Assembly: GCA_001464455.1 (NCBI GenBank)
Contig: LNEI01000029.1
Location: 1-64,000, forward strand
Reading direction: 5' to 3'
From: Acidobacteria bacterium Ga0077534
GTDB taxonomy: Bacteria; Acidobacteriota; Blastocatellia; Pyrinomonadales; Pyrinomonadaceae
DNA: 64,000 nucleotides
The notes beneath the pieces are model-generated. The model searched no databases and had not been told where the DNA came from. It saw only the letters and a list, made by a program, of their open reading frames with translations. Numbering within the stretch: the first letter of the stretch is position 1; every line of letters begins with the position of its first letter. Shown here in pieces: positions 1-64,000 of the stretch. The translations under genes and the position numbers were made by a program.

Positions 1-2046
1 CTCGCCGACGGTTCAGTGACCGACGCCAAGATCGTGGGCGTTAGCGGTGCGAAGGTGACCGGAGCGGTCGCGACCGCAACCAACGCCACGCAGCTCGGTG
101 GGATCGCCCCAACAGGCTTCATTCAAAACACAACGACCCAGCAGGCGTCGAGCAACTTCAACATCAGCGGAACCGGCACGGCAAATATCTTCAGCGCAAC
201 GACCCAGTTCAACATCGGCACCAACCGGATCCTGGGCATCAGTGGGGGCCTTGCAGTGGGCCTCAATGCCGGTCAGTCTAGCACGGGCGGAGAAAACTCG
301 TTTTTTGGTACGATGGCAGGTCGCGAGAACACGACCGGGTTCGCCAATTCGATCTTCGGCTCGGCAGCAGGCATCCAGAACACCACGGGGAGCGGAAATA
401 GCTATTTCGGAGTAGGGGCGGGACGTGATAATGTCGGCGGCTCGAATAACTCTTTCTTCGGTGTGAGCGCCGGACAGTTCATCGCCTCGGGCAGCAACAA
501 CACCCTAATTGGTGCAAATACAAATTACTTGCCCGGCATTAGTTTTGGAACCGCGATAGGAGCGGGAGCATCCGTGGGGTCGAGCGACACGGTCGTGCTG
601 GGGCGTTCGGCCGATCTGGTTCGCGTACCGGGCAATCTGCTGCTGCTCGGAACCGCGACTGGTAACGGCAGCGGCCTGACGAATCTCAGCGCCGCAAATA
701 TTTCTACCGGAAGCCTCGATCCGGCCCGACTCGGCAACGGCGTCATCCTCAACCAGACCACGCAACAGGGCTCAAGTCACTTTAACATCAGCGGTAGCGG
801 CACGGTCGGGGGCACGCTGTCGGGGAACGTTATCAATTCGGTGACTCAGTTTAATCTTGGCGGTTCTAGGATGTTAAGTGCTCCTGGCAGCGGTAATACC
901 TTCGTTGGTTTGAATGCGGGACAGGCAAACTCTTCCGGTAGTGCTAACACCTTCTTAGGAAGTTTGGCGGGCGACTCGAACACCTCGGGATTTGATAACT
1001 CGTTCTTAGGAAGTAACGCTGGAAGAGAAAACACGAATGGAACGAGCAACACATTCCTCGGAAGTTCCGCGGGAGGCATTAACACGTCAGGTTCTAATAA
1101 CGTCTTTTTGGGCCGAGGGGCGGGTGTTGCAAACACAACGGGGGCAAATAATACGATGGTTGGCGCCGCCGCAAATGCGCTTGGCGATAATCTGACGAAC
1201 GCCGCTGCGATCGGATATCGCGCCGCAGTGGGAGCAAGTAACTCACTCGTGCTCGGAAGCGTCAGCGGCGTAAACGGAGCTGCCAGCAATACGAATGTCG
1301 GCATCGGAACAACTTCACCGACTACGCGGCTCGAGGTGGCTGATAACAACGGCAGCATCCTTTTCGGCGGAGCGGGATGTCCCAGCGGTTCAGTTTCGAT
1401 AGGCCTCAACGGACCCTTTGGCAGCTGTGACACGTTTACTTTGCGGGGCAGCGGGGTTGATGTTTTGCTCAACCGGCCGACGGGGGGTGAGATCTTGTTC
1501 CGCGAGAATAATGGGAATACCCAGATGCGGCTCCGACCTGGCGGTGTACTGCAGCTTGCGACACTAGGTGCAGCCGGGGCGACCGCTCTCTGCCGAAATG
1601 CGTCAAGCGACATCTCCACTTGCTCTTCCTCGCTTCGCTATAAATCCAATATCGCGGACTTCTCACCGGGCCTCGACCTGCTCAACCGGCTGCGGCCCGT
1701 CACCTTTAATTGGAGGGACAGCGGAATGGCGGACCTGGGCCTGGTCGCCGAAGAGGTTGCCGAGATCGAACCGCTCCTGACGACCCTAAACGCCAAAGGC
1801 GAGATCGAGGGCGTTAAATACGACCGCATTGGCGTGGTGCTGGTCAACGCGATCAAAGAGCAGCAATCTCAGATCGAGGCTCAAGCCGTGGAATTGGCCA
1901 GGCAGAGGGAGCTAGGGAAACGACAGCAGTCCCTGATCGAGCGCCTCGAAGAGCGGTTGACACAACTCGAAAACGAGCGGCCTCCGCGGCCAAACGGTAG
2001 AAATATCGAAGGACGAAATACGAGGCCTCGAGCTGGAAAGCAATAG
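1..2046 (+). CDS. Repetitive surface/tail-fibre-like protein with C-terminal S74 chaperone domain (5' truncated)
   Basis: The reading frame is open from base 1, so the gene starts upstream of the window; the GTG at 16 is not a convincing start. The visible part has two blocks of degenerate repeats of about 22-24 residues, built on an N-S-x-F-G-x-x-A-G pattern, like the stacked repeats of trimeric fibre or YadA-head proteins. The last ~130 residues match the peptidase S74/intramolecular chaperone type: SLRYKSNI, then LRPVTFNWRD, GLVAEEVAEI, YDRIGVVLVNAIKEQ and a terminal coiled coil. In that family the domain trimerises the fibre and may cleave itself off. No phage genes are adjacent, so a cell-surface adhesin is as likely as a tail fibre. 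The domain call is firm; the role is inferred. Confidence 0.8.
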   Translation, partial: LADGSVTDAKIVGVSGAKVTGAVATATNATQLGGIAPTGFIQNTTTQQASSNFNISGTGTANIFSATTQFNIGTNRILGISGGLAVGLNAGQSSTGGENSFFGTMAGRENTTGFANSIFGSAAGIQNTTGSGNSYFGVGAGRDNVGGSNNSFFGVSAGQFIASGSNNTLIGANTNYLPGISFGTAIGAGASVGSSDTVVLGRSADLVRVPGNLLLLGTATGNGSGLTNLSAANISTGSLDPARLGNGVILNQTTQQGSSHFNISGSGTVGGTLSGNVINSVTQFNLGGSRMLSAPGSGNTFVGLNAGQANSSGSANTFLGSLAGDSNTSGFDNSFLGSNAGRENTNGTSNTFLGSSAGGINTSGSNNVFLGRGAGVANTTGANNTMVGAAANALGDNLTNAAAIGYRAAVGASNSLVLGSVSGVNGAASNTNVGIGTTSPTTRLEVADNNGSILFGGAGCPSGSVSIGLNGPFGSCDTFTLRGSGVDVLLNRPTGGEILFRENNGNTQMRLRPGGVLQLATLGAAGATALCRNASSDISTCSSSLRYKSNIADFSPGLDLLNRLRPVTFNWRDSGMADLGLVAEEVAEIEPLLTTLNAKGEIEGVKYDRIGVVLVNAIKEQQSQIEAQAVELARQRELGKRQQSLIERLEERLTQLENERPPRPNGRNIEGRNTRPRAGKQ

Positions 2047-2397
2047 CCGATCTCGGCCTTGTCCTGTTTATGAAACATTATTGCACCTAATTTCGTATCA
2101 AATAGCTAGCTTCAGCGATCTTTGACAAGCAAGACCCTTTTCCCGCAAATGTGGAGGCCTCTTAGCACGACAAACGATCAAACAGGTGTAAATTTTCGAG
2201 GACGGGTCATAGGACCCTGACTTACAAAAAGTTTTTGAAAAGTTACGATGTTCGACGATTTTTTCGCCGTAAGCTGTTGATATTTAACGAGTTATTTGTC
2301 CCACGAGAGGCGTGGGACACCCGTGGGACACTTTGGGTAAACTAAGCGTCTCAGACGGTGTAAGTTATTGAGATTGGATGGGTTATTGGTCCGAGGA
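2047..2397. other. Intergenic region with GTGGGAC repeats
   Basis: No credible gene. It contains an 8-bp perfect inverted repeat, GTCCCACG (2298-2305) and CGTGGGAC (2311-2318), with another direct copy of CGTGGGAC at 2322-2329. There is no T-tract, so it is not an obvious intrinsic terminator. It lies downstream of both flanking genes, which converge, so it may still act in 3'-end formation. Confidence 0.4.
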
Positions 2398-3633
2398 TCA
2401 GTAGATCATTCTTGTCTTTATCGTACCCTTGATGTCTTTTAGGATCTCAAAGGCCTCTTTTGACAGGGCCGAGTCCATGTCGAGGATGACGTAGCCGATC
2501 GTATCGTTGGTCTTGAGGTACTGGCCGACGATGTTGATGCCGCGGGCGGAGAGACGGGAGTTGATCTCGCCGAGGACGCCGGGGATGTTTTGGTGAATAT
2601 GAAGGATGCGGTGTGTTCCGGCCTGTGGCGGCAGGGAAACAGGTGGAACGGTATGCGAACCTTCGCTGGTGCCGAGTTCGAGGTATTTGATAAGTTTTGC
2701 GGTCACGTCTAGGCCGATGTTTGCCTGTGCCTCCTCTGTCGAACCGCCAATGTGCGGTGTGAGGATGACGTTCGGGAGCTTCTGTAGAACCGTCTCGAAA
2801 GGATCGCCGTTCTTTTCAGGCTCAACCGGAAAAACATCTACGGCCGCTCCGGAAATATGGCCGCTAGAGACCGCATCGCGTAAGGCTACGAGATCTACTA
2901 CGTCGCCACGGCTGTGATTGATGAGGATCGCTCCGGGCTGCATGTCGCGAAGGGCATTCCCATTGATCATGTTCCGAGTCGTTGCATCTGACGGGACATG
3001 AAGCGTAACGATATTTGACTGGGCAAGCAGCTCTTTCAGCTCACGGACCTGTTTCGCATTGCCGAGCGGCAGTTTGATCGCGATGTCGTAGTAAACGACA
3101 TGCATTCCCATCGCCTCGGCGAGATTCGAGACCTGCGAACCGATATTGCCATAACCGATGATGCCGAGTGTTTTGCCGCGAAGCTCGTAGCTACCTTTAG
3201 CGTCCTTCAGCCACTCACCGCGATGTGCGGCTGCATTCTTGTCCGCTATCTTGCGTATCAGCATCACGCACAAGCCGATCACAAGCTCGGCAACCGAGCG
3301 GGTGTTGGAGTAAGGAGCGTTAAAAACCGCAACGCCGTTGTCCGTCGCCGCCGCAAGGTCGATCTGATTGACGCCGATACAAAACGCCCCGATCGCGAGC
3401 AATTTATCAGCCGCCTCGATCACCGGCCGCGTTATCTGCGTCTTCGACCTGATGCCGATCAGGTGAACACCCTTGACCGCCTCGATCAGCTGCTCTTCGC
3501 TCAAAGCCCCGCCGAGCCGGGTGATCTCGTGATAGTCGCCCGCCTCGAACTCGGCGACGGCCGCGTCGGAGATATTCTCGAGCAAGAGGATCTTGATCTT
3601 GTTACGCGGATAAGATGTAGCGGCGGCGTTCAT
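2398..3633 (-). CDS. serA: D-3-phosphoglycerate dehydrogenase
   Basis: Oxidises 3-phosphoglycerate to 3-phosphohydroxypyruvate with NAD+, the first step of serine synthesis. From the ATG at 3633 the protein is 411 residues, close to the 410 of E. coli SerA, which it resembles along its length. Visible landmarks are FCIGVNQIDL, the nucleotide-binding LGIIGYGNIGSQ near residue 160, the INHSRGDVVD arginine, the PVEPE glutamate, the TPHIGGS histidine and a C-terminal ACT domain (about 340-411) that in this type binds serine for feedback inhibition. A longer frame starts at a TTG at 3675, but it only adds a non-homologous extension reaching into the divergent promoter. It is the short, ACT-only type without an ASB domain. 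Confidence 0.95.
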   Translation of the reverse strand: MNAAATSYPRNKIKILLLENISDAAVAEFEAGDYHEITRLGGALSEEQLIEAVKGVHLIGIRSKTQITRPVIEAADKLLAIGAFCIGVNQIDLAAATDNGVAVFNAPYSNTRSVAELVIGLCVMLIRKIADKNAAAHRGEWLKDAKGSYELRGKTLGIIGYGNIGSQVSNLAEAMGMHVVYYDIAIKLPLGNAKQVRELKELLAQSNIVTLHVPSDATTRNMINGNALRDMQPGAILINHSRGDVVDLVALRDAVSSGHISGAAVDVFPVEPEKNGDPFETVLQKLPNVILTPHIGGSTEEAQANIGLDVTAKLIKYLELGTSEGSHTVPPVSLPPQAGTHRILHIHQNIPGVLGEINSRLSARGINIVGQYLKTNDTIGYVILDMDSALSKEAFEILKDIKGTIKTRMIY

Positions 3634-3682
3634 AAAAATTAGATTGTAGCGGGAAACTGGCGTGAGTAAAAACAAATCGGGA

Positions 3683-3688
3683 TATAAT
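3683..3688 (+). promoter_or_regulatory. -10-like TATAAT for the GH109-like gene
   Basis: A perfect TATAAT lies 29 bases upstream of the next ATG and within 50 bases of the divergent serA start. No good -35 is visible at 16-18 bp spacing. Confidence 0.4.
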
Positions 3689-3717
3689 GGTCAAAACCTA
3701 ACAGGGAAACTACATAA

Positions 3718-5103
3718 ATGACTGAAAACAAACAGACACGTCGCGAGATGCTGCGAAATACGGCGTTGGCCGGATTTGGCCTGAGCCTTTTTGGTATTGA
3801 GACCAAAGCCGCTGCTTCAGACGAACATGTCCTTAGCGAATTGATCGCCGGACCACCGCAGGCGGCGAAAACGATGATCGGCGTGCCGTTTGAGCGGCGT
3901 GATACGGTGCGAGTCGCTATGATCGGCACAGGCTTGCGTGGCCGCAGCATTTTAAGCGAATTCGTTAACATCCCGAATGTTAAGGTCACCGCGATCTGCG
4001 ACATCGCGAGGGAAAAGACTAACAAAGCTAAAGCGATGGTCGAAAAAGCGGGACAACCGGCTCCGGCGGTTTACGTAAACGGCGATCGCGGCTATGCCGA
4101 GCTGCTCAAGCGTGACGACATCGACGTCGTCTATATCGCGACGCCTTGGGAATGGCACGTTCCGCAGGCTCTCGACGCGATGAAGGCGGGAAAGCATGTT
4201 GCACTCGAAGTGCCCGCCGCCTACACGATCAAGGAGTTGTGGCAGTTAGTCGACACTTCGGAACGCACCCGCAAGCACATGATGATGATGGAGAATTGCT
4301 GCTACGATTACGACGAGCTGCTGATCCTGAACATGGTGCGGGCCGGTGTTTTCGGCGAATTGGTTCACGGCGAAGCAGCGTACAACCACGACCTGCGGGC
4401 GATCCTTTTCGAAACCAAGGACGAAGGTCTTTGGCGGCGTGCTCATCACACGCTTCGCGACAGTAACCTTTATCCAACACACGGCCTCGGCCCGGTCGCG
4501 AACTACATGGACATCAATCGCGGTGACAAATTCGATTTTATGGTCGCGATGAGCTCTGGAAGTCTTGGTTTGCAGGATTATCGAAAAGAAAAACTCGACG
4601 CTAACGATCCGCGGCAGAAGGAGGTCTACAAGGCCGGTGATTACAATACCAATCTTATCAAAACCGCTAAGGGCCGCTCGATCATGGTCCAGCACAACGT
4701 CACGACGCCCCGTCCGTATGACCGGATCAATCTGATCCAGGGAACGAAGGGGATCTTTCGCGATTATCCTTCGCGAATCTATGTCGAAAAAGACAAAGCC
4801 GATCACCGCTGGCAGACCATTGACGCATACAAGGAAAAATACGAACACAACCTCTGGCGCGTAGTCGGCGAACAGGCCCGCAAACTCGGGGGGCATGGCG
4901 GAATGGACTACCTGATGTGCTGGCGGCTAGTTCAATGCATGCGAGAGGGCCTGGTTCCGGACATGGACGTCTACGACGCCGCCGCTTGGAGCGCTCCGGG
5001 ACCGCTGAGCGAGATCTCAGTCCAGAATGGCTCAATGCCGGTCAAGTTTCCTGATTTTACGAGAGGGGAATGGAGGAAGACGAGGACATCGATACCGTCC
5101 TGA
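3718..5103 (+). CDS. Tat-exported Gfo/Idh/MocA-fold oxidoreductase, GH109-like
   Basis: The N-terminus has a twin-arginine motif (TRREML, residues 7-12) and a hydrophobic stretch, so export in folded form by Tat is expected. A Rossmann motif, VAMIGTGLRGRS, follows around residue 65, with a Gfo/Idh/MocA dehydrogenase layout. The segments EVPAAYT, MMMENCCYDYDELLILNMVR, FGELVHGEAAYNHDLR and YPTHGLGPVANYMDINRGD are those of glycoside hydrolase family 109, whose members use tightly bound NAD+ to cleave alpha-N-acetylgalactosamine. At 461 residues it is the usual length. Substrate cannot be settled from sequence; another glycosidase of the same fold is possible. It stands alone between serA (divergent) and a convergent PilZ gene. 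Confidence 0.85.
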   Translation: MTENKQTRREMLRNTALAGFGLSLFGIETKAAASDEHVLSELIAGPPQAAKTMIGVPFERRDTVRVAMIGTGLRGRSILSEFVNIPNVKVTAICDIAREKTNKAKAMVEKAGQPAPAVYVNGDRGYAELLKRDDIDVVYIATPWEWHVPQALDAMKAGKHVALEVPAAYTIKELWQLVDTSERTRKHMMMMENCCYDYDELLILNMVRAGVFGELVHGEAAYNHDLRAILFETKDEGLWRRAHHTLRDSNLYPTHGLGPVANYMDINRGDKFDFMVAMSSGSLGLQDYRKEKLDANDPRQKEVYKAGDYNTNLIKTAKGRSIMVQHNVTTPRPYDRINLIQGTKGIFRDYPSRIYVEKDKADHRWQTIDAYKEKYEHNLWRVVGEQARKLGGHGGMDYLMCWRLVQCMREGLVPDMDVYDAAAWSAPGPLSEISVQNGSMPVKFPDFTRGEWRKTRTSIPS

Positions 5104-5135
5104 CAGATACACAACGTCGTGGCGGCCAAGACTTC

Positions 5136-5501
5136 TTACCAATCATCGGCGGCTTCTGGTTGGGCGGCGGCGAGCGTTGCTCCGGCGACTTCCCAGACCT
5201 TCTTTTTCCATTCGCGGAGGCCCTCGGTTAGCATTAGGGCAGCCTGGGGGTGAGAGGCGTTGCGTTCGACGCGAATGACCTCGCCGACGACGGAAACTTC
5301 ATCGTCCGGGTTTTCGGTGACCGTCAAGTGGACCTTGCCTCCGACGTTTGGCAGGACTCGCGGCAGGTAAACGAGAGTGCCGTGCGGCCCGACATTATCG
5401 GTCAGGCCCTCCTGGATAACCTCTTTTCCCTTCTCATCCTTCCATCGGACCCGGATCGGAAACGATATAACATGCCTGGCACCCTGACGTCTTTCGCGCA
5501 T
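5136..5501 (-). CDS. PilZ domain protein
   Basis: A 121-residue single-domain protein. It begins with an arginine-rich MRERRQGARH segment, followed by a small beta-barrel pattern with TDNVGPHGTLVYLP near residues 34-47 and GEVIRVER further on. That matches the PilZ layout, in which an N-terminal RxxxR and a later D/NxSxxG motif bind cyclic di-GMP. Here the second motif reads DNVGPHG, with the serine replaced, so nucleotide binding may be weak or absent. PilZ proteins usually act as effectors on motility or polysaccharide machinery; no target gene lies nearby. Confidence 0.7.
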   Translation of the reverse strand: MRERRQGARHVISFPIRVRWKDEKGKEVIQEGLTDNVGPHGTLVYLPRVLPNVGGKVHLTVTENPDDEVSVVGEVIRVERNASHPQAALMLTEGLREWKKKVWEVAGATLAAAQPEAADDW

Positions 5502-5663
5502 ATAGAATTCACTCCAAAATGACAGTGTTGGCGGGGCGTATACAGAGCCAAAATGGCTAGATTCCGCATCAGAATAGTATCAGAATAGCAGATCTTTTTA
5601 CACCCCTAAGCGCCTTAGGATCCAATAATTGCATATGGAATAAGGGGTTGCGGTTTCACAGAG

Positions 5664-5693
5664 TTGGACAAAACAGTCGCGAATTGCTATCAT
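5664..5693 (+). promoter_or_regulatory. Candidate sigma70-like promoter of the 3D-domain gene
   Basis: TTGGAC at 5664-5669 and TATCAT at 5688-5693 are separated by 18 bases. A start near 5700 would leave a 5' leader of about 145 nt before the ATG at 5845. I could not match that leader to a riboswitch consensus. The rest of the 340-base gap (5502-5841) shows nothing else. Confidence 0.4.
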
Positions 5694-5844
5694 CTCTATA
5701 AGTTCCGACTCACCGGAGGACGGAAACAGGTCGAAATGTGTCGGCCGAAACAGTCTTCGTGCGATGCGAATAGTGGCTGATGACCCAAATCTCAGACGCT
5801 ATTTTTGCGTTTAAACGGAGTACGAATTAGAAGGAGAATGATTG

Positions 5845-6384
5845 ATGAAAAATCTCGTTAGAGGAGGCGCGATCCTGTCCATTTTGGCAATGTGCGTTGC
5901 ACTCGTGTACGCCAATGTCGGCACAGAATCCACTCTCGCTATAGCGAATGATTCGCAAGACATTATCGAAAATACAATTTCCGATACGACAGATAACGTT
6001 TTAATAGATCCGATAGATAACGTTTTCACAAACGACCAGATCGAAACGGTGGACGACACCAAAAAGAAACTGGTCAAGACAACCGGCTCGTCAAAAGCAG
6101 TCGGTGCAGGCGTGAGCCGCGGAGCATTCTCGGCGACCGCCTACTGCCTGAAAGGACGAACGGCCATGGGCCACGGAGTTCGTCGCGGAATTATCGCGGC
6201 CGATCCGAGAGTTCTCAAACTCGGTTCGAAAGTTACAGTTAATGCCGGCGCCTGGAGCGGAACGTATTTGGTTTCCGACACGGGCGGTGCCATTAAGGGT
6301 AAAAAACTCGATATCTGGGTCCCTAACTGCGGCGAAGCACGCAAGTTTGGCCGCCGAACCGTTCAGGTTTATTCAGCTCAATAA
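5845..6384 (+). CDS. Secreted 3D-domain protein (cell-wall hydrolase type)
   Basis: The N-terminus is a signal peptide (MKNLVRGGAILSILAMC onward). A linker rich in Asp, Asn and Thr follows, then a C-terminal 3D domain from about residue 90 with FSATAYCLKG, GIIAADPRVL, YLVSDTGG and KLDIWVPNC. These carry the three aspartates that name the fold, shared with MltA-type lytic transglycosylases and Rpf/YocH-like proteins that cut or remodel peptidoglycan. ATG 5845 is chosen because AAGGAG (5831-5836) sits 8 bases upstream; the TTG just before it is too close. The gene is monocistronic, with its own promoter candidate and terminator. Confidence 0.85.
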   Translation: MKNLVRGGAILSILAMCVALVYANVGTESTLAIANDSQDIIENTISDTTDNVLIDPIDNVFTNDQIETVDDTKKKLVKTTGSSKAVGAGVSRGAFSATAYCLKGRTAMGHGVRRGIIAADPRVLKLGSKVTVNAGAWSGTYLVSDTGGAIKGKKLDIWVPNCGEARKFGRRTVQVYSAQ

Positions 6385-6419
6385 TTAAAATAACTATATT
6401 TAGATTGCTATTTTTGCAG

Positions 6420-6445
6420 AGCCCCGAACTTTCGGGGCTTTTTTC
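6420..6445 (+). terminator. Intrinsic terminator after the 3D-domain gene
   Basis: AGCCCCGA / TCGGGGCT stem with a 4-base loop followed by six T. It lies between the convergent 3D-domain and aguB genes. Confidence 0.85.
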
Positions 6446-6463
6446 ACGGACATATTCGCGGGT

Positions 6464-7354
6464 CTAATCGATAAAACGTTTCGTAATGTCACCGTACTCG
6501 TCGATCCGCCGGTCGCGAAGGAATGGCCAATGGCGGCGGACTTCCTGGACACGCATTGGGTCGACCTCGCCGATCACGACCTGCTCGGTTTCGTCTACGG
6601 CTTCAGCGACGATAACGCCAAACGGGTCACTCAGGAATGTTCGGCCCCAAAACTCGATACCCGGCGTGCCTTCGATCATTATCTCGTGGCCGACACGGTT
6701 AACGCCCGCTACATAGACGCCGTTCGCGATCGCGTGTGATCGCTGGATCGTCCGCCACGCATCCTGTTGCTGATGGCCAAACTCTGCCTTTTCATCGGGG
6801 TGCCAGCCAATTGCCGTTGGATAAAACAAGATCTCGGCCCCGCGAAGTGCGGTTAACCGTGCACCTTCCGGATACCACTGATCCCAGCAGATGAGTGTGC
6901 CTATCCGGCCAAAGTCAGTATCGAACGCCTTAAAGCCCATGTCGCCGGGGGTGAAATAAAACTTCTCATAATAGGCCGGATCGTCGGGAATATGCATCTT
7001 TCGATACACGCCGGCGACGGGCTCGCCTGGCTTAACTATTACTAGCGAGTTGTGATAAAGTCCCAGAGCTCGTTCCTCAAAGATCGGAGCGATGACCGTG
7101 ATTCCAAATTCGTCTGCGACTTTCGACAAGGCCTGTGTCGATGGCCCAGCGAGCGGTTCGGCCAAGTCAAACTGGCTGTGATCCTCGGCCTGGCAGAAGT
7201 ACCTCGACCGAAACATCTCTGGCAAGCAGACGATCTTTGCTCCACGACCTGCGGCCTCACGAACGAACTCAACGGCCTTCGCAAGGTTTGCGTCGATGTC
7301 ATTGCTCATCGACATTTGCACGAGTCCGACAACGTATTTATCACGCTTTTGCAT
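6464..7354 (-). CDS. aguB: N-carbamoylputrescine amidohydrolase
   Basis: A nitrilase-superfamily enzyme that hydrolyses N-carbamoylputrescine to putrescine, CO2 and ammonia, the last step of the agmatine deiminase route. The Glu-Lys-Cys triad is visible: E46 in CLPEMF, K119 in YRKMHIPD and C156 in LICWDQWYPE. GWHPDEKAEFGHQQQDAWRTIQRSHAIANG is characteristic of this subfamily rather than of beta-ureidopropionase or nitrilase. At 296 residues it is full length. The partner enzyme, agmatine deiminase, is encoded at 47936-49018 rather than next door, so the pathway is split within this chromosome segment. Confidence 0.93.
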   Translation of the reverse strand: MQKRDKYVVGLVQMSMSNDIDANLAKAVEFVREAAGRGAKIVCLPEMFRSRYFCQAEDHSQFDLAEPLAGPSTQALSKVADEFGITVIAPIFEERALGLYHNSLVIVKPGEPVAGVYRKMHIPDDPAYYEKFYFTPGDMGFKAFDTDFGRIGTLICWDQWYPEGARLTALRGAEILFYPTAIGWHPDEKAEFGHQQQDAWRTIQRSHAIANGVYVAGVNRVGHEIMIEGTPGIEFWGRTFLSDPFGVIVAEAVDETEQVVIGEVDPMRVQEVRRHWPFLRDRRIDEYGDITKRFID

Positions 7355-7416
7355 TCATTTAGAATACATTCGATTGGGAGATTTAGTAAACAAATGACGT
7401 TGAATGCTCAGCAGGT

Positions 7417-7929
7417 CTACTGATTTGGCTTGGTCCGCTTCGGGGGCTTGGGTTTTGAGGTCTCTGCGGGCGGTTTTAGGAACTTCGAGGCCGAAGTGAC
7501 ACCGGAAACACCTACGCCCTTAATCTCAAACTCGACATTTTTTGCGATCTTGCCGTCAAGGAAAACCTCGACACGATACTTGCCCGGTGTCCATTTGCCT
7601 TCGGGGCGGCCGGTAAAATTCACACGATTCTGTCTCTCATTGGTCGTATAGCTCGCAGAAACGACCTTCGTTTCCGGCCGAACTCCGCTAACGCTGACAG
7701 CGACGAAATTCATCTTGATCACCGCCTTCGCGTTCGAATCCAGTACGACCACGCAATAGATCGGCACATCAGTAACGCGAAACTCCGCTGTTGGATCGCC
7801 AGCCCGGCCTTCGCCATCGTCCTTTGCAAGATATACGTCCTCGACCGCCGGCGGCGTGGGCAGCTCGCTCTGAGCAAGGATCGCGATCGAGAGGATCAGA
7901 CATACGACGACCGTGTATAAAGCTTTCAC
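7417..7929 (-). CDS. Hypothetical secreted protein
   Basis: A 170-residue protein with an N-terminal signal peptide (VKALYTVVVCLILSIAILAQS). The body looks beta-rich, with FRVTDVPIYCVVVLDSNAKAVI and GKWTPGKYRVEVFLDGK, resembling an Ig-like or accessory-domain fold. The tail is basic and proline/lysine-rich (KPPKRTKPNQ). The GTG at 7929 is chosen because AAGGAG lies 7 bases upstream and the signal peptide begins there; the longer frame to 8028 would add a non-signal extension over the divergent promoter. I do not recognise the family. A periplasmic or outer-surface location is inferred. Confidence 0.65.
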   Translation of the reverse strand: MKALYTVVVCLILSIAILAQSELPTPPAVEDVYLAKDDGEGRAGDPTAEFRVTDVPIYCVVVLDSNAKAVIKMNFVAVSVSGVRPETKVVSASYTTNERQNRVNFTGRPEGKWTPGKYRVEVFLDGKIAKNVEFEIKGVGVSGVTSASKFLKPPAETSKPKPPKRTKPNQ

Positions 7930-8035
7930 GTTGTAACTCCTTAGTTGGTGCCAACCATTGGAACCGTAAACCGCCGGTTTAGTTGCATCGCCCGAGCGCA
8001 CTTTTTTTGAGCCCGCACAACCCAACATCGGATGT

Positions 8036-8041
8036 TATAAT
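8036..8041 (+). promoter_or_regulatory. -10-like TATAAT for the DUF58 gene
   Basis: Perfect TATAAT 10 bases before ATG 8052, implying a leaderless or very short-leader transcript if used. No clear -35. Confidence 0.35.
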
Positions 8042-8051
8042 CAGCTTCTCG

Positions 8052-9374
8052 ATGCGATTTGTCTTTTCCCTACGCTTTTACGTCCTGCTTGCCCTGGCGC
8101 TCGTCCCGCTGTCGCTCTCATGGACGTTTCCGGTGCTTTGGTACGCGGTCCTTGCGTTCGACATAGTGCTGGTATGCGTCGCGGTCGCGGACTACTTTAT
8201 GAGCAAGTCGCTGCCGGAGGGCTTTCGCATCTCGCGAGAATTTGACCGCCGGTTCGCGATCGGTGACGCGGCTCGGGTGAGTATAATGATCGAGAATTCG
8301 ACGCCTTCTTCCTTTCGTCTGCGGGTAAAGGATGAGTATCCGGCTGCGATGAAGCTCGATGAACCTCGCGAAGCGTCTTTCGATATCGGTCCGCAGCAAA
8401 CGGCGGAATTCTTTTATCATGTCACCCCGCCCAGGCGAGGAAGTTACGAGTTCGGCAAGACTGCCGTCAGGTTTCGTTCACGGCTCGGGCTAGTGTGGTG
8501 TCAGACCGAACTCGGCGAAGCCCAGTCGGTGAAGGTCTATCCGAATATGCGAAGGGCGAGAGAGATGGAGCTAAAGGCTCTCGGTGCTCGTTCGTTTTTG
8601 GCGATTCAGCGTCGTGCGATCAGGCGCGGTGAAGGGCGCGAGTTCGAGTCAATGCGAGACTACGTTCGCGGCGACGAACTGCGGCATATTTCATGGACAG
8701 CTACCGCGAGACGCGGCAAACTCACCACGCGCCAATATCAGATCGAACGCGATCAAACCGTGATGATCGCACTCGACGCCGGGCGTTTGATGACCGGTAG
8801 GATCGATGGTGAGACCAAATTCGACACCGCCCTTCACGCTGCTCTCGCACTGGTATCTGCGTCAGCCCGTGCCGGAGATAACTGCGGTTTGGTGGTTTTC
8901 GGACGTCGCGTCCGCAAGTTCATCCCGCCAAAACGCGGGCTTGAACACATCGACGCAGTGCTCGAAGCCCTGCACGACCTCGAGCCCGAGTTGATCGAAC
9001 CGTCATACGCCCGCGGCTTTCAATTCATTGCCTCGAACCTTAAGAAGCGGGCCTTTGTCGTGGTATTGACCGACCTCGTGGATAAAGATAGTTCAAAGGA
9101 ATTGATAAATTCGCTCCGGCTCCTGCGCCCACGCCATCTGCCGCTCGTCGCGACCATTGGCGACCGCGACCTAAACTCGGTCGTCAGCCGCGTACCCGCT
9201 GATATCAAGGAGGTCTTCTCCCAGTCCGCTGCTGAAGAGATCATTCATCAACGAGAATCAGCTCTGAAATTGGTTGAGTCCCTGGGCGGAATGGCCCTCG
9301 ACGTCACGACACAAACGCTTACGCCCAGACTGCTGGAATCGTATTTAAGGGTAAAAGAACGTGGACTACTATAG
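8052..9374 (+). CDS. DUF58 domain protein
   Basis: A 440-residue protein from ATG 8052. Two N-terminal membrane segments come first (FYVLLALALVPLSLSW and VLAFDIVLVCVAVADYF). A beta-sandwich middle follows, then the DUF58 signature GEGREFESMRDYVRGDELRHISWTATARRGKL, and a VWA-like C-terminal part with MIALDAGRLM and FVVVLTDLVD. DUF58 proteins usually work with a MoxR-type AAA+ ATPase and transglutaminase or VWA membrane proteins; no moxR is in this window, though a SpoIIM gene, another frequent member of such clusters, lies 2.6 kb downstream. The longer frame from 7983 would precede the -10 candidate and is rejected. Confidence 0.8.
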   Translation: MRFVFSLRFYVLLALALVPLSLSWTFPVLWYAVLAFDIVLVCVAVADYFMSKSLPEGFRISREFDRRFAIGDAARVSIMIENSTPSSFRLRVKDEYPAAMKLDEPREASFDIGPQQTAEFFYHVTPPRRGSYEFGKTAVRFRSRLGLVWCQTELGEAQSVKVYPNMRRAREMELKALGARSFLAIQRRAIRRGEGREFESMRDYVRGDELRHISWTATARRGKLTTRQYQIERDQTVMIALDAGRLMTGRIDGETKFDTALHAALALVSASARAGDNCGLVVFGRRVRKFIPPKRGLEHIDAVLEALHDLEPELIEPSYARGFQFIASNLKKRAFVVVLTDLVDKDSSKELINSLRLLRPRHLPLVATIGDRDLNSVVSRVPADIKEVFSQSAAEEIIHQRESALKLVESLGGMALDVTTQTLTPRLLESYLRVKERGLL

Positions 9375-9470
9375 CGAAGTGGTTGAGCATTGAACGTTCG
9401 CAAGTCCTTGGCGAACATATAAAAAAATGAAACTCAGTGAGCAGCCGTATTTGGTTCTCTGTCGTATCAT

Positions 9471-10790
9471 ATGGCTGGTATGTCTAAAGGCCGATCGATC
9501 CTGATCCTCTACACGACAAAATATCGCCTCGGCGGACGTCAGTTTCCGGTGGTTGCGCAGACATTGGCGGCGGAGAAACGTGCTTCGGGCTTTGATGGCG
9601 AGATCGTGACTCGTGCGGCAGAGTCGAAGCGTGACGTACTGGAGGCGATCGCCGAGATCCGCGCCGCGGGAAAGACGATTAGCGAATTTATTTTCGTTGG
9701 CCATTCCGGTATGTATGGGCCGATGTTCGGGACGACCGCATTTCCCGAGCAGTTTTCACCATACGAATGGGAGCAGCTCGACATCCCGTTTGCTGAAAAT
9801 GCGACCGCGGCATTTTATTGCTGTCGCTCGGCCCGTTGGTTCGCTCCTTTTTTTGCACGCACTTTTAACGTTCCGACATACGGATTTTTCTGGTACACGA
9901 CGTTTTCACGCAGCAAGGAAAAGTACGTTTCCGCGGGTGATTCTGCGGACGGACCGCTCTACACGATCGGCTGCATGGGCCGCAAATCGCATGGCTATCT
10001 CGCCGCCGCTAAGAAACGCCTCGGCTTCATGCCCGCCGAGGAGATGAAACGCTTCGAGCCGCGTCCGCCCGATGGTGACACGTCTTACGATCACGTCGCC
10101 GAATTGTACGACGCCGCTTTTCAGGACATACGAGTTCGCCAGGACGAGTGGAAATGGTTGAACGAGCATCTCCCAACAGGCAATATCGACATCCTCGACA
10201 TCGGCTGCGGAAACGGTGCGTTATTGTATGCTTTGCGTGACCGTATCGCAACTGGCATCGGCGTCGACGAATCGGCTGGCATCATCGAGCGGGCGAAACT
10301 CAAGAATACCGCCAACGAACACGTCTCATTTCAAAAGATCGACGGCCCGGTGCTGCCGTTTCCCGACAATTCGTTTGATGTCGTGACGTCGCTGATGTCA
10401 TTCCGCTATCTCGATTGGGACCCGCTTCTGGCTGAGATCAAACGGGTTACGCGGCCGGGCGGGAAGTTTTTAGTTGTTGATATGGTTACGGTTCCGGTTG
10501 CTGCCCGGGAATATCCGCGATTGCTCGGTGATAAACTGAGAACGATGAGGAACCAAAAGTCGAACGCCCGATTCGATGCCGCTCTGAAACGCCTCGTCTC
10601 GCATCCGGACTGGAAAAAGATGGTCGAGTATAACCCGATCCGCTCAGAGCATGAGATGAAGTGGTACCTCGAAAGCCGCTTTCCGGGCCAGAAAATGGAG
10701 GTCCTGAACATGGCCTGGCATTCGCGCATTGTCGCCTTTGATAGTGGGCCGGTCGAGAACGGCGTCGAGGTGAAATTGACCTATCCGTAA
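9471..10790 (+). CDS. His/Cys-dyad (caspase-like?) N-terminal domain fused to class I methyltransferase
   Basis: The C-terminal half is a clear SAM-dependent methyltransferase of the Methyltransf_11 type: ILDIGCGNG at 241-249, LPFPDNSFDVVTS, then RPGGKFLVVDMV. The N-terminal ~190 residues are not a known methyltransferase appendage. They alternate predicted strands and helices, with a hydrophobic strand ending in FIFVGHSG (H78) and another ending in AAFYCCRSA (C117/C118). That His-then-Cys spacing after two strands resembles caspase-like/CHAT/C13 peptidases, but homology is inferred by eye only. The gene is followed 19 bases later by a racemase homologue, suggesting an operon. ATG 9480 is an alternative start. 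Confidence 0.6.
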   Translation: MAGMSKGRSILILYTTKYRLGGRQFPVVAQTLAAEKRASGFDGEIVTRAAESKRDVLEAIAEIRAAGKTISEFIFVGHSGMYGPMFGTTAFPEQFSPYEWEQLDIPFAENATAAFYCCRSARWFAPFFARTFNVPTYGFFWYTTFSRSKEKYVSAGDSADGPLYTIGCMGRKSHGYLAAAKKRLGFMPAEEMKRFEPRPPDGDTSYDHVAELYDAAFQDIRVRQDEWKWLNEHLPTGNIDILDIGCGNGALLYALRDRIATGIGVDESAGIIERAKLKNTANEHVSFQKIDGPVLPFPDNSFDVVTSLMSFRYLDWDPLLAEIKRVTRPGGKFLVVDMVTVPVAAREYPRLLGDKLRTMRNQKSNARFDAALKRLVSHPDWKKMVEYNPIRSEHEMKWYLESRFPGQKMEVLNMAWHSRIVAFDSGPVENGVEVKLTYP

Positions 10791-10809
10791 TAGCTCGCAG
10801 AAAAGAGAG

Positions 10810-11559
10810 ATGATAGAGAAAAAGCTGGCGATCATTGACTGGGGCATCGGTGGGATAAGTGTTTATAAACTCGTTAAAGAGCAGCTTGGTGTTTCAGTTA
10901 TTTACTTGTCCGACACAGGAGCGACACCCTATGGTAAACTCCCCCGCCGTGAGCTAGCCGATCGTTTAGATCAAGTGATCGCATTCCTGAAAACCTTCGG
11001 CGTAACGCATCTCGTTATCGGCTGTAACGCAGCGAGCACAGCTATTCCGGATCTCGATGCGGAAGGCATCGTCATTGAAGGAATGATCGAAACCGCGATC
11101 GTCGCGACGCTCAAATTCAACCCGTCGCGGCTGGCCGTGATCGGTGGCCGCCGCACCATTCTTTCGGGCGTTTACCGAAAGGGTTTTGCGGCTCACGGCG
11201 TTTCGATCGAGCAGCGTATCGCCCAACCGCTGTCGGGCCTGATCGAAAGCGGTGATGTTGGCTCGGAGGATCTGCGATATGAAGCAAAACGCATCCTCAA
11301 TCCAATTCGCAATTCTTCTCACATCCTGCTCGCGTGCACGCATTACCCCGCTATCGCAGGAGTTCTCGCCGAATTCGTGTCCAGCAACACAAAATTTATC
11401 GACCCTGCAGAATCAATAGTCAAAAAGATCACTCGCTGGAAACTGCCAACCGGTGGCAATGATATTTTTCTCACAACAGGCGACCCCAAAGCGATGAAAC
11501 CCTCTGCAATGCTGGCATTCGACGTCGATCTGCCGACCGTTCGATCGGTTACGATCTGA
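10810..11559 (+). CDS. Aspartate/glutamate racemase family protein
   Basis: A 249-residue homologue of MurI-type glutamate racemases. Both catalytic-type cysteines are present, in VIGCNAAST and LACTHYP, with YLSDTGATPYGKL and the N-terminal IDWGIGG. Normal MurI has D-S-G-[IV]-G-G there; the serine next to the aspartate is tryptophan here, which may alter the active site. The protein could supply D-glutamate for peptidoglycan or serve a special role with the preceding methyltransferase fusion, to which it is closely linked (19-base gap). Whether it is the housekeeping racemase cannot be told from this window. Confidence 0.75.
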   Translation: MIEKKLAIIDWGIGGISVYKLVKEQLGVSVIYLSDTGATPYGKLPRRELADRLDQVIAFLKTFGVTHLVIGCNAASTAIPDLDAEGIVIEGMIETAIVATLKFNPSRLAVIGGRRTILSGVYRKGFAAHGVSIEQRIAQPLSGLIESGDVGSEDLRYEAKRILNPIRNSSHILLACTHYPAIAGVLAEFVSSNTKFIDPAESIVKKITRWKLPTGGNDIFLTTGDPKAMKPSAMLAFDVDLPTVRSVTI

Positions 11560-11646
11560 ATTTCTCCTTTATTGCAAGAATAGATAACTTAATGCGTTCA
11601 ATCATTGAACCGGCAGGAGAGCCGTGTTTTTTGAGAGGTAAATACA

Positions 11647-12102
11647 ATGATACAGCGACACGCACTAGTTCTATTTTCAATGTTAATTCTGGCATTTTCG
11701 GCGATGACGGCTTCGGCCAGTGATTTGCCAAAGGGCCAGTGGAAACTTACCGGGTACAACTTCCGTCAGAAGATCGCGTTCCCGATCGACAAGATGAACG
11801 TCACGCTAAACATCGAAGACGGACGGCTCGGCGGGCGTTCGGGGTGTAATGTTTACGGCGGCGATCTTTCGTTCGAAGAAGAAAAGCTAAAGATCGGCGG
11901 CCTGATCTCGACGATGATGGCTTGCGACGAAATGGTGATGCAGTTTGAGCGAACTTATACGCAGACACTGCAGAATGCCACAGACTTCACCCTGAGCGGC
12001 GACGAACTCGTCCTCACCGATCCAAAAACCGCGAGTTTTCTGAAGTTTGAAAAGGTAACTGTTCCGCCGTTCCGCTGCGGAACAAAGCCGCCCACGAAAT
12101 AG
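11647..12102 (+). CDS. Secreted META domain (HslJ-like) protein
   Basis: Signal peptide (residues 1-24, ending SASA) followed by one META domain with the marks GQWKL, GRSGCNVYGG and STMMACDEMVMQFE seen in HslJ and related secreted proteins. The two cysteines of the domain are present. META proteins are often envelope-stress or inhibitor-like proteins; a specific role is not evident. A GAGAGGT ribosome site precedes ATG 11647. Its last 89 bases overlap the convergent SpoIIM gene antiparallel. Confidence 0.75.
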   Translation: MIQRHALVLFSMLILAFSAMTASASDLPKGQWKLTGYNFRQKIAFPIDKMNVTLNIEDGRLGGRSGCNVYGGDLSFEEEKLKIGGLISTMMACDEMVMQFERTYTQTLQNATDFTLSGDELVLTDPKTASFLKFEKVTVPPFRCGTKPPTK

Positions 12103-13072
12103 TCTCGATCTCTTGCTGCTTATCTTCCCCGCGGCCCGCGAGCAGCAGGTAAGAATACATCGCAATGCCCGTCCCGACGCCGGTCACGATCTTTACGGCG
12201 GCCGGCAGGTCGGAGGGCGAAAGAAATCCCTCGATGATCCCTGCGATAACCAGAAAGCACGCACAACCAATGACGATCTTTGCCGCCTCGACGCCCTTCT
12301 TCTTTACGGCCTGAGCCCTGGTTAGGTCGCCGGGGTTGATGATCGCGTAGCCTATCATCATTCCAGCACCCGCACAGAAAAAGATCGTTGATATCTCGAC
12401 CACACCGTGGCCGACCACGAAGGCGGCGAGTTCATTGCCGAACGGCGGGTTCAATTTGTAACAAGCGGCAAAAACACTGCCGAGCCTCGCTCCTTCAAAC
12501 GCAAGATCATAAAACGCCCCGATCCCTAGGAACGCACCCATAGCAAAGACGCGTATCGTCACAAGAATATTGTTCGAGAGAATATGCGTCGCCCCGATCT
12601 GATTTGCGTCGTTCAGGCTCTTCCACCATTGATTTCCAGACGTTATCTCGCTCGTTACGCCAGAGAGCATGACAAAATGTGTAAAATCTGTGTCGATCCA
12701 TGTCGAGATGAATCCAAAGACCGCAAACGAAAAATAGACAGCGCACGCGAGCGCCATGTAACGGAAATTGCGGCGAAAGATCTGCGGGAGATCGGCAGCA
12801 AAGAATTTCCAGATCAGCCCAACGCCCTGCCCTTCTGCCCGGTAGATGCGGCCGTGGGCGTGAATGACGAGATTGTTCAGATAATTGATAAGTTTGGGGT
12901 CGCGTGTCTCGGCTCGGGCGATCGCGAGATCGGCCGCCGCACGGCGATATAGCTCACCGAACTCACGGACCTCCATTCGCGATAAACCCCGTAAACCCGT
13001 TCCATTTAGCATCGAGAGCAGGTCTTCGAGCCGCTCCCAATTGCCCTTGTGTTGTTCGAGAAAGCGATTCAT
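12014..13072 (-). CDS. SpoIIM (stage II sporulation protein M) family membrane protein
   Basis: An N-terminal soluble helical part (about 1-100, MNRFLEQHKGNWERLEDLL...) is followed by five or more hydrophobic segments, with NNILVTIRVFAMGAFLGIGAFYDLAFEGARLG and GHGVVEISTIFFCAGAGMMIGYAIINPGDLTR typical of the family. In non-sporulating bacteria these proteins sit with DUF58, MoxR and RDD genes, and their function is unclear. It follows the zinc-ribbon gene on the same strand with an 18-base gap, so the two are probably co-transcribed. The last ~30 codons are translated from DNA that also encodes the end of the META protein on the other strand. Confidence 0.85.
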   Translation of the reverse strand: MNRFLEQHKGNWERLEDLLSMLNGTGLRGLSRMEVREFGELYRRAAADLAIARAETRDPKLINYLNNLVIHAHGRIYRAEGQGVGLIWKFFAADLPQIFRRNFRYMALACAVYFSFAVFGFISTWIDTDFTHFVMLSGVTSEITSGNQWWKSLNDANQIGATHILSNNILVTIRVFAMGAFLGIGAFYDLAFEGARLGSVFAACYKLNPPFGNELAAFVVGHGVVEISTIFFCAGAGMMIGYAIINPGDLTRAQAVKKKGVEAAKIVIGCACFLVIAGIIEGFLSPSDLPAAVKIVTGVGTGIAMYSYLLLAGRGEDKQQEIETISWAALFRSGTAEQLPFQTSENSRFLDR

Positions 13073-13090
13073 GCATCCAACCGGCCATTC

Positions 13091-13996
13091 TTAATTTAGT
13101 CGGTCGGACGTGTCAGACGCAAACTCGCCAGTTTTCCCCGGGTCGTGTTCGCCCTGCAGAAGATTCGTCGTTCGCTCGGTCACCGAGGGAGGTGGTTGGT
13201 CATTTGAGCGGGCTGGTGTCGAAAGAAGCGGTACAGGCGGAACTTCAATGATCGCCGGTTCGGCTTGAGGGCGGCGCTTCAGTGCGCGATTGACGCGATT
13301 CCATCCAAAGGCGACAAAAATAACGCTCAGAAAATTCGCAGCCATGCCTATGACCAGCAGAGCGCTCATTCCCTTGCCGAACACTACGCCTGAGAGAAGA
13401 AGTGCCAGAAGGGCCGAGCCCGTGAGCCCAAAACCAACGAGGGACGCGATAAATGTCGAGACGACCGAGGTATGGCCTGCACGGATCTCTGCCGACATCC
13501 TTAGGACCTCAAGCTCCGAGGTCTCGACTGATATTTTTGCTCCGCACCGGCGGCAGAACCGTGAGTCGTCAGTCGATTCCGTACCGCACGAGCTGCAAAC
13601 GTTGTCAGCGGCCCGCACCGTTGCCAGGGCCGAGATCGCCTCCGCCTCGCGGGTCAGTATCTCTTTTTCGCCTTTTGAGAGCGACGGATGTTTGACGACG
13701 TAGTCGAACGTCGCCCGTGTCCCGTGTTCGCCGTGGGCCTTCAGCTTTATCGTAAGCGTCATCGGGTATTCGAGAACATCGGCGGACGAATACGACGTCG
13801 CCCAGCCGCGGGCTTCGCGACGGCCACGCAGAACGGTGTCTTCGTCATCGAGAATGTCGTAGCTGAGGCGCTCCATGGCGGCGATCAGCCGGTTGCGAAC
13901 GCTTCGGACATCTCCGGAGAGAACACGCCGCAGATAGTGCTCAGTCGTGTGGTAAGGGTTTACACCGGCATCTACCGGAAATATCACGTCAGACAT
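13091..13996 (-). CDS. Zinc-ribbon membrane protein of unknown function
   Basis: 301 residues. A soluble N-terminal domain of about 130 residues comes first, then a four-cysteine zinc ribbon (CSSCGTESTDDSRFCRRCG, about 133-151), two hydrophobic segments (FIASLVGFGLTGSALLALLLSGVVF and ALLVIGMAANFLSVIFVAFGW), and a proline-rich, probably disordered tail. Such zinc-ribbon plus membrane proteins often accompany bacterial DUF58/SpoIIM clusters, but I recognise no named family for the N-terminal domain. It heads the minus-strand pair with the SpoIIM gene and shares its upstream region, including a Pho-box-like repeat, with the divergent ABC exporter. Confidence 0.65.
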   Translation of the reverse strand: MSDVIFPVDAGVNPYHTTEHYLRRVLSGDVRSVRNRLIAAMERLSYDILDDEDTVLRGRREARGWATSYSSADVLEYPMTLTIKLKAHGEHGTRATFDYVVKHPSLSKGEKEILTREAEAISALATVRAADNVCSSCGTESTDDSRFCRRCGAKISVETSELEVLRMSAEIRAGHTSVVSTFIASLVGFGLTGSALLALLLSGVVFGKGMSALLVIGMAANFLSVIFVAFGWNRVNRALKRRPQAEPAIIEVPPVPLLSTPARSNDQPPPSVTERTTNLLQGEHDPGKTGEFASDTSDRLN

Positions 13997-14074
13997 TTTG
14001 GTCCTCCATCCTACTGCTTTCTATTGTGAGAATACGAGCATTGATTCGCTGAAGTTGCCGTTTCGGATGATTTT

Positions 14075-14100
14075 TAACATCTCTGTAACATTCTGTGACA
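14075..14100. promoter_or_regulatory. Triple TAACA-type repeat resembling a Pho box
   Basis: TAACA at 14075 and 14086 and TGACA at 14096 recur at about one helical turn. The minus strand contains AATGTTACAGA, which is identical to an 11-mer in the repeat upstream of pstS (53857-53867). It lies between the divergent zinc-ribbon and ABC-exporter genes and could control either. A TAGAAT -10-like box for the exporter is at 14138-14143. Regulator identity is inference. Confidence 0.4.
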
Positions 14101-14147
14101 GAAACAGACGGCATTTCGGAAAGAGGCTGGTGTTCGTTAGAATCTAG

Positions 14148-16016
14148 TTGAACCAAGTGTCAGACGAAGTCAGAAAATACCACGAAGAAGACGCCATAGG
14201 CAAAACGTATGATCTGCGGATCGCACGTCGACTGCTTCGTTATCTGCGGCCGTATTGGAAGCTCGCCGCTCTCGCGGTTTCGCTCACGTTCCTGACCAAC
14301 CTTCTGATCGCTACCCAGCCGTATTTTACGAAGATGGCGGTCGATGATTTCATCACACCGAAGCGTGTCGATGGGATCTGGCTCTTCGCCCTCGCGTTCT
14401 TCGGCGTGTTCCTGTTTCGTTTCCTATTCTCTTACGTGCAGGAAGTCCTGCTCAATCACGTCGGCCAGCGCGTGATGTTCGACATCCGTACTGAGCTTTT
14501 TACAAAGCTTCAGAAGCAGGAGATCGCATATTTCGACCAATATCCAGTCGGTCGAACGATGACGCGGCTGACGGGTGACGTCGATGCTTTGAATGAGCTT
14601 TTCACCTCCGGTGTGATCGACGTGCTTGGCGACCTGGTCATAATTTTCGCGATCGTCGGCATCATGTTTTGGCTCGACTGGAAATTGGCTCTCGTCTCGC
14701 TCATCACGATCCCGCTGCTTTTTACCGCGACGAATTGGTTCCGCAAACATGCTCGAGTCGGTTTTGACCGCGTCCGCACGCGAAACGCAAAGCTGAATGC
14801 GTTCCTGCAGGAATATATTTCCGGTGCCCAGACCGTGCAGTTATTCAACGCCGAAGCAAAGGCGAAAGGGCGGTTTCGCGAGATCAATGACGACTATCGC
14901 AATGCCAATATTGAGACGATCTACTACTACGCGATCTTTTATCCGCTGGTGGATTTTATCGGTTCGGTTGGTATCGCTCTGGTCATCGTGGCGTTTGGTT
15001 TTGAGATATTGGGCGGTTTCTCAGCAGCGGGTGCGGGGCTGACAGTTGGTATTCTGGCTTCGTTCATCCAATATTCGCTTCAGCTTTTTCAGCCGATCCG
15101 CGACCTTTCGGACAAGTTCAACGTTCTGCAGGCGGCGATCGTCGCCTCGCACAGGATATTTATCCTGCTGGACCGCGAGGTCGAGATCACATCGCCCGCG
15201 GAACCGAAAAAGACTGGAAAAGCACGCGGCGAGATCATTTTTGAGAACGTCTGGTTCGCTTACAAAAACGAAGACTGGGTGCTGAAGGACGTTTCATTCA
15301 CGGTCAACCCGGGCGAGAGCATCGCACTCGTCGGGCATACCGGCTCGGGCAAGACGACGATCACAAACCTGCTGATGCGATTTTACGACGTCCAGAAAGG
15401 CCGCATTTTGCTGGACGGCGTGGATGTTCGCGACTGGGACCTGCATGACCTGCGTTCTAATTTTGCGGTCGTTCTGCAGGACGTTTTCCTGTTTAGCGGG
15501 TCGATCGAGAATAATATCCGGCTGGGCAACACGGAGATCGGCCGCGACCGCGTCGAATGGGCTGCTCGCGAGGTCCACGCCGACGAGTTTATTCAAAAGA
15601 TAGGCGGCGGTTACGGATCGGTCGTTAAGGAACGCGGTGCAGGGCTCTCTGTCGGGCAGAAACAGTTGATCTCGTTCGCCCGCGCTCTTGCTTTTGATCC
15701 CAAACTGCTCATCCTCGACGAAGCGACCAGCTCGATCGACACCGAGACCGAGCAGCTCATCCAGCGTGCCGTCGACCGTGTGATGGAAGGCCGCACATCT
15801 CTCGTCGTCGCTCATCGGCTTTCCACCATCCAGCGATGCGACCGGATCATCGTCCTTCACCACGGCGAATTGCGTGAGATCGGCTCACACGCCGAACTGC
15901 TCGCCATGCGCGGCCTCTACTGGCGGCTTTATCAACTTCAGTACTCCGATGAGCCTCTTCATCCAATGGCCGACCCTCTTTCCTCCATCCATCGCAGCGA
16001 ACCTGGATTTGCTTGA
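14148..16016 (+). CDS. ABC exporter, fused permease and ATPase
   Basis: A half-transporter of about 622 residues. An N-terminal type IV exporter membrane domain (about 40-330, six segments) has the [15 protein letters not shown] coupling region. The ATPase domain has Walker [10 protein letters not shown] near 397, a Q-loop, the signature LSVGQKQL near 500, Walker [13 protein letters not shown] and the H-loop VAHRLS. It belongs to the MsbA/MdlB/multidrug group that acts as a dimer; the substrate is unknown. The signature has valine where glycine is usual (LSVGQ), a known variant. The start is uncertain: the TTG at 14148 is the longest, the GTG at 14157 is equally possible, and a TAGAAT box lies only a few bases upstream. 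Confidence 0.9.
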
Positions 16017-16176
16017 TCCTTTCCGGGTTTGTCGGTGCGTTTCGTGTTGAAACTTCAGGAGTTAACAACGCAATTCATGCCAGAACACGGACCAACTCAT
16101 GAAATGACGCCAAGGTTTGAAACTGTATGCGATAAGCCTCCGAATACAATTCCTATTATTTTGGGTTTGCAGAGAG

Positions 16177-16182
16177 TATAAT
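16177..16182 (+). promoter_or_regulatory. -10-like TATAAT for ribA
   Basis: Perfect TATAAT 19 bases upstream of the ribA ATG, with the TAGGAG ribosome site between them. No convincing -35. Confidence 0.4.
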
Positions 16183-16201
16183 TCGGTTTATAGGAGACTT
16201 A

Positions 16202-16852
16202 ATGTTAGACAATTCGATTTTGCCTGAAGCCGCTAGCGATTGCTGCTGGCAGGACAGCGGCATAACGGTCGAACGCGTTGCGAGCGCAAAGCTGCCTACT
16301 CAGGTTGGTGATTTTCGCATCGCCGGTTATCGTTCGCTCACCAGCAACGAAGAGTTTGTCGTGCTGTATAAAGGCGAACTCGACGGCGACACGCCGACGC
16401 TCGTTCGTATTCACTCACAATGCCTGACGGGCGACGTTTTCGGTTCGGTAAAGTGTGACTGTGGCCCGCAGCTTCATCGTGCTATGGAGATGATCGAGGC
16501 AGAAGGTCGCGGGGCCATCGTTTACCAGCAGCAGGAAGGCCGTGGGATAGGGATAATCAACAAGATCCGTGCCTATGCCCTGCAGGACGAAGGTGCCGAT
16601 ACCGTCGAAGCGAATGAAGAACTAGGGTTTGCAGTTGATGCGAGGGATTATCAGCAGTGTGCGGAGATACTTTTTGACCTCGGTCTGTGCAAGGTCCGCG
16701 TTCTTTCGAACAATCCGGATAAGATCGACGCTCTCAAACGCGCCGGCTTGACGGTCGTTGCTCGCGTTCCCATTGAGGTCGAGTCTAAAGAACCAGCCGC
16801 TCACTACATGAAGACAAAGAAGGAAAAGCTGGGCCACCTGCTAGAGGTCTGA
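16202..16852 (+). CDS. ribA: GTP cyclohydrolase II
   Basis: Converts GTP to 2,5-diamino-6-ribosylamino-4(3H)-pyrimidinone 5'-phosphate, formate and pyrophosphate, the entry step to riboflavin. The zinc cysteines are in [18 protein letters not shown], followed by [24 protein letters not shown] and [14 protein letters not shown], all diagnostic. At 216 residues it is a stand-alone RibA, not fused to the DHBP synthase RibB. A TAGGAG site precedes the ATG by 6-7 bases. No other riboflavin gene is nearby and no FMN riboswitch is visible in the short leader. Confidence 0.95.
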
Positions 16853-16886
16853 TCTCGATCCTGGCTCGAAAAATTCAAAACAAAAA

Positions 16887-16915
16887 AGAGGCTGTTCTCA
16901 ATGAGAACAGCCTCT
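16887..16915 (-). terminator. Intrinsic terminator of the TonB receptor gene
   Basis: A 14-base perfect palindromic stem (AGAGGCTGTTCTCA and its complement) followed on the minus strand by six T. There is no T-run on the plus side, so it serves the minus-strand gene. Confidence 0.85.
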
Positions 16916-16944
16916 AAATGTCTTGCGACTAAGTTATCAGTTTA

Positions 16945-19900
16945 TTAGAACTGAAGTCTGAAACCGAAGCGGACCGAACGTGGACCCTGGAATGCATTAT
17001 CCATGTTGAAGGTCTGGCTGCGGAGGTTATTCGCCGTAATGTAAGCATTAGCAGCACCTGCAAAAGCCTGACGCTGGTAAAGAGCTTCCTGCTGAAGCGT
17101 GGTAAGTCCCGCAGGCATGCCGAGGTTGGCAGCCGTCAGACCTGTGGTCGAAAGAGTCTCGCTACGTCCGACGACCGTGTCCTGATCAAGAAGGTTCAGG
17201 ATGTCTATCGTGCTGACGAGCGTGAAACGATTATCGGCACCGAATTTATACTTATGGCGAACGCCCATATCTGTCTGTGAGAACCAAGGCGTACGGCCAA
17301 GATCACCGCGTCCATTGAGGATCTGACCACCAACACCAAAGACGGTGTAACGGGTCGTCAGCGGCGTACCGCTCTGGACCAACTGGAATGCTGTCAATTC
17401 AAGCGTGTTGTTCTTGCTGAACGGGATCTCATACGCACCGTAGATCTTGAACGCATGCGGACGATCGGTCGGAAGGACGCCGTTGTCCGGCTGGCCCTGG
17501 CCCGAGTATCCGATGAACGGAAGGTCAAAGTTACGGTTTACGTTAGGGCTCGTACGTCCGTTCTCATCCGAGCTGGCGAGACCGGCATAGTTGCCTTCGA
17601 GACGGCTCCAAACGTAGCTGCCGCTAAAGAAGTAGCGGTTCGAGAAACGCTTCTCGAGACCGAGTTCAACGGCATCGTAGTCACGGACTGCTTCGAGAGC
17701 TAGGAAGCCACTGGCATCGGCGATCTGTTTCGCCAAACCACGTCCCGGGTTACCGATCACGTAGGCTTCGCCTCCGTCCGTTGGGATACCGATATCTTCT
17801 ACAGCGACATCAACCATTTTACGGGTGTAACGGCCGCGGAAGAGGAAGTCGTTACCAATGGCACGCTCGAGACCGATCGTGTACTCGCTCTGGCGGAATG
17901 CTTCGATGTCAGGATCGACCTGACCGAAGTCCGGCTGACCAGGAAGATTCGACGGAATGCGGAAGTCAAGCTGGCAGCGAGTGAAGTAGCTGGTCGACGC
18001 CGGGATCGGGCAAGTTCCGCCGATCGGGTCGCCCAGATTTCCGATGGTCGTTTGTCGCGTAAAGTTCGTCGCAGTTTGGCCCGGGAAGATCTCAAAGTGA
18101 TCCTGACGGAAGAAGTTACCACCGAACGAACCACGTGGCAGCTCATACTTGAAGCGGTCAAAGAACCGTCCATAGCTACCGAACAGCTTCGTCTTGCCGT
18201 CGCCAAAAATGTCGAGAGCAAAACCAAGACGCGGAGCCAGCTTGTCTGCAAAATCGAAGGTGATTCCGTCGCCCTGATCGTTGAAGCTTGGCGACTGCTC
18301 ACGTTCGGTTCTGAAACCAATGTTGAGGGTCAAGCGGCTGAATGGCTGCCACGAATCCTGGAGATAGAAAGCCAGGTTGTCGCTGCCTGCCGAACCCTGA
18401 GCACCAAAACGCTGGAGCCAGCCGGCACCGATGGCACCCGGGGTAGCCGGGACTGCACGCCCCGTAGCGGCCGCAATCGTGCGGCTCGGCCCAAACCTGA
18501 AGACCCACGTATCAACCAAGGTGCTCTGAATGGAGTTGCTAATGCCGTTCCACTGCATTCCGCCCTTGAACTGATGGCGCCCGCCAAAATCGCTCACGAG
18601 GTACGAAGCGTCAGCATCATACGTACGGCGACGGGAAACGTCAAAAAGAAGTTCCGTGAAGCCCGGGAAGTTCTGAGTTCCACAACTCGGGAAACCAGCC
18701 GGTGCAACGACTCCAGTATCACATGCCTGTGTCAAGTAACGGGTTTGTCCTGCAACCGAAGGGATACCGTAGTTGCCAAGCTTCTCGTTCAAGAAGCTGT
18801 AGCCCGCACGGCCGGTAACAACCAACTTGTTGGTCGGCGTCCAGGTGAACGAACCCGTCGTGTTGTTCGACGATTGACGTCCGCCCTGGAAGTTCGAAAG
18901 CTGAGGACCAGATACGAGTCCGCGGCCAGGGAAGGTGATTCCCGGCACCGTTGCGAACGGCGAAACACCCGGAGGGTTACCAAGGATATCGATCGGATTC
19001 CAGAGGTACGAAGCGTTGAGTCGCAGGCTCTGGAACGGCTGCCAGTCGAGACGACCGAAAGCATACTCGTTCTTCTGTTCCTGCTGATAGTCATTCGAGC
19101 TGATGAACTGACGTCTCGCCGGATCTCTGTCAGCCGCGCCCGTTCCATAGAGACGAACCGTACGCTGAAGGTTGAGATACTGCGGTGCGTAGCTCACGAA
19201 GAACCACATTTTGTCCTTGATAACAGGACCGCCGAGGCTGATGAACGGGAAGAAGTTGGTTCCGCGATCTTTGTCGACCGGGATATACTCCGGAATGGTG
19301 ACGTTTGCCGAACCTGCCACGCCCGTATTGTAGGTCGTAAGGTTAAGGAACGGACGCGGATCGCCGTTGAGACGCTGGGTGTTGAATTCGACACCAGCTT
19401 CACCGCGGAATTCGTTACCGCCGCCCTTGGTCACGACGTTGATAACGCCGCCCGTCGCTCCACCGAATTCAGCTTCAAAGCCCGACGATTTGACCTGTAC
19501 TTCCTGAACGAACTGGAACGGAATGTTGTTGTTCGTGTTCAGCGTACCGGTACGGAAGTTCGAAACTTCCTGTCCGTCGATGATGAAGGTGTTCTCAGAA
19601 CCAGAAGCACCGTCGATCTGGAAACCACCACCGAGGGGCTCCGCACGAACTGAAGGTGCGATCTGAAGAAGAGAGGTGAAGTTCGTACCCTTAGGCAGAA
19701 GTTCAGCTGTCTTCGCTGTGATATTTGTCTGTAATTTGTTACCTGTCGGGTCGATGGCAAGTGCGTCCGCCGCAACGTCCACCTCAACGCCAACGCCGCC
19801 TGCGGCGAGCGTGAAGTTGACCGGGGTCGAACGACCGAGAACGACAAGGACGTTATTAGCCGTACCGGCACCAAAGCCGGCAGTGGCTGCGGTCGTCACA

Positions 19901-20151
19901 TTATATGCTCCCGGCGGAACCTGCTGGACACGAAAGAAACCATTCTGATCCGTGGTCGCGGTACGACGGAAACCTGCAGAACCACTGTCCGCACGGTTTA
20001 CGATCGTAACCTCAACTCCCGGAACAACAGCTCCATTCGGGTCGGTAACCGTTCCTTCAATAGAACCGGTCAATTCTTGCGCCATAGCCGTAAAGCTGAA
20101 GCAAAGAATAAGTGCGACCATCGAGACCGTTGATCTGATGATGTTGTTCAT
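16945..20151 (-). CDS. Oar-like TonB-dependent outer-membrane receptor
   Basis: 1068 residues. Signal peptide (1-24, ending AMAQ), then a carboxypeptidase-regulatory-like domain (GSIEGTVTDPNGAVVPGVEVTI, about 28-115), a plug domain with FIIDGQEVSNF and GFEAEFGGATGGVINVVTKGG, and a long beta-barrel ending in aromatic FGFRLQF, the usual outer-membrane insertion signal. The layout is that of the Oar/SusC-like receptors abundant in Acidobacteria, which import or bind oligomers using TonB energy. The ligand is unknown. A CAGGAG site lies 10 bases upstream of the ATG. The gene is monocistronic with its own terminator and a palindrome in the upstream region. Confidence 0.92.
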   Translation of the reverse strand: MNNIIRSTVSMVALILCFSFTAMAQELTGSIEGTVTDPNGAVVPGVEVTIVNRADSGSAGFRRTATTDQNGFFRVQQVPPGAYNVTTAATAGFGAGTANNVLVVLGRSTPVNFTLAAGGVGVEVDVAADALAIDPTGNKLQTNITAKTAELLPKGTNFTSLLQIAPSVRAEPLGGGFQIDGASGSENTFIIDGQEVSNFRTGTLNTNNNIPFQFVQEVQVKSSGFEAEFGGATGGVINVVTKGGGNEFRGEAGVEFNTQRLNGDPRPFLNLTTYNTGVAGSANVTIPEYIPVDKDRGTNFFPFISLGGPVIKDKMWFFVSYAPQYLNLQRTVRLYGTGAADRDPARRQFISSNDYQQEQKNEYAFGRLDWQPFQSLRLNASYLWNPIDILGNPPGVSPFATVPGITFPGRGLVSGPQLSNFQGGRQSSNNTTGSFTWTPTNKLVVTGRAGYSFLNEKLGNYGIPSVAGQTRYLTQACDTGVVAPAGFPSCGTQNFPGFTELLFDVSRRRTYDADASYLVSDFGGRHQFKGGMQWNGISNSIQSTLVDTWVFRFGPSRTIAAATGRAVPATPGAIGAGWLQRFGAQGSAGSDNLAFYLQDSWQPFSRLTLNIGFRTEREQSPSFNDQGDGITFDFADKLAPRLGFALDIFGDGKTKLFGSYGRFFDRFKYELPRGSFGGNFFRQDHFEIFPGQTATNFTRQTTIGNLGDPIGGTCPIPASTSYFTRCQLDFRIPSNLPGQPDFGQVDPDIEAFRQSEYTIGLERAIGNDFLFRGRYTRKMVDVAVEDIGIPTDGGEAYVIGNPGRGLAKQIADASGFLALEAVRDYDAVELGLEKRFSNRYFFSGSYVWSRLEGNYAGLASSDENGRTSPNVNRNFDLPFIGYSGQGQPDNGVLPTDRPHAFKIYGAYEIPFSKNNTLELTAFQLVQSGTPLTTRYTVFGVGGQILNGRGDLGRTPWFSQTDMGVRHKYKFGADNRFTLVSTIDILNLLDQDTVVGRSETLSTTGLTAANLGMPAGLTTLQQEALYQRQAFAGAANAYITANNLRSQTFNMDNAFQGPRSVRFGFRLQF

Positions 20152-20186
20152 ATTTTACTAACTCCTGATAATTTATCGCTAAACTT

Positions 20187-20221
20187 CCTGTTTCCTTATA
20201 AATAAGGGGCTTGGAAACAGG
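20187..20221 (-). repeat. Palindrome upstream of the TonB receptor gene
   Basis: CCTGTTTCC (20187-20195) and GGAAACAGG (20213-20221) are perfect 9-base arms around a 17-base AT-rich loop, 36 bases upstream of the receptor start. It may be an operator or a 5'-leader hairpin. The rest of the 326-base gap (20152-20477) is AT-rich with no gene visible. Confidence 0.5.
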
Positions 20222-20477
20222 ATCCAAACTTTAAGTCGCTAAGAGCTCTTGCTAGATGCTGAGGCTCTAAGTGATGCAACTGGCAATATATGCGCAAAAA
20301 TCGAGCCACAACTTCCAGCTAGGCTCAAATAGGTGTAAAAACCTGTTTTTACTATGTTTTATGGGAGTTTACGCTGGAACGCAGACTGTTCCATACACAG
20401 AATAAAGCGCTGATGAATTCAAATTTTCATATAAAATTCATCAGATTGAATAAAATAGAAAAGTTGAGTGAGAGATA

Positions 20478-21455
20478 CTAACTTTTCTTGCGAAGCGAAC
20501 TGACCGCTTCTTTTATCTCCGCCACATTTGGAGCGTCAGGCTTGTACTTCAGATAAAGCTCGAGGGCATCCGCTGCCTTGGCAAATTTACCCTGGTCTTT
20601 ATACACACGAGCAAGCTGGAATTGGACCTCGCCTGCCGTCCCGCCCGACAGGTCATCTGCCTTTTTAAGAGCGGTAAGAGCCTGATCGTATTTCTTGACC
20701 GAGTGCAGCGCAATGCCAAGGTAGAGCTGTGCATTGATGGACGAGCTGTCGATCTCGGACGCCTTTGAAAGGCTCTTGACCGCCATCTCAGGCTGTTTCA
20801 ACCGAAAAGCCGCAAGGCCGAGCCCGAAATTACTTGAAAAGCTTTTCGGATTAACATCGACTGCCTTGGTAAAAAGCACGAAAGCGGCTTGAAAGTGTCC
20901 GCGATTTAGATACTCATTCCCGAGCCTGTCGAGGGCATCGAAATAATTTGGAAACGCCTCGATCGACTCTTTAATTTTGACAAGGCCTTCTTCTTTTTTG
21001 CTTTCAAGATCTGCTGCTCCGCCTTCGTACAAACGCTTTGCGTTTGCGGGTACTTCCTGAGCAAAAACGACTCCCGGGGCTCCAGCAGGCGACTGTTTGA
21101 TCTTTGGGTCCGTGCGCAGATAGAAGTCTACCTGCTCCGAACCTATTCGGGCACCCGGAATATTTGAAAATGTAACTACGATCGATTGCTGCTGAAAGTT
21201 AGTACCGCCGGTAAGCACTCTTACCGTGTATTGACCGGCCGTAAGATTTGAAAAATTAAAGAGGCCCGTGCCGCCTGTCCTTGTTCGTGCGATAGAGGAA
21301 TAGCCCTCGTCGAGCAATTCGACGTACATTTGCGCAACGGGCCGCCGGGCTTCGTCAAACACAAACCCGTTGATCCGGTTCTGGGCATTGGCCTGAACTG
21401 ATCCGACAATAAAAATCCCAAGGGCGACAAGGGAAAAAAACACTGCTCTCCTCAT
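20478..21455 (-). CDS. Secreted carboxypeptidase-regulatory-like/TPR protein
   Basis: 325 residues from ATG 21455, chosen because GGAGG lies 5 bases upstream and a clean signal peptide begins there (MRRAVFFSLVALGIFIVGSVQANAQ). A carboxypeptidase-regulatory-like beta domain follows (INGFVFDEARRPVAQMYVELLD..., about 26-110), then at least five TPR-like helical repeats (about 135-320). The combination suggests a periplasmic or outer-membrane-associated scaffold for protein-protein contacts. It is divergent from the HD hydrolase gene. No specific function is recognised. Confidence 0.75.
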   Translation of the reverse strand: MRRAVFFSLVALGIFIVGSVQANAQNRINGFVFDEARRPVAQMYVELLDEGYSSIARTRTGGTGLFNFSNLTAGQYTVRVLTGGTNFQQQSIVVTFSNIPGARIGSEQVDFYLRTDPKIKQSPAGAPGVVFAQEVPANAKRLYEGGAADLESKKEEGLVKIKESIEAFPNYFDALDRLGNEYLNRGHFQAAFVLFTKAVDVNPKSFSSNFGLGLAAFRLKQPEMAVKSLSKASEIDSSSINAQLYLGIALHSVKKYDQALTALKKADDLSGGTAGEVQFQLARVYKDQGKFAKAADALELYLKYKPDAPNVAEIKEAVSSLRKKS

Positions 21456-21558
21456 AAAACCTCCTGCACCTTGCGGTTCCTTAGTGTGTGGTGCATAGAT
21501 TATACTCACGTTAGTTTGGAATTGACAACAACTTCCCGTCACAGGACACACATTAATA

Positions 21559-22845
21559 GTGGCAGAACGAATTTATCGCGACTCAGTACATAACATTATC
21601 CGTGTGAATACGGACTCGACCGAGGGCCGGCTGACCGTGGCCCTGATCGATACACCGGAGTTTCAGCGACTGAGGCGCATTCGCCAGCTCGGACTCGCGT
21701 ATTTCGCCTATCAAGCGGCCGAACATTCCCGTTTTACCCACTCGTTAGGAGCTTTTCATCTGGCTACGCGAATGATAGCGAAGCTTCGAATGACCTACGA
21801 GATCTCTGACGAAACGCAGGCCGCTGTTCGCATTGCGGCACTGCTTCACGATGTCGGACACGGGCCGTTCTCACACGTCATCGAATCGATCCTCGGCTTT
21901 CACCACGAAGATTTCACTATCGCGGCCGTTTTGAGCAGCGAAACCGAGATCGGAAAACTTCTTCGCGGGTTTTCCGAAACGTTGGCCGATGATGTCGCGG
22001 CGATAATTCGCGGCGACTATAAGCATCGTGCACTTTCGCAGCTTGTCTCGTCGCAGCTGGATGTCGACAGGATGGATTATCTGCTACGCGACAGTTTGAT
22101 GACGGGGGCAAAATACGGGGTCTACGATCTCGAGTGGATAATTAAATCTATCGAGATCAACGTCGAGGACGATCACCTTTACGTTTCAACACCCGGTCTT
22201 TACGCGGTCGAGGACTATCTCCAGGCTCGGTATTACATGTATCGCCAGGTTTATTTTCATCGTACGCTCCGCTCGGCTGAGGCGATACTGCGCGTACTCA
22301 TAAGCCGAGCCTTATTTCTCTTCAAAAGCGGCGGCGATGTTTGGAATGCGGGCGGTACCCCGCTTGAAAAGGTGCTGACCGGCGAGAAACTATCGCTTAG
22401 TGAACATCTCGAACTCGACGACACCGACGTCATGTTCGCGATAAAACGTTGGCGACACTCGGGTGACGCGATACTTTCCGACCTGGCGGACAGGTTTCTG
22501 TCGCGTCGGCTTTTCAAGGCGTTTGACCTCGATATGCCTGAGTCGGAGCGCGTCGATTTTGTTGATCAAGCGAGAGCGATCGTCGCAGCGGCGGGTTTCG
22601 ACACCGATTACTATTTTGTCGAAGACAAACCAAGTAATGCCCCTTACTCGTTTTACGCCCGCGGTTCGGCAAGCCCGAAAAACCTGATCTTCGTCGAGGA
22701 CGGCTATTCGCGGCCTGCTATCCGTGAGATATCTTCTGTAAGTTCGGCTGTTCGCGGGCTTCAGGAGGGCTATCGCATACACCGGATCTGTTTCCCCGCA
22801 GAACTGAAGGAAAGCATTGGGCGGCTCTACCACGGGACCACGTAA
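21559..22845 (+). CDS. HD-domain phosphohydrolase (dNTPase-like)
   Basis: 428 residues starting at a GTG (21559). Metal-binding HD motifs are clear: [11 protein letters not shown], then [16 protein letters not shown] and [16 protein letters not shown]. The order and the start [12 protein letters not shown]...[15 protein letters not shown] match the YwfO/COG1078 branch of HD hydrolases related to dGTPases. These use divalent metals to hydrolyse nucleotide triphosphates; the substrate here is not established. It is followed 26 bases later by a secreted TonB-C-like gene on the same strand. Confidence 0.85.
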
Positions 22846-22871
22846 CGAGACTCTGGAACCCTCATCAAAGG

Positions 22872-23702
22872 ATGAAAAAGATCGCGGTTCTTTACTTCCT
22901 TATCCTGGCGCTTTGTACGGCGGCAGCCGCTCAGCGTATCGCTGTCCTGACGCCCGATGGCTCGGAAACCAGCCGCGATCTCGCCAATGATCTAGCAACT
23001 AGCCTTAAGGAAATGAAGGTGATCGACTCGTCGATCGCGGAATCGGCTTTTCTTTCCGTTTCTCCGGCGACTCCTTTCAATCTCTCAACCGCCGAAGCAA
23101 AGCGCATCGGCATAGTAATCGGCTGCGACGCTTTTGTCGTAACGAGGGCGGCGACACAGCGCCGCAGTGCCTTTGACCGGCCTGATTATTTTGAAACTTA
23201 CGCCCCTGTTTATGTGGTAAGTTCGCGGACCGGACGACTGATATTTTGGAAGCTTCAGAAGGCCGAATCGGTCATCGCATCGACTTCCCGAAAACTGTTT
23301 GATGCTTCGATCCCGGCGCTTGCAGCGGAGATCCGCGTCGCGGTTCAAACCTCGATCCTAAAGGAAATGAGCGAGCCAGCGTCGCCGGCGTTCGATGAGC
23401 CACCTGATGAAAAGTCGCCGAACGCGAAGGGTTTTCGCTCACCTGTTCCGTATAGACGTCTTAAACCCGAATACACAACCGAAGCATCGCTTTACGATGT
23501 CAAAGCCACCGTCGACCTTATGGTCTATCTCGACGCTGCGGGAAATATAGTACGCACGGATGTTGAGCGATGGGCTGGTTTCGGACTCGACGCCTCAGTC
23601 GAGAGGAATGTGCGTACAATGAACTGGCGACCGGCCGAACGTGATGGCAAACCTATGGCGATGAAGTTTCTGGTGCGTTATAATTTCAAGAAAGCCGAGT
23701 GA
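22872..23702 (+). CDS. Secreted protein with TonB C-terminal-like domain
   Basis: 276 residues with a signal peptide (1-20, ending AAAQ). The N-terminal half (about 21-160) resembles periplasmic proteins that compute a named parameter from a stress response, but I cannot place it. The C-terminal ~85 residues (PEYTTEASLYDVKATVDLMVYLDAAGNIV...NWRPAERDGKPM) match the TonB C-terminal fold. Unlike true TonB it has no obvious uncleaved N-terminal anchor or long proline-rich spacer, so it probably is not the energy transducer for the receptor at 16945-20151. plsC follows after 6 bases, suggesting one transcript with the HD gene. Confidence 0.65.
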   Translation: MKKIAVLYFLILALCTAAAAQRIAVLTPDGSETSRDLANDLATSLKEMKVIDSSIAESAFLSVSPATPFNLSTAEAKRIGIVIGCDAFVVTRAATQRRSAFDRPDYFETYAPVYVVSSRTGRLIFWKLQKAESVIASTSRKLFDASIPALAAEIRVAVQTSILKEMSEPASPAFDEPPDEKSPNAKGFRSPVPYRRLKPEYTTEASLYDVKATVDLMVYLDAAGNIVRTDVERWAGFGLDASVERNVRTMNWRPAERDGKPMAMKFLVRYNFKKAE

Positions 23703-23708
23703 AACGGA

Positions 23709-24455
23709 ATGAGGAATATAAGAGCCGCAGTCAGACTTTTTCTCTTCGTAACTTCGACGATCGGCCTCCACACGGTCTGGTTCATCGTTAATATCTTCAT
23801 CCCCAATAGAATTTACTGGCGGCAGGTCATATTTGCTGCCTGGACCAAGAGCTTTGTCCGGATCTCGAATATGCAGATCGAGGTCTCGGGCCCGCTGCCG
23901 AAGCCGCCGTTTTTCCTTGTAACAAACCACCTTAGCTACACCGATATCGCCGCTTTGCGTGCGGTTCTGCCGGGAGTATTTGTCGCCAAAAAGGATATCC
24001 AGGGCTGGTTTCTGGCGGGGCGGATCTGCCGCGACATGGGAACGATCTTTATCGACCGAGAAAACCGTCGCGACATCCCAAGAGCGGGCGAGCAGATACT
24101 GGACCGGCTTGAGCAGGGCGAGGGCGTTGTCGTATTTCCGGAAGGGACCAGCACGAAGGGCGAGACAGTTCTGCCCTTTAATTCGTCCTTCTTCGAGTTT
24201 GCGGCGAAAGCCCGGGTTCCGGTCTCCTACGCTGCTCTGAGCTATCGAACCGCAGAAGGTGAAATGCCTGCTCACCTTGCGGCATGTTGGTGGGAAGACA
24301 TCTCGTTCTTTGCACACCTTTGGCGGCTTTTCAAAGTAAAGGAGTACACCGCGACCATTGATTTCGGAGAAAAAACGATCACCGGAAGTGATCGCAAAGA
24401 ACTCGCCCGGGAACTGCACAGAAAAGTGTCTGAAAAGTTCAAACCGGTCGAGTAA
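23709..24455 (+). CDS. plsC: 1-acyl-sn-glycerol-3-phosphate acyltransferase
   Basis: Transfers an acyl chain to lysophosphatidic acid to give phosphatidic acid in membrane lipid synthesis. It shows the four acyltransferase blocks: NHLSYTD (H-x4-D), FIDRENRRD, VVFPEGTSTKGE, and a later VPVSYAAL-like block. An N-terminal hydrophobic segment (FLFVTSTIGLHTVWFIVNIFI) anchors it to the inner membrane. At 248 residues it is typical. Other lyso-lipid acyltransferases share these motifs, so the exact acceptor is inferred. It is the last gene of a three-gene plus-strand run. Confidence 0.88.
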   Translation: MRNIRAAVRLFLFVTSTIGLHTVWFIVNIFIPNRIYWRQVIFAAWTKSFVRISNMQIEVSGPLPKPPFFLVTNHLSYTDIAALRAVLPGVFVAKKDIQGWFLAGRICRDMGTIFIDRENRRDIPRAGEQILDRLEQGEGVVVFPEGTSTKGETVLPFNSSFFEFAAKARVPVSYAALSYRTAEGEMPAHLAACWWEDISFFAHLWRLFKVKEYTATIDFGEKTITGSDRKELARELHRKVSEKFKPVE

Positions 24456-24463
24456 ATGAAAAG

Positions 24464-24489
24464 GGCGAGACCCGTTAACGTGTCTCGCC
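24464..24489. terminator. Bidirectional intrinsic terminator
   Basis: GGCGAGAC / GTCTCGCC stem with a 10-base loop between convergent plsC and the cohesin-like gene. T-rich sequence follows on the plus side and a short CCCTTTTC on the minus side. Confidence 0.6.
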
Positions 24490-24514
24490 ACTTTGTTTAT
24501 TTTGTTAAAACGGC

Positions 24515-25321
24515 CTACTGTTGTCCGACAAAATCAAAATCGGCCAAACTGTCAACGACCTGAACTACACGCGGCGTAAAGCGATACTGCTTCGATGCAA
24601 CGCTGAAGATGTAGGTGCTGCCGGTCTCGACATCGGTAAAGCGATAGATGCCGAACGAGCTGGTCGTCGCAATACGCTGATTACCAGCCGGGTCCGTCAG
24701 GATCACTCTGGCATTTCTGATACCACGGCCGTCCGGCGTCACAACTCGTCCCGAAACCTCAACGCCAGCTGCGGTCGAACCGACCTGGACCGTTCCAGGT
24801 GTAAAGGTTACCGGCAAGAGAGCTCCCGTCGAGCTTGAAAGGCTCTGCCCGGTAGGTGACGAGCCGAAACCGACCGGCGTCAAGCCAAGCGTAGCGCCCG
24901 GAGCAATCGTGAACGTGACGTTCAGGATGTTTCGAGTTCCCGCTGCATATGTGTTGGTTGAGTCAACCAAGACGCCGATGTTTCCCTGTGCGACCTGACT
25001 GAGGTTCGTGCCGAGATTTGCTCCCTGCGGAACGCCGTTTCCAAGTGCTACCTGCGGGTTGGTCAAGATCGCCGGGTTAAAGTTAAGGGTGAAACTCGCC
25101 GACGACTCGTTGCCCTGCGCCTCGATCTGGACATTTATGGTTACGTTCTGACCGGGGTTTGCCGCTCCGTTTGTCGCACGAATGATGCGATTTCCCTGAG
25201 CATTAACCGAATCGGCCACAAAACCCGAAGCTGCCATCAACAGAACGGCCCCAAGCATGACTAGCGTCTTACGACCCGATCCCAAAAAAGACAATGCAGA
25301 ATTGAACATGATATTTTTCAC
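24515..25321 (-). CDS. Secreted cohesin-like plus carboxypeptidase-regulatory protein
   Basis: 268 residues, starting at a GTG with AGGAG just upstream; ATG 25309 is an alternative. A signal peptide (to about residue 42, SVNAQG) is followed by a cohesin-like domain (about 45-180) with [15 protein letters not shown] and [20 protein letters not shown]. The C-terminal module of about 85 residues (GRVVTPDGRGIRNARVIL, TTSSFGIYRFTDV, YRFTPRVVQVVD) belongs to the carboxypeptidase-regulatory-like fold. The same two-domain cassette ends the giant protein next door (25568-31102) and the protein at 37632-39419. It looks like the minimal version of that cassette. Role in surface assembly is inferred. Confidence 0.75.
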   Translation of the reverse strand: MKNIMFNSALSFLGSGRKTLVMLGAVLLMAASGFVADSVNAQGNRIIRATNGAANPGQNVTINVQIEAQGNESSASFTLNFNPAILTNPQVALGNGVPQGANLGTNLSQVAQGNIGVLVDSTNTYAAGTRNILNVTFTIAPGATLGLTPVGFGSSPTGQSLSSSTGALLPVTFTPGTVQVGSTAAGVEVSGRVVTPDGRGIRNARVILTDPAGNQRIATTSSFGIYRFTDVETGSTYIFSVASKQYRFTPRVVQVVDSLADFDFVGQQ

Positions 25322-25519
25322 TAAGCTCCTCTATAGAAAATTAAGCCGGCGGAGTCGTTGTACGCAACATATAGTGGCTACACGACAAACAACTACGACG
25401 GGGCAGGATTTGCAGATTCAGGTTCTCAAATTAAGCTGAAAATTCAGTACCAGTGCTTAAGAAGTGTATTGCAAAAACCTGTTTGCTGTCAATGTTTTTT
25501 ACCTTTTAACACGCAAGCC

Positions 25520-25547
25520 GCGGAACCCGCTTTCGAGCGGATTCCGC
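25520..25547 (-). terminator. Hairpin downstream of the giant surface-protein gene
   Basis: GCGGAA-C-CCGCT / AGCGG-A-TTCCGC stem with TTCG loop 20 bases past the stop codon. No long T-run follows, so termination is likely but not certain. Confidence 0.45.
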
Positions 25548-25567
25548 AGCGTCGATTACAGTTCTAT

Positions 25568-28500
25568 TTACTGCAGGCCCACCATGTCCACACCACTAAC
25601 ATCGTTCGCGATATTGAGAGCCCGCGAGGAAAATCTGTAGCGTTTCGAAGTGACTGCGATCGTATAGTTCGAACCGGGATTGACATCGCTGAAGGTGTAA
25701 ACCCCGAACGAACTTGTCGTAACTGTGCGAACTGACCCGTCACCCGCGACCAGACGGACCTGAGCGTTTCGAATACCCACGCCTTCGGGCGTAAGAACTC
25801 GACCTGTGACCGAGAAAAGCGGCGTTGCACCGATCAGAACGTTACCATGTTCGTACGCCGCAGGCAGGAGGGCTCCTTCGGTGCTTGAAACGCTTTGTAA
25901 TGTCGGAGAGCTGGCAAATATAACGGGATAGCTACCAACACTTGCGTCTGCTGAGACTTGGAACAGCACCGTCATCACTTCGCGGGTGCCTGCCGTATAC
26001 GCGTTTGTTGAGTCAACGAGAACCCCTATTTTGCCGCTGGCTGCCTGTTGAGTATTCAGCGATAAGTTGGATCCCGTAGGAACCCCAGAACCGATCGTAG
26101 CAGAGACAAATGTCATCACCGACGGGTTAAAGTTCAGCGTAAAGCTGGTCGACGACTCGTTGCCGGTTGCATCGAACCTGACCGGAACCCTCGCTATCTC
26201 ACCTCTGGCACCGAAAATATTCTCTACTCGGAGTGTTCGTACCGAAAGATCAGGCGATTCGAGCGACGGCGGTTCCGTATTTCCAGTCGGCCCGGTTGGT
26301 CCGCAGACAGGTTTGGATGGGAAGATGCCCAAATTGTACGCGGCGATCACGGTCACGTCACCTGCATCGATCTGGCCGTTTCCACATTCGCCAAACTCCG
26401 GAGTTCGGTTAACGTCTGCCGCCTGGAATTGCGGGCCCGACGGGATCGGCGGAATGTTTCCGAGCAGCACTTGACGGATGTAGGTCACATCGTTTGCCAG
26501 AACGGCATTGTCGCCGGCGGGCCCGCCATTTGCGTCGACAACGTCACCCTCTACTCTCTGGCTCAGGCCTTCGTCGTTGAGGATCGTTCCGGTTCCGCTC
26601 GCGGTTCCGATGACGCCGTTCGTGACGCTCGTTATGGTGATCGTGAAGGTCTCATTCGGCTCGACAACAGTATCTCCCACGACATTGACGGTCACGGTCT
26701 TGGTCGTTTCGCCGGGGGCGAAGGTCACGCTTCCTGTAGCGGCAGCGTAGTCGCCCGGAGCGACAGCCGTGCCATTTGCAGTGGCGTAGGTAAGGACTGA
26801 CGAGAATGCCGTCGGATTACCCGAACGCGTGAATGTAAATACAAATGGGGTCGTTCCTGAATTGCCCTCATTTGCGCTCACACTGTTGACCGAGAATCGC
26901 GGTTCGACGTCGTCGTTAAAGATAGTGCCGATGCCGTCAAACTCGATGATGCTCGCATTGACCGGATTCGAAAGCCTGACGATGAAGACCTCGTTCGGCT
27001 CGAACTTGATATCACCGTTTACTGTCACGTTTACTCTTTGCAGTGTTGGCGAATTGCTGGCAAACGTCAGCCTGCCCTGCGCCGCGACATAATCGCCGTC
27101 GGCTACGGTCGCCGTTCCGTCGATGGTCGTAAAATCAACCGAGCGGGCAGGCTGTCCCTGCGAAGGAAGCTCGGTGATCGTGACATCAAAGGCAAACGTC
27201 GTCGAACCCGAATCGGTCTCGTTCCGCGTTACGTTCGTAATTCGGAAGATCGGGCCAGCAGGCAGCGGAGCAACGCTTACCTGTACCGTCGAAGCATTAT
27301 TATCGCCGTTCGCATCGCCACCACCAGCGACGCTTGCAGTGTTTGTAATGCTCAACGCCGAGGTGGAAAGAACATTGACGGCTACAACGATCGTAGGAGC
27401 GATCTCGTTCGAATTTAGAACGGCCGATCGCGAACAGCTTACAACCGTCGAGGTGGACGCCGAACAGTTCCAGCCGGAACCGGATGCGGTAACGAGTGCG
27501 AGGCCAGCCGGCAAATTATCCGTTACGGTATAGGTACCGACCGTTGGGCCCGCACCGACATTTCTAACAACCAAGTTGAACGATGCCGAAGCTCCCTGCT
27601 GGAAGCTGCTTCCCGCTGACTTAACGATCGTCAGATCCGGCGGCAACGGCGTCGGTGTCGGTGTTGGCGTCGGCGTTGGCGTTGGCGTCGGTGTCGGCGT
27701 CGGTGTCGGCGTCGGCGTAGGCGTCGGCGTCGGTGTCGGAGTCGGCGTCGGAGTTGGCGTCGGAGTTGGCGTCGGAGTTGGCGTCGGTGTCGGCGTCGGA
27801 GTTGGCGTCGGAGTTGGCGTTGCGGTCGGTGTTGGTGTGGGTGTCGGCGCACCGCAAGCCTGTGAGTAACGAACTGCCGTGTTTGCAGGGATAGCCGCGT
27901 TGGCGTAGAAGAATGAGCTCGCGATCGAGCCACTCTCGTCCTCGATCCCTGCCGTCGCATTGTCAGGCAGAGGCTCACCGTCCGGTCGGCTTACTTTACC
28001 GCCACTAGGACGATCATCACCACCCGAACCTGTGCTCGGCGGTGTCGTTTGGACATAGTGTGCTTCGATATCGTTCGAACCTTCAAAGATCTTGATCTGG
28101 AAGGTCTGCGCCGGAGAGGTAAACGGATGATTCGGAATTCCTTTATACTCCACGATAAAGACTCGACTTCCCGGCGTTCCTAATGTCTGGTAGAAAATAC
28201 CATCGCCAACGGCAGCATTATCCGGCCGGAGATCCGTCCAGAAACCCGCAATTACGCCGTTAGGGTTGTCAACGGATGGGATAGGCTGACCTACACAGCA
28301 CCCGGCACCCTGGTTAGGCAGCACGGATAGGAAACCATTCGACGAGACGTATATCTTGGTATAGGTATTACCAAAATAATTAAAGGGGAAGTCCAAATTG
28401 ATCTCACCGACGCTATCATCGTCTAAGAACAGCGTATCTCCCGTTTCGCTGATCTCCTGGAAAGCGAAGGGCGGCGTACTCTGCACGTAAGTCGTCTCAC

Positions 28501-31102
28501 ATGCAGGAGGCACGCCGGTTTCGAATGCACCAATGTCTGAGCCATTTCCGCCCGGAGCATTGGCAACATCAGGATCATCAACCGGACGCGGCGAATTGCG
28601 CTGATCGGTCGTTACCCCGGGGGCAGCTGCTCCCTTATCGATCGCTGGACTTCCTGAAATAGGCCTGTGCGTCAAAGTTGGGCCGCCGTTATCTTCCAAA
28701 GGCAAAAGCGCCGGGTCAATGGGCGAGTCGAGATTGCCGACGATGTCGTTAGTTGCTCCGGAGAAGCCGATAGCATCTCCAACTATGCCGATCAGATTAT
28801 GACCGAGCGAGTTGAACTGCCCGAAGACATCAGAAGATTCAAAACCATTACGCGCAATGATGGTAGTCCGTATGGCAGGAGCCGGAATTATACCATCAGC
28901 ACTGTTAATATCGACGTTCTCGACATACAGGCCTGATCCAGCTGCTCCTCCAAAATTATTCGTGATCGTCGAGTTGGTAATGGCTACTTGCGATCCAAAG
29001 TCGGCAAAGATGCCGCCGCCAAGACCGTCTACGCCTTTCCCTTGGTTACTACCGGTAGAAGAATTTCCCGAGACGGTCGAATTCACCATTGTGAGCTGAC
29101 CTGCTCCGATTCCCAATTCGGGTGAATCCGGACGCCGGGGCAATCCTCTTACATGGATGGCTCCACCGTCACCGCCTAGGCTGGTGTTATCGTTTAGGGT
29201 CGAACGAGTTATATTCACCGTTCCCTCAGCGAAAATAGCTCCTCCGGGACCGCCGTTCGACGTGTTGTTCGCAAGTTTTGTTTCAATTACATTTACTGTC
29301 GAGCCAAAACCTACGTAGAGAGCTCCGCCGCCAACAAAGCCTGTTGGTGCTTCAACAGATGCAGGTGAGCTCGGAAGCAAATTGCTGCAGACCTCTAAAC
29401 GCGATCTTGTGATCGTGACGTTTGTACCGAACGAAGCAAAGATACAGGCTCCATTAAAATCGCGTGCGTCGAGCATGCTTAACGCATTCAAATTTACGTT
29501 GATGGCCTCCAACCCGCCGCTCGGAGCATCTCCACTTCTAAGAAGGCCTCCAATAAAGAAGATGCGGCGCTGATTATTACCACTTACGATGATATCGTTG
29601 CTCTCGCCATCGATCGTCAAAGGCTTGTCGATCACGATCTGATTCGAGGTGAGGCGGATCTCTAAACGTGGCCCCGTAAATGTGATGCGGCTGTTCGGAC
29701 ATGCGTCGATCACCGCTTGGCGAAGACTGCCAGGCCCGCTGTCGTTCTGATTTATGACAACCGGATCGACAATACAACCTGGTGTAGGAGTTGGCGTTGC
29801 CGTCGGGGTTGCGGTTGGTGTTGCCGTGGGTGTAGCCGTCGGGGTTGCGGTTGGCGTCGCCGTCGGTGTCGGCGTTGGTGTTGGCGTCGGCGTCGGCGTC
29901 GGCGTCGGCGTTGGTGTTGGTGTTGGTGTTGGTGTCGGCGTCGGCGTTGGTGTTGGCGTGGCGGTCGGCGTTGGAGTCGGCTCCGCGAAATTGGCAGTAC
30001 AGTTCTTATTAGGAGCGTCCATCACGACATTCGTGACCGGATTGGTTCCCGAACAGTCTCCCGTCCAGTTCACAAACCCAAATCCCGAATTCGCCGTCGC
30101 AGTTAACTGAACACTTTGATTCTGTCCATAAAACTGCGTACACAAAACACCCGGACACTGGATTCCACCCGGCGTACCAGCTACTGAACCACCAAACACC
30201 GGCGAAATAGGATTGATCGTTACCGTGAGATCGTTGGGGGTAGGTGTTGGCGTTGGCCCAGCGGACCCCTGCGGTGTGATCGAAAAATCGTCGACTGCCA
30301 ACCCGTCATCGGCTCCCGAAGCATCCGGGTCGTTCCACCGTATGAAAAATGTGGCGCCGTTTGGAATATTCAGTGACGGTATAGTTGTCGACAGCGTGGT
30401 TCGGTTTGCGGCCGCATTTCCATCTTTAGCTCCTGTCGTTCCGGTTTCGGGGGTGATGAAGTCCAATGCATCGACATCCGTATATGTTCCGGTGCTAAGG
30501 TCAGTCGCGTCGGTACTGATCTGAAAGTCGAGCCGATCAGTTCGTGCCGTAGTGCCGAGACGCCATTCTTCTCCGGTATAAGAAATGAGTAGCGAGGTGA
30601 TCGTGCTGCCAGTGCTGTTAACGAATCTGGCTCCAAAAACCGGGATCAGCGTTCCACTTCGCAGTCCGCCCAACGCCCGCTCTGTCGTGGACGCAGCCCC
30701 ATAACTGTAGGTGTCGCCCGTGTTGCTGGCACCAGTGTCCGCACCGTACTGTTCGTTATCACGCGCTCCTCCGCCAGTTTCCGTTAGATACCATCCCGTC
30801 GGTAGGGTTGAATTTGTCGTGCCGCTGTTAGCAAGCGAGTCGAAGTTCTCGGTCACTGCGTTGCCCAGCGTGTCGAGCGAAACGCTGCCAGTACCCGTAT
30901 CGAAGGGGCGAAGTGATGAGTCAGTCGCACCGAATGATGTCTCGGCCGTCTGCATCCCGAAAAGTTGCTTCATGGAATCTACCACCGAAGACCTTTCCGC
31001 GTTCGCCGCGGCGGTCGCGTAGGCGAGAACCAGCCCTGAAACAATAACAGTAGATAATAAAACGCTGATGACACGACCCTGCGACGACATTTTTTTCGAC
31101 AT
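25568..31102 (-). CDS. Giant multidomain secreted surface protein with dockerin-like, cohesin-like and Thr-Pro linker regions
   Basis: About 1844 residues from ATG 31102, which has GGGAGA 8 bases upstream and a signal peptide after it. In order: an N-terminal choice-of-anchor-type beta domain; a bacterial repeat with [15 protein letters not shown]; a Thr-Pro linker (29782-29985); a beta-helix with SPAIDKGA near its end; a nidogen-like segment ([23 protein letters not shown]); a second Thr-Pro linker (27637-27852); a DUF11 domain ([13 protein letters not shown]); two Calx-beta domains; a dockerin-like segment with two EF-hand-like loops ([12 protein letters not shown] and [10 protein letters not shown]...[12 protein letters not shown]); a cohesin-like domain; and the shared carboxypeptidase-regulatory tail. 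It is probably a calcium-binding cell-surface or released adhesin; no sortase or PEP-CTERM signal is visible. Confidence 0.82.
27637..27852 (-). repeat. Hexanucleotide array encoding Thr-Pro linker 2
   Basis: About 36 copies of a 6-base unit read as GGNGTN on the plus strand, encoding alternating Thr and Pro on the minus strand. Third positions vary (T, C, A), so it is not a pure microsatellite. Units of six keep the frame if copy number changes. Confidence 0.9.
29782..29985 (-). repeat. Hexanucleotide array encoding Thr-Pro linker 1
   Basis: Same GGNGTN-type unit, with occasional Ala codons, encoding a Thr-Pro/Thr-Ala linker of roughly 68 residues between a bacterial-repeat domain and the beta-helix of the giant protein. 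Confidence 0.9.
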
Positions 31103-31338
31103 GACAAATATCTCCCTTAAATGACCGACGGACACGAACCCTCTGGCGCGCCCGTTCTCAAAACGGCAACCGAAAAAACTGATTTGCTGCTCTTAACCTC
31201 TAGAATATAGCGCACTTAGTAAGTTTTTTATAAATAAATGCTCCTGAGTTAACAGAAATGAAAGGCCACTTACTCGTACGAGCGCCTTCCTGACTATAAA
31301 GTCTGGATCGATGTCATATCTACAACGAAGACCAGAGA

Positions 31339-31560
31339 TTAGATTCGTCGTTCCCTACCAAGGCGATCATTCCCAACTGAACTTCGCAGCCCTCTGCAAT
31401 TCCACGCATTTTGCAACACTTTGTGCGTTATTGTGCGTTTCACGCGGAATGCTGTTTCTTTTTTGAAACGTTTGATGTAGGCTGAAAATCGATCGGACGG
31501 AATCTGTAAGCGGCGACAGAAATCTCGTTTACCGGCGTCGCCCGTGAATCGTCCGATCAT
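31339..31560 (-). CDS. Small uncertain ORF, possibly a DNA-binding protein
   Basis: Up to 73 basic residues from ATG 31560. The segment GKRDFCRRLQIPSDRFSAYIKRFKKE has a helix-turn-helix-like spacing (Leu-x-Ile-Pro turn). It sits divergently 21 bases from the endolysin start at the left edge of the phage-like block, where a regulator would be expected. There is no ribosome site, and I recognise no family. The remaining bases 31136-31338 show nothing. Confidence 0.3.
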   Translation of the reverse strand: MIGRFTGDAGKRDFCRRLQIPSDRFSAYIKRFKKETAFRVKRTITHKVLQNAWNCRGLRSSVGNDRLGRERRI

Positions 31561-31581
31561 TTGATATCTCAAAACAGTTGA

Positions 31582-32670
31582 ATGACTACGACTTTCACAG
31601 ATAAAGACAAATTAAAGGCCCTGGCGATTGTGCATGTTTTTGAGACGGGCAAGCCGTTTGGTGACTACGCGGCGTGCGTTGTGCTAAATGACGGAGCCGG
31701 AGTTTCCTACGGGATTAACCAGTTCACGCACCGGTCGGGCTCGCTCGCAGCGGTTGTGCGTACATATTTGAGTCTCGGCGGAACCGTCAGCCGCGAGACG
31801 CTGAGCGCAAAACTTCCCTCGCTCGCCGATAAATCAGCCGGTTCGGTCGCAAGACTCAGCCGTGATGAGCAGTTCAAGCGTGCTCTGCGTGCCGCGGCCG
31901 CAACCGGCGAGATGCGCCTCGCTCAGCGGCGCGTCGCTGAGGAAAGATACCTACAACCGGCGATCGACACATGCGAACGTATGGGTTTCGTCACGCCGCT
32001 GGCGCTCGCGGTCGTTTACGATTCCATAACGCACGGCTCTTGGGATTGGATCTCAGCCCGTGTGAAGGCATCGGTGCCGAGCGTCTATCGTGACCCGCTG
32101 ATATTCGAAAAAAGCTGGATCACCGAATACGTCCGGCTTCGTCACCGCTGGCTGACCGAAGTTCGGCGGCTGCGTGTGACCAACTACCGCACGAAGTTCT
32201 TTTTGAACCAGATCGCCATTTCGAATTGGACGCTCGCCCTGCCGCTGACCGTCCACGGTGCGCGGATCACAAATGAGCACCTCGACAAACCTCTCGAAAA
32301 CTCGGTCGCGGTAGAGACAACCTCCGACGCGCAGGATCGGCCGCCCATCGCGCCAGCCGAAACCGAGGCAATACCGTGGCCGGAGCCCTCTATCACTGAA
32401 AAAGCGGGCCAATTCGCATCGACGGCGGCCAGCGGTTTCGACCGCATCGACGGAGCGTTCAATTCGCTCGTCCGCCGCAGCGACGCGGCGAAATCGATGT
32501 GGACGACCGTCGCGGGTTCCGCGTCGCAGGCTGCGTGGGCCGTCTTCGGCTTCGTCATCGGCCTGCCGCGCGTCGTCTGGATCGGCGTAGCCGCAATAGC
32601 AGCCGCGCTCACGCTCCTCTATCTATACAGACAAATAACCCTCGGCCGCATCCGCGAACTCAGACAATAA
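31582..32670 (+). CDS. GH46 chitosanase/lysozyme-like endolysin with C-terminal membrane segment
   Basis: 362 residues. The N-terminal ~230 resemble GH46 chitosanases of the lysozyme superfamily. E21 in VHVFETG and D37 in LNDGAGVSYGINQF occupy the positions of the general acid and base, and AQRRVAEERYLQPAIDTCERMG...AVVYDSITHG aligns with the DERDRVYFDPAV...YYDAIVMHG region of Streptomyces CsnA. A variable linker follows and then one or two hydrophobic segments (about 310-350, WIGVAAIAAALTLLYLY). Heading a holin/spanin/portal block, it is most likely a membrane-tethered phage endolysin acting on peptidoglycan. True chitosanase activity is less likely in this setting. Confidence 0.7.
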   Translation: MTTTFTDKDKLKALAIVHVFETGKPFGDYAACVVLNDGAGVSYGINQFTHRSGSLAAVVRTYLSLGGTVSRETLSAKLPSLADKSAGSVARLSRDEQFKRALRAAAATGEMRLAQRRVAEERYLQPAIDTCERMGFVTPLALAVVYDSITHGSWDWISARVKASVPSVYRDPLIFEKSWITEYVRLRHRWLTEVRRLRVTNYRTKFFLNQIAISNWTLALPLTVHGARITNEHLDKPLENSVAVETTSDAQDRPPIAPAETEAIPWPEPSITEKAGQFASTAASGFDRIDGAFNSLVRRSDAAKSMWTTVAGSASQAAWAVFGFVIGLPRVVWIGVAAIAAALTLLYLYRQITLGRIRELRQ

Positions 32671-32690
32671 ACGGTTCAACGGGCATTCTA

Positions 32691-32731
32691 CTGACCGCTG
32701 ACCACTGACCACTGACCACTGACCACTGATT
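32691..32731 (+). repeat. Heptamer array CTGACCA abutting the holin-like start codon
   Basis: Six tandem 7-base units (CTGACCG, four CTGACCA, CTGATTA) fill the spacer and run into ATG 32732, leaving no Shine-Dalgarno sequence. Confidence 0.85.
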
Positions 32732-32917
32732 ATGAACGACACCAAAAACATCCTCCTCGCCTGGGCCAGCTCGGCCCCGACGATCCTAGCCGCCATTGAC
32801 GGCGTGACCTGGATCAGCGTTGTTTCGGCCATCGTGCTGCCGATACTTTTTTTCGCCATCGGCAAAACCGTAGACGTGCTGCTTCAGATCTACTTCCGCA
32901 ATCGCAAAGAAAAATGA
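32732..32917 (+). CDS. Holin-like small membrane protein
   Basis: 61 residues: a short N-terminus, one or two hydrophobic segments (WISVVSAIVLPILFFAIGKTVDVLLQIYF) and a basic tail (RNRKEK). Size, topology and place between an endolysin and spanin-like genes suggest a holin or pinholin that would release or activate the lysin. Its stop overlaps the next start by 4 bases (ATGA), so translation is coupled. No sequence family can be named. Confidence 0.5.
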   Translation: MNDTKNILLAWASSAPTILAAIDGVTWISVVSAIVLPILFFAIGKTVDVLLQIYFRNRKEK

Positions 32918-33309
32918 ACTCGATCCCGCAACACCTGAAATACATCGCTATCGCCGCGGCGGTGATCGTCATCATCGCATTTGCGGCAGACCGGTACTCG
33001 AGCTTTCGGGAGCGAACGCTCGAAACCTCGGCTGCTGAAACCAAGGCAAATGCGGCCGAAACCCAACGACGCGCCGAGCAGCTCGAAAGCGATGCCGCCG
33101 CGTACCGAGAAAAGATCGCATATCTCGAGGATCGAATAACCGAGATCAGCCGGATCGCAAGGAAACAAGATGAAGAGATCAAACTACATTCTAGCCGCAG
33201 CAATGCTGCTCGCGGCGATGCTGAACGTGCCCGTGGCACCAGGGCAATCGACACAACCACCCGCCAGCTCTGCGAAAAGCTCGCCGAGCTCGGACACGGA
33301 TGCGAATAA
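32914..33309 (+). CDS. Inner-membrane spanin-like (Rz-type) coiled-coil protein
   Basis: 131 residues with an N-terminal membrane anchor (YIAIAAAVIVIIAFAADRY) and a long Ala/Glu/Arg-rich coiled coil (about 30-95), as in Rz inner-membrane spanins. The last 140 bases are read in a second frame by the next gene, the arrangement typical of Rz/Rz1 pairs. The call rests on topology and position, not on sequence identity. Confidence 0.5.
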   Translation: MNSIPQHLKYIAIAAAVIVIIAFAADRYSSFRERTLETSAAETKANAAETQRRAEQLESDAAAYREKIAYLEDRITEISRIARKQDEEIKLHSSRSNAARGDAERARGTRAIDTTTRQLCEKLAELGHGCE

Positions 33310-33643
33310 GGCTATTAAAGCCTGCATGGCCGTTGCCGTCGAACTCGAAAAGACCCGGATCTTGGCCGATGCCCTCGAAATCGAAAAGCGCGTCGTTACC
33401 GAACGCCTCGAAACCGAGCGAAAAAGGACCGCCCTACTAACCGAGCTCGCCGCCACTCGCAGAAGCGAAGCGGAGGCTCTCGTAAAAGCTATCGAAGCCA
33501 AAAACGAAACCATCGCCGCCAAAGACGCGGTCATCGCGGCACATGAGAAACTGACCGCGTCGTTGAAAGCAAAACGCCCTTCGCTGCTCCGACGCATCGG
33601 CGACATTCTCGCGGGTGCGGCGGCGGTTGCGATCTTTAAGTAG
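33170..33643 (+). CDS. Exported coiled-coil protein overlapping the spanin-like gene
   Basis: 157 residues starting inside the preceding gene in another frame, with an AAGGAA site 5 bases before ATG 33170. A signal peptide (MKRSNYILAAAMLLAAMLNVPVAPGQ), a Pro/Ser-rich stretch, a long coiled coil (about 60-135) and a hydrophobic C-terminus (IGDILAGAAAVAIF) follow. Its position matches an Rz1-type outer-membrane spanin, but it lacks a lipobox cysteine and is longer than Rz1, so it may be an unusual spanin or a different envelope protein. Confidence 0.5.
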   Translation: MKRSNYILAAAMLLAAMLNVPVAPGQSTQPPASSAKSSPSSDTDANKAIKACMAVAVELEKTRILADALEIEKRVVTERLETERKRTALLTELAATRRSEAEALVKAIEAKNETIAAKDAVIAAHEKLTASLKAKRPSLLRRIGDILAGAAAVAIFK

Positions 33644-33652
33644 AGGACCGAT

Positions 33653-34948
33653 ATGAACAAAGACATTGAAACAGCCATCTCAAGCATCCGCGCGTCGTCG
33701 CTCGCTGTCGACAAACCGCAGCGGTACTACGACGGACAGCACGACCTCGCGTTTGCGACCGAGAAATTTAAAAGCACCTTTGGGTCGCTCTTCCGCGAAT
33801 TCGCACTAAACCTCTGCCCGGTCATCTGCGACGCGGTCCGCGACAAATTGCGTGTGACAGGATTCACCCGTATGAGTGACGGATCTAGCCGTGATCCGGA
33901 AATCACGCCTAAGGACGTGACTCATACTATCTGGAATCGAAACCGAATGGCGACGCGCTCCGGCAGCGTTCACAAGGAAGCACTCGTATGCGGGAATGCG
34001 TATCTGTTAGTATGGCCCGACGCCCTAGGACGCGCCGCATTCTACCCGAACCGTGCGTCGCAGGTAACCGTGAAGTATGACGAGGACGAGCCCGGCCACA
34101 TAAAGTGGGCGGCAAAGGCGTGGACAGATGCGTTAAACCGTATGCGTTTGAACATCTTCTATCCGGACCGCATCGAACGCTATGTTTCCAGGGCGACGGC
34201 TCAGGCAATCCCCGAAGCAAAGGAGTTTCAGCCGTTCGACGACGTAGGCCGGCGATCCGGCGTGATCGCAAACCCCTACGGTGTCGTCCCCGTCTTTCAC
34301 TTTGCTAACAACGCCGATCTTGGCAGTTTGGGACGCAGCGAGATCGATGCGGCGATGCCGGTTCAGGACGGGCTGAATAAGTCGGTACTCGACATGCTGG
34401 TCGCGATGGAGTTCTCGGCATTTCGCCAACGCTGGGCCGCTGGCATCGAGGTCGACTACGACGCGGAAGGCAAGGCCGTCGCTCCGTTCGAAAGCAGCAT
34501 CGACCACCTTTGGATCGCCGGCAGCCCGAATGCGAGATTTGGCGATTTCGAATCGGCCCAGCTCGATCAATTTCTGAAGGTAAAGGACAGCTTCCGCATC
34601 GACATGGCGTCGGTCACCGGCACACCGCTTCACTACTTCTTGCAAAACAACGCCGGCTTGCCGAGCGGCGAGGCCCTAAAGAAACTCGAGACGCGTTTCA
34701 TCGCCAAGATCCGCGACCGCCAGGAGAACTTCGGCCAGGTGTGGTCCGACGCGATGGCTTTTGCCCTACGTATCGAAGGCCGCGAAGGAACAGAACTGAT
34801 CACCCAATGGGAAGACCCGTCACCCGCGTCGGAGCGCGAGTTCCTCGAGAACATTCTCTTGAAAAGACAGATCGGCCTACCCGTGGGCGACGCACTACTC
34901 GAAGCCGGATATGGAGCTGCGGACGTAAATAGGATGGACGCGCTCTAA
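33653..34948 (+). CDS. Phage portal protein, SPP1 gp6-like
   Basis: 431 residues. The N-terminal YYDGQHDLAF...FREFALNLCPVICDAVRDKLRVTGF, then GNAYLLVWPD, NPYGVVPVFHF, GRSEIDAAMPVQDGLNKSVLDMLVAMEFSAFRQRW and TPLHYFLQN follow the SPP1-gp6/HK97-type portal family of tailed actinophages and relatives. The portal forms the dodecameric DNA gate in one capsid vertex. It begins 9 bases after the spanin-like gene, so lysis and head genes are in one transcript. Normally a large terminase gene lies directly upstream; here lysis genes are there instead. Confidence 0.88.
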   Translation: MNKDIETAISSIRASSLAVDKPQRYYDGQHDLAFATEKFKSTFGSLFREFALNLCPVICDAVRDKLRVTGFTRMSDGSSRDPEITPKDVTHTIWNRNRMATRSGSVHKEALVCGNAYLLVWPDALGRAAFYPNRASQVTVKYDEDEPGHIKWAAKAWTDALNRMRLNIFYPDRIERYVSRATAQAIPEAKEFQPFDDVGRRSGVIANPYGVVPVFHFANNADLGSLGRSEIDAAMPVQDGLNKSVLDMLVAMEFSAFRQRWAAGIEVDYDAEGKAVAPFESSIDHLWIAGSPNARFGDFESAQLDQFLKVKDSFRIDMASVTGTPLHYFLQNNAGLPSGEALKKLETRFIAKIRDRQENFGQVWSDAMAFALRIEGREGTELITQWEDPSPASEREFLENILLKRQIGLPVGDALLEAGYGAADVNRMDAL

Positions 34949-34951
34949 ATA

Positions 34952-35473
34952 TCAGTCACTAAAAGTTGGCGGATGAGGTGGATTGGTATAACCCAAAACC
35001 CGGTAGCGGTCAAAATAGACTAACTCACGACGGCCAAACCCGATGCGATAGAGAAAAAATCCGTAGACACCAGCAATCGCAAGCTTTAGCAAAACATCGA
35101 GCCATTGAGGAAAGCCGGTCAAATAGCTGGAAACGCGGAAATTATCATCGGGCCATAACACGTCAAGGACAAGCGTTGCGACAACCCAAGCGAAAACACC
35201 GCAGGAGAATAATCTGCCGATACGGTTCCCTTTGATCATCCCCCACGACGCTAGCCCGGTTATGCCCAGAATGAGTATCAATAACAGGATTCTCAGAACG
35301 AAAGCCGTAATCAATGGTTCTCGTCCGTCTGAAACAGAGATGCCGTAGTAGGCGAGCGTATCCGTCATGTAATAAAAAACGAAAAACGGTGAAGCTACAT
35401 GCGCCAAGGCCGTGAATATCAAAAGAGTCTGAGCGAGAATGACCGTCATCGGACGCTTAACGAGATTTTCCAT
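34952..35473 (-). CDS. Four-helix membrane protein, opposite strand inside the phage block
   Basis: 173 residues with four hydrophobic segments (VILAQTLLIFTALAHVASPFFVFYY, FVLRILLLILILGITGLASW, LFSCGVFAWVVATLVLDVLW, LLKLAIAGVYGFFLYRIGF). I recognise no family. It lies between portal and scaffold-like genes but on the other strand, so it is an insertion relative to normal head-gene order, as with phage morons. Its stop is 4 bases from the portal stop. A lysogenic-conversion, exclusion or simple chromosomal origin are all possible. Confidence 0.6.
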   Translation of the reverse strand: MENLVKRPMTVILAQTLLIFTALAHVASPFFVFYYMTDTLAYYGISVSDGREPLITAFVLRILLLILILGITGLASWGMIKGNRIGRLFSCGVFAWVVATLVLDVLWPDDNFRVSSYLTGFPQWLDVLLKLAIAGVYGFFLYRIGFGRRELVYFDRYRVLGYTNPPHPPTFSD

Positions 35474-35510
35474 GGTAGCTATTCGACGATATCACCAAGA
35501 TTCTACGACT

Positions 35511-35969
35511 ATGAACACAACCACACAACCACACAAGATCGCGGGCGAGCCCGCGGATGAACTGGGGCCGGAGACGGCCGCAGATGTAACGCCCGATACC
35601 GAGATGGTCTCGCTTCGGGCTGAGAATGAAAGGCTCAAAACGACCATCCGAAATGCGGCGGCTCACCGGCAGATAACGGGCGAGTTGGGACGCATCGGGG
35701 CACGGTCGCCTGAGCTGCTTTTTGAGTTCGTAAAGGGCGATCTGCAGTTTGCAGATAACGACGCGGTCATCAACGCGGCCGCCCTGATCGAGCGCATGCG
35801 ACGCTCGTTTCCCGAGCAGTTCGTGGTCGAAAGGCCAACGGCGATCGACGCCGCAGCCGGACAGGCGATACCGCCGAGGCTCTCAAAAGAGGCCCTGGGA
35901 CGCATGACCGCGGCCGAGATCGCCGAGCTCGACTGGAACGATGTAAAGCGAGTGCTCAGCGCGTCGTAG
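35511..35969 (+). CDS. Phage scaffold-like protein
   Basis: 152 residues from ATG 35511; the longer frame to 35439 would run over the start of the opposite membrane gene. It is acidic and mostly helical, with a coiled-coil heptad run (TEMVSLRAENERLKTTIRNAAA) and a C-terminal helix (AEIAELDWNDVKRVL). Small acidic helical proteins between portal and major capsid genes are commonly scaffolds or capsid-assembly factors. No protease motif is seen. The assignment depends on position. Confidence 0.5.
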   Translation: MNTTTQPHKIAGEPADELGPETAADVTPDTEMVSLRAENERLKTTIRNAAAHRQITGELGRIGARSPELLFEFVKGDLQFADNDAVINAAALIERMRRSFPEQFVVERPTAIDAAAGQAIPPRLSKEALGRMTAAEIAELDWNDVKRVLSAS

Positions 35970-35972
35970 CCT

Positions 35973-36094
35973 GCAAAAGCCCGCGCGTAAGCAAGGGCGA
36001 AACATGCAACATCACGACGAAAGAACCTTCCACATGAGTACTTCGATAACCATTGACTTGAATGTATCGCCCTTGCTCACGCGCGGGCTTTCGC
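35973..36094. repeat. REPIN-like element: 28-base inverted repeat
   Basis: Arms at 35973-36000 and 36067-36094 are complementary at 26 of 28 bases, built on AAAGCCCGCGCG and GCAAGGGCGA, with a 66-base internal segment. It lies between the scaffold-like and capsid genes. Such paired palindromes are typical of RAYT-mobilised REP elements; no RAYT transposase is in the window. Confidence 0.75.
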
Positions 36095-36152
36095 AATGCG
36101 TTCTTCCGGTCCTACCACGGAATAAACGGAAAGACACGGAATAGAACCGAGG

Positions 36153-36201
36153 ATCAAAGACCAAAGGTCAAAGATCAACTAACCATCAACAACTAACCAC
36201 A
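36153..36201 (+). repeat. Degenerate heptamer array upstream of the capsid gene
   Basis: Seven 7-base units (ATCAAAG, ACCAAAG, GTCAAAG, ATCAACT and diverged copies) end 11 bases before ATG 36213. No Shine-Dalgarno is visible between. ACCACGGAA-type repeats lie just upstream at 36116-36145. Confidence 0.6.
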
Positions 36202-36212
36202 AACAAAAAACT

Positions 36213-37064
36213 ATGGCATTAGATTTCATACCAACAGTATGGGCGGCGAGATTGCTCGTCGCTCTTGATAAGTCTCTCGTATACGGGCAGACGAATGTGT
36301 GTAACCGTGATTACGAGGGCGAGATCCGCTCGAGCGGAAATACCGTCAAGATCGCGTCGATCGGCGACGTGACCGTCGACGAATATACCAAAGACACAGA
36401 CATCGGCGACCCCGAGACGTTGACCGACAGCGAGCAGTCGCTGCTGATCGACCAGGCGAAGTATTTTAACTTCTACGTCGACTCGGTCGACCGTGCACAG
36501 CAAAACGTTAACGTGCTCGACGAGGCCATGCGGCGCGCGTCGTGGTCGCTACGCGATCATGCCGACACGTTTCTCGCCGGCATCATGGACGCCGCGGTTC
36601 CGGGTGGAAACAAGATCGGGACGACCGTCGACCCGATCGTCCCGACCAAGGACGACGCGTACGAGTACCTTGTCGACCTCGGAGTGCTGCTCGACGAGGC
36701 TAACGCTCCGCTCGATGGCCGCTTTGTCGTCGTACCGGCCTGGTTTCACGGGCTGCTCCTTAAGGACGAACGCTTTGTAAAAGCTGGGACGCGCGGCTCC
36801 GACGCGGCCCTTCGCAATGGCGAGGTCGGCCAGGCGGCCGGCTTTTCGATCCTCAAATCGAACAACGTTCCGAACACTGAGGGCGAGAAATACAAGATCA
36901 TCGCCGGCCATTCGATCGCGACGAGCTACGTCGAGCAGATCGTAGACGTTCAGACCTACAAACCCGAAAAACGCTTCGGCGACGCCGTCAAAGGCCTCCA
37001 CGTCTACGGCGCAAAGGTAGTGCGTCCGACGTGCCTCGCGCAGTTGATCGCGGATAAAGCGTAA
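36213..37064 (+). CDS. Phage major capsid protein, P22/HK97-fold type
   Basis: 283 residues. It opens with DFIPTVWAARLLVALDKSLVYGQTNVCNRDYEGEI, then GNTVKIASIGDVTVDEYTKDTDIGD, DQAKYFNFYVDSVDRAQQ, LDGRFVVVPAWFHGLLL and a C-terminal YKPEKRFGDAVKGLHVYGAKVVRP. This is the pattern of P22 coat-like capsid proteins in many siphophages of Actinobacteria and Proteobacteria. It would form the icosahedral shell with the portal and scaffold. No maturation cleavage region is evident. The reading frame is intact, so capsid assembly may still be possible. Confidence 0.85.
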   Translation: MALDFIPTVWAARLLVALDKSLVYGQTNVCNRDYEGEIRSSGNTVKIASIGDVTVDEYTKDTDIGDPETLTDSEQSLLIDQAKYFNFYVDSVDRAQQNVNVLDEAMRRASWSLRDHADTFLAGIMDAAVPGGNKIGTTVDPIVPTKDDAYEYLVDLGVLLDEANAPLDGRFVVVPAWFHGLLLKDERFVKAGTRGSDAALRNGEVGQAAGFSILKSNNVPNTEGEKYKIIAGHSIATSYVEQIVDVQTYKPEKRFGDAVKGLHVYGAKVVRPTCLAQLIADKA

Positions 37065-37067
37065 AAA

Positions 37068-37187
37068 GTAGTCGGTAGTCGGTAGCCGGTAGTCAGTAGC
37101 GATTGTCGGTGGCGATGATCAGACTTGACAACGGACTACGGACTACCGACTGCTACTACTGACTACCGACTACTGACTACTGACTAC
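37068..37187. repeat. Facing heptamer arrays forming a large imperfect hairpin
   Basis: Units of GTAGTCG (37068-37109) face units of TGACTAC/CGACTAC (37132-37187). The two arrays are reverse complements and can fold into a stem of roughly 40 pairs with mismatches, starting 3 bases after the capsid stop and ending 8 bases before ATG 37196. Confidence 0.8.
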
Positions 37188-37195
37188 TTAGACTT

Positions 37196-37510
37196 ATGTC
37201 CTATCTCGATAAACTAAAACAACTCACCGCCTGGGACGCAGAGCCCGCGTTGACCGAAACCGAGCTCGAAGACGTCCTCGCCTCGGTCGCTCTCGAAGAC
37301 ACAGTCGGCCTCAGCCCGCTTCACGAAGAGTGGACGCCGACTTACGACCTAAACGCCGCCGCCGCCCAGGCCTGGCTTCTGAAAGCCGCCAAAGCCGCCG
37401 CTCTCACCGACGAACCAACCGCCGGCATCGTGACATCAAAAATTTTCGACAACTGCCGAGCAATGGCGAGGCTATATGCGGGCAAGCGGAACGCGAGTAC
37501 CCGTATCTGA
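37196..37510 (+). CDS. Head-tail connector-like small protein
   Basis: 104 residues, directly after the capsid gene, where head-completion or connector proteins usually lie. The sequence is helical and acidic at the start (LTETELEDVLASVALED) and then basic (ICFDNCRAMARLYAGKRNAS-like end), with the WTPTYDLNAAAAQAWLLKAAKAA helix seen in many hypothetical phage neck proteins. No tail genes follow; the next gene is a chromosomal surface protein on the other strand. Confidence 0.5.
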   Translation: MSYLDKLKQLTAWDAEPALTETELEDVLASVALEDTVGLSPLHEEWTPTYDLNAAAAQAWLLKAAKAAALTDEPTAGIVTSKIFDNCRAMARLYAGKRNASTRI

Positions 37511-37536
37511 GTCTCAAGATCGCTTCTTGGTCTTTG

Positions 37537-37608
37537 TTCCGTGCCATTTGGTGTGATCCGTGGTCATATCTTTATGATTGACCACGGAAAACAGGTAAAT
37601 GCACGGAA
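37537..37608. repeat. Nested inverted repeat at the right edge of the phage block
   Basis: TTCCGTG (37537-37543) pairs with CACGGAA (37602-37608) and CCGTGGTCA (37558-37566) with TGACCACGG (37579-37587). Its right half resembles ACCACGGAA-type sequence at 36116-36145. It lies between the connector-like gene and the convergent DUF4394-like gene and may act as a terminator. Confidence 0.5.
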
Positions 37609-37631
37609 TAAGACCAGGGCGAAACGCGGTA

Positions 37632-39419
37632 TCAGTTTGCGACAAAGTCCACGTCGCCGAGAGTGTCAACGACCTGCACCAAACGAGATGCGAATGTGTA
37701 TCGGTTCGAGCTAATACTGATCACATAGCTGCCACCCGCCTCGACATCGGTAAACCGGTAATGCCCAAACGAACTGGTCGTAACAACACGCCGCGACCCG
37801 CCAGCGTCGGTCATCACAACCCGGGCATTGCGAAGCCCACGTCCATCAGCCGTCAGCACCCGGCCCGAAACGTCGACCCCAGCGGAGGTTACATTGACTA
37901 CAACGAAACCTGGTGCAAAACCCGAGACCACCTCAGCTCCATTGAGATCTCTTATCGAAAGCGGCACCGGTGTATTTTCAAACGTTATAGGGAAGGTCCC
38001 GACAAACGACGCTGGCGACACAACAAAAGCTACTGTTATCAGCTGACGCGTTCCGGCCGGCAGGGGCGACGGAAGATCGATGGTTACGCCGATGCGGCCC
38101 GACGAAACCTGGCTCAGATCCGTGATCAGCTGCGAGCCAGCGGCGCCAGGAGCGACGCTCACAACTGGATTCTGCAGGACCGCTGCATTGTAGACTATCG
38201 AAAAGCTCGCGAACTTCTCACCACCACGGGCTTCCATAACAAATGGAACGGTATTTGTGGCGCCTGGCATACCAGATACACTAACGGCCCGGATTATTGT
38301 CGCGTTCGGTGGAAACGGCGTGGGGGTAGGTGTCGGCGTGGGGACTGGCGTTGGCGTGGGGACTGGCGTTGGCGTCGGAGTAGGCAAAACCAATGGACCG
38401 AGCGGTATCGCCAACCCATCTATTACGCGTTCGCCACTGCCAATCTCGCCGATGATCGCTCCTGCTCCGGTTGCCAGATCGATCTGAACCAGATGCGGTA
38501 CCGAACTAATGTTAAGGGCCGCGTAAGCGAAACTCGAGCCGGGTGGAATGTCCATTCCGCCAAAGTTCGTGAAGTCAAAGCCAAGCGGCCCGATCGTCGT
38601 CAGCGTGCCGCCATTCGGCGAAGGTTCGCCGTTGATGCCGGCGATGCGTATCAATGTGTTCGCTTCAGAATCGATGCCGTACAGCGTGCTCGCTGATGAA
38701 CCAGTGGTGATCGTGTGGGCAGCATGCACGATGCGCGGAGTAACACCGGCATTTGGGTCACCCGCGGCGTAGGTCAAAGGGGTATCGATGCCAAGAAGAG
38801 TTCCATTTGACGGGCTAAGCCGACGATTGGCTCGTTCGCGGCCAACATTCCGAATTATGTCGGCAGCAGGATGCACATCGAAACCTTGAAAAGTGTCTGG
38901 CAACGAAGCGATGGTATTTGTCGGATGCACCGGCGAAGCTACGCCAGTCGCGGTGTTTATCCGCACCACGCGAGCCGGTCCAGGAAAACGAGATACAAGT
39001 CCATAGAGTTGTCCATCGCTGGGCCGGAAATCAATTCCATAAATGGTCTCCCCATTATCGCGATTGACGCCCGTGACCTCGACATTCGTCAGGTAAGTCC
39101 CCGGAGTGGAAGCATCAAAGCTGACGAGCCGATTCTGAGAAAAATCGTATGCCCACAGGATCGTCCCTCCCGCGGGCCTGGCCTTCGGCAAGCCGTCGAC
39201 ATCGACCGGGGCATAACCGGGTTCGCGATCTGCTTCGATGCGTTGGCGGAGCTGATCTGGCAGTTTGCTTGTATCGATGGGATTGCTGCGGCCCGCCCCA
39301 TCAGCCAGCTGCGCATCACTTTTAACAGTAGTGGCCAGAAATACCGTGGCGAGGACTGCGACAAGAACTAAACCGACGATACTGCGAAATGGTGTGAGAC
39401 TGGGAAAAAGGCTTTTCAT
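37632..39419 (-). CDS. Secreted DUF4394-like protein with cohesin-like and carboxypeptidase-regulatory tail
   Basis: 595 residues with an N-terminal signal/anchor (SIVGLVLVAVLATVFLATTVKSDAQ). Residues about 80-345 resemble DUF4394 (LWAYDFSQNRLVSFDAS, YGIDFRPSDGQLYGL, IDGLAIPLG), a beta-propeller-like surface domain. A short Thr-Pro/Val-Pro linker follows, then a cohesin-like domain (EKFASFSIVYNAAVL, GRIGVTIDLPSPLPAGTRQ) and the C-terminal module GRVLTADGRGLRNARVVMTD...TTSSFGHYRFTDV, shared with the proteins at 24515 and 25568. Probably exported to the cell surface by a route that recognises the shared tail, or assembled through it. It is separated from its relatives by the phage-like block. 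Confidence 0.75.
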   Translation of the reverse strand: MKSLFPSLTPFRSIVGLVLVAVLATVFLATTVKSDAQLADGAGRSNPIDTSKLPDQLRQRIEADREPGYAPVDVDGLPKARPAGGTILWAYDFSQNRLVSFDASTPGTYLTNVEVTGVNRDNGETIYGIDFRPSDGQLYGLVSRFPGPARVVRINTATGVASPVHPTNTIASLPDTFQGFDVHPAADIIRNVGRERANRRLSPSNGTLLGIDTPLTYAAGDPNAGVTPRIVHAAHTITTGSSASTLYGIDSEANTLIRIAGINGEPSPNGGTLTTIGPLGFDFTNFGGMDIPPGSSFAYAALNISSVPHLVQIDLATGAGAIIGEIGSGERVIDGLAIPLGPLVLPTPTPTPVPTPTPVPTPTPTPTPFPPNATIIRAVSVSGMPGATNTVPFVMEARGGEKFASFSIVYNAAVLQNPVVSVAPGAAGSQLITDLSQVSSGRIGVTIDLPSPLPAGTRQLITVAFVVSPASFVGTFPITFENTPVPLSIRDLNGAEVVSGFAPGFVVVNVTSAGVDVSGRVLTADGRGLRNARVVMTDAGGSRRVVTTSSFGHYRFTDVEAGGSYVISISSNRYTFASRLVQVVDTLGDVDFVAN

Positions 39420-39480
39420 CGTTTACCTCTGAATTTTGATGATTGGCTTAAATTACCACGAGATGACGATCAGGACAACA

Positions 39481-39504
39481 AAAAAAGCGGCCCCGAAAGG
39501 CCGC
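39481..39504 (-). terminator. Intrinsic terminator of the PHP gene
   Basis: GCGGCC / GGCCGC stem with six-base loop followed on the minus strand by a run of T, 29 bases past the PHP stop. Confidence 0.8.
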
Positions 39505-39532
39505 GTATCGATCGAGTGACCCGAAGATGACC

Positions 39533-40738
39533 TCATCTCTGGGCGGCGGTTTGAATGGATGTGACGATGATCTCATCGTTAGCTCTAGGATCCTCGCGGC
39601 CGATGTCTTTGTCACCGACGAGGGCGGCGATCACGGGCCGCATGGCTGGTTTGGCGAGGAGATTGACGGCCCAGATCGCGGCGGTTGTCCAGACGGGCGG
39701 CTTGCCGTTCCAGTGCTCGGCCAGCGTTTTGATGCCCGAGCCGTCGCTATCAAGATAGACTCGTTCGGCCCACGTCCGGCGGCCTTCCTCGAAATGCGGA
39801 TATTTCCCGAGAATCTGTGCGATAGACGCAAGCTGCCGCGATGGCAGCGGCACGTGATACTCCGGACGGATGGCGATGCTGCTTTTGTGATCGCGACGGA
39901 TCTCATCAACGAATTCGTCAAAAGAGCCGGCATCGGTCAGGTTAAACATCGTGTTCGAATGCATACAATGCCGATCACCGCCCGAAACGATCGGCAGACC
40001 GAGGCTTTCGGCAAGTTCGATCGCGGTTTGATTCTCGCTCCACGTGCGAAAACCATTGATCTCGATCGCGTGTATCGACCTCGCGTGATCCGCCAGGAAA
40101 CGCCTAAGTGCCCGCTCGTGAAGCTCCTGGCCGATCATTTCTATGTCCCATATCGGATGATTGAGCACGACCAGAACGCCCTCCACCTCGCCGAGCATCT
40201 TAAAAAGCTCGGTCAGGCGGCCGTTGTCCGGCACGCCTTCGGCATGGGTGTAGGCAAGCAGGTCTGCGGTTATCGCCTCGGCCTGCTCATGCGGCAGATT
40301 GTGCACGCCAACGTGGAAGAATGCGTTGTCGTATGGAACCGTCCACTCCATCGAGATCGGTGCAACGCCTTCCGGCACTTCACCGCGGATTCCAATATTC
40401 GCAGAGATGCTGTCGTGATCCGTGATCGAGACCATGCTCTCGAGGCCGAGGTTCAGCAGAGAAAGCGTTTCCATCTCAAAAACCTGCGAGCCGTTAAGGG
40501 GCGGTGTCCAGAAACCGCTTTTGAGATCGGGCGGAGCGATGCCTTCTCGTTCGCAACGTCTTCGTTCGCGCTGGACAAAATACGACACAACCGGGATCCG
40601 CTCGGCATAGTACGGTACAAAATCGAGCAGCTCGCGAGAATGCAGAGTGTGGCAATGAAGAGAAACACCGGTGCGGGCTACGCCATCGAGCCGCTCGCCA
40701 GCCTTTAGAAAGGATATGTTCTTGTTTTCGACGCTCAC
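39533..40738 (-). CDS. PHP-domain metal-dependent phosphoesterase
   Basis: 401 residues. The PHP metal-binding motifs appear in order: VSLHCHTLHS (near residue 27), SITDHDSI (about 104), VVLNHPIWD and VSGGDRHCMH. It is longer than the RNase AM/YciV type and has a C-terminal extension with a hydrophobic helix (AAIWAVNLLAKPAMRPVIAALVGDKD). It likely hydrolyses a phosphoester with two or three metals; the substrate is unknown. The plus-strand frame opposite is a shadow. It is divergent from nothing upstream for 220 bases and follows btaB on the same strand. Confidence 0.8.
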   Translation of the reverse strand: MSVENKNISFLKAGERLDGVARTGVSLHCHTLHSRELLDFVPYYAERIPVVSYFVQRERRRCEREGIAPPDLKSGFWTPPLNGSQVFEMETLSLLNLGLESMVSITDHDSISANIGIRGEVPEGVAPISMEWTVPYDNAFFHVGVHNLPHEQAEAITADLLAYTHAEGVPDNGRLTELFKMLGEVEGVLVVLNHPIWDIEMIGQELHERALRRFLADHARSIHAIEINGFRTWSENQTAIELAESLGLPIVSGGDRHCMHSNTMFNLTDAGSFDEFVDEIRRDHKSSIAIRPEYHVPLPSRQLASIAQILGKYPHFEEGRRTWAERVYLDSDGSGIKTLAEHWNGKPPVWTTAAIWAVNLLAKPAMRPVIAALVGDKDIGREDPRANDEIIVTSIQTAAQR

Positions 40739-40761
40739 TGAGGCCTCCGTTTAAAGTTGAA

Positions 40762-40784
40762 GACGCCCGTTTTTAGCGGGCGTC
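40762..40784 (-). terminator. Hairpin between btaB and the PHP gene
   Basis: GACGCCCG / CGGGCGTC stem with 7-base loop. It lies 177 bases past the btaB stop and 24 bases before the PHP start, so it may end the btaAB transcript or lie in the PHP leader. No long T-run on the minus side. Confidence 0.4.
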
Positions 40785-40960
40785 GGAAGGACTGATCGAG
40801 ACGGCAATTCGCTCGGCAGGAAATACAGTTTCGGTTTTTCACCGTTCGGGCTCGGTTCATCCGGATCAGCTGATTCTATGAAATGATCGTTAACTTCAGC
40901 GGTAAGTTAGAGAATGAATGACGAGGATTTCCAATCGGTTACGTGAGGTTTAATGACACG

Positions 40961-41623
40961 TTACTTTATAGGTAAGTTTTTCTTAAATGAGGCGATAAAT
41001 GCGTAGCGGCGGGCGACGGCATTTATTTCAAGCACGCCTACGCTGCGGCGGTCGAGGTCAAACAAGAATGGGATCAGCTCGCTCCAGAACTGCACATGAA
41101 ACTTCCGCAGCCATGTCTGAAGCAGCGTTCGAAACCACGCGGGCAGGTCCTTTTGATCGTAAAAATCGACGATGTACATCGTACCGCCGGGCTTCAGGTT
41201 ATCGAGAGCACGGTGGATGGATTCCCGCCACGGCGGGATCATCGAGATCGAGTAGCTGAAGAATACGGCGTCAAGCGGCTTATCGAGACCAAAAGTCGAC
41301 CGATGATCAAATTCATCGGCAAGTGCGTGCTCGAAGGATATGTTCGTCAGGCCCGTCGAGTTCTCACGTGCCGTCCGCAGCATCTCGGCAGAGGCGTCGA
41401 GGCCGTAGAATCTTGCATGCGGATATTTTTGCGCAAGGAGGATCAGATTCCGGCCCGTCCCGCAGCCAATCTCGGCGATGTCGTCACCGGGGGTGATCGC
41501 CATCTGCTCGATCAGCCGATCTCGGCCGAGAAGGTAGTATTTGCGAGTCGCGTCATAGAAGTACCGCTGGTAACGGTACATCGAGTCCATGGCGTCGAAT
41601 GCGCTGCGGGCGGTTTCTGCCAT
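40961..41623 (-). CDS. btaB: Betaine lipid N-methyltransferase BtaB
   Basis: 220 residues. A class I SAM methyltransferase with IAEIGCGTGRNLILLA near residue 50, DASAEML and RALDNLKPGGTMYIVDFYDQ. The start DAMDSMYRYQRYFYDATRKYYLLGRDRLI and the tail ARRYAFIASFKK are BtaB-like. BtaB adds three methyl groups to diacylglyceryl-homoserine to form DGTS. ATG 41623 is chosen over the longer frame because it follows the btaA stop by one base, which implies coupled translation. The pairing with btaA is the best support for function. Confidence 0.88.
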   Translation of the reverse strand: MAETARSAFDAMDSMYRYQRYFYDATRKYYLLGRDRLIEQMAITPGDDIAEIGCGTGRNLILLAQKYPHARFYGLDASAEMLRTARENSTGLTNISFEHALADEFDHRSTFGLDKPLDAVFFSYSISMIPPWRESIHRALDNLKPGGTMYIVDFYDQKDLPAWFRTLLQTWLRKFHVQFWSELIPFLFDLDRRSVGVLEINAVARRYAFIASFKKNLPIK

Positions 41624-41624
41624 T

Positions 41625-42857
41625 TTAGTTGAGGGTATAAAGATGAAAACCACCGTAGATCGACGCTCGATCTCGAAGGAAAAGCTCGCGGGACTGCTCT
41701 TCGCAGTACGTAAATTTCGCAAGCAGTTCAGTCGGCAGATTGCGGGGCAGGGGCGAAGCGGCCGCGGCCGTCCGGAATATGATGCGCGAACCGGGCTCCG
41801 CCTTTTCTGCGATAGTACTCCACAGATCGGTCATCACTTCAGCGTTCATCCAGTCCTGGGCGTCGAGAAATACGAAACGGTTAAAGCTGCCTTTCGGATT
41901 TTTGCGTATCTCATCCGTTACCGAACCTACCGCTGTGTTTACTCGGTACGAGTCAGAACTAAGCGACTGAAAATGCTCAGCTTTGAGGTATTCAGGCATC
42001 GCCTTGCCGCCTTCGGTATCGTATTTTCGGGCAAAAGCCTGCCAGGCAAAGTAATTCTCCGCGATCGGAAAATCGCATGCGAGCTTTCTTGCCCGTTCAC
42101 GATAAACATCGATCAGATTGCCGCCGCCGAGGTCGCTCTTGAGCTCGTCGAGCTGCTGCGGTGGAATGCCGAGACCGAACATAGTGATCGGAAGCTTTCC
42201 GAGAAATCGTATGACGCGAGAATCGAAAAACGGAGCGATGTTCTTTTCAAATGCCCGTGCTTGTTCGTCCGGGTTCTTCGCGGCAAGCACATCCTCCGGC
42301 CTAAGGCCGACCGCGTGAGCAAAGGAATGAAAGAACCGAAGGAAGTATCCGTTTCTGGATCGCTCATAAAGCCCGCCCTGAGAAAAATAGTTGATGCGGT
42401 CACCGTGAAAGAGCCGCATTATCAACCCGTTCGAACACCAGAAGGCATGCGTTTCGTCGTCGAGATTTGGCTCGATATACCGCAGAAACGTGTCGCTGTT
42501 TCCGCGGTCGAGGCCCTTTGCAAAGAGGTTATAAAAAAGCTGCTGCTCAGGCACATGGCGGAGCGCCGTAAGCTTAAGACGGAGAAGGTAGATATGGTAG
42601 CGATTGAGATCGACGGCAGTCACCGACTCAGGGCGCTCAACGAGGTAGTTCAGCGCGTTGCAGCCGCCCGACGAGATCGTGAGGATCCGCGAATCTTCGT
42701 CGATCTCAAGAGCCTCGATGTCAACCCGCGGATCTTCCCAGATCTGGTTGTAAACAAAAGCATCAAACCAGTAAGCAAAAAGCCTCTGGAGAATGCCCTG
42801 TTTCGTAACTGCGGCCTCGGTCGAGACCGCTCCAAGTACATTTTGTTCGGTAGCCAT
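41625..42857 (-). CDS. btaA: SAM:diacylglycerol 3-amino-3-carboxypropyltransferase BtaA
   Basis: 410 residues, DUF3419 family. WFDAFVYNQIWEDPRVDIEALEI, ILTISSGGCNALNYLVERPESVTAVDLN, and FVFLDAQDWMN are the BtaA hallmarks. The enzyme moves the aminocarboxypropyl group of SAM to diacylglycerol to make diacylglycerylhomoserine, the first step to the phosphorus-free betaine lipid DGTS. Rhodobacter BtaA has about the same length. In the bacteria studied, btaAB is induced by phosphate starvation; the upstream 80 bases here show no clear Pho box, though a pst operon lies 11 kb away. Confidence 0.92.
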   Translation of the reverse strand: MATEQNVLGAVSTEAAVTKQGILQRLFAYWFDAFVYNQIWEDPRVDIEALEIDEDSRILTISSGGCNALNYLVERPESVTAVDLNRYHIYLLRLKLTALRHVPEQQLFYNLFAKGLDRGNSDTFLRYIEPNLDDETHAFWCSNGLIMRLFHGDRINYFSQGGLYERSRNGYFLRFFHSFAHAVGLRPEDVLAAKNPDEQARAFEKNIAPFFDSRVIRFLGKLPITMFGLGIPPQQLDELKSDLGGGNLIDVYRERARKLACDFPIAENYFAWQAFARKYDTEGGKAMPEYLKAEHFQSLSSDSYRVNTAVGSVTDEIRKNPKGSFNRFVFLDAQDWMNAEVMTDLWSTIAEKAEPGSRIIFRTAAAASPLPRNLPTELLAKFTYCEEQSRELFLRDRASIYGGFHLYTLN

Positions 42858-42937
42858 CTGACAATGAGATTGCTACCGAAACAAGAAATAGAACTTAAAT
42901 CCTAATGAAGTGTTTGTTAAATTTTACACCGCCGCGC

Positions 42938-45900
42938 TTATTTCGGATCGGTATTCCACCAGTATTGCGGGCCCAGCGTCTTTTGCTGTGGCCAGGTTTG
43001 GTTGAGTGTGTCGGCGTCAAAGAGTTCGCCGTTCTTCATTACCCAGCGGATCGAATCCGTGTTGCGGATGTCCGCGAGCGGATTCTTGTCCATGATGACC
43101 AGGTCGGCGAGTTTTCCGGGTTCCAGCGAACCGACGTCCTGCTGCAGCCCGATCGCTTCGGCACCGAAGATCGTGGCAACCTTAAGCGTGTCGTGGGTGG
43201 ACATACCGCCCGACTGCATTGCCCAGATCTCCCAATGAACGCCCATTCCCTGCATCTGTCCGTGGCCGCCGATCCCGGCACGCCCGCCCGCTTTGATGAT
43301 GTCGGCGGTACCCTTAGCGATCTCTCTGAAGCTGTACTCCTCAGGGCGGAACCACTGCGGACGGCGGCGCATCATCGAGTTGATAAGCTCACGAGGGATG
43401 AATTTGCCGAGTCGCTGATTATTAACAACATCGGTCGTCTGGAAGAAATAGTTCTCGGCCCACGGCCCGCCGTAGGCAACGAGGATCGTCGGCGTGTAAT
43501 ACGTCTTTGTCTTTGCGACAAACTGGATCACATCGTCATAGATCGGCTGCAGAGGCAGGCTGTGTTCATGGCCCGAATAGCCGTCGATCATCTGCGACAG
43601 ATTGAGCTTCATATCGAGAGCACCTTCCGTAGTCGGCGTGATCTTGTTATCGGCACAAGCCATCGCGACCCATTGACGGACGTTACGATCGCCGACAACG
43701 TACTGCTTAAGCGTGTCGGTCTTGTACGCATCGCGATAGCGTTTGATGTAGTTGCTCGCCGAATCCTTATCGTCGAGAGCAAGCGAAGAGAAAACACCCG
43801 GCCCGGTCGTATAAACACGCGGCCCGAGGATGTCGCCTGTTTCGACCATATCCGCATATGCGTATATATCAGTGGTCGCAGATTGTGGGTCACGTGTCGT
43901 TGTTACACCGTAGGCAAGATTCGCAAGATATTGCCACACCTGAGTCTGATGAACATCTCGCGGCGGCCACATATGTGCATGAACATCGACAAAGCCCGGA
44001 ACGATCGTCTTGCCAGTCACGTCCACGATCTTTGCCCCGGCAGGCCGTGCGACCTTGCCCGTCGCACCGATCGCCGTAATGCGGTTGTCAGTAACGACGA
44101 TGTCGCCTTTTTCGATGATCTCGTCGCCCTTCATCGAGATGATGCGGGCGCCGGTCAGAACCGCCACGCCCTTTGGCTTGTGGCGAGGCATTGTAACCGT
44201 TATATCTGTCTCGGTTGGCTTGTCCGAATCGATCGCCTGGCGATAGAGCTTCGTTCCCCACGACCAGGAAACGCTCTTGCCATCCGGAGAAAACGCGAGG
44301 TAGTCGCCGCCGTAAACGGACATCTTCTTTACAGGTACGTTCGAGGTCGGTGCCGCCACACTGATATTTACGGTCTCGCGGCCAGAGCGGGGAACGGTCA
44401 CGAGAAAATGCCTGCCTTGCACATCGGCAAACACCCGGCTGCGATCAGGCGAGATTCGCATCGAGCTCGCCGCCGGCAGTTGCGGCGGTGTTCCTTTTCC
44501 CGTGATCCGTACATGTACGCGACGATCATATCCGTCCAGCCGTATAGATGCGAGGCCGGCCCCAGTTGTCATATAGACGCGATTCGGATCATCCGAAAAA
44601 TGCGGCAACCGTCCGCCCTGTGTCGGAGCGATATGTGTAGAAGGCCCGCCGCCAACGGGGATGTACCTAAGATCAGTGCCCGTGTTGCCGCCGGCACCGG
44701 TCACTTCTCGCTCGTGCTTGCCGTGAAGTATCTCTTCCTCGGGCGAGAGAAACTCGTGCCCTTCGCGAATGTCGGCGAATAGTTGATCATCGACCGCTCC
44801 CGTGATGAAAACGATCTTCGTATTATCCGGCGAATAAGCCGGCGACGAATAGTAAGCAGCGGACGACGTCAAACGACGTGGAGTGCCGCCATCGGCCGAG
44901 ACCGAATAGATATGACCGCCCTTCGTCGACCAAGTCACGAACGCGATGTTTCGCCCGTCGGGCGACCACGCCGGCATGAATTCGCCATCAGATCCGTCAG
45001 TCAGACGTTTAGGAGTTCCACCCGCGAGATCCATTACATACAGCTTGCTAAAAGCGGAGAAGACTACACGTTTGCCGTCAGGCGAAACGACAGGATAGCG
45101 AATGATGCGAGCGGTTACGCTAGAGCTGTCATCGACCCGATAGTTAAAGTGGACCCGCGGCCCGATCTCAGCTTCGACATTGACCGTAAAAGGTATGTCT
45201 GTCGCAGCCCCGGTCGCGAAATCAACCTTTGCGATCTTGCCGTTGTTTGGCACGATCAGCGAACGTCCGTCCGGCATAAAATCGTAGCCCGGAAAGGTGT
45301 CGCGAGTGGCACGAGATTCCTGGTCGTCACGCGTTACGTTATTGAGCAGCCAGCGTTCGGTATTGTTCTCGAGATCTCGAACGCGAAGCGCGGTCTTGGT
45401 CTCGTAACGAGTCGCATAAACGATGTTCTTTCCGTCCGGCGAGATCACCGGCCGCATCGCCGAGCCCTGTGTGTTAGTGATGCGCGAGATCTCACCCGTA
45501 TCGCGGTCAAAGCGGAAAACCTGCCACAGCGGAAAACGTGCGTTGTAGTCAAACGCTCCAGTTCGTTGTCCCCAATAGATAAATTTACCGTCAGGCGAAG
45601 CCTGAACGCCCATGATATTTTGTCGCGGCGTTGCTGGCCCAGGCGTTCCAGGTCCCGGAAGAGGCGGTGGCGGCGGCCCGATCGAAAGGCCCGAACCGCC
45701 GTCCTTGTGATACATAAAAGGATGAAACGTACCTATCGATTGGTCCGATTTCGAGACCATCAGATAATTGCCGTCTTCAGTCCAGTTCGGCGAGACGAAC
45801 ATCGCCTTTGTGTCTTTCGTGATCGCCTTTGCATCGGTCCCGTCTGCTTTCATCACCCACAGATTCTCTGCACCACTGCGGTCCGTGAGAAACGCGATCC

Positions 45901-46237
45901 ATTGTCCGTCGGGCGAAAACTTAGGCTGGCTCTCAAACGACATACCGCCGTGGATCTTTTTGGCCGTGCCGCCCTCAATCGGCAGTGTATAGATATCGCC
46001 GAGCAGGTCAAACGTCATCCACTTGCCGTCAGGCGAAACGTCGATCGACATCCACGTGCCTTCGTTGACCGTAAACTTAAGGGTCTCAGCCACTTTCAGA
46101 GGCAACGGCGGCGTTTCCGGTTTCTTTTCGTCTGCTTTTTTCTCCTCAGGTTTCTTTTCGTCCTGAGCAAGGGCAGAAAAAGGCATCGCCATGGCGACCA
46201 TCATTACAAATGCAAAAAGCTTAATCGAAAGGCTCAT
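42938..46237 (-). CDS. Periplasmic beta-propeller/amidohydrolase fusion
   Basis: 1099 residues from ATG 46237. A signal peptide (to about 24, ALAQ) is followed by a Lys/Glu/Pro-rich stretch, then TolB/PD40-like propeller repeats (SPDGKW, SPDGQWIAF, SPDGKNIVY, SPDGRNIAF and more, about 45-690) and a C-terminal amidohydrolase domain (about 700-1080). That domain has VDVHAHMWPP (HxH), the later histidines, GIGGHGQMQG and KLADLVIMDKNPL. It matches the acidobacterial and proteobacterial PD40-amidohydrolase family, thought to act on peptides or amides; the substrate is not known. Upstream ATG 46288 is possible but would hide the signal peptide. Large plus-strand frames opposite are shadows. Confidence 0.85.
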   Translation of the reverse strand: MSLSIKLFAFVMMVAMAMPFSALAQDEKKPEEKKADEKKPETPPLPLKVAETLKFTVNEGTWMSIDVSPDGKWMTFDLLGDIYTLPIEGGTAKKIHGGMSFESQPKFSPDGQWIAFLTDRSGAENLWVMKADGTDAKAITKDTKAMFVSPNWTEDGNYLMVSKSDQSIGTFHPFMYHKDGGSGLSIGPPPPPLPGPGTPGPATPRQNIMGVQASPDGKFIYWGQRTGAFDYNARFPLWQVFRFDRDTGEISRITNTQGSAMRPVISPDGKNIVYATRYETKTALRVRDLENNTERWLLNNVTRDDQESRATRDTFPGYDFMPDGRSLIVPNNGKIAKVDFATGAATDIPFTVNVEAEIGPRVHFNYRVDDSSSVTARIIRYPVVSPDGKRVVFSAFSKLYVMDLAGGTPKRLTDGSDGEFMPAWSPDGRNIAFVTWSTKGGHIYSVSADGGTPRRLTSSAAYYSSPAYSPDNTKIVFITGAVDDQLFADIREGHEFLSPEEEILHGKHEREVTGAGGNTGTDLRYIPVGGGPSTHIAPTQGGRLPHFSDDPNRVYMTTGAGLASIRLDGYDRRVHVRITGKGTPPQLPAASSMRISPDRSRVFADVQGRHFLVTVPRSGRETVNISVAAPTSNVPVKKMSVYGGDYLAFSPDGKSVSWSWGTKLYRQAIDSDKPTETDITVTMPRHKPKGVAVLTGARIISMKGDEIIEKGDIVVTDNRITAIGATGKVARPAGAKIVDVTGKTIVPGFVDVHAHMWPPRDVHQTQVWQYLANLAYGVTTTRDPQSATTDIYAYADMVETGDILGPRVYTTGPGVFSSLALDDKDSASNYIKRYRDAYKTDTLKQYVVGDRNVRQWVAMACADNKITPTTEGALDMKLNLSQMIDGYSGHEHSLPLQPIYDDVIQFVAKTKTYYTPTILVAYGGPWAENYFFQTTDVVNNQRLGKFIPRELINSMMRRRPQWFRPEEYSFREIAKGTADIIKAGGRAGIGGHGQMQGMGVHWEIWAMQSGGMSTHDTLKVATIFGAEAIGLQQDVGSLEPGKLADLVIMDKNPLADIRNTDSIRWVMKNGELFDADTLNQTWPQQKTLGPQYWWNTDPK

Positions 46238-46433
46238 AGTTTTTGGTAAACAGACTTGGTAACGGCACAAGTTGAGCCGCACACGCATGGTTTCTTGGTA
46301 AAAGTTTAGAGAATCTTAACTGTTTTTCTTACGTGAAGACAAGATGATTTGTTTCGGGGAGAATTATAACCGGATAAACGAACGGCGAAGTTTCGGGGGA
46401 AACTTCGCCGCCAGATACAGATCGGCTCGGACG

Positions 46434-47609
46434 TCACTTTGTCGCCATTGTTCCGTCGACGGGTCTTGAGTCAATGGTACTTCGCGTTTGCCTGATTATG
46501 TATCCGTTCTTTGCCCGAACGACGGTGTTTGGACGAACGACCCTTATCTTGACCGAACGACGTTCGCCGGGTTGGCCGGGATTCTCTGGATAGTAGCCTA
46601 TGGAATATTGCCGTCGCAATTCCTCGGCAACGCCCGAGAAGGCGGCTTCGAGGTTCTTGATATCGTCTGCCTCGAAGATACGGCCGCCGCTCGATTCGGC
46701 GAGTTTCGCAAGATACTCCTTACCCTTCAGATACTCGGCAGGGCTGGTTCCGCGGGCTCCACCTCGAAAAGCTCTCGGGTCCAGAGCGATTCCGCGTGCC
46801 GCCATCATATCGGCGATGTCCTTCGGGATATCGGTCGGTTGGCCCGTCGAGGTCGAGACTACGCCTGTGTTTTGCTGCGTGTTATAGCGGATAGGATAAA
46901 CAAGGGCATCGACTTCCTGAACTCCGTCGAGCGAACTTTGGAAGTTTGCGGCACGCGACGTGGTGTCGACGCCATCGGTAAATATGACGACGGCCTTTCG
47001 GCCCGAGACCTTAATTATATCCAGATCAGTAACGACCGCGACTGCATCATAAAGGCTGGTACCGCTGCCGAACGTCGCCTTGTAAATAGCGGAATAGATC
47101 TTCGGCTTTTCCGAAGTTGGTTCATCGGTGAGTGCCCGCACGCGTTGGTCAAAGGCGACGACCATCACCTTGTCGCTCGGCCGCAGCTGATTGACAAAGG
47201 TCACCGCCGCATAGTGGATCTCGTCCATTTTATACTTGGTCGACGGGCTGATATCGATGAGCAGGATCACGGTAAACGGCTGCTCCTCGGACTGAAAATA
47301 CGTTATGTCCTGCAGAACGCCGTTGTCATAGATCTTAAAGTCTTTCTTCTTCAGGCCCGGAATAAAGCGGCCGTTGCGGTCGAGCACCGAAACGGGCGTT
47401 GTAACCAGATTTGTCTCGACTGTAATGACCTCGTCGTCCGGCGTCGCCGTTGGTTTAGTGGGCGGGCTGGTGCTTTCACCGTTATTCTTCAGGACGGGAG
47501 GTTTGTCGGTCTGAGGATCGTTCTTCAGAACAGGCGGTTTACCCTGAGCGGTAGCATTAAATGAAAAAATAGCGATCAAAAATGCGGCAATAATAACAAG
47601 CCTCGGCAT
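46434..47609 (-). CDS. VWFA-related acidobacterial VWA protein
   Basis: 391 residues from ATG 47609, with AGGAGG 8-9 bases upstream and a signal peptide (MPRLVIIAAFLIAIFSFNATAQG). A PPVLKN repeat, a conserved pre-domain (VETNLVTTPVSVLDRNGRFIPGLKKKDFKIYDNG) and a VWA domain with the MIDAS DISPSTK and later FTDGVDT follow, then AKLAESSGGRIFEADDIKNLEAAF and LRRQYSIGYYP. This is the TIGR03436 type named for Acidobacteria. It binds a metal and probably another protein in the periplasm or on the surface. The function is unknown, but it is a strong taxonomic marker. Confidence 0.88.
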   Translation of the reverse strand: MPRLVIIAAFLIAIFSFNATAQGKPPVLKNDPQTDKPPVLKNNGESTSPPTKPTATPDDEVITVETNLVTTPVSVLDRNGRFIPGLKKKDFKIYDNGVLQDITYFQSEEQPFTVILLIDISPSTKYKMDEIHYAAVTFVNQLRPSDKVMVVAFDQRVRALTDEPTSEKPKIYSAIYKATFGSGTSLYDAVAVVTDLDIIKVSGRKAVVIFTDGVDTTSRAANFQSSLDGVQEVDALVYPIRYNTQQNTGVVSTSTGQPTDIPKDIADMMAARGIALDPRAFRGGARGTSPAEYLKGKEYLAKLAESSGGRIFEADDIKNLEAAFSGVAEELRRQYSIGYYPENPGQPGERRSVKIRVVRPNTVVRAKNGYIIRQTRSTIDSRPVDGTMATK

Positions 47610-47778
47610 ATGTTTCTCCTCCTGAATTGTTGATGGTTCTGGTTCGGACGGATAGCCGCGGCCCCATAAAAGACACGGCGTCCGCTCGAGAGGAAATCTC
47701 GCGGGTAGGCACAAAGATCGTGACACGTTAGATTAGACGTAAGATGTTGGAAAAAGGTTACAGAAAAGGATTTGATTG

Positions 47779-47855
47779 CCGTCGGCTTTAGCCGACGGTA
47801 GGGTAGGAACAATATATAACCCAGGGCTTTCGCCCAAATTGGTTGGGCGAAAGCC
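47779..47855. repeat. Two REP-like palindromes
   Basis: CCGTCGGC-TTTA-GCCGACGG (47779-47798) and GGCTTTCGCCCA/TGGGCGAAAGCC (47825-47855, 7-base loop) lie 26 bases apart in the 326-base gap upstream of the VWA and aguA genes. Both are perfect. No other feature is seen in this gap. Confidence 0.7.
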
Positions 47856-47935
47856 AAGAGGAATGGATGGTCCGCTTTCCGTTCCCTAAAGGCAACGGCA
47901 AGATTTCTCCATTTTCAGAAAAGTCGCTAGACTAA

Positions 47936-49018
47936 ATGCCCATGGAAACGCCCGCATCACAAGGATTTAGAATGCCCGCCGAATGGGAGCCGCACGAGGC
48001 GATCTGGCTCGGCTGGCCGCATAATGCCGCCGATTGGCCCGGAAAGATCGCGGCGATCCATTTTGTTTACGGCGAGATCGTCCGGCGGATCGCTGATAGC
48101 GAGATCGTGCGGATAATCGTCAATGACTCCGCTCACGAGGCAAAAGCTCGCGGCATTCTGAACAAGATCGGCGTCTCGCCGGAGATGGTCGAGTTTTTTC
48201 AGATACCGTCAAATCGCGGCTGGACGCGAGATTTCGGGCCGATCTTTGTCAGTACCGCCTGCAGTAGCGGGCGGGGAAATTCTTCAACCAAAACCGCCAT
48301 CGCCGGATTCAAATTCAACGCATGGGCAAAATATGACGATCACGAACTCGATTCGCAGATAGCCAAAAAAATCGCGAAAAAGCTAAAGAAGCAATATTTC
48401 CCGATCAAACACAACGGCAAACCGTTTGTTCTCGAAGGCGGAGCCATCGACGTCAACGGTAAAGGCGATCTGCTGACCACTGAAGAGTGCTTGCTGGACC
48501 AAGCCGTTCAGGTCCGTAATCCCGGATTATCGCAGAAAGGAATTGAGCAGGTTCTAGCGGAAAGCCTCGGAGCCACAAACGTCCTCTGGCTAAACAAAGG
48601 CATCGTGGGCGACGACACGCACGGTCACATAGACGACCTATGCCGCTTCGTCAATGACAAAACTGTCGTTCTCAGTCGCGAATCAAATCCCAACGACGCC
48701 AATTACCAACTGCTCGAAGAAAACCGCGAGCGTCTCGAAGGCTTTCGTCTGCAAAATCGTTCAAAGATCAACATCGAGTTCCTCCCGATGCCCGAGCCGC
48801 TCCTCTATCGCGGCCAGCGTCTGCCCGCAAGCTACGCAAACTTCCTGATAACCAACTCATCAGTCCTCGTCCCCACTTTCAACGACCCGAACGACCGCAT
48901 TGCCTTAAATAGACTCGCCGAGCTTTTCCCAAAACGAAAGGTCATCGGCATCCACGCCGTCGATCTCGTCTGGGGCCTCGGAACGCTGCATTGTCTGTCA
49001 CAGCAGCAGCCCGTCTAA
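47936..49018 (+). CDS. aguA: Agmatine deiminase
   Basis: Hydrolyses agmatine to N-carbamoylputrescine and ammonia. Guanidino-group-modifying enzyme motifs are clear: MPAEWEPHEAIWLGWPHN, NRGWTRDFGPIFV, FVLEGGAIDVNGKGDLLTTEECLL, DDTHGHIDDLCRFV, and the nucleophilic cysteine C353 in GLGTLHCLSQQ. At 360 residues it is normal. Together with AguB (6464-7354) it gives a complete agmatine-to-putrescine route; arginine decarboxylase is not in the window. ATG 47942 (second Met) is an equal start candidate. Confidence 0.93.
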   Translation: MPMETPASQGFRMPAEWEPHEAIWLGWPHNAADWPGKIAAIHFVYGEIVRRIADSEIVRIIVNDSAHEAKARGILNKIGVSPEMVEFFQIPSNRGWTRDFGPIFVSTACSSGRGNSSTKTAIAGFKFNAWAKYDDHELDSQIAKKIAKKLKKQYFPIKHNGKPFVLEGGAIDVNGKGDLLTTEECLLDQAVQVRNPGLSQKGIEQVLAESLGATNVLWLNKGIVGDDTHGHIDDLCRFVNDKTVVLSRESNPNDANYQLLEENRERLEGFRLQNRSKINIEFLPMPEPLLYRGQRLPASYANFLITNSSVLVPTFNDPNDRIALNRLAELFPKRKVIGIHAVDLVWGLGTLHCLSQQQPV

Positions 49019-49020
49019 GA

Positions 49021-49566
49021 TCACGCGGCTCGTCGGATCCATTCTGCCTCGTATTCGGGAAATACAATGATCGCGGGATGAACGTCAAACGCTTTTGCAA
49101 GTTGTTCACCACGCCGTTTTCCGATGGAAACCTTGTTATTCTCCAGCAGGCTCAGGTTTGTAATACTGATGCCCGACCGGTTACACAACTCCTGCTGCGT
49201 CCACCCTTTTAACTCTCTTAGAATCTGGATAACACGGCCCGTCGATAGAGGAATATGCGGTTCGGCTGGTATAAAATCTTCTTTCTTCATTCCTAACTTC
49301 TCCAAATATTGGTGGGGAGTGATTTCAAGTACGAAAACCGTTACCACCTCATTTTCAACTGTGTATATCACCCGATATTGAAGGCTCAACCGTGACGATC
49401 GTTCGCCTTCACGTTCACCTTTAAGCTTTTCATCGTGAAATCCTGGGAAGTCACGAAGCTTCTCCGGCCCGTGACGGTATACAAGTTCCTTCCAGACTTC
49501 ATATTTCTCGAGCACGTGGGGCGGCAATTTCTGCACCGCTTTCCCAATATTGCGATGTTCGAGCAT
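49021..49566 (-). CDS. Single-chain RelE-like toxin plus Xre antitoxin-like fusion
   Basis: 181 residues from ATG 49566, chosen because AGAGGA lies 8 bases upstream; ATG 49575 overlaps that site. Residues about 1-100 resemble HigB/RelE-type toxins (LPPHVLEKYEVWKELV, LRDFPGFHDEKLKGEREGERSSRLSLQYRVIYTVE, VFVLEITPHQY). Residues about 110-170 are a classic Xre helix-turn-helix (IQILRELKGWTQQELCNRSGISITNLSLLENNKVSIGKRRGEQLAKAF), as in HigA. Toxin and antitoxin are normally separate genes; here they are one frame without a stop. It may be a fused TA module or a self-regulated RelE-like regulator. Its stop lies 2 bases from the aguA stop. Confidence 0.7.
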   Translation of the reverse strand: MLEHRNIGKAVQKLPPHVLEKYEVWKELVYRHGPEKLRDFPGFHDEKLKGEREGERSSRLSLQYRVIYTVENEVVTVFVLEITPHQYLEKLGMKKEDFIPAEPHIPLSTGRVIQILRELKGWTQQELCNRSGISITNLSLLENNKVSIGKRRGEQLAKAFDVHPAIIVFPEYEAEWIRRAA

Positions 49567-49580
49567 CTTCCACATCCTCT

Positions 49581-49607
49581 TATTTAATAACTTATTATAT
49601 TTAATAA
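49581..49607 (-). promoter_or_regulatory. Candidate operator of the TA-like gene
   Basis: Direct repeat of TATTTAATAA at 49581-49590 and 49598-49607 (17 bases apart) in a strongly AT-rich 40-base spacer between the helicase stop and the TA-like start. Autoregulation by the Xre domain is typical of such modules but is inferred here. Confidence 0.4.
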
Positions 49608-49615
49608 ATCAATAG

Positions 49616-51823
49616 CTAATTCAAATACTCCTGCCTCTTCTCCCCGATCTCCACCGGAGCGTCAAACACCGCCGCTTCTTCTTCAAGATTCCAGATCTCG
49701 TACAAAACCGCTGGGCATTCGGTGATGAATCTTGACGGCTTCTGCAATACCGTCTGGCGGTTGTAGTCGGTCATTAGCAGTGGGTATGTGAGGTAGAGTT
49801 CGTCTTTGGCACGCGTAATGGCAACGTACCAGAGTCGGCGTTCTTCTTCTTCGCTGTCGATCTCGCGAAGCGAGCGGGGCGACGGGAATTTGCCTTCGGC
49901 GGCCCAGATGATGAAGACGGCTTTCCACTCGAGGCCTTTTGCCTGATGGACGCTGGTGAGCGTCAGGAGCTCGTCTTCGTCGCCGCCTGAGACGATCTCT
50001 TCGCCGACGAGCGGCTGCGGCTCTTTGAACCGCTCAGTCGAGAGCAGGGCGAGTTCGGAGAGGAATTCGTCGGTCGTTTTGTAGCGGGTGGCGTACGCAC
50101 CGAGGCCTTTTAGGTCTTCGATTCGTGCCTCGGCGTTCTCGTAGTTTTCCTGCAAATACTGTTCATAACCGTGGGTCAGGATCAGCTCGATCTGTTTCGA
50201 AGGGTTATCGCGATTTTCCTGCTGGACGAGAAGTTCGAGCAGGACAATAAACTGCTTAAATGGCTGACTGGTCGCAATCCGGCCTCCGACCGCTCGAATC
50301 GACTGGACCGCAAGCGTCCCCGCTTGCAATGCCGCCGCTTCGACGGCTTGAGAAGTGGCCACATCGTGGACCTTACGGGTTACTTGATCCGAAACACGGG
50401 TAAGCGAGGACGGTTCTGGCAAAAAAGACTTGCCAGTGTTGCCAGAAGCAACCGGCGGTCCAGTCGTTATGATTGCATCGTACACTTTGTTTGCAGTAGC
50501 ATTTCCCACTCCCGGGATCATCTTCAATATTCTCTTCCACGCCAGCTCGTCTCTCGGATTTACGATCACGCGAAGGTACGAGATCACGTCCTTTATATGA
50601 GCTTGCTCGAAAAATCTTACGCCCGACTGGACGCGGTAGGGGATGTTTCGCCGTGTCAATTCGAGTTGGAGTTCTACCGAATGATAGTGTGATCGATAGA
50701 TTACCGCGATGTCCTCCAGCCCAAGGCCGTCGTCGCGAAGCTCGAGTATTCTCGAAGCGATAAATGCCGATTGCTGATCCACATCGCTGCACGGGGCCAT
50801 CGCTGGTTTGACCTCACGCGAACGCTTTACGGCGGTCAGCATCTTTGGAAACTGACGCCGGTTGTTCGAGATCGATGTATTTGCAAGGCCAAGGATCTCC
50901 GGTGTCGAGCGATAGTTCGTTTCAAGTTTGAAGAGCTGAGCCTCCGGATATCGCTTCGGAAATTCGTAGATGTTAGTGAACTCCGCTCCGCGCCACGCGA
51001 AGATCGATTGGGCATCATCGCCAACGACCATTACGTTTCGGTGCTTAACGGCCAACAGGTCGATGATCTCGGCCTGCAGCCGGTTCGTGTCCTGATATTC
51101 GTCTACCAATATATGTTGAAACTGTTCGGCGTATAGAGCGTGGATCTCCTCTTTTTCGATCAAGAGGCGTTTAAGGTTTAGCAGCAGGTCGTCGTAGTCC
51201 ATCACGTTCCGCTCTTGCTTTCGCTCGCGATAGATCGTATCGATCCACTTGATCTGACTTGTCAGCGGTTCGAAATAAGGATACTTCCCGGCGATCACAT
51301 TCTCGATCGGAAGATCGGTGTTGGTCGCGTAGGAAATAATGTTCTGGATAACATCGGCCTTGGGAAAGCGCGTTTTTTTAGTGTCGATCGCTGCCTCGTC
51401 GATGCAGACCTTTATGAGATCATTCGCGTCCTCGCTGTCGAGGATCGAGTAGTTCGAATCAAACCCAATGCTCACCGCATGCCGCCGCAGGATCTGATTG
51501 GCTATCCGGTGAAATGTCCCGCCCCACACCCGATGAACATTCTGCGAACCAGTTAGTGATTCCACGCGCCGCAGCATCTCCTTCGCTGCCCGATTGGTAA
51601 AGGTCGCGAGCAATATCCGCTGTGCCGACACACCATGCTCAATCAAATACGCCACCCGATAAGTGATCGCCCTAGTCTTGCCCGTTCCTGCCCCGGCCAC
51701 GACCAACGAAGCCCCCGGCTGTGCCGTAACTACGGCAAACTGCTCGTCGTTTAGCTCCGAGCGGTACCGCGTCAGCTTCTCCGGCAGCGAGCCTTTATCG
51801 CGTTTTATTACGTACTTTGCCAT
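49616..51823 (-). CDS. UvrD/PcrA/Rep-family DNA helicase
   Basis: 735 residues. A superfamily 1A 3'-5' helicase with Walker A AGAGTGKTRA, LLATFTNRAAKEML, VDEYQDTN, GDDAQSIFAWRGA, LETNYRST, VHQAKGLEWKAVFI and ARRLWYVAITRAKDELYL-type motif VI. It probably acts in repair or replication restart. It differs from standard PcrA in the 2B domain: about 70 residues between KVYDAI and FKQFIVLLELL (roughly 460-530) form an Ala/Val/Ser-rich stretch, partly encoded by a GCAAGCG/CGCTTGC palindrome (50310-50327). ATG 51823 is used; the TTG one codon up is not needed. Confidence 0.9.
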   Translation of the reverse strand: MAKYVIKRDKGSLPEKLTRYRSELNDEQFAVVTAQPGASLVVAGAGTGKTRAITYRVAYLIEHGVSAQRILLATFTNRAAKEMLRRVESLTGSQNVHRVWGGTFHRIANQILRRHAVSIGFDSNYSILDSEDANDLIKVCIDEAAIDTKKTRFPKADVIQNIISYATNTDLPIENVIAGKYPYFEPLTSQIKWIDTIYRERKQERNVMDYDDLLLNLKRLLIEKEEIHALYAEQFQHILVDEYQDTNRLQAEIIDLLAVKHRNVMVVGDDAQSIFAWRGAEFTNIYEFPKRYPEAQLFKLETNYRSTPEILGLANTSISNNRRQFPKMLTAVKRSREVKPAMAPCSDVDQQSAFIASRILELRDDGLGLEDIAVIYRSHYHSVELQLELTRRNIPYRVQSGVRFFEQAHIKDVISYLRVIVNPRDELAWKRILKMIPGVGNATANKVYDAIITTGPPVASGNTGKSFLPEPSSLTRVSDQVTRKVHDVATSQAVEAAALQAGTLAVQSIRAVGGRIATSQPFKQFIVLLELLVQQENRDNPSKQIELILTHGYEQYLQENYENAEARIEDLKGLGAYATRYKTTDEFLSELALLSTERFKEPQPLVGEEIVSGGDEDELLTLTSVHQAKGLEWKAVFIIWAAEGKFPSPRSLREIDSEEEERRLWYVAITRAKDELYLTYPLLMTDYNRQTVLQKPSRFITECPAVLYEIWNLEEEAAVFDAPVEIGEKRQEYLN

Positions 51824-51955
51824 CAATAAAAAACGAGTCTAGCATAAACGTTGCATTTACCTATAAGACTTGCACTGATGAAACGGAATGTGTTTGCATT
51901 CTGCTCGTTTTTCGAACTAAACTTCGATTCGTCCGCATTCCATGACCGGAGATTC

Positions 51956-52309
51956 GTGAAAGTGAAGAAAGTTCTAAAGTCTGTCTTAGTTGTTACGTTC
52001 ATTGCCGGAGGCATAATTGCTTTCGCTTCGACGGGTACTGCCGAGGCCAACAACGCTGTTGGCGTAGCCGCGACAAGGACGCTCTATCGTCAGCATTGCG
52101 GTGAGTGTCATGGAAATGACGGCAAGAGCAATACGAAGAAAGGCCGTGAAACCGAGGCGAGCGATCTGACCGATCCGGGCGTAAAAGGGAACGCGAATGA
52201 TAAGAATATTCGCATCATTACAAATGGAAAAGGCGAAATGCCCGGATTTAAGCGTAAACTCTCACCCTCACAGATCGCCTCAGTTGCCCGATATATAAAA
52301 ACGCTCTAG
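51956..52309 (+). CDS. Exported c-type cytochrome
   Basis: About 117 residues from GTG 51956 (GGAG 4 bases upstream) or GTG 51962. A signal peptide (VLKSVLVVTFIAGGIIAFASTGTAEA) precedes a single-haem cytochrome c domain with CGECH as the haem site and GEMPGFKRKLSPSQIASVARYIKTL, whose methionine is the likely sixth ligand. It is a small periplasmic electron carrier or subunit; no oxidase partner is adjacent. The last 4 bases (CTAG) are shared with the convergent M48 protease gene. Confidence 0.85.
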   Translation: MKVKKVLKSVLVVTFIAGGIIAFASTGTAEANNAVGVAATRTLYRQHCGECHGNDGKSNTKKGRETEASDLTDPGVKGNANDKNIRIITNGKGEMPGFKRKLSPSQIASVARYIKTL

Positions 52310-53706
52310 TTCAGCTCGATCGACCCGAGCACGTTTTGAAACGTGTTCGAATAGACATTCACCTGGTTTGACGGAACAACGGTGACCGCGTAGAACAGCG
52401 AGCCGTCGCGAAGTCGCGTGGTATAGATGTTTACGACCTCCGTGTCACCGGTGATCGGCGAGCGGCCGGCGAGTTGCAGGGTCAATCCCTGACGACGGGC
52501 CAGGCTTCGGCTAGTCAACCTCGTTTGAGCCCTCAGGTACTGATTTGCCTGAAGCGTTTCGTTGACATACGCCTCCGTGTCCGCTCGCAAAGTGCCGTTC
52601 GAACTTGGATAAACACCCATCATCATGCCGTGCGTGATACCCTGATCGCCATAGGCACCGTCGGGAGCAAACTGAACGGCGTTTTGATTGCCGAATTCCC
52701 GCCAGTTGTCCGGGATCCAAACTCGGGCCCAGCTCACTTCGTTAAATTCCTTGGCACGCTGAGATGGATTTGGTACGTTGCGAGTGTAGCGTCCGCCTGC
52801 GGTCGGATTTTCCGTGCCCTGTCCACCGCCCTGCTTCTGGATCTCAGCCATCGTACGAGCCGGCGGCATCGAGCGGAATCTGGACTGGATACGTTCGAAA
52901 TCGCGTGTGATCTTGATCGGGTTCGGCGAAACTCGCAAGTACTGAGCCTCACGAATGATCTTCTCATAACGGTTGCCCGGGTCAGGGTGGCTGCTAAGCC
53001 ACTCAGGGGCACCGCCCCCGCCTTCACCTGCGATCGTCCGGAAGACGTTTGCCAGATCTCGCGGATCGTAACCTGCGTCAGCCATTATCTGAGCTCCGAG
53101 CGTATCGGACTGCGTCTCGTATTCACGGCTGTACTTTGTTTGCCACGCAGCTGCCGCCAGAGCCCCCGCCTGGGCACCAGTCTGTCCGCCGAGGATCGCT
53201 CCGCCGAGGATCAGACCGATAGTGCCAAGCGTGTTTTTCACACTGCTCTGCTTGGTCGCCTGAGCCGTTGCGTGACGAAGCGCGACGTGGCTGATCTCGT
53301 GGGCCATGACACCGGCGAGTTCACCTTCGTTTTTGGCCGCCTGGAGCATACCACGGTTGACATACATCGGCCCGCCCGGCAGGGCAAATGCGTTTAGATC
53401 GCTAGCGTTGACCCACTTGAAACGATAATTAAAGGCCGGCTGGTCAAACTGCCTCGGTATCGAACGCACGAGGCGATCGCCGATCCGCTGGAGATAAGCC
53501 TCCGAATCCCGATCATTGATGGTCGGAAACTGCTTTTCAACCTCCGATGCGGCCTGCGCACCTAGTTTCACATCGTCCTGGACCTTATATTTATTTTTTG
53601 GGGCAACTACCTGTGTCTGCTGTGCAAATGCGGCAAGAGGTAGAAGCCATAGCGTGGCTATTAGACCCGCGGCATATAGTTGTTTTGCAATAAAGTTCCT
53701 TCTCAT
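52306..53706 (-). CDS. Periplasmic M48 family metalloprotease
   Basis: 466 residues. Signal peptide (ending AFAQQ), then an M48 peptidase domain with VNASDLNAFALPGGPMYVNRGML, the zinc motif HEISH (about 137) and the third ligand in YSREYETQSD. SSHPDPGNRYEKI follows, as in BepA/LoiP-like proteases that check outer-membrane proteins. A C-terminal ~170-residue part (AKEFNEVSWARVWIPDNWREF...) has no recognised name. A GGAGG site lies 6 bases upstream of the ATG. Confidence 0.88.
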   Translation of the reverse strand: MRRNFIAKQLYAAGLIATLWLLPLAAFAQQTQVVAPKNKYKVQDDVKLGAQAASEVEKQFPTINDRDSEAYLQRIGDRLVRSIPRQFDQPAFNYRFKWVNASDLNAFALPGGPMYVNRGMLQAAKNEGELAGVMAHEISHVALRHATAQATKQSSVKNTLGTIGLILGGAILGGQTGAQAGALAAAAWQTKYSREYETQSDTLGAQIMADAGYDPRDLANVFRTIAGEGGGGAPEWLSSHPDPGNRYEKIIREAQYLRVSPNPIKITRDFERIQSRFRSMPPARTMAEIQKQGGGQGTENPTAGGRYTRNVPNPSQRAKEFNEVSWARVWIPDNWREFGNQNAVQFAPDGAYGDQGITHGMMMGVYPSSNGTLRADTEAYVNETLQANQYLRAQTRLTSRSLARRQGLTLQLAGRSPITGDTEVVNIYTTRLRDGSLFYAVTVVPSNQVNVYSNTFQNVLGSIELN

Positions 53707-53848
53707 AATGATCCTCCAATTGTCTCGTTTCCAAGATTTTAATGCCCGGCGTGTTTATTAACAACACCGGGCTGGGGTCTTCAGTATGATGCCTGGACGA
53801 CCAACGCCGGTTCGCCGTAAACTGGCGTTTGCCAGCCTCTGCCTGACG

Positions 53849-53875
53849 TTAACAAAATGTTACAGAATGTTACGG
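53849..53875 (+). promoter_or_regulatory. Pho-box-like direct repeats upstream of pstS
   Basis: TTAACA (53849), TTACAG (53860) and TTACGG (53870) recur every 10-11 bases, the geometry of PhoP/PhoB boxes (TTAACA-type direct repeats in Firmicutes, CTGTCAT-type in E. coli). A TGTAAT -10-like box lies at 53903-53908. The 11-mer AATGTTACAGA here also occurs in the repeat at 14075-14100 (minus strand). The rest of 53707-54008 shows no gene. Confidence 0.5.
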
Positions 53876-54008
53876 CTAACCTTCCGCGCCGAGCAAGTTA
53901 GGTGTAATGTAGGCTTTTGCTATTTCGGTTGCATTGCGTTTCGCACTCTAACAGACTCGTCCATTGTGTGCACGAAATTAATGCTGGGGGACGTTGATCT
54001 AAGCGCGT

Positions 54009-55070
54009 ATGAGTTTTAATAAGCTCCTGTCATTGATATTCCTCGGGGCATTGCTGTCGACCTCCTGTTTTAGCGGACGGCAGGGATCTGGTGCGATCAA
54101 GATACAGGGTGCCGGATCGTCGCTGATCAATCCGCTGATGCAGAAATGGGTTAGCGAATACGGCAACATGAACTCTAACGTCCGGATCGACTATCAATCG
54201 ATCGGTTCGGGCGGGGGTATTAAGCAGGTGAAAGAGCGAACGATCCAGTTCGGAGCTTCCGACCTCGTAATGAGCGATGCCGATTTGAAGTCGGCTCCCG
54301 GCGAGATCATTCACGTTCCTGTGATCCTCGGTGCCGTTGTGCTCACCTACAACCTCGAGGGCATCGACCAGCCGCTTCGTTTTTCGCCGCTGGTAATAAG
54401 CGATATATTTCTCGGAAAGATCACAACCTGGGATGACGAACGGATAAAGGCCGACAATCCGGGCGTTCCATTGCCATCTGTTCCGTTGACCGTTGTTCAC
54501 AGGTCGGATGGCAGCGGAACTTCGGCGATCTTTACAAATTATCTCTCAAAGGTAAGTCCAGAGTGGAAAGAGAAAGTCGGCGAGGGGACTTCGCCAAGCT
54601 GGCCCGTTGGCCTCGGCGGAAAGGGAAATGAAGGTGTTACTGGCCAGGTCAAGCAAACTCCGAATACCATCGGTTATGTTGAGCTGGCGTATGCCGTCAA
54701 GAACAAGATGCCTGTCGGCCTGATAAAGAATAAGGCCGGAAATTACGTCGTTCCGAATTTTGAAACGGTAACAAACGCAGCAGCCGAGACTATCGACGAG
54801 ACTCCCGACGACCTGCGTGCCTCTATCACGGACGCTGCAGGACAAAGTGCTTACCCGATCTCAAGTTATGTGTACGTGATCCTGTATAAAGAACAGACAG
54901 ATGAAAGGATCGGCCGCACGCTCGTAGATTTTATGAAGTGGGGGATCAACGATGGGCAGCGATTTGCACAGCCATTGTATTACTCGCCCCTACCTGCCGG
55001 GATGGTCAAACGGGCATCGGCAAAGATCGCCTTGATCACGTTTAACGGGCAGTCCCTGTCTGCAAACTAG
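54009..55070 (+). CDS. pstS: Phosphate ABC transporter, substrate-binding protein
   Basis: 353 residues. The signal sequence ends LLSTSC, a possible but non-ideal lipobox. The phosphate-binding motifs are GAGSSLINPLMQKW, GSGGGIKQVKERTIQFGASDLVMS, HRSDGSGTSAIFTNYLS and PNTIGYVELAYA. It captures phosphate in the periplasm for PstCAB. First gene of a tight operon (3 bases to pstC). Confidence 0.93.
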   Translation: MSFNKLLSLIFLGALLSTSCFSGRQGSGAIKIQGAGSSLINPLMQKWVSEYGNMNSNVRIDYQSIGSGGGIKQVKERTIQFGASDLVMSDADLKSAPGEIIHVPVILGAVVLTYNLEGIDQPLRFSPLVISDIFLGKITTWDDERIKADNPGVPLPSVPLTVVHRSDGSGTSAIFTNYLSKVSPEWKEKVGEGTSPSWPVGLGGKGNEGVTGQVKQTPNTIGYVELAYAVKNKMPVGLIKNKAGNYVVPNFETVTNAAAETIDETPDDLRASITDAAGQSAYPISSYVYVILYKEQTDERIGRTLVDFMKWGINDGQRFAQPLYYSPLPAGMVKRASAKIALITFNGQSLSAN

Positions 55071-55073
55071 TTA

Positions 55074-56030
55074 ATGTCGCAACCTGATAACAAAACTGAA
55101 GAAGCCCGCAGCAAAGGCGTGTTGACCGCAGATACTATCTACCGAGCGCTCTTGTTAGGTTGTGCCTCACTGATAATCGTCATCGTCCTGGCAATGTTGG
55201 TGGTCATCGGCCAGGGTTCGCTTTTGTCCATCCGTGAGTTTGGCTTTCATTTCCTGATCGGCAGCGTCTGGGATCCGGTAAAGGGCGAATTCGGTGCACT
55301 TCCGTTTATTTACGGCACCGTGGTCTCTTCAGTGATCGCGGTACTGATCGCGACACCATTGTCTATAGGCGTTGCGGTCTTTTTAGTCGAGCAAGCACCA
55401 AGATCACTCGCCCGTCCTATCGGTTTTCTGGTTGAGTTGCTCGCAGCTATTCCGTCGGTGGTTTACGGGTTGTGGGCCATATTTGTACTTGCTCCGCTTC
55501 TGCGTGTGTATGTCCAACCACCGCTTCAGGCTGCACTCGGTTGGACACCCTTTTTTAAGGGCACCGCGACCGGTATTGGAATGTTCACCGGCGGACTCAT
55601 CCTCGCGATCATGATCACGCCGATCATTACCGCCGTGGTGCGAGACATCCTCGAAGCCGTCCCGGTAACCCAACGCGAAGCCGCTCTTGCACTTGGAGCT
55701 ACGAAATGGGAAACAACTAAGATCGTTCTGGCAAATGCATCATCGGGTATCGCGGGTGCCGTCATTCTCGGCCTCGGTCGGGCGATCGGCGAAACGATGG
55801 CAGTCACGATGATCATCGGAAACCGGCCGCAGATAAGCGTTTCGCTGTTTGAGCCCGGCTATACCATCGCCTCGGTCATTGCGAATGAATTTACTGAAGC
55901 AACCGGTGACCTGTACCTTAGCGCACTTGTTGAGATGGGCTTGATCCTGTTCGTGGTGACCTTTGTTGTAACCGCGGTCGCGAAACTTCTGATCCTTAGC
56001 GTGGGCCGCAAAACACGCCGAACTGCGTAG
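55074..56030 (+). CDS. pstC: Phosphate ABC transporter permease PstC
   Basis: 318 residues with about six membrane segments. The binding-protein-dependent transport EAA loop is in TQREAALALGATKWETTKIVLANASSGIAGAVILGLGRAIGETMAVTMIIGN, the PstC form. It forms the inner-membrane channel with PstA. It starts 3 bases after pstS. Confidence 0.93.
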   Translation: MSQPDNKTEEARSKGVLTADTIYRALLLGCASLIIVIVLAMLVVIGQGSLLSIREFGFHFLIGSVWDPVKGEFGALPFIYGTVVSSVIAVLIATPLSIGVAVFLVEQAPRSLARPIGFLVELLAAIPSVVYGLWAIFVLAPLLRVYVQPPLQAALGWTPFFKGTATGIGMFTGGLILAIMITPIITAVVRDILEAVPVTQREAALALGATKWETTKIVLANASSGIAGAVILGLGRAIGETMAVTMIIGNRPQISVSLFEPGYTIASVIANEFTEATGDLYLSALVEMGLILFVVTFVVTAVAKLLILSVGRKTRRTA

Positions 56031-56032
56031 TG

Positions 56033-56854
56033 ATGGATAAGAGACGCCTTACAAATTCGATAATGACGACGCTGACGGCATTATGCGCGTTCACCGTTGT
56101 AGGCATCCTGGTCTTGATAATCGGCTATATCGCTATCCAGGGTGTTTCCTCGCTGAGCCCGGCTTTTTTGATCGAGACGCCTAAGCCTGTCGGCGAGGGC
56201 GGCGGCATCGGCAACGCCATCGTAGGATCGCTGATTCTGCTAGGCCTCGCGTCGCTCGTTGGCATTCCGCTCGGCATCGCGATCGGCACCTATTTGTCGG
56301 AACTTGGCGACGGTTGGTTCGGAACGGTCGTCCGCTTTGTAGCAGATTCTATGATCGGCATTCCGTCGATCGTCTTCGGCGTTTTTGTTTACGCCCTAGT
56401 GGTGCTGCAGCAGGGCTATTTTTCTACGCTTGCGGGTGCTCTGGCATTGGCCCTAATAATGATCCCGATCGTAACCCGCACGACCGAGGAGATAGTCCGG
56501 CTCGTTCCTAAGGCAATGCGTGAAGGGGCTCTTGCCCTCGGGGCTCCCGAATGGCGCGTGACTTGGGACATCGTTCTTCCGGCTGCTCGGGCAGGCATCG
56601 CGACCGGTGCGATGCTCGCGGTAGCCCGCGTTTTGGGTGAGACGGCTCCGCTGCTGTTCACAGCCTTTGGAAGCAGATTTTATAATATTTACCTCGATGA
56701 GCCGATGGCTTCGATGCCGGTTCAGATATACAATTACGCGATCTCGCCATTCGAGGAATGGCATGCGAAGGCCTGGGCCGCGACGCTTGTGCTGATCACG
56801 CTTATCCTGGTGATCAACATCATCGTCCGCTACACGACGCGGCGCGGATACTAG
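56033..56854 (+). CDS. pstA: Phosphate ABC transporter permease PstA
   Basis: 273 residues from ATG 56033; a GTG one codon earlier overlaps the pstC stop. About six membrane segments, and the EAA loop MREGALALGAPEWRVTWDIVLPAARAGIATGAMLAVARVLGETAPLLFTAF is characteristic of PstA. Translation is probably coupled to pstC. Confidence 0.92.
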   Translation: MDKRRLTNSIMTTLTALCAFTVVGILVLIIGYIAIQGVSSLSPAFLIETPKPVGEGGGIGNAIVGSLILLGLASLVGIPLGIAIGTYLSELGDGWFGTVVRFVADSMIGIPSIVFGVFVYALVVLQQGYFSTLAGALALALIMIPIVTRTTEEIVRLVPKAMREGALALGAPEWRVTWDIVLPAARAGIATGAMLAVARVLGETAPLLFTAFGSRFYNIYLDEPMASMPVQIYNYAISPFEEWHAKAWAATLVLITLILVINIIVRYTTRRGY

Positions 56855-56872
56855 ACCAGAATTTGACCAAAG

Positions 56873-57628
56873 ATGAGTAAGATCAGAGTCACAAACCTCG
56901 ATTTTTTCTACGCGAAAGTGCAGGCGCTGCATGGGATCTCGATCGAGATCCCTCAGAACGAAGTCGTAGCCTTTATCGGGCCGTCCGGATGCGGCAAATC
57001 AACGTTCCTGCGTACGCTCAATCGCATGAACGACACGATACCGAACACCCGGGCTGACGGCGAGATCCTGATCGACGGGGTCAACATCAACGACTCAAAA
57101 ACCGACGTTGTCGCATTAAGAAGGAAGGTTGGAATGGTGTTCCAAAAATCCAATCCTTTTCCCAAATCCATTTTCGACAACGTCGCTTACGGAATTCAGA
57201 TAAATGGCCTGCATTCGAACAAGGCAGATCTCGCCGCAAGGGTCGAAAAAGCCCTTACGGATGCCGCTCTCTGGAACGAGGTCAAGGACCGGCTCAACAC
57301 TTCCGCATTTGGACTGTCGGGCGGACAGCAGCAAAGGCTCTGCATCGCTCGCGCCCTTGCAGTTCAGCCTGAGATCGTTCTGATGGACGAACCTGCGTCC
57401 GCTCTCGACCCGATGGCAACGCAAAAGATCGAAGAACTTGTGGTCGAACTTAAGCGCGATTACACGATAATTATCGTTACCCACAACATGCAGCAAGCCG
57501 CCCGTGTTTCCGATAAAACGGCGTTCTTTATGCTCGGCAAACTGGTCGAATTCAATCCAACTCAAAAAATGTTCACCAACCCGAACGAGAAGCTGACCGA
57601 AGACTACATCACCGGCCGGTTCGGTTGA
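56873..57628 (+). CDS. pstB: Phosphate ABC transporter ATPase
   Basis: 251 residues with Walker [36 protein letters not shown], signature [16 protein letters not shown], Walker [14 protein letters not shown] and H-loop THNMQQA. The PstB-specific start ([19 protein letters not shown]) and end ([10 protein letters not shown]) are present. It powers phosphate uptake and, with PhoU, signals phosphate status. Confidence 0.95.
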
Positions 57629-57684
57629 TCGACAGTTTTTCCTTCGCAGGCGGGCCGAATGTTGCTAGAATCTAGAAAGACAGA

Positions 57685-58350
57685 ATGGATCACAGAATTA
57701 TTGATGAACAATTAGACATCCTTCGCGACAAGGTTCTACTCCTCGGAGGCAAGGCCGAGGCGGCCGTCGAGCGCGCGATGAAGTCGTTGATGACCCGAGA
57801 CTCAGACCTTGCTCAAGCCGTACTTGAAGAGGATAAGGTGATCAACCAGATGGAACTCGAGATCGACCGTTTGAGCGTCGAGATCATCGCACTTTATCAG
57901 CCCGCCGCCCACGATCTAAGACTCGTGATCTCGGTCGCAAAGATCACCCCTGTACTCGAACGCCTCGCAGACCATGCCGGAAACATTGCCGAAGCGGTTC
58001 TGATCATCAATACCGAGCCCGAACTTCGTCAGTTCCCAGAGTTAAAGATTATGGCCGATGCCGCGGCGGATATGCTGCGAAAGGCGTTGGATGCCTTTAT
58101 TGCCGAAGATGGCGACGCAGCTCGCAGTGTCATCCGCGAAGACAAGCTGATCGACGCAAGCTATAAAAAGGTTTTCGGCGACCTGATCGGAATGATCATC
58201 AACGATCCGTCTACAACAACGAGCGCGGCTCAGCTACTATTTGTTGCAAAACACCTCGAACGGATCGGCGATTACGTCAAGGACGTTTGCGAGTTGACCG
58301 TCTATCTCGCGGAAGCATCGATCATAAAACACAGCCCAAAAGAAGCGTGA
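57685..58350 (+). CDS. phoU: Phosphate signalling protein PhoU
   Basis: 221 residues with two PhoU repeats, each with an E/DxxxD-type metal motif (EEDKVINQMELEIDRLSVEIIAL and REDKLIDASYKKVFGDLIGMI) and LVISVAKITPVLERLADHAGNIAEA. PhoU links the Pst transporter to the PhoR kinase and restrains the Pho response when phosphate is plentiful. A TAGAAT box (57666-57671) just upstream hints at a second, internal promoter. phoB/phoR are not in the window. Confidence 0.93.
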   Translation: MDHRIIDEQLDILRDKVLLLGGKAEAAVERAMKSLMTRDSDLAQAVLEEDKVINQMELEIDRLSVEIIALYQPAAHDLRLVISVAKITPVLERLADHAGNIAEAVLIINTEPELRQFPELKIMADAAADMLRKALDAFIAEDGDAARSVIREDKLIDASYKKVFGDLIGMIINDPSTTTSAAQLLFVAKHLERIGDYVKDVCELTVYLAEASIIKHSPKEA

Positions 58351-58375
58351 GATATATTTTCACTTTTTAGCACCT

Positions 58376-58402
58376 AACGGCGTCGTTTGCGACGCCGTTT
58401 TG
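58376..58402 (+). terminator. Intrinsic terminator of the pst-phoU operon
   Basis: AACGGCGTCG / CGACGCCGTT stem with a four-base loop and short T-run, 25 bases past the phoU stop. Confidence 0.8.
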
Positions 58403-58453
58403 CATTGCCAAATCGATCGCGGGGTGCAATCATTTTCTTAACGGAGTTTCGTT

Positions 58454-59575
58454 ATGGAAATCGCGGTAGAACAAGCACGGAAGCTGGAAGATTTTCTTGT
58501 CATGCCTGATGCCGAGGTTGCCGAATCGATAGAGGCGGCCCGCGAGGCTCTCGGGCCACGTGTTGTCATTCTAGGCCACCATTATCAGCGCGACGATGTG
58601 ATCAAGCACGCTGATCTGACCGGCGACAGCTATCAGCTTTCGGTCATGGCTTCGCAGACAGATGCGGAATACATAGTATTTTGCGGCGTGCATTTCATGG
58701 CGGAATCGGCCGATATTGTCGGCAAGGATTTCCAACGCGTCATCCTGCCCGACCTCGGAGCCGGATGCTCGATGGCTGACATGGCTTCGATCGATCAGGT
58801 CGAAGATGCTTGGGAGCAGCTTCGCGACATCGGCGTGCTGAAAAACAAGGTCGCTCCGATCACCTACATGAACTCGACCGCCCAGATCAAGGCTTTTTGC
58901 GGTCGGAACGAAGGCGTTGTCTGCACTTCGTCAAACGCTATTCCGCTCTTCGATATTTACCTTAAGGAATACGACAAGATGTTCTTCTTCCCCGATCAGC
59001 ATTTGGGGAGAAACACAGGAGCGAAGTTCGGCATTCCGCTCGACAGGATGGTGCTGTGGAATCCGCACGAAGAGCTTGGAGGTAATACCGAAGAGCAGCT
59101 TCACAAGGCTAAACTTATACTCTGGCGCGGTCATTGTTCAGTTCACGGCCGTTTCAAAGCCTGGCACGTTGACAAGATCCGAGAGGATCATCCTGGAATG
59201 AAAGTCCTGGTTCACCCGGAATGTCCGAAAGAGGTCGTTGATCTTAGTGATCTCGACGGTTCGACATCGTTCATCATCAAAACGGTTGAAAACTCGCCAG
59301 CCGGTTCCAAATGGGCGATCGGCACCGAGGTAAATCTCGTCAACCGGCTACAGGCTCGATTCCCTGACAAAGAGATCCGTCTGCTCGCCCCAGACCTCTG
59401 CATGTGCGCGACGATGTACCGGATCGCGCCGCAGAATCTCGCGTGGGCGATGGATAATCTCGTAAACGGGAATGTGGTAAACGAGATCGTCGTCGATGAC
59501 GAAACGAAGCATTTTGCGAGCGTCGCTCTCCAGCGGATGATCGATATGACTGAGTCAGAAAGTCGCTCGCGATAA
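58454..59575 (+). CDS. nadA: Quinolinate synthase
   Basis: 373 residues. Condenses iminoaspartate with dihydroxyacetone phosphate to quinolinate in NAD synthesis. It contains VVILGHHYQRDDVIKHADLTGDS, VFCGVHFMAESADI, the three cluster cysteines in LGAGCSMAD, WRGHCSVHGRF and LLAPDLCMCATM, and FFPDQHLGRNTG. These bind an oxygen-sensitive 4Fe-4S cluster. nadB and nadC are not adjacent; the gene stands alone between terminators and a secreted-protein gene. Confidence 0.96.
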   Translation: MEIAVEQARKLEDFLVMPDAEVAESIEAAREALGPRVVILGHHYQRDDVIKHADLTGDSYQLSVMASQTDAEYIVFCGVHFMAESADIVGKDFQRVILPDLGAGCSMADMASIDQVEDAWEQLRDIGVLKNKVAPITYMNSTAQIKAFCGRNEGVVCTSSNAIPLFDIYLKEYDKMFFFPDQHLGRNTGAKFGIPLDRMVLWNPHEELGGNTEEQLHKAKLILWRGHCSVHGRFKAWHVDKIREDHPGMKVLVHPECPKEVVDLSDLDGSTSFIIKTVENSPAGSKWAIGTEVNLVNRLQARFPDKEIRLLAPDLCMCATMYRIAPQNLAWAMDNLVNGNVVNEIVVDDETKHFASVALQRMIDMTESESRSR

Positions 59576-59705
59576 GCTGCCGGATAGAACTTGTCGTCTA
59601 GAAAAGCGAAATTCTGTCCAACGCGGACGCGGTGCGGCAACATCTCATCCGCGCTTCTCCCAGTTAATTTTCGGCGTTTACTCGCCATGTCCATTGGAGG
59701 TTATC

Positions 59706-61319
59706 GTGAAACAAATTTTTTCCATACTGGCTCTTTTTCTTTCTCTTGGTGTCGTAGAAGTTTTCGGACAAACGTCCTGGCTTGATCGCCCCGTAAACAA
59801 TTGGAATACCGGAAGCGGCGTGGTACCGAGTGCACCGCGCACGTTCGCACCGATCGACTCTCGGTGTCAGAGTCAGATCCGTCAGCCGGACAGCATAGCT
59901 GACCGGACCGTGACGCGTGCGGGTTGGTCGCTATTCGGCGCCGCTCAAACTTATGGGCAGGTGATTGTCATCAATGGAATGGCGGGCGCCGACGGCATGT
60001 GCCGCCCTTCGCTCTACAATGCCTTTGTTTTTGTTAATAACCGGTTTGCCGGCACCCTGTCGCCGACGGCGATGGAGGCGCGTTCTGATGGGTCGATGAG
60101 CTCCGCACGGCTAAATGGCGTGGCTAACATTACAGCCGAATTCACCCGTTACAGTTCGAACGATGCCCTTTGCTGCCCGTCGCAGACGAGCATGGTGACC
60201 TATTCGATCACGTCGGGTGCTCGGCCGCTGGTCAGGCCGGGCGAGGTCAATACCGTGCAAAATTGCAGCACCGGCGATGGAGACATTTCGACACAGGATA
60301 ATGTTATCTCCGGAACGATAACCTATCGTCAACGCATGGCTCTGCCACCAAACGCCGTTGTGACCGTGAAGCTCGTCGATGTCTCACGAGCGGATGCTCC
60401 TTCGGTTACCATCGTCGAGCAGCGAGTCGATACCGCCGGAAAGCAGGTACCGTTCTCGTTCGATTTTGCGTATGACCGAACGAAGATAATAGATCGCAAT
60501 AGCTATGCTGTCCAAGCCGAGATCCGCGACGGCGGCCGCCTGATCTTTGTTACGGATACGGCTTATCCTGTGATCACGCAGGGCAATCCGCGAAATGTCG
60601 AGATCGTTCTCGTTCCGGTCGGTGGAGGAACGGGCGGGGGTCAGGGAACGGGACGGAACGTGGTGAGAGGAACCGTAACCTACCTACAGCGGATCGCGAT
60701 GCCTACAAATGCCGAGGTAAGGGTCTGGCTCGTTGACGCTGCAACCCCGAACGGCTCGCCGGTTGCAGAGACGACATTTGCGACCGCCGGGCGACAGGTT
60801 CCATACCAGTTTGAACTCCGGTACGAGGCCAGTGAAATAAATCGCCAGCGAAACTATGAAGTTCGTGCCGAGATCCGGTCAAACGGCCAGACGCGTATGC
60901 GTTCAACCGCAGGGACCTCAGTCAACTTAAGAGCCTTCCAGAATGATCCGGTCGAGATAATTGTTGCCGCGGGCGGCGACGAGCCGACAGTTGTGACCGG
61001 ACGGTCGCTTTCACTGTCGAAGTTCGGAACAGGTTCTATGAGGATCGGTGACCGGTCGTCTCAGTTTCTGGTGCGCGGTTCGGTTGTAGTCAGAACCGAC
61101 GGAACGGCGACCGTGACGGTCGGAACGATCTCGAATCAGACTGTCTTTACAGGCCGGGTAACATTCCTGGACGATTCGACAGTTCGGATCGCGATTGACG
61201 CTTCGGGCGACGCGGATGCGTCAGGCGAGATAGAGGTCTCATACACCGACCGCCGCTTGAACCGCGTCACCGGTCGAGATCTTATACTCGATGGTCAGAA
61301 TGTTGTACTTAGCTTTTAA
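59706..61319 (+). CDS. Secreted protein with two YbaY/YscW-like domains
   Basis: 537 residues from GTG 59706, with GGAGG 5 bases upstream; a longer frame has no normal start codon. A signal peptide (ending VFGQ) is followed by a Cys-containing N-terminal domain of about 190 residues of unknown type, then two similar ~110-residue modules (ISGTITYRQRMALPPNAVVTVKLVDV and VRGTVTYLQRIAMPTNAEVRVWLVDA) resembling YbaY/YscW-type pilotin-like lipoprotein domains, and a beta-rich C-terminal part. No lipobox is seen. Likely periplasmic or outer-membrane associated; the function is unknown. Confidence 0.7.
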   Translation: MKQIFSILALFLSLGVVEVFGQTSWLDRPVNNWNTGSGVVPSAPRTFAPIDSRCQSQIRQPDSIADRTVTRAGWSLFGAAQTYGQVIVINGMAGADGMCRPSLYNAFVFVNNRFAGTLSPTAMEARSDGSMSSARLNGVANITAEFTRYSSNDALCCPSQTSMVTYSITSGARPLVRPGEVNTVQNCSTGDGDISTQDNVISGTITYRQRMALPPNAVVTVKLVDVSRADAPSVTIVEQRVDTAGKQVPFSFDFAYDRTKIIDRNSYAVQAEIRDGGRLIFVTDTAYPVITQGNPRNVEIVLVPVGGGTGGGQGTGRNVVRGTVTYLQRIAMPTNAEVRVWLVDAATPNGSPVAETTFATAGRQVPYQFELRYEASEINRQRNYEVRAEIRSNGQTRMRSTAGTSVNLRAFQNDPVEIIVAAGGDEPTVVTGRSLSLSKFGTGSMRIGDRSSQFLVRGSVVVRTDGTATVTVGTISNQTVFTGRVTFLDDSTVRIAIDASGDADASGEIEVSYTDRRLNRVTGRDLILDGQNVVLSF

Positions 61320-61339
61320 TGTCTTGATCAGCCTAAGCG

Positions 61340-61368
61340 AAAAAAGCGGGTCGTAAGGCCCGTTTTTT
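61340..61368. terminator. Intrinsic terminator, likely bidirectional
   Basis: CGGGTC / GGCCCG stem (one G-U pair), GTAA loop, flanked by an A-run on one side and six T on the other, 20 bases after the preceding stop. Confidence 0.7.
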
Positions 61369-61397
61369 CGTTTCTCCCGACTTTTTCATGGATAATA

Positions 61398-62171
61398 ATG
61401 ACAATGAAATTAATTGTTCTCGGCTCCGGCACGACCGTTCCACATCCACAGCGGGCTAGTTCCGGTTTTTGGCTGGAAACGCTGGGCGGAAGCATCATGC
61501 TCGACTTTTCCGCGCCGATGCCCTTTAGGATGGCTCAGGAGGGCCTCGATTGGCCTGCTCTTGACAGCATCTGGATCTCGCATTTTCACCTCGACCACTG
61601 TGGCGGGCTTGCTCCATTTCTGGCCGGGACAAAACACGCCCCGCAGATGCGATCACGCACGCAGCCGCTTCGCATCTTCGGCCCGAAAGGCATCGAAAAG
61701 TTGATCAAGGGGTTCGACGCAGTAAACGACTACGGCCTGCTCGACCAGCCATTTCCGGTCGAGATCATCGAAGTCGCCCACAATGAAAAGTTCGAGATCG
61801 TCGCCGGCGTCGAGGCTGTCGCTTGCAAAACGCCCCACACGGACGAAAGCCTCGCGATCCGTATAACCGACCGAGACGAAAAGACGCTCGTCTTTTCTGC
61901 CGACACCGGTTTCGACGAACTTATCGCAACACTGGCAAACCACGTTGATCTGTTTATTCTTGAGTGCTCCTTCCTTCAGAACAAAACAAAAACAAAACAC
62001 CTCGAACTAGCCGAGGCGATATTCCTGATACGTAAATCACGCTGCAAACGCGCAATGCTGACACACTTTTATGCTGAGTGGGATGAGGTCGATCTTACCA
62101 AAGAATTGCGAGCGATCGATGCAAGACTCGAAGTTGTTGAGGCAACGGACGGGCTTGTAGTAGATGTTTAG
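61398..62171 (+). CDS. MBL-fold metallo-hydrolase (RNase Z-like)
   Basis: 257 residues. LIVLGSGTTVPHPQRASSGF, the zinc motif SHFHLDHCGGL, PHTDESLAIRI, SADTG and LTHFYAEWD follow the beta-lactamase fold in the order seen in RNase Z-like and ribonuclease/phosphodiesterase members. The tRNA-binding exosite arm of true RNase Z is absent, so a different small hydrolase is likely. ATG 61404 is an alternative start. Confidence 0.82.
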   Translation: MTMKLIVLGSGTTVPHPQRASSGFWLETLGGSIMLDFSAPMPFRMAQEGLDWPALDSIWISHFHLDHCGGLAPFLAGTKHAPQMRSRTQPLRIFGPKGIEKLIKGFDAVNDYGLLDQPFPVEIIEVAHNEKFEIVAGVEAVACKTPHTDESLAIRITDRDEKTLVFSADTGFDELIATLANHVDLFILECSFLQNKTKTKHLELAEAIFLIRKSRCKRAMLTHFYAEWDEVDLTKELRAIDARLEVVEATDGLVVDV

Positions 62172-62177
62172 CAAAAA

Positions 62178-62600
62178 CTACTTCACATTCCGTTTAGCCA
62201 TTGCCATCAGTTCTTCCGGCATCCATTTGTCCAGGTTCTTTTCTTCAGCCCCGGCTATGCCTCGATTGCGGTTTCGCCATTCTTTAGCGGGGTCGTCTTC
62301 GCGGCCCGATTGTATTGGATAGTTTTCGACTTGTTCGAGGCTAATGACTATCCCCTGCGCAATATCTTTCCAGTCTTCGTTCTGGATACCGCGAAGCACT
62401 ACAGGCAGTCCGGCGGTCCAATCCTCTTCCGGAGCGATGTTATCGTACTCGGGAATGGTCAGAAATGCCGGATCAGGGAACGGCTTTCCGCTAAATTCGC
62501 TGACGATCTGTGCTGAAACGTCCTTGTACGAAGCGGCCGGATTAGCCTTTCGCATGTCGAGTGCCCGTCGGAAAATATCTGAAACTGTCGTCGTGCTCAT
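62178..62600 (-). CDS. Hypothetical cytosolic protein
   Basis: 140 residues with no signal peptide or membrane segment, acidic and probably mixed helical. No family recognised. The open frame, its start at ATG 62600 and its spacing from the convergent MBL gene (6 bases) support a real gene. Confidence 0.6.
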   Translation of the reverse strand: MSTTTVSDIFRRALDMRKANPAASYKDVSAQIVSEFSGKPFPDPAFLTIPEYDNIAPEEDWTAGLPVVLRGIQNEDWKDIAQGIVISLEQVENYPIQSGREDDPAKEWRNRNRGIAGAEEKNLDKWMPEELMAMAKRNVK

Positions 62601-62733
62601 GATTAGAAATTAACACAGATGACCGCCGAAATTAAGTTTGAAAGCTCGCATCTGAGCCTTAGCTCGCAGGCTACAACTTTTTCCTTGTCACTCCGCATCT
62701 GAAAAGTTAGTCTTGAGAACATAGTAGAGCTTT

Positions 62734-63396
62734 ATGAAGTTGATTCTTTGCCTTTTCATCCTTTTAGTTAGCTTTGTCTGCACATTTGCCCAGAATGAGC
62801 AGGCGCCGATCCTCGAAAAGGAGATCGAGTATCGCGATTGGACGTATAAGAGCATTCGAACCGGCGAAGACGTAAATCTCCGAGCCTATGCTGCGGATAA
62901 GAAACTAACGATCGTTGTCTATTTTGCCCCCTGGTGTGGAAATTGGCGCTACGACGCGCCGATGCTAAGGCGGTTCTATGAAAAGTACAAGGACAAGGGA
63001 CTAGGGATCATCGCCGTCGGGCTCTATGACCCGCTCGACTCGATGAAAGCAAGTGTCAATGAACTCAAGATCCCTTTCCCCGCAGTTTACGAGTCGGCGG
63101 AGCGTGGTGCAAAGCAAACCTCGCTGCATTACAAATATCGGCGATATGTCGGGGACCTTCGCAATTGGGGATCGCCTTGGTACATATTCCTGATGCCTTC
63201 GAGGATGGAGAAAATAGGCGACACGCTCACCAAAAAGACCTTTATCATCAACGGCGAGATCATCGAAGCCGAAGGCGAAGCGTTTATCCGTAAGCATCTC
63301 GGCTTGTCCGGCGACACGAAAGCGTCGGTCGCGAAATCAGATAAGATCGAGGTTTGCGACCCCGACACCAAGACGGTCGAACTTAAGAAACCCTAG
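62734..63396 (+). CDS. Secreted thioredoxin-fold protein with single active-site cysteine
   Basis: 220 residues. Signal peptide (ending TFAQ) and a TlpA/ResA-like thioredoxin fold, with VVYFAPWCGNWRYDAPML, GLGIIAVGL, PFPAVYES and KKTFIINGEI. The normal CxxC is WCGNWR here: the second cysteine is Trp. It cannot do standard dithiol exchange, though a one-cysteine (peroxidase-, glutaredoxin- or binding-type) role is possible. Further Cys near the C-terminus (EVCDPD) could pair with it. Its stop lies 3 bases from the next, convergent gene. Confidence 0.7.
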   Translation: MKLILCLFILLVSFVCTFAQNEQAPILEKEIEYRDWTYKSIRTGEDVNLRAYAADKKLTIVVYFAPWCGNWRYDAPMLRRFYEKYKDKGLGIIAVGLYDPLDSMKASVNELKIPFPAVYESAERGAKQTSLHYKYRRYVGDLRNWGSPWYIFLMPSRMEKIGDTLTKKTFIINGEIIEAEGEAFIRKHLGLSGDTKASVAKSDKIEVCDPDTKTVELKKP

Positions 63397-63398
63397 TC

Positions 63399-63935
63399 TT
63401 ACAGGGGCAACAAAGCTAAGGCATCGGTCAGTTTCTTCCCTATCTCTCGCAGCGGATCTTTCGCCGCAACGAATTTACCAGCGATCGCGAGATCTTCTGA
63501 CTCGGCGGAAAGGTCTGAAATACCCTCAAGGGCCGGGAGGTATTTCTGTAGTGCGGGCTTTACGCGAAACTCCGATTCGAGTATTCCGAGGCCAACTTTG
63601 ATATTCCGAATTGCCTCTACGATCTCTGCCTTTTTTGCGCGGATCTTGGCAGCGGTTGCGGGGCGAAGGTTGCCTGCCCTAGCATCTGCATCTGCGACTT
63701 CCAAACCCTGAGCTATTACCCCGAGCTTTTCCTCGAAATCAGTAACGTTAGACAGTTGAATGTCGACCTTCTCACGGCCAGCTCGTACGTCCAGCGGCGG
63801 GAGGATCTTTACCGGGGCGGTCGCAGGCGGTTTTTTCGGTGCCGGTTTCTTTGTCGTTTTTTTCTGGGCCGCTGCCGAAATAGTGAATATCAATAGAAAA
63901 CTCAGCCCAAACGCCGCAATTCGAAAATCTCTCAT
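63399..63935 (-). CDS. Hypothetical secreted helical protein
   Basis: 178 residues with a signal peptide (ending SAAAQ), a Lys/Pro-rich spacer (KKTTKKPAPKKPPATAP) and a mostly helical body. No known family. The spacer resembles envelope proteins that reach from the membrane to the wall. It likely has its start at ATG 63935; the sequence to the window end (63936-64000) shows no gene. Confidence 0.6.
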   Translation of the reverse strand: MRDFRIAAFGLSFLLIFTISAAAQKKTTKKPAPKKPPATAPVKILPPLDVRAGREKVDIQLSNVTDFEEKLGVIAQGLEVADADARAGNLRPATAAKIRAKKAEIVEAIRNIKVGLGILESEFRVKPALQKYLPALEGISDLSAESEDLAIAGKFVAAKDPLREIGKKLTDALALLPL

Positions 63936-64000
63936 ATCAGTTACCTTCTGTTAAATAGAGCCGAAAAGCATTATTATAGCAATAATGCTTCAGCGTTTGT

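Follow-up and report, generated by a model that had tools for sequence, protein, structure and literature searches.

Heptamer arrays beside phage-like genes of an acidobacterium: a known repeat kind with a strand orientation not easily explained by earlier models

Heptamer repeats in other bacteria

Arrays of seven-base units are known in many bacteria, and polymerase slippage, G-quadruplexes and translation control are among the explanations offered for them. As far as the sections of the reports drawn on here go, one of the closest described cases is that of the GGGAATC and GGGGA(C/T)T repeats of Xanthomonas and Nostoc, which are intergenic, favour the spaces between aligned ORFs and form inverted pairs (70 cases in Xcc); their G-rich strand is the coding strand near stops and the non-coding strand close upstream of ORFs, and a function was not identified (Rehm et al. 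2015, PMC4692102). The TAACTGA repeats of marine Beggiatoaceae comprise 169 direct and one indirect repeat set (MacGregor 2015, PMC4679880), the P6b stem of the Nostoc trnL intron carries seven-nucleotide repeats (Kaasalainen et al. 2015, PMC4476775), and families of heptanucleotide elements, each of four to five tandem heptamers, were described as putative regulatory elements in Geobacter metallireducens (PMC2700814).

The arrays analyzed here, which came to light in a window of 64,000 nucleotides from Acidobacteria bacterium Ga0077534, share with the Xanthomonas and Nostoc repeats the seven-base unit, the intergenic position, the aligned ORFs, the inverted pairs and the polarity. However, the account of those repeats centers on one G-quadruplex-forming unit type and gives 83% of them in the same gene context in a close relative (PMC4692102), whereas we found 35 distinct consensus units in our genome sample, no G-quadruplex capacity (four G-runs of three or more) in any of the 41 arrays in tandem gaps of the own genome, and units that are replaced between species. 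With the Beggiatoaceae system, as presented in PMC4679880, the arrays have in common heptamers near starts, the rarity of canonical Shine-Dalgarno sequences and a presence before ribosomal-protein genes; in contrast to its single unit, the units here differ, inverted pairs are common, and none of 56 consensus units is TAACTGA. In the Nostoc P6b stem, one repeat class has repeatedly been replaced by another of similar structure, which resembles our observations, although that is a single locus within an intron and not many intergenic sites (PMC4476775). The Geobacter elements likewise form families of tandem heptamers, and the description of these families mentions no polarity rule (PMC2700814). 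Taken together, we read the arrays as a known but unexplained repeat kind, here in Acidobacteriota and with many units per genome, that follows an orientation rule for which earlier explanations do not readily account.

The window arrays and their occurrence across the genome

The features of the window that are relevant here are as follows.

31582..32670, + strand: GH46-like gene upstream of array A (PF01374, 1.7e-12)
32690..32731, + strand: array A, single, A/C-rich, unit ACTGACC / TGACCAC (TRF span 32690-32729; lag-7 score)
32732..32917, + strand: gene for 61 aa that follows array A; its likeness to holins was judged by eye only
33653..34948, + strand: phage portal protein gene (phrog_104, 1.2e-82; PF05133)
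35972..36009, + strand: left arm of a dispersed, non-heptameric inverted repeat of REP-like type, which shares its spacer with array B
36058..36095, + strand: right arm of this REP-like repeat, same spacer
36143..36211, + strand: array B, A/C-rich, degenerate, AAAGATC/AACTAAC-type units (TRF span 36152-36178; lag-7 score)
36213..37064, + strand: gene for a phage major head protein, flanked by arrays B and C (phrog_267, 1.5e-69; PF25209)
37066..37099, + strand: left arm of array C, G/T-rich, GTAGTCG (TRF, palindrome scan)
37127..37151, + strand: GGACTAC units of array C, on the inner side of its right half (TRF)
37156..37189, + strand: right arm of array C with A/C-rich TGACTAC units, the complement of the left arm (palindrome score 26.5)
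37196..37510, + strand: gene for 104 aa that follows array C, called connector-like from its position alone

The three arrays at 32691-37187 that a first-pass annotation had read from the sequence are real and far above chance. A period of 7 was assigned by TRF to array A (5.7 copies, 93% match) and to array B (3.9 copies, 80% match), the most degenerate of the set, while the two halves of array C span 37068-37110 (6.3 copies) and 37126-37188 (9.1 copies). The lag-7 scores of the three gaps (30, 20 and 34) were reached by none of 5000 shuffles of each gap, and at seven other lags the score was at most 9. As that annotation had stated, the arrays end within about 11 bases of a start codon, namely 2 bases before ATG 32732, about 1–11 bases before ATG 36213, where array B fades out, and about 6–7 bases before ATG 37196. 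In line with its claim that the Shine-Dalgarno sequence is missing, AGGA, GGAG and GAGG were absent, as read by eye, from the 18 bases upstream of all three starts.

Other parts of the initial description needed correction. The GTAGTCG/TGACTAC stretch at 37068-37187 is heptameric but consists of two inverted, complementary arrays, the left of which starts 1 base past the capsid stop codon; the predicted hairpin has -71.7 kcal/mol (z -10.7), whereas array A has neither a partner array nor a notable predicted fold (z -0.64). The ATCAAAG-type spacer at 36153-36201 does contain a period-7 array, but with the REP-like inverted repeat beside it the spacer is not made of heptamers alone. Of the gene labels, the capsid was confirmed as a major head protein, but neither PHROGs nor Pfam gave a match at E 0.001 for the holin-like and connector-like genes. 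The capsid start was placed at 36213, from which homologues align with its residue 1, the gene caller having chosen 36252. An Rfam search of 31000-38500 gave no match at gathering scores.

In order to place these arrays in their genomic context, 855 kb of the genome (a 20% sample, taken at contig starts and even steps independently of array matches) were scanned. We found 56 period-7 arrays against 0 in a Markov shuffle, and the control periods from 4 to 20, with all multiples of 3 and of 7 excluded, gave 0–13 arrays each. In 45 of the 56, overlap with genes was below 30%. Arrays occupied 29 of 420 tandem gaps and 2 of 152 other gaps (p=0.006). The restriction to the phage-like block that had been proposed does not hold: outside the window, 26 of 393 tandem gaps carried arrays, six of them among the 26 gaps of a ribosomal-protein cluster (L071; gene names read by eye). 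Scatter without preference would have spoken against the first-pass annotation; the arrays in the sample are indeed scattered beyond the phage block but also favor gene borders, the median distance to the nearest start or stop being 6 bases, compared to 26 in the null (67 arrays). Stops (27 arrays) were favored over starts (15).

A partner array in the same gap was found for 35 of 52 arrays, compared to 38 of 606 comparisons with other gaps. Units recur as families within the genome, with ACCACTG in 12 of the 56 arrays. Shine-Dalgarno motifs accompanied 1 of 23 start-proximal arrays versus 192 of 622 other starts, which we attribute to the array filling that space; starts were called with our own codon-score caller, which rewards these motifs and so biases both the starts and this comparison. 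A stretch of G020 is included only in the 67-array set, on which the border-distance, stop-versus-start, partner and Shine-Dalgarno counts and the 15 of 15 polarity count below are based.

Period 7 also ranked first among six periods counted in two further genomes, without a shuffle there. Period-7 arrays also occur in convergent and divergent gaps of two genomes, G026 and G012, and G-quadruplex capacity was present in 10 of 27 arrays of the former and 1 of 6 of the latter; G026 contigs were picked from a pattern-search listing, so that array density in G026 is biased upward. Four other genomes had 1–3 array gaps each in their samples, while 100-kb samples of G041 and of G022 contained no period-7 array. 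Pattern-search counts across multiple genomes were discarded, because a backwards control pattern matched too, up to 31 times in G007.

Strand polarity at gene borders

Near one gene border, the G-richer strand of an array points away from that gene in 76 gaps and toward it in 8 (three genomes; 84 gaps plus 3 ties). Counted here are arrays that have a single border no more than 25 bases away, i.e., 111 of 234 arrays in gaps, the others lying further in (117, many probably from G026) or near both borders (6), and the statistics come from pairs and related genomes that are not fully independent. The outward orientation of G was present at starts and at stops, and it also held for partnerless arrays and for those that cannot form G-quadruplexes, whereas mid-gap arrays showed no polarity (8:14). 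In array-free gaps, values were near even in G000 (239:270) and G012 (157:131, with 30:14 at G012 convergent stops) and G-biased in G026 (28:10).

A start-codon role had been suspected, in which A/C-rich heptamers next to starts would stand in for the Shine-Dalgarno sequence and attract ribosomes or a protein that binds the repeats, as proposed for TAACTGA (MacGregor 2015). Consistent with such translation control, start-proximal arrays have more C than G in the sense strand (15 of 15, counted in gaps of up to 500 nt among arrays near one border only; 26 to 2 in larger samples), the Shine-Dalgarno depletion described above is real, and in a relative (L139) the holin gap likewise contains an array rich in A and C. 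However, the rule is equal at stops: in tandem gaps, polarity was 15:2 among partnerless arrays and 24:2 where the next gene is at least 150 bases away, and since these stop-side arrays are polar, start-side selection as the sole cause is disfavored. Convergent gaps also follow the rule (12:2), although array-free convergent gaps of the G026 and G012 samples were G-biased too (37:15). Moreover, the two genes at the holin gap overlap in 15 of 24 relatives' loci with both on one strand, and six capsid-connector gaps, each 12–19 nt long, have a strong Shine-Dalgarno sequence in place of an array (phage-block gaps of relatives were compared by sequence in the loci other than L109–L136). Start-codon control thus does not readily account for the outward-G rule, and we regard it as quite improbable. 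The recurrence of period 7, intergenic position, inverted pairs and fixed polarity across the sampled genome supports the other suggestion made at the outset, that of a common generating process.

Turnover and origin of the arrays

In related genomes, the same gap may be occupied by another heptamer, by a palindrome of other sequence or by a short spacer with a Shine-Dalgarno sequence, and because of this the units, which turn over, appear dispensable. Rapidly changing gaps of this sort within the conserved ribosomal-protein clusters are a good test bed, as the flanking genes align across the genus. Among distinct gaps of 40–330 nt, mean pairwise identity within the genus was 0.524 for rplM-rpsI and 0.525 for tsf-pyrH, compared to 0.500 and 0.494 in shuffled gaps, and despite this low identity palindromes (score of at least 12) occurred in 7 of 19 and 16 of 26 of them, respectively. 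Against such turnover, parts of the rpsI-rpsB gap (0.665 versus 0.556 shuffled) and of the rpsB-tsf gap (0.661 versus 0.540) are conserved. Between two loci with 93% DNA identity (L092 and L093), three gaps were 0.89–1.00 identical, and the fourth was at 0.77, with a hairpin of another sequence.

We consider it slightly better than an even bet (probability about 0.53) that the arrays are fast-turnover heptamer simple-sequence-repeat hairpins and spacers of the Xanthomonas, Nostoc and Beggiatoaceae kind, born at the DNA level and dispensable. Slippage, together with the copying of short tandem units by fold-back (template switching), would create and reshape them, and they would be tolerated in spacers where they hit neither promoter nor coding sequence. 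The start-adjacent arrays of the window would then exert no dedicated control of the phage-like genes but occupy the place of some relatives' Shine-Dalgarno spacer, and translation would presumably begin from a G-poor leader devoid of that motif.

The strong predicted fold of array C and the palindromes between co-directional genes (score of at least 12 in 60 of 259 tandem gaps and in none after shuffling; gaps of 25–300 or 25–330 nt) could also point to intercistronic RNA hairpins that shield or process the mRNA upstream or attenuate the gene that follows, the stem being selected while its sequence drifts, as the palindromes shared by orthologous gaps without sequence conservation would suggest. 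Pairing in RNA should, however, favor G.U over A.C mismatches, and these were equal (54:49 and 37:33), so that no selection for RNA-level pairing is visible. Convergent gaps, furthermore, had palindromes no less often (16 of 40), several relatives have gaps of only 2–20 nt at the same sites, and array A, with its lack of partner and fold, as well as the array-free samples of G041 and G022, fits such hairpins poorly, which makes them possible but unlikely. Rather improbable are mobile hairpins of REP or MITE type spread by a RAYT or another transposase. REP/BIME elements, like the arrays, are intergenic inverted repeats in dispersed families (PMC3733652), and the genome has 10 Y1_Tnp matches, with REP-like family motifs paired beside two of them and single near two more. 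The heptamer unit families are dispersed as well, and one hairpin of the own genome aligns over 68–82 of its 85 bases at 79–80% with four other places, in matches that look older. In contrast to REP/BIME, neither of two heptamer hairpins searched whole had a near-identical full copy, that of the fourth L092/L093 gap having only 29–34-base single-arm matches elsewhere in its genome; a period-7 array lies within about 1.5 kb of only 1 of the 10 Y1_Tnp loci, and the units seem to differ too widely for a single transposase. To our knowledge, REP/BIME elements also differ from the arrays in being devoid of short tandem units. Chance or an assembly artefact, conceivable in draft genomes, is refuted by the 56 arrays against 0 in shuffled sequence and by the lead of period 7 in the two further genomes; its probability is virtually nil.

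Some observations count against DNA-level birth by slippage and fold-back as well. These two processes alone leave the border-tied polarity unexplained, and the unit families and the 79–80% hairpin matches exceed what independent births would give. The presence of arrays in ribosomal-protein clusters could be read as function too. Mirrored copies from recent fold-back were looked for by permuting unit-variant order in 32 testable hairpins of 42, of which 2 reached p≤0.05 (combined chi2 66.8 on 64 df); as the arms do not mirror this order, recent fold-back copying is not visible in most hairpins. Directional growth was rejected also, with border-side and inner-side units equally close to consensus (0.867 versus 0.837, p=0.33, 97 arrays).

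An unlikely reading, though one addressing the polarity, is that a single strand-symmetric process, blind to transcription and translation, places the same unit at either end of a spacer, its G-richer strand inward, in a telomere-like polarity. Heptamer arrays would then be footprints of polar DNA synthesis or repair at gene borders rather than regulatory elements. One example would be fold-back in which G/T-rich 3' ends act as primers; such ends could pair with themselves through G.T and G.G, as A/C-rich ends could not. If this holds, the process would act on many units (of 7, 8 and perhaps 9 bases), with turnover within genera. The outward-G rule itself, spanning many units without G-quadruplex capacity, equal at starts and stops and accompanied by unit replacement, argues against a general causal role of either G-quadruplexes or start-codon control, and it provides a measurable target for any model.

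Distribution of heptamer arrays in the window and the genome

The three period-7 arrays that the first-pass annotation had placed before the holin-like (A), capsid (B) and connector-like (C) genes of the phage-like block were recovered by TRF and by a lag-7 score.

31582-37510: phage-like block, with a GH46 gene, a small membrane-like gene, an Rz-like spanin, portal and head protein
32690-32731: array A, single, A/C-rich, 2 bases from the ATG at 32732
36143-36211: array B, degenerate, in a spacer shared with a REP-like inverted repeat
37066-37099 and 37156-37189: arms of array C, directly after the capsid stop and directly before the ATG at 37196

Fold prediction gave no notable structure for array A. 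With regard to array C, the heptamers stood but the single array did not: there are two complementary arrays, and the predicted fold of the gap reached -71.7 kcal/mol, compared with a mean of -34.7 in shuffles (z -10.7). The REP-like repeat (arms 35972-36009 and 36058-36095) had dozens of arm matches in the same genome, often as close inverted pairs; of the genome's ten Y1_Tnp (RAYT-like) matches, two (L258, L261) had such motifs nearby as pairs and two others (L265, L267) as single motifs.

We then considered 855 kb of this genome (G000), comprising the window and 40 stretches taken at contig starts and even steps. This sample held 56 period-7 arrays, versus none in a Markov shuffle, and 45 of them overlapped genes by less than 30%; periods 4, 5, 8, 10, 11 and 13 yielded 0, 2, 13, 11, 6 and 1 arrays, respectively. 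Arrays occupied 29 of 420 co-directional (tandem) gaps, 1 of 73 convergent and 1 of 79 divergent gaps (Fisher p=0.006). The proposed specificity for the phage-like block was not upheld, as 3 of 27 tandem gaps in the window carried arrays versus 26 of 393 in the rest of the sample. Arrays were present in 6 of 26 tandem gaps of a ribosomal-protein cluster (L071) and in 4 of 11 at a locus with rplM-rpsI-rpsB-tsf-pyrH-frr (L059), gene names in both being assigned by eye. Density differed among genus genomes, from 12 arrays per 100 kb in G012 to 0–6 in six others (80–100 kb each). In G026, from another family of the same class, 165 period-7 arrays were counted in 484 kb of non-randomly chosen contigs, some with TTTAGGG/TTCAGGG-like units (e.g., L249), which we take to resemble plant-type telomere repeats.

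Position, pairing and polarity of arrays within gaps

Among 787 tandem gaps from ten genomes, 57 with arrays, the median distance from array to gene border was 6 bases, versus 26 under random placement (67 arrays). Of 52 arrays, 35 shared their gap with a complementary inverted partner, whereas comparisons against other gaps gave one in only 38 of 606. All 15 start-proximal arrays had more C than G, and 23 of 27 stop-proximal ones more G than C, with median A+C of 0.74 versus 0.34 (p=1e-6). A Shine-Dalgarno motif occurred at 1 of 23 starts that had an array close by, versus 192 of 622 starts lacking one; shuffling of the latter gave 62 of 622.

For arrays close to a gene border, reading the G-richer strand 5′ to 3′ leads away from the gene. 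With enlarged G026 and G012 samples added and each gap counted once, this outward polarity held for period-7 arrays by 76:8 (G000 18:4, G026 32:2, G012 26:2; 3 ties), and likewise for period 8 (26:0), period 9 (11:3), gaps without a detected partner (40:5), and convergent (12:2) and divergent (3:0) gaps. The convergent ratio is weaker evidence, because in G012 and G026 convergent gaps that hold no array are themselves G-biased (37:15); array-free gaps were near even in G000 (239:270) and G012 (157:131), and G-biased in G026 (28:10). With arrays counted individually, those on the stop side of tandem gaps followed the rule by 15:2 without a partner, and by 24:2 where the next gene lay at least 150 bases off. 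None of 41 arrays in G000 tandem gaps was G-quadruplex-capable. From the polarity, stop-side and G-quadruplex counts, neither G-quadruplexes nor start-codon selection suffices as a general cause. Polarity was absent in mid-gap arrays (8:14), and in the three genomes together 117 of 234 arrays lay over 25 bases away from either border. Where palindromes carried no period-7 array, they leaned the same way (G>C to C>G, 23:8 in left and 7:16 in right arms).

Turnover at orthologous gaps and possible origin

In a search of 31 genus genomes (own included), the rpsB locus was obtained from 29 and the rplM-rpsI gap was readable in 28. Units in this gap were TGACCAC (own), AAAATCC (L080, L094), AACTCGG (L082), AACTCCG (L101) and AAGTTCA (L107), the remaining loci having other or no clear repeats, or just 2–36 bases (eight loci). 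For distinct gaps 40–330 nt long, pairwise identity was close to that of shuffled sequence for rplM-rpsI (0.524 versus 0.500) and tsf-pyrH (0.525 versus 0.494), although 7 of 19 and 16 of 26 gaps, respectively, held palindromes; conserved parts were retained in rpsI-rpsB (0.665 versus 0.556) and rpsB-tsf (0.661 versus 0.540). Two ribosomal-region sites and the capsid-connector site together gave 74 distinct orthologous gaps; a palindrome scoring at least 12 occurred in 37, with 7 as best period in 21 of these.

Capsid-connector units were GTAGTCG (own), GCCGTCA (L138, whose capsid is 88% identical), GTTGTCA (L141), AAGGAAT (L142) and GGTCATT (L159); seven spacers measured 12–19 bases, six with a strong Shine-Dalgarno sequence, and other palindromes occurred in L144, L148, L151 and L166. 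Palindromes with units of about 8–9 bases by eye (CGCAAAGA, CACAGAGA, CACGAAT and GCGGATAAA types) were seen in the capsid gap of these last four loci and fill the same kind of intergenic gaps in L041, L047, L051, L058, L066, L077 and L078.

L092 and L093, at 93% DNA identity, were 0.89–1.00 identical in three of the four gaps, while the fourth (0.77) held a different hairpin within the same flanks. The rest of its genome contained no further full copy of the differing hairpin; nor was a near-identical copy of the own rplM-rpsI hairpin found in G000, where four places matched most of its length at 79–80%. Recent whole-element copying (two hairpins searched), mirrored arm copies and directional growth of arrays were tested and found no support, and palindrome mismatches did not support selection for RNA-level pairing (G.U:A.C 54:49 and 37:33). 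Arrays may be born at the DNA level, by slippage and fold-back copying, with tolerance in spacers acting as a filter on the newborn arrays. Such a model does not explain the polarity; here we propose, purely as a conjecture of our own, that G/T-rich 3′ ends prime fold-back synthesis.

Relation to described repeats and identity of the phage-like block

Rehm et al. 2015 (PMC4692102) describe a G4-forming unit in Xanthomonas and Nostoc, with no function found, whose inverted pairs are common in the former and few in the latter; placement and strand preference are the same as here. MacGregor 2015 (PMC4679880) reports TAACTGA repeats before starts and cites Mrazek et al. 2007 for the statement that heptamers are the most frequent of the longer repeats and for polymerase slippage as one cause. 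Kaasalainen et al. 2015 (PMC4476775) describe wholesale replacement of a repeat stem with units of seven nucleotides in the Nostoc trnL intron. No paper among the open-licence literature matches listed covers heptamer arrays of such kind in Acidobacteria, and we file them as a variant of this already described class.

The window belongs to a 4.2-Mb draft genome; among named relatives, those nearest to its capsid gene are MAGs that carry the label Pyrinomonadaceae, Blastocatellia or Acidobacteria. Since the head protein was matched in 29 of the 31 genus genomes (own included; partial in G018, broken in G023), mostly at 72–84% identity and often with the same neighbours, the block does not resemble a stray prophage; it may represent a domesticated capsid or gene-transfer-agent-like element, no report of this sort being among the literature matches listed. 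Predicted prophages are described in other Acidobacteria (PMC5900883). Elsewhere in the window, long GGCGTC-type arrays of period 6/12/36/48 (27647-27849 and 29790-29981) sit within a 1855-codon minus-strand ORF (25568-31135), perhaps as a low-complexity linker.
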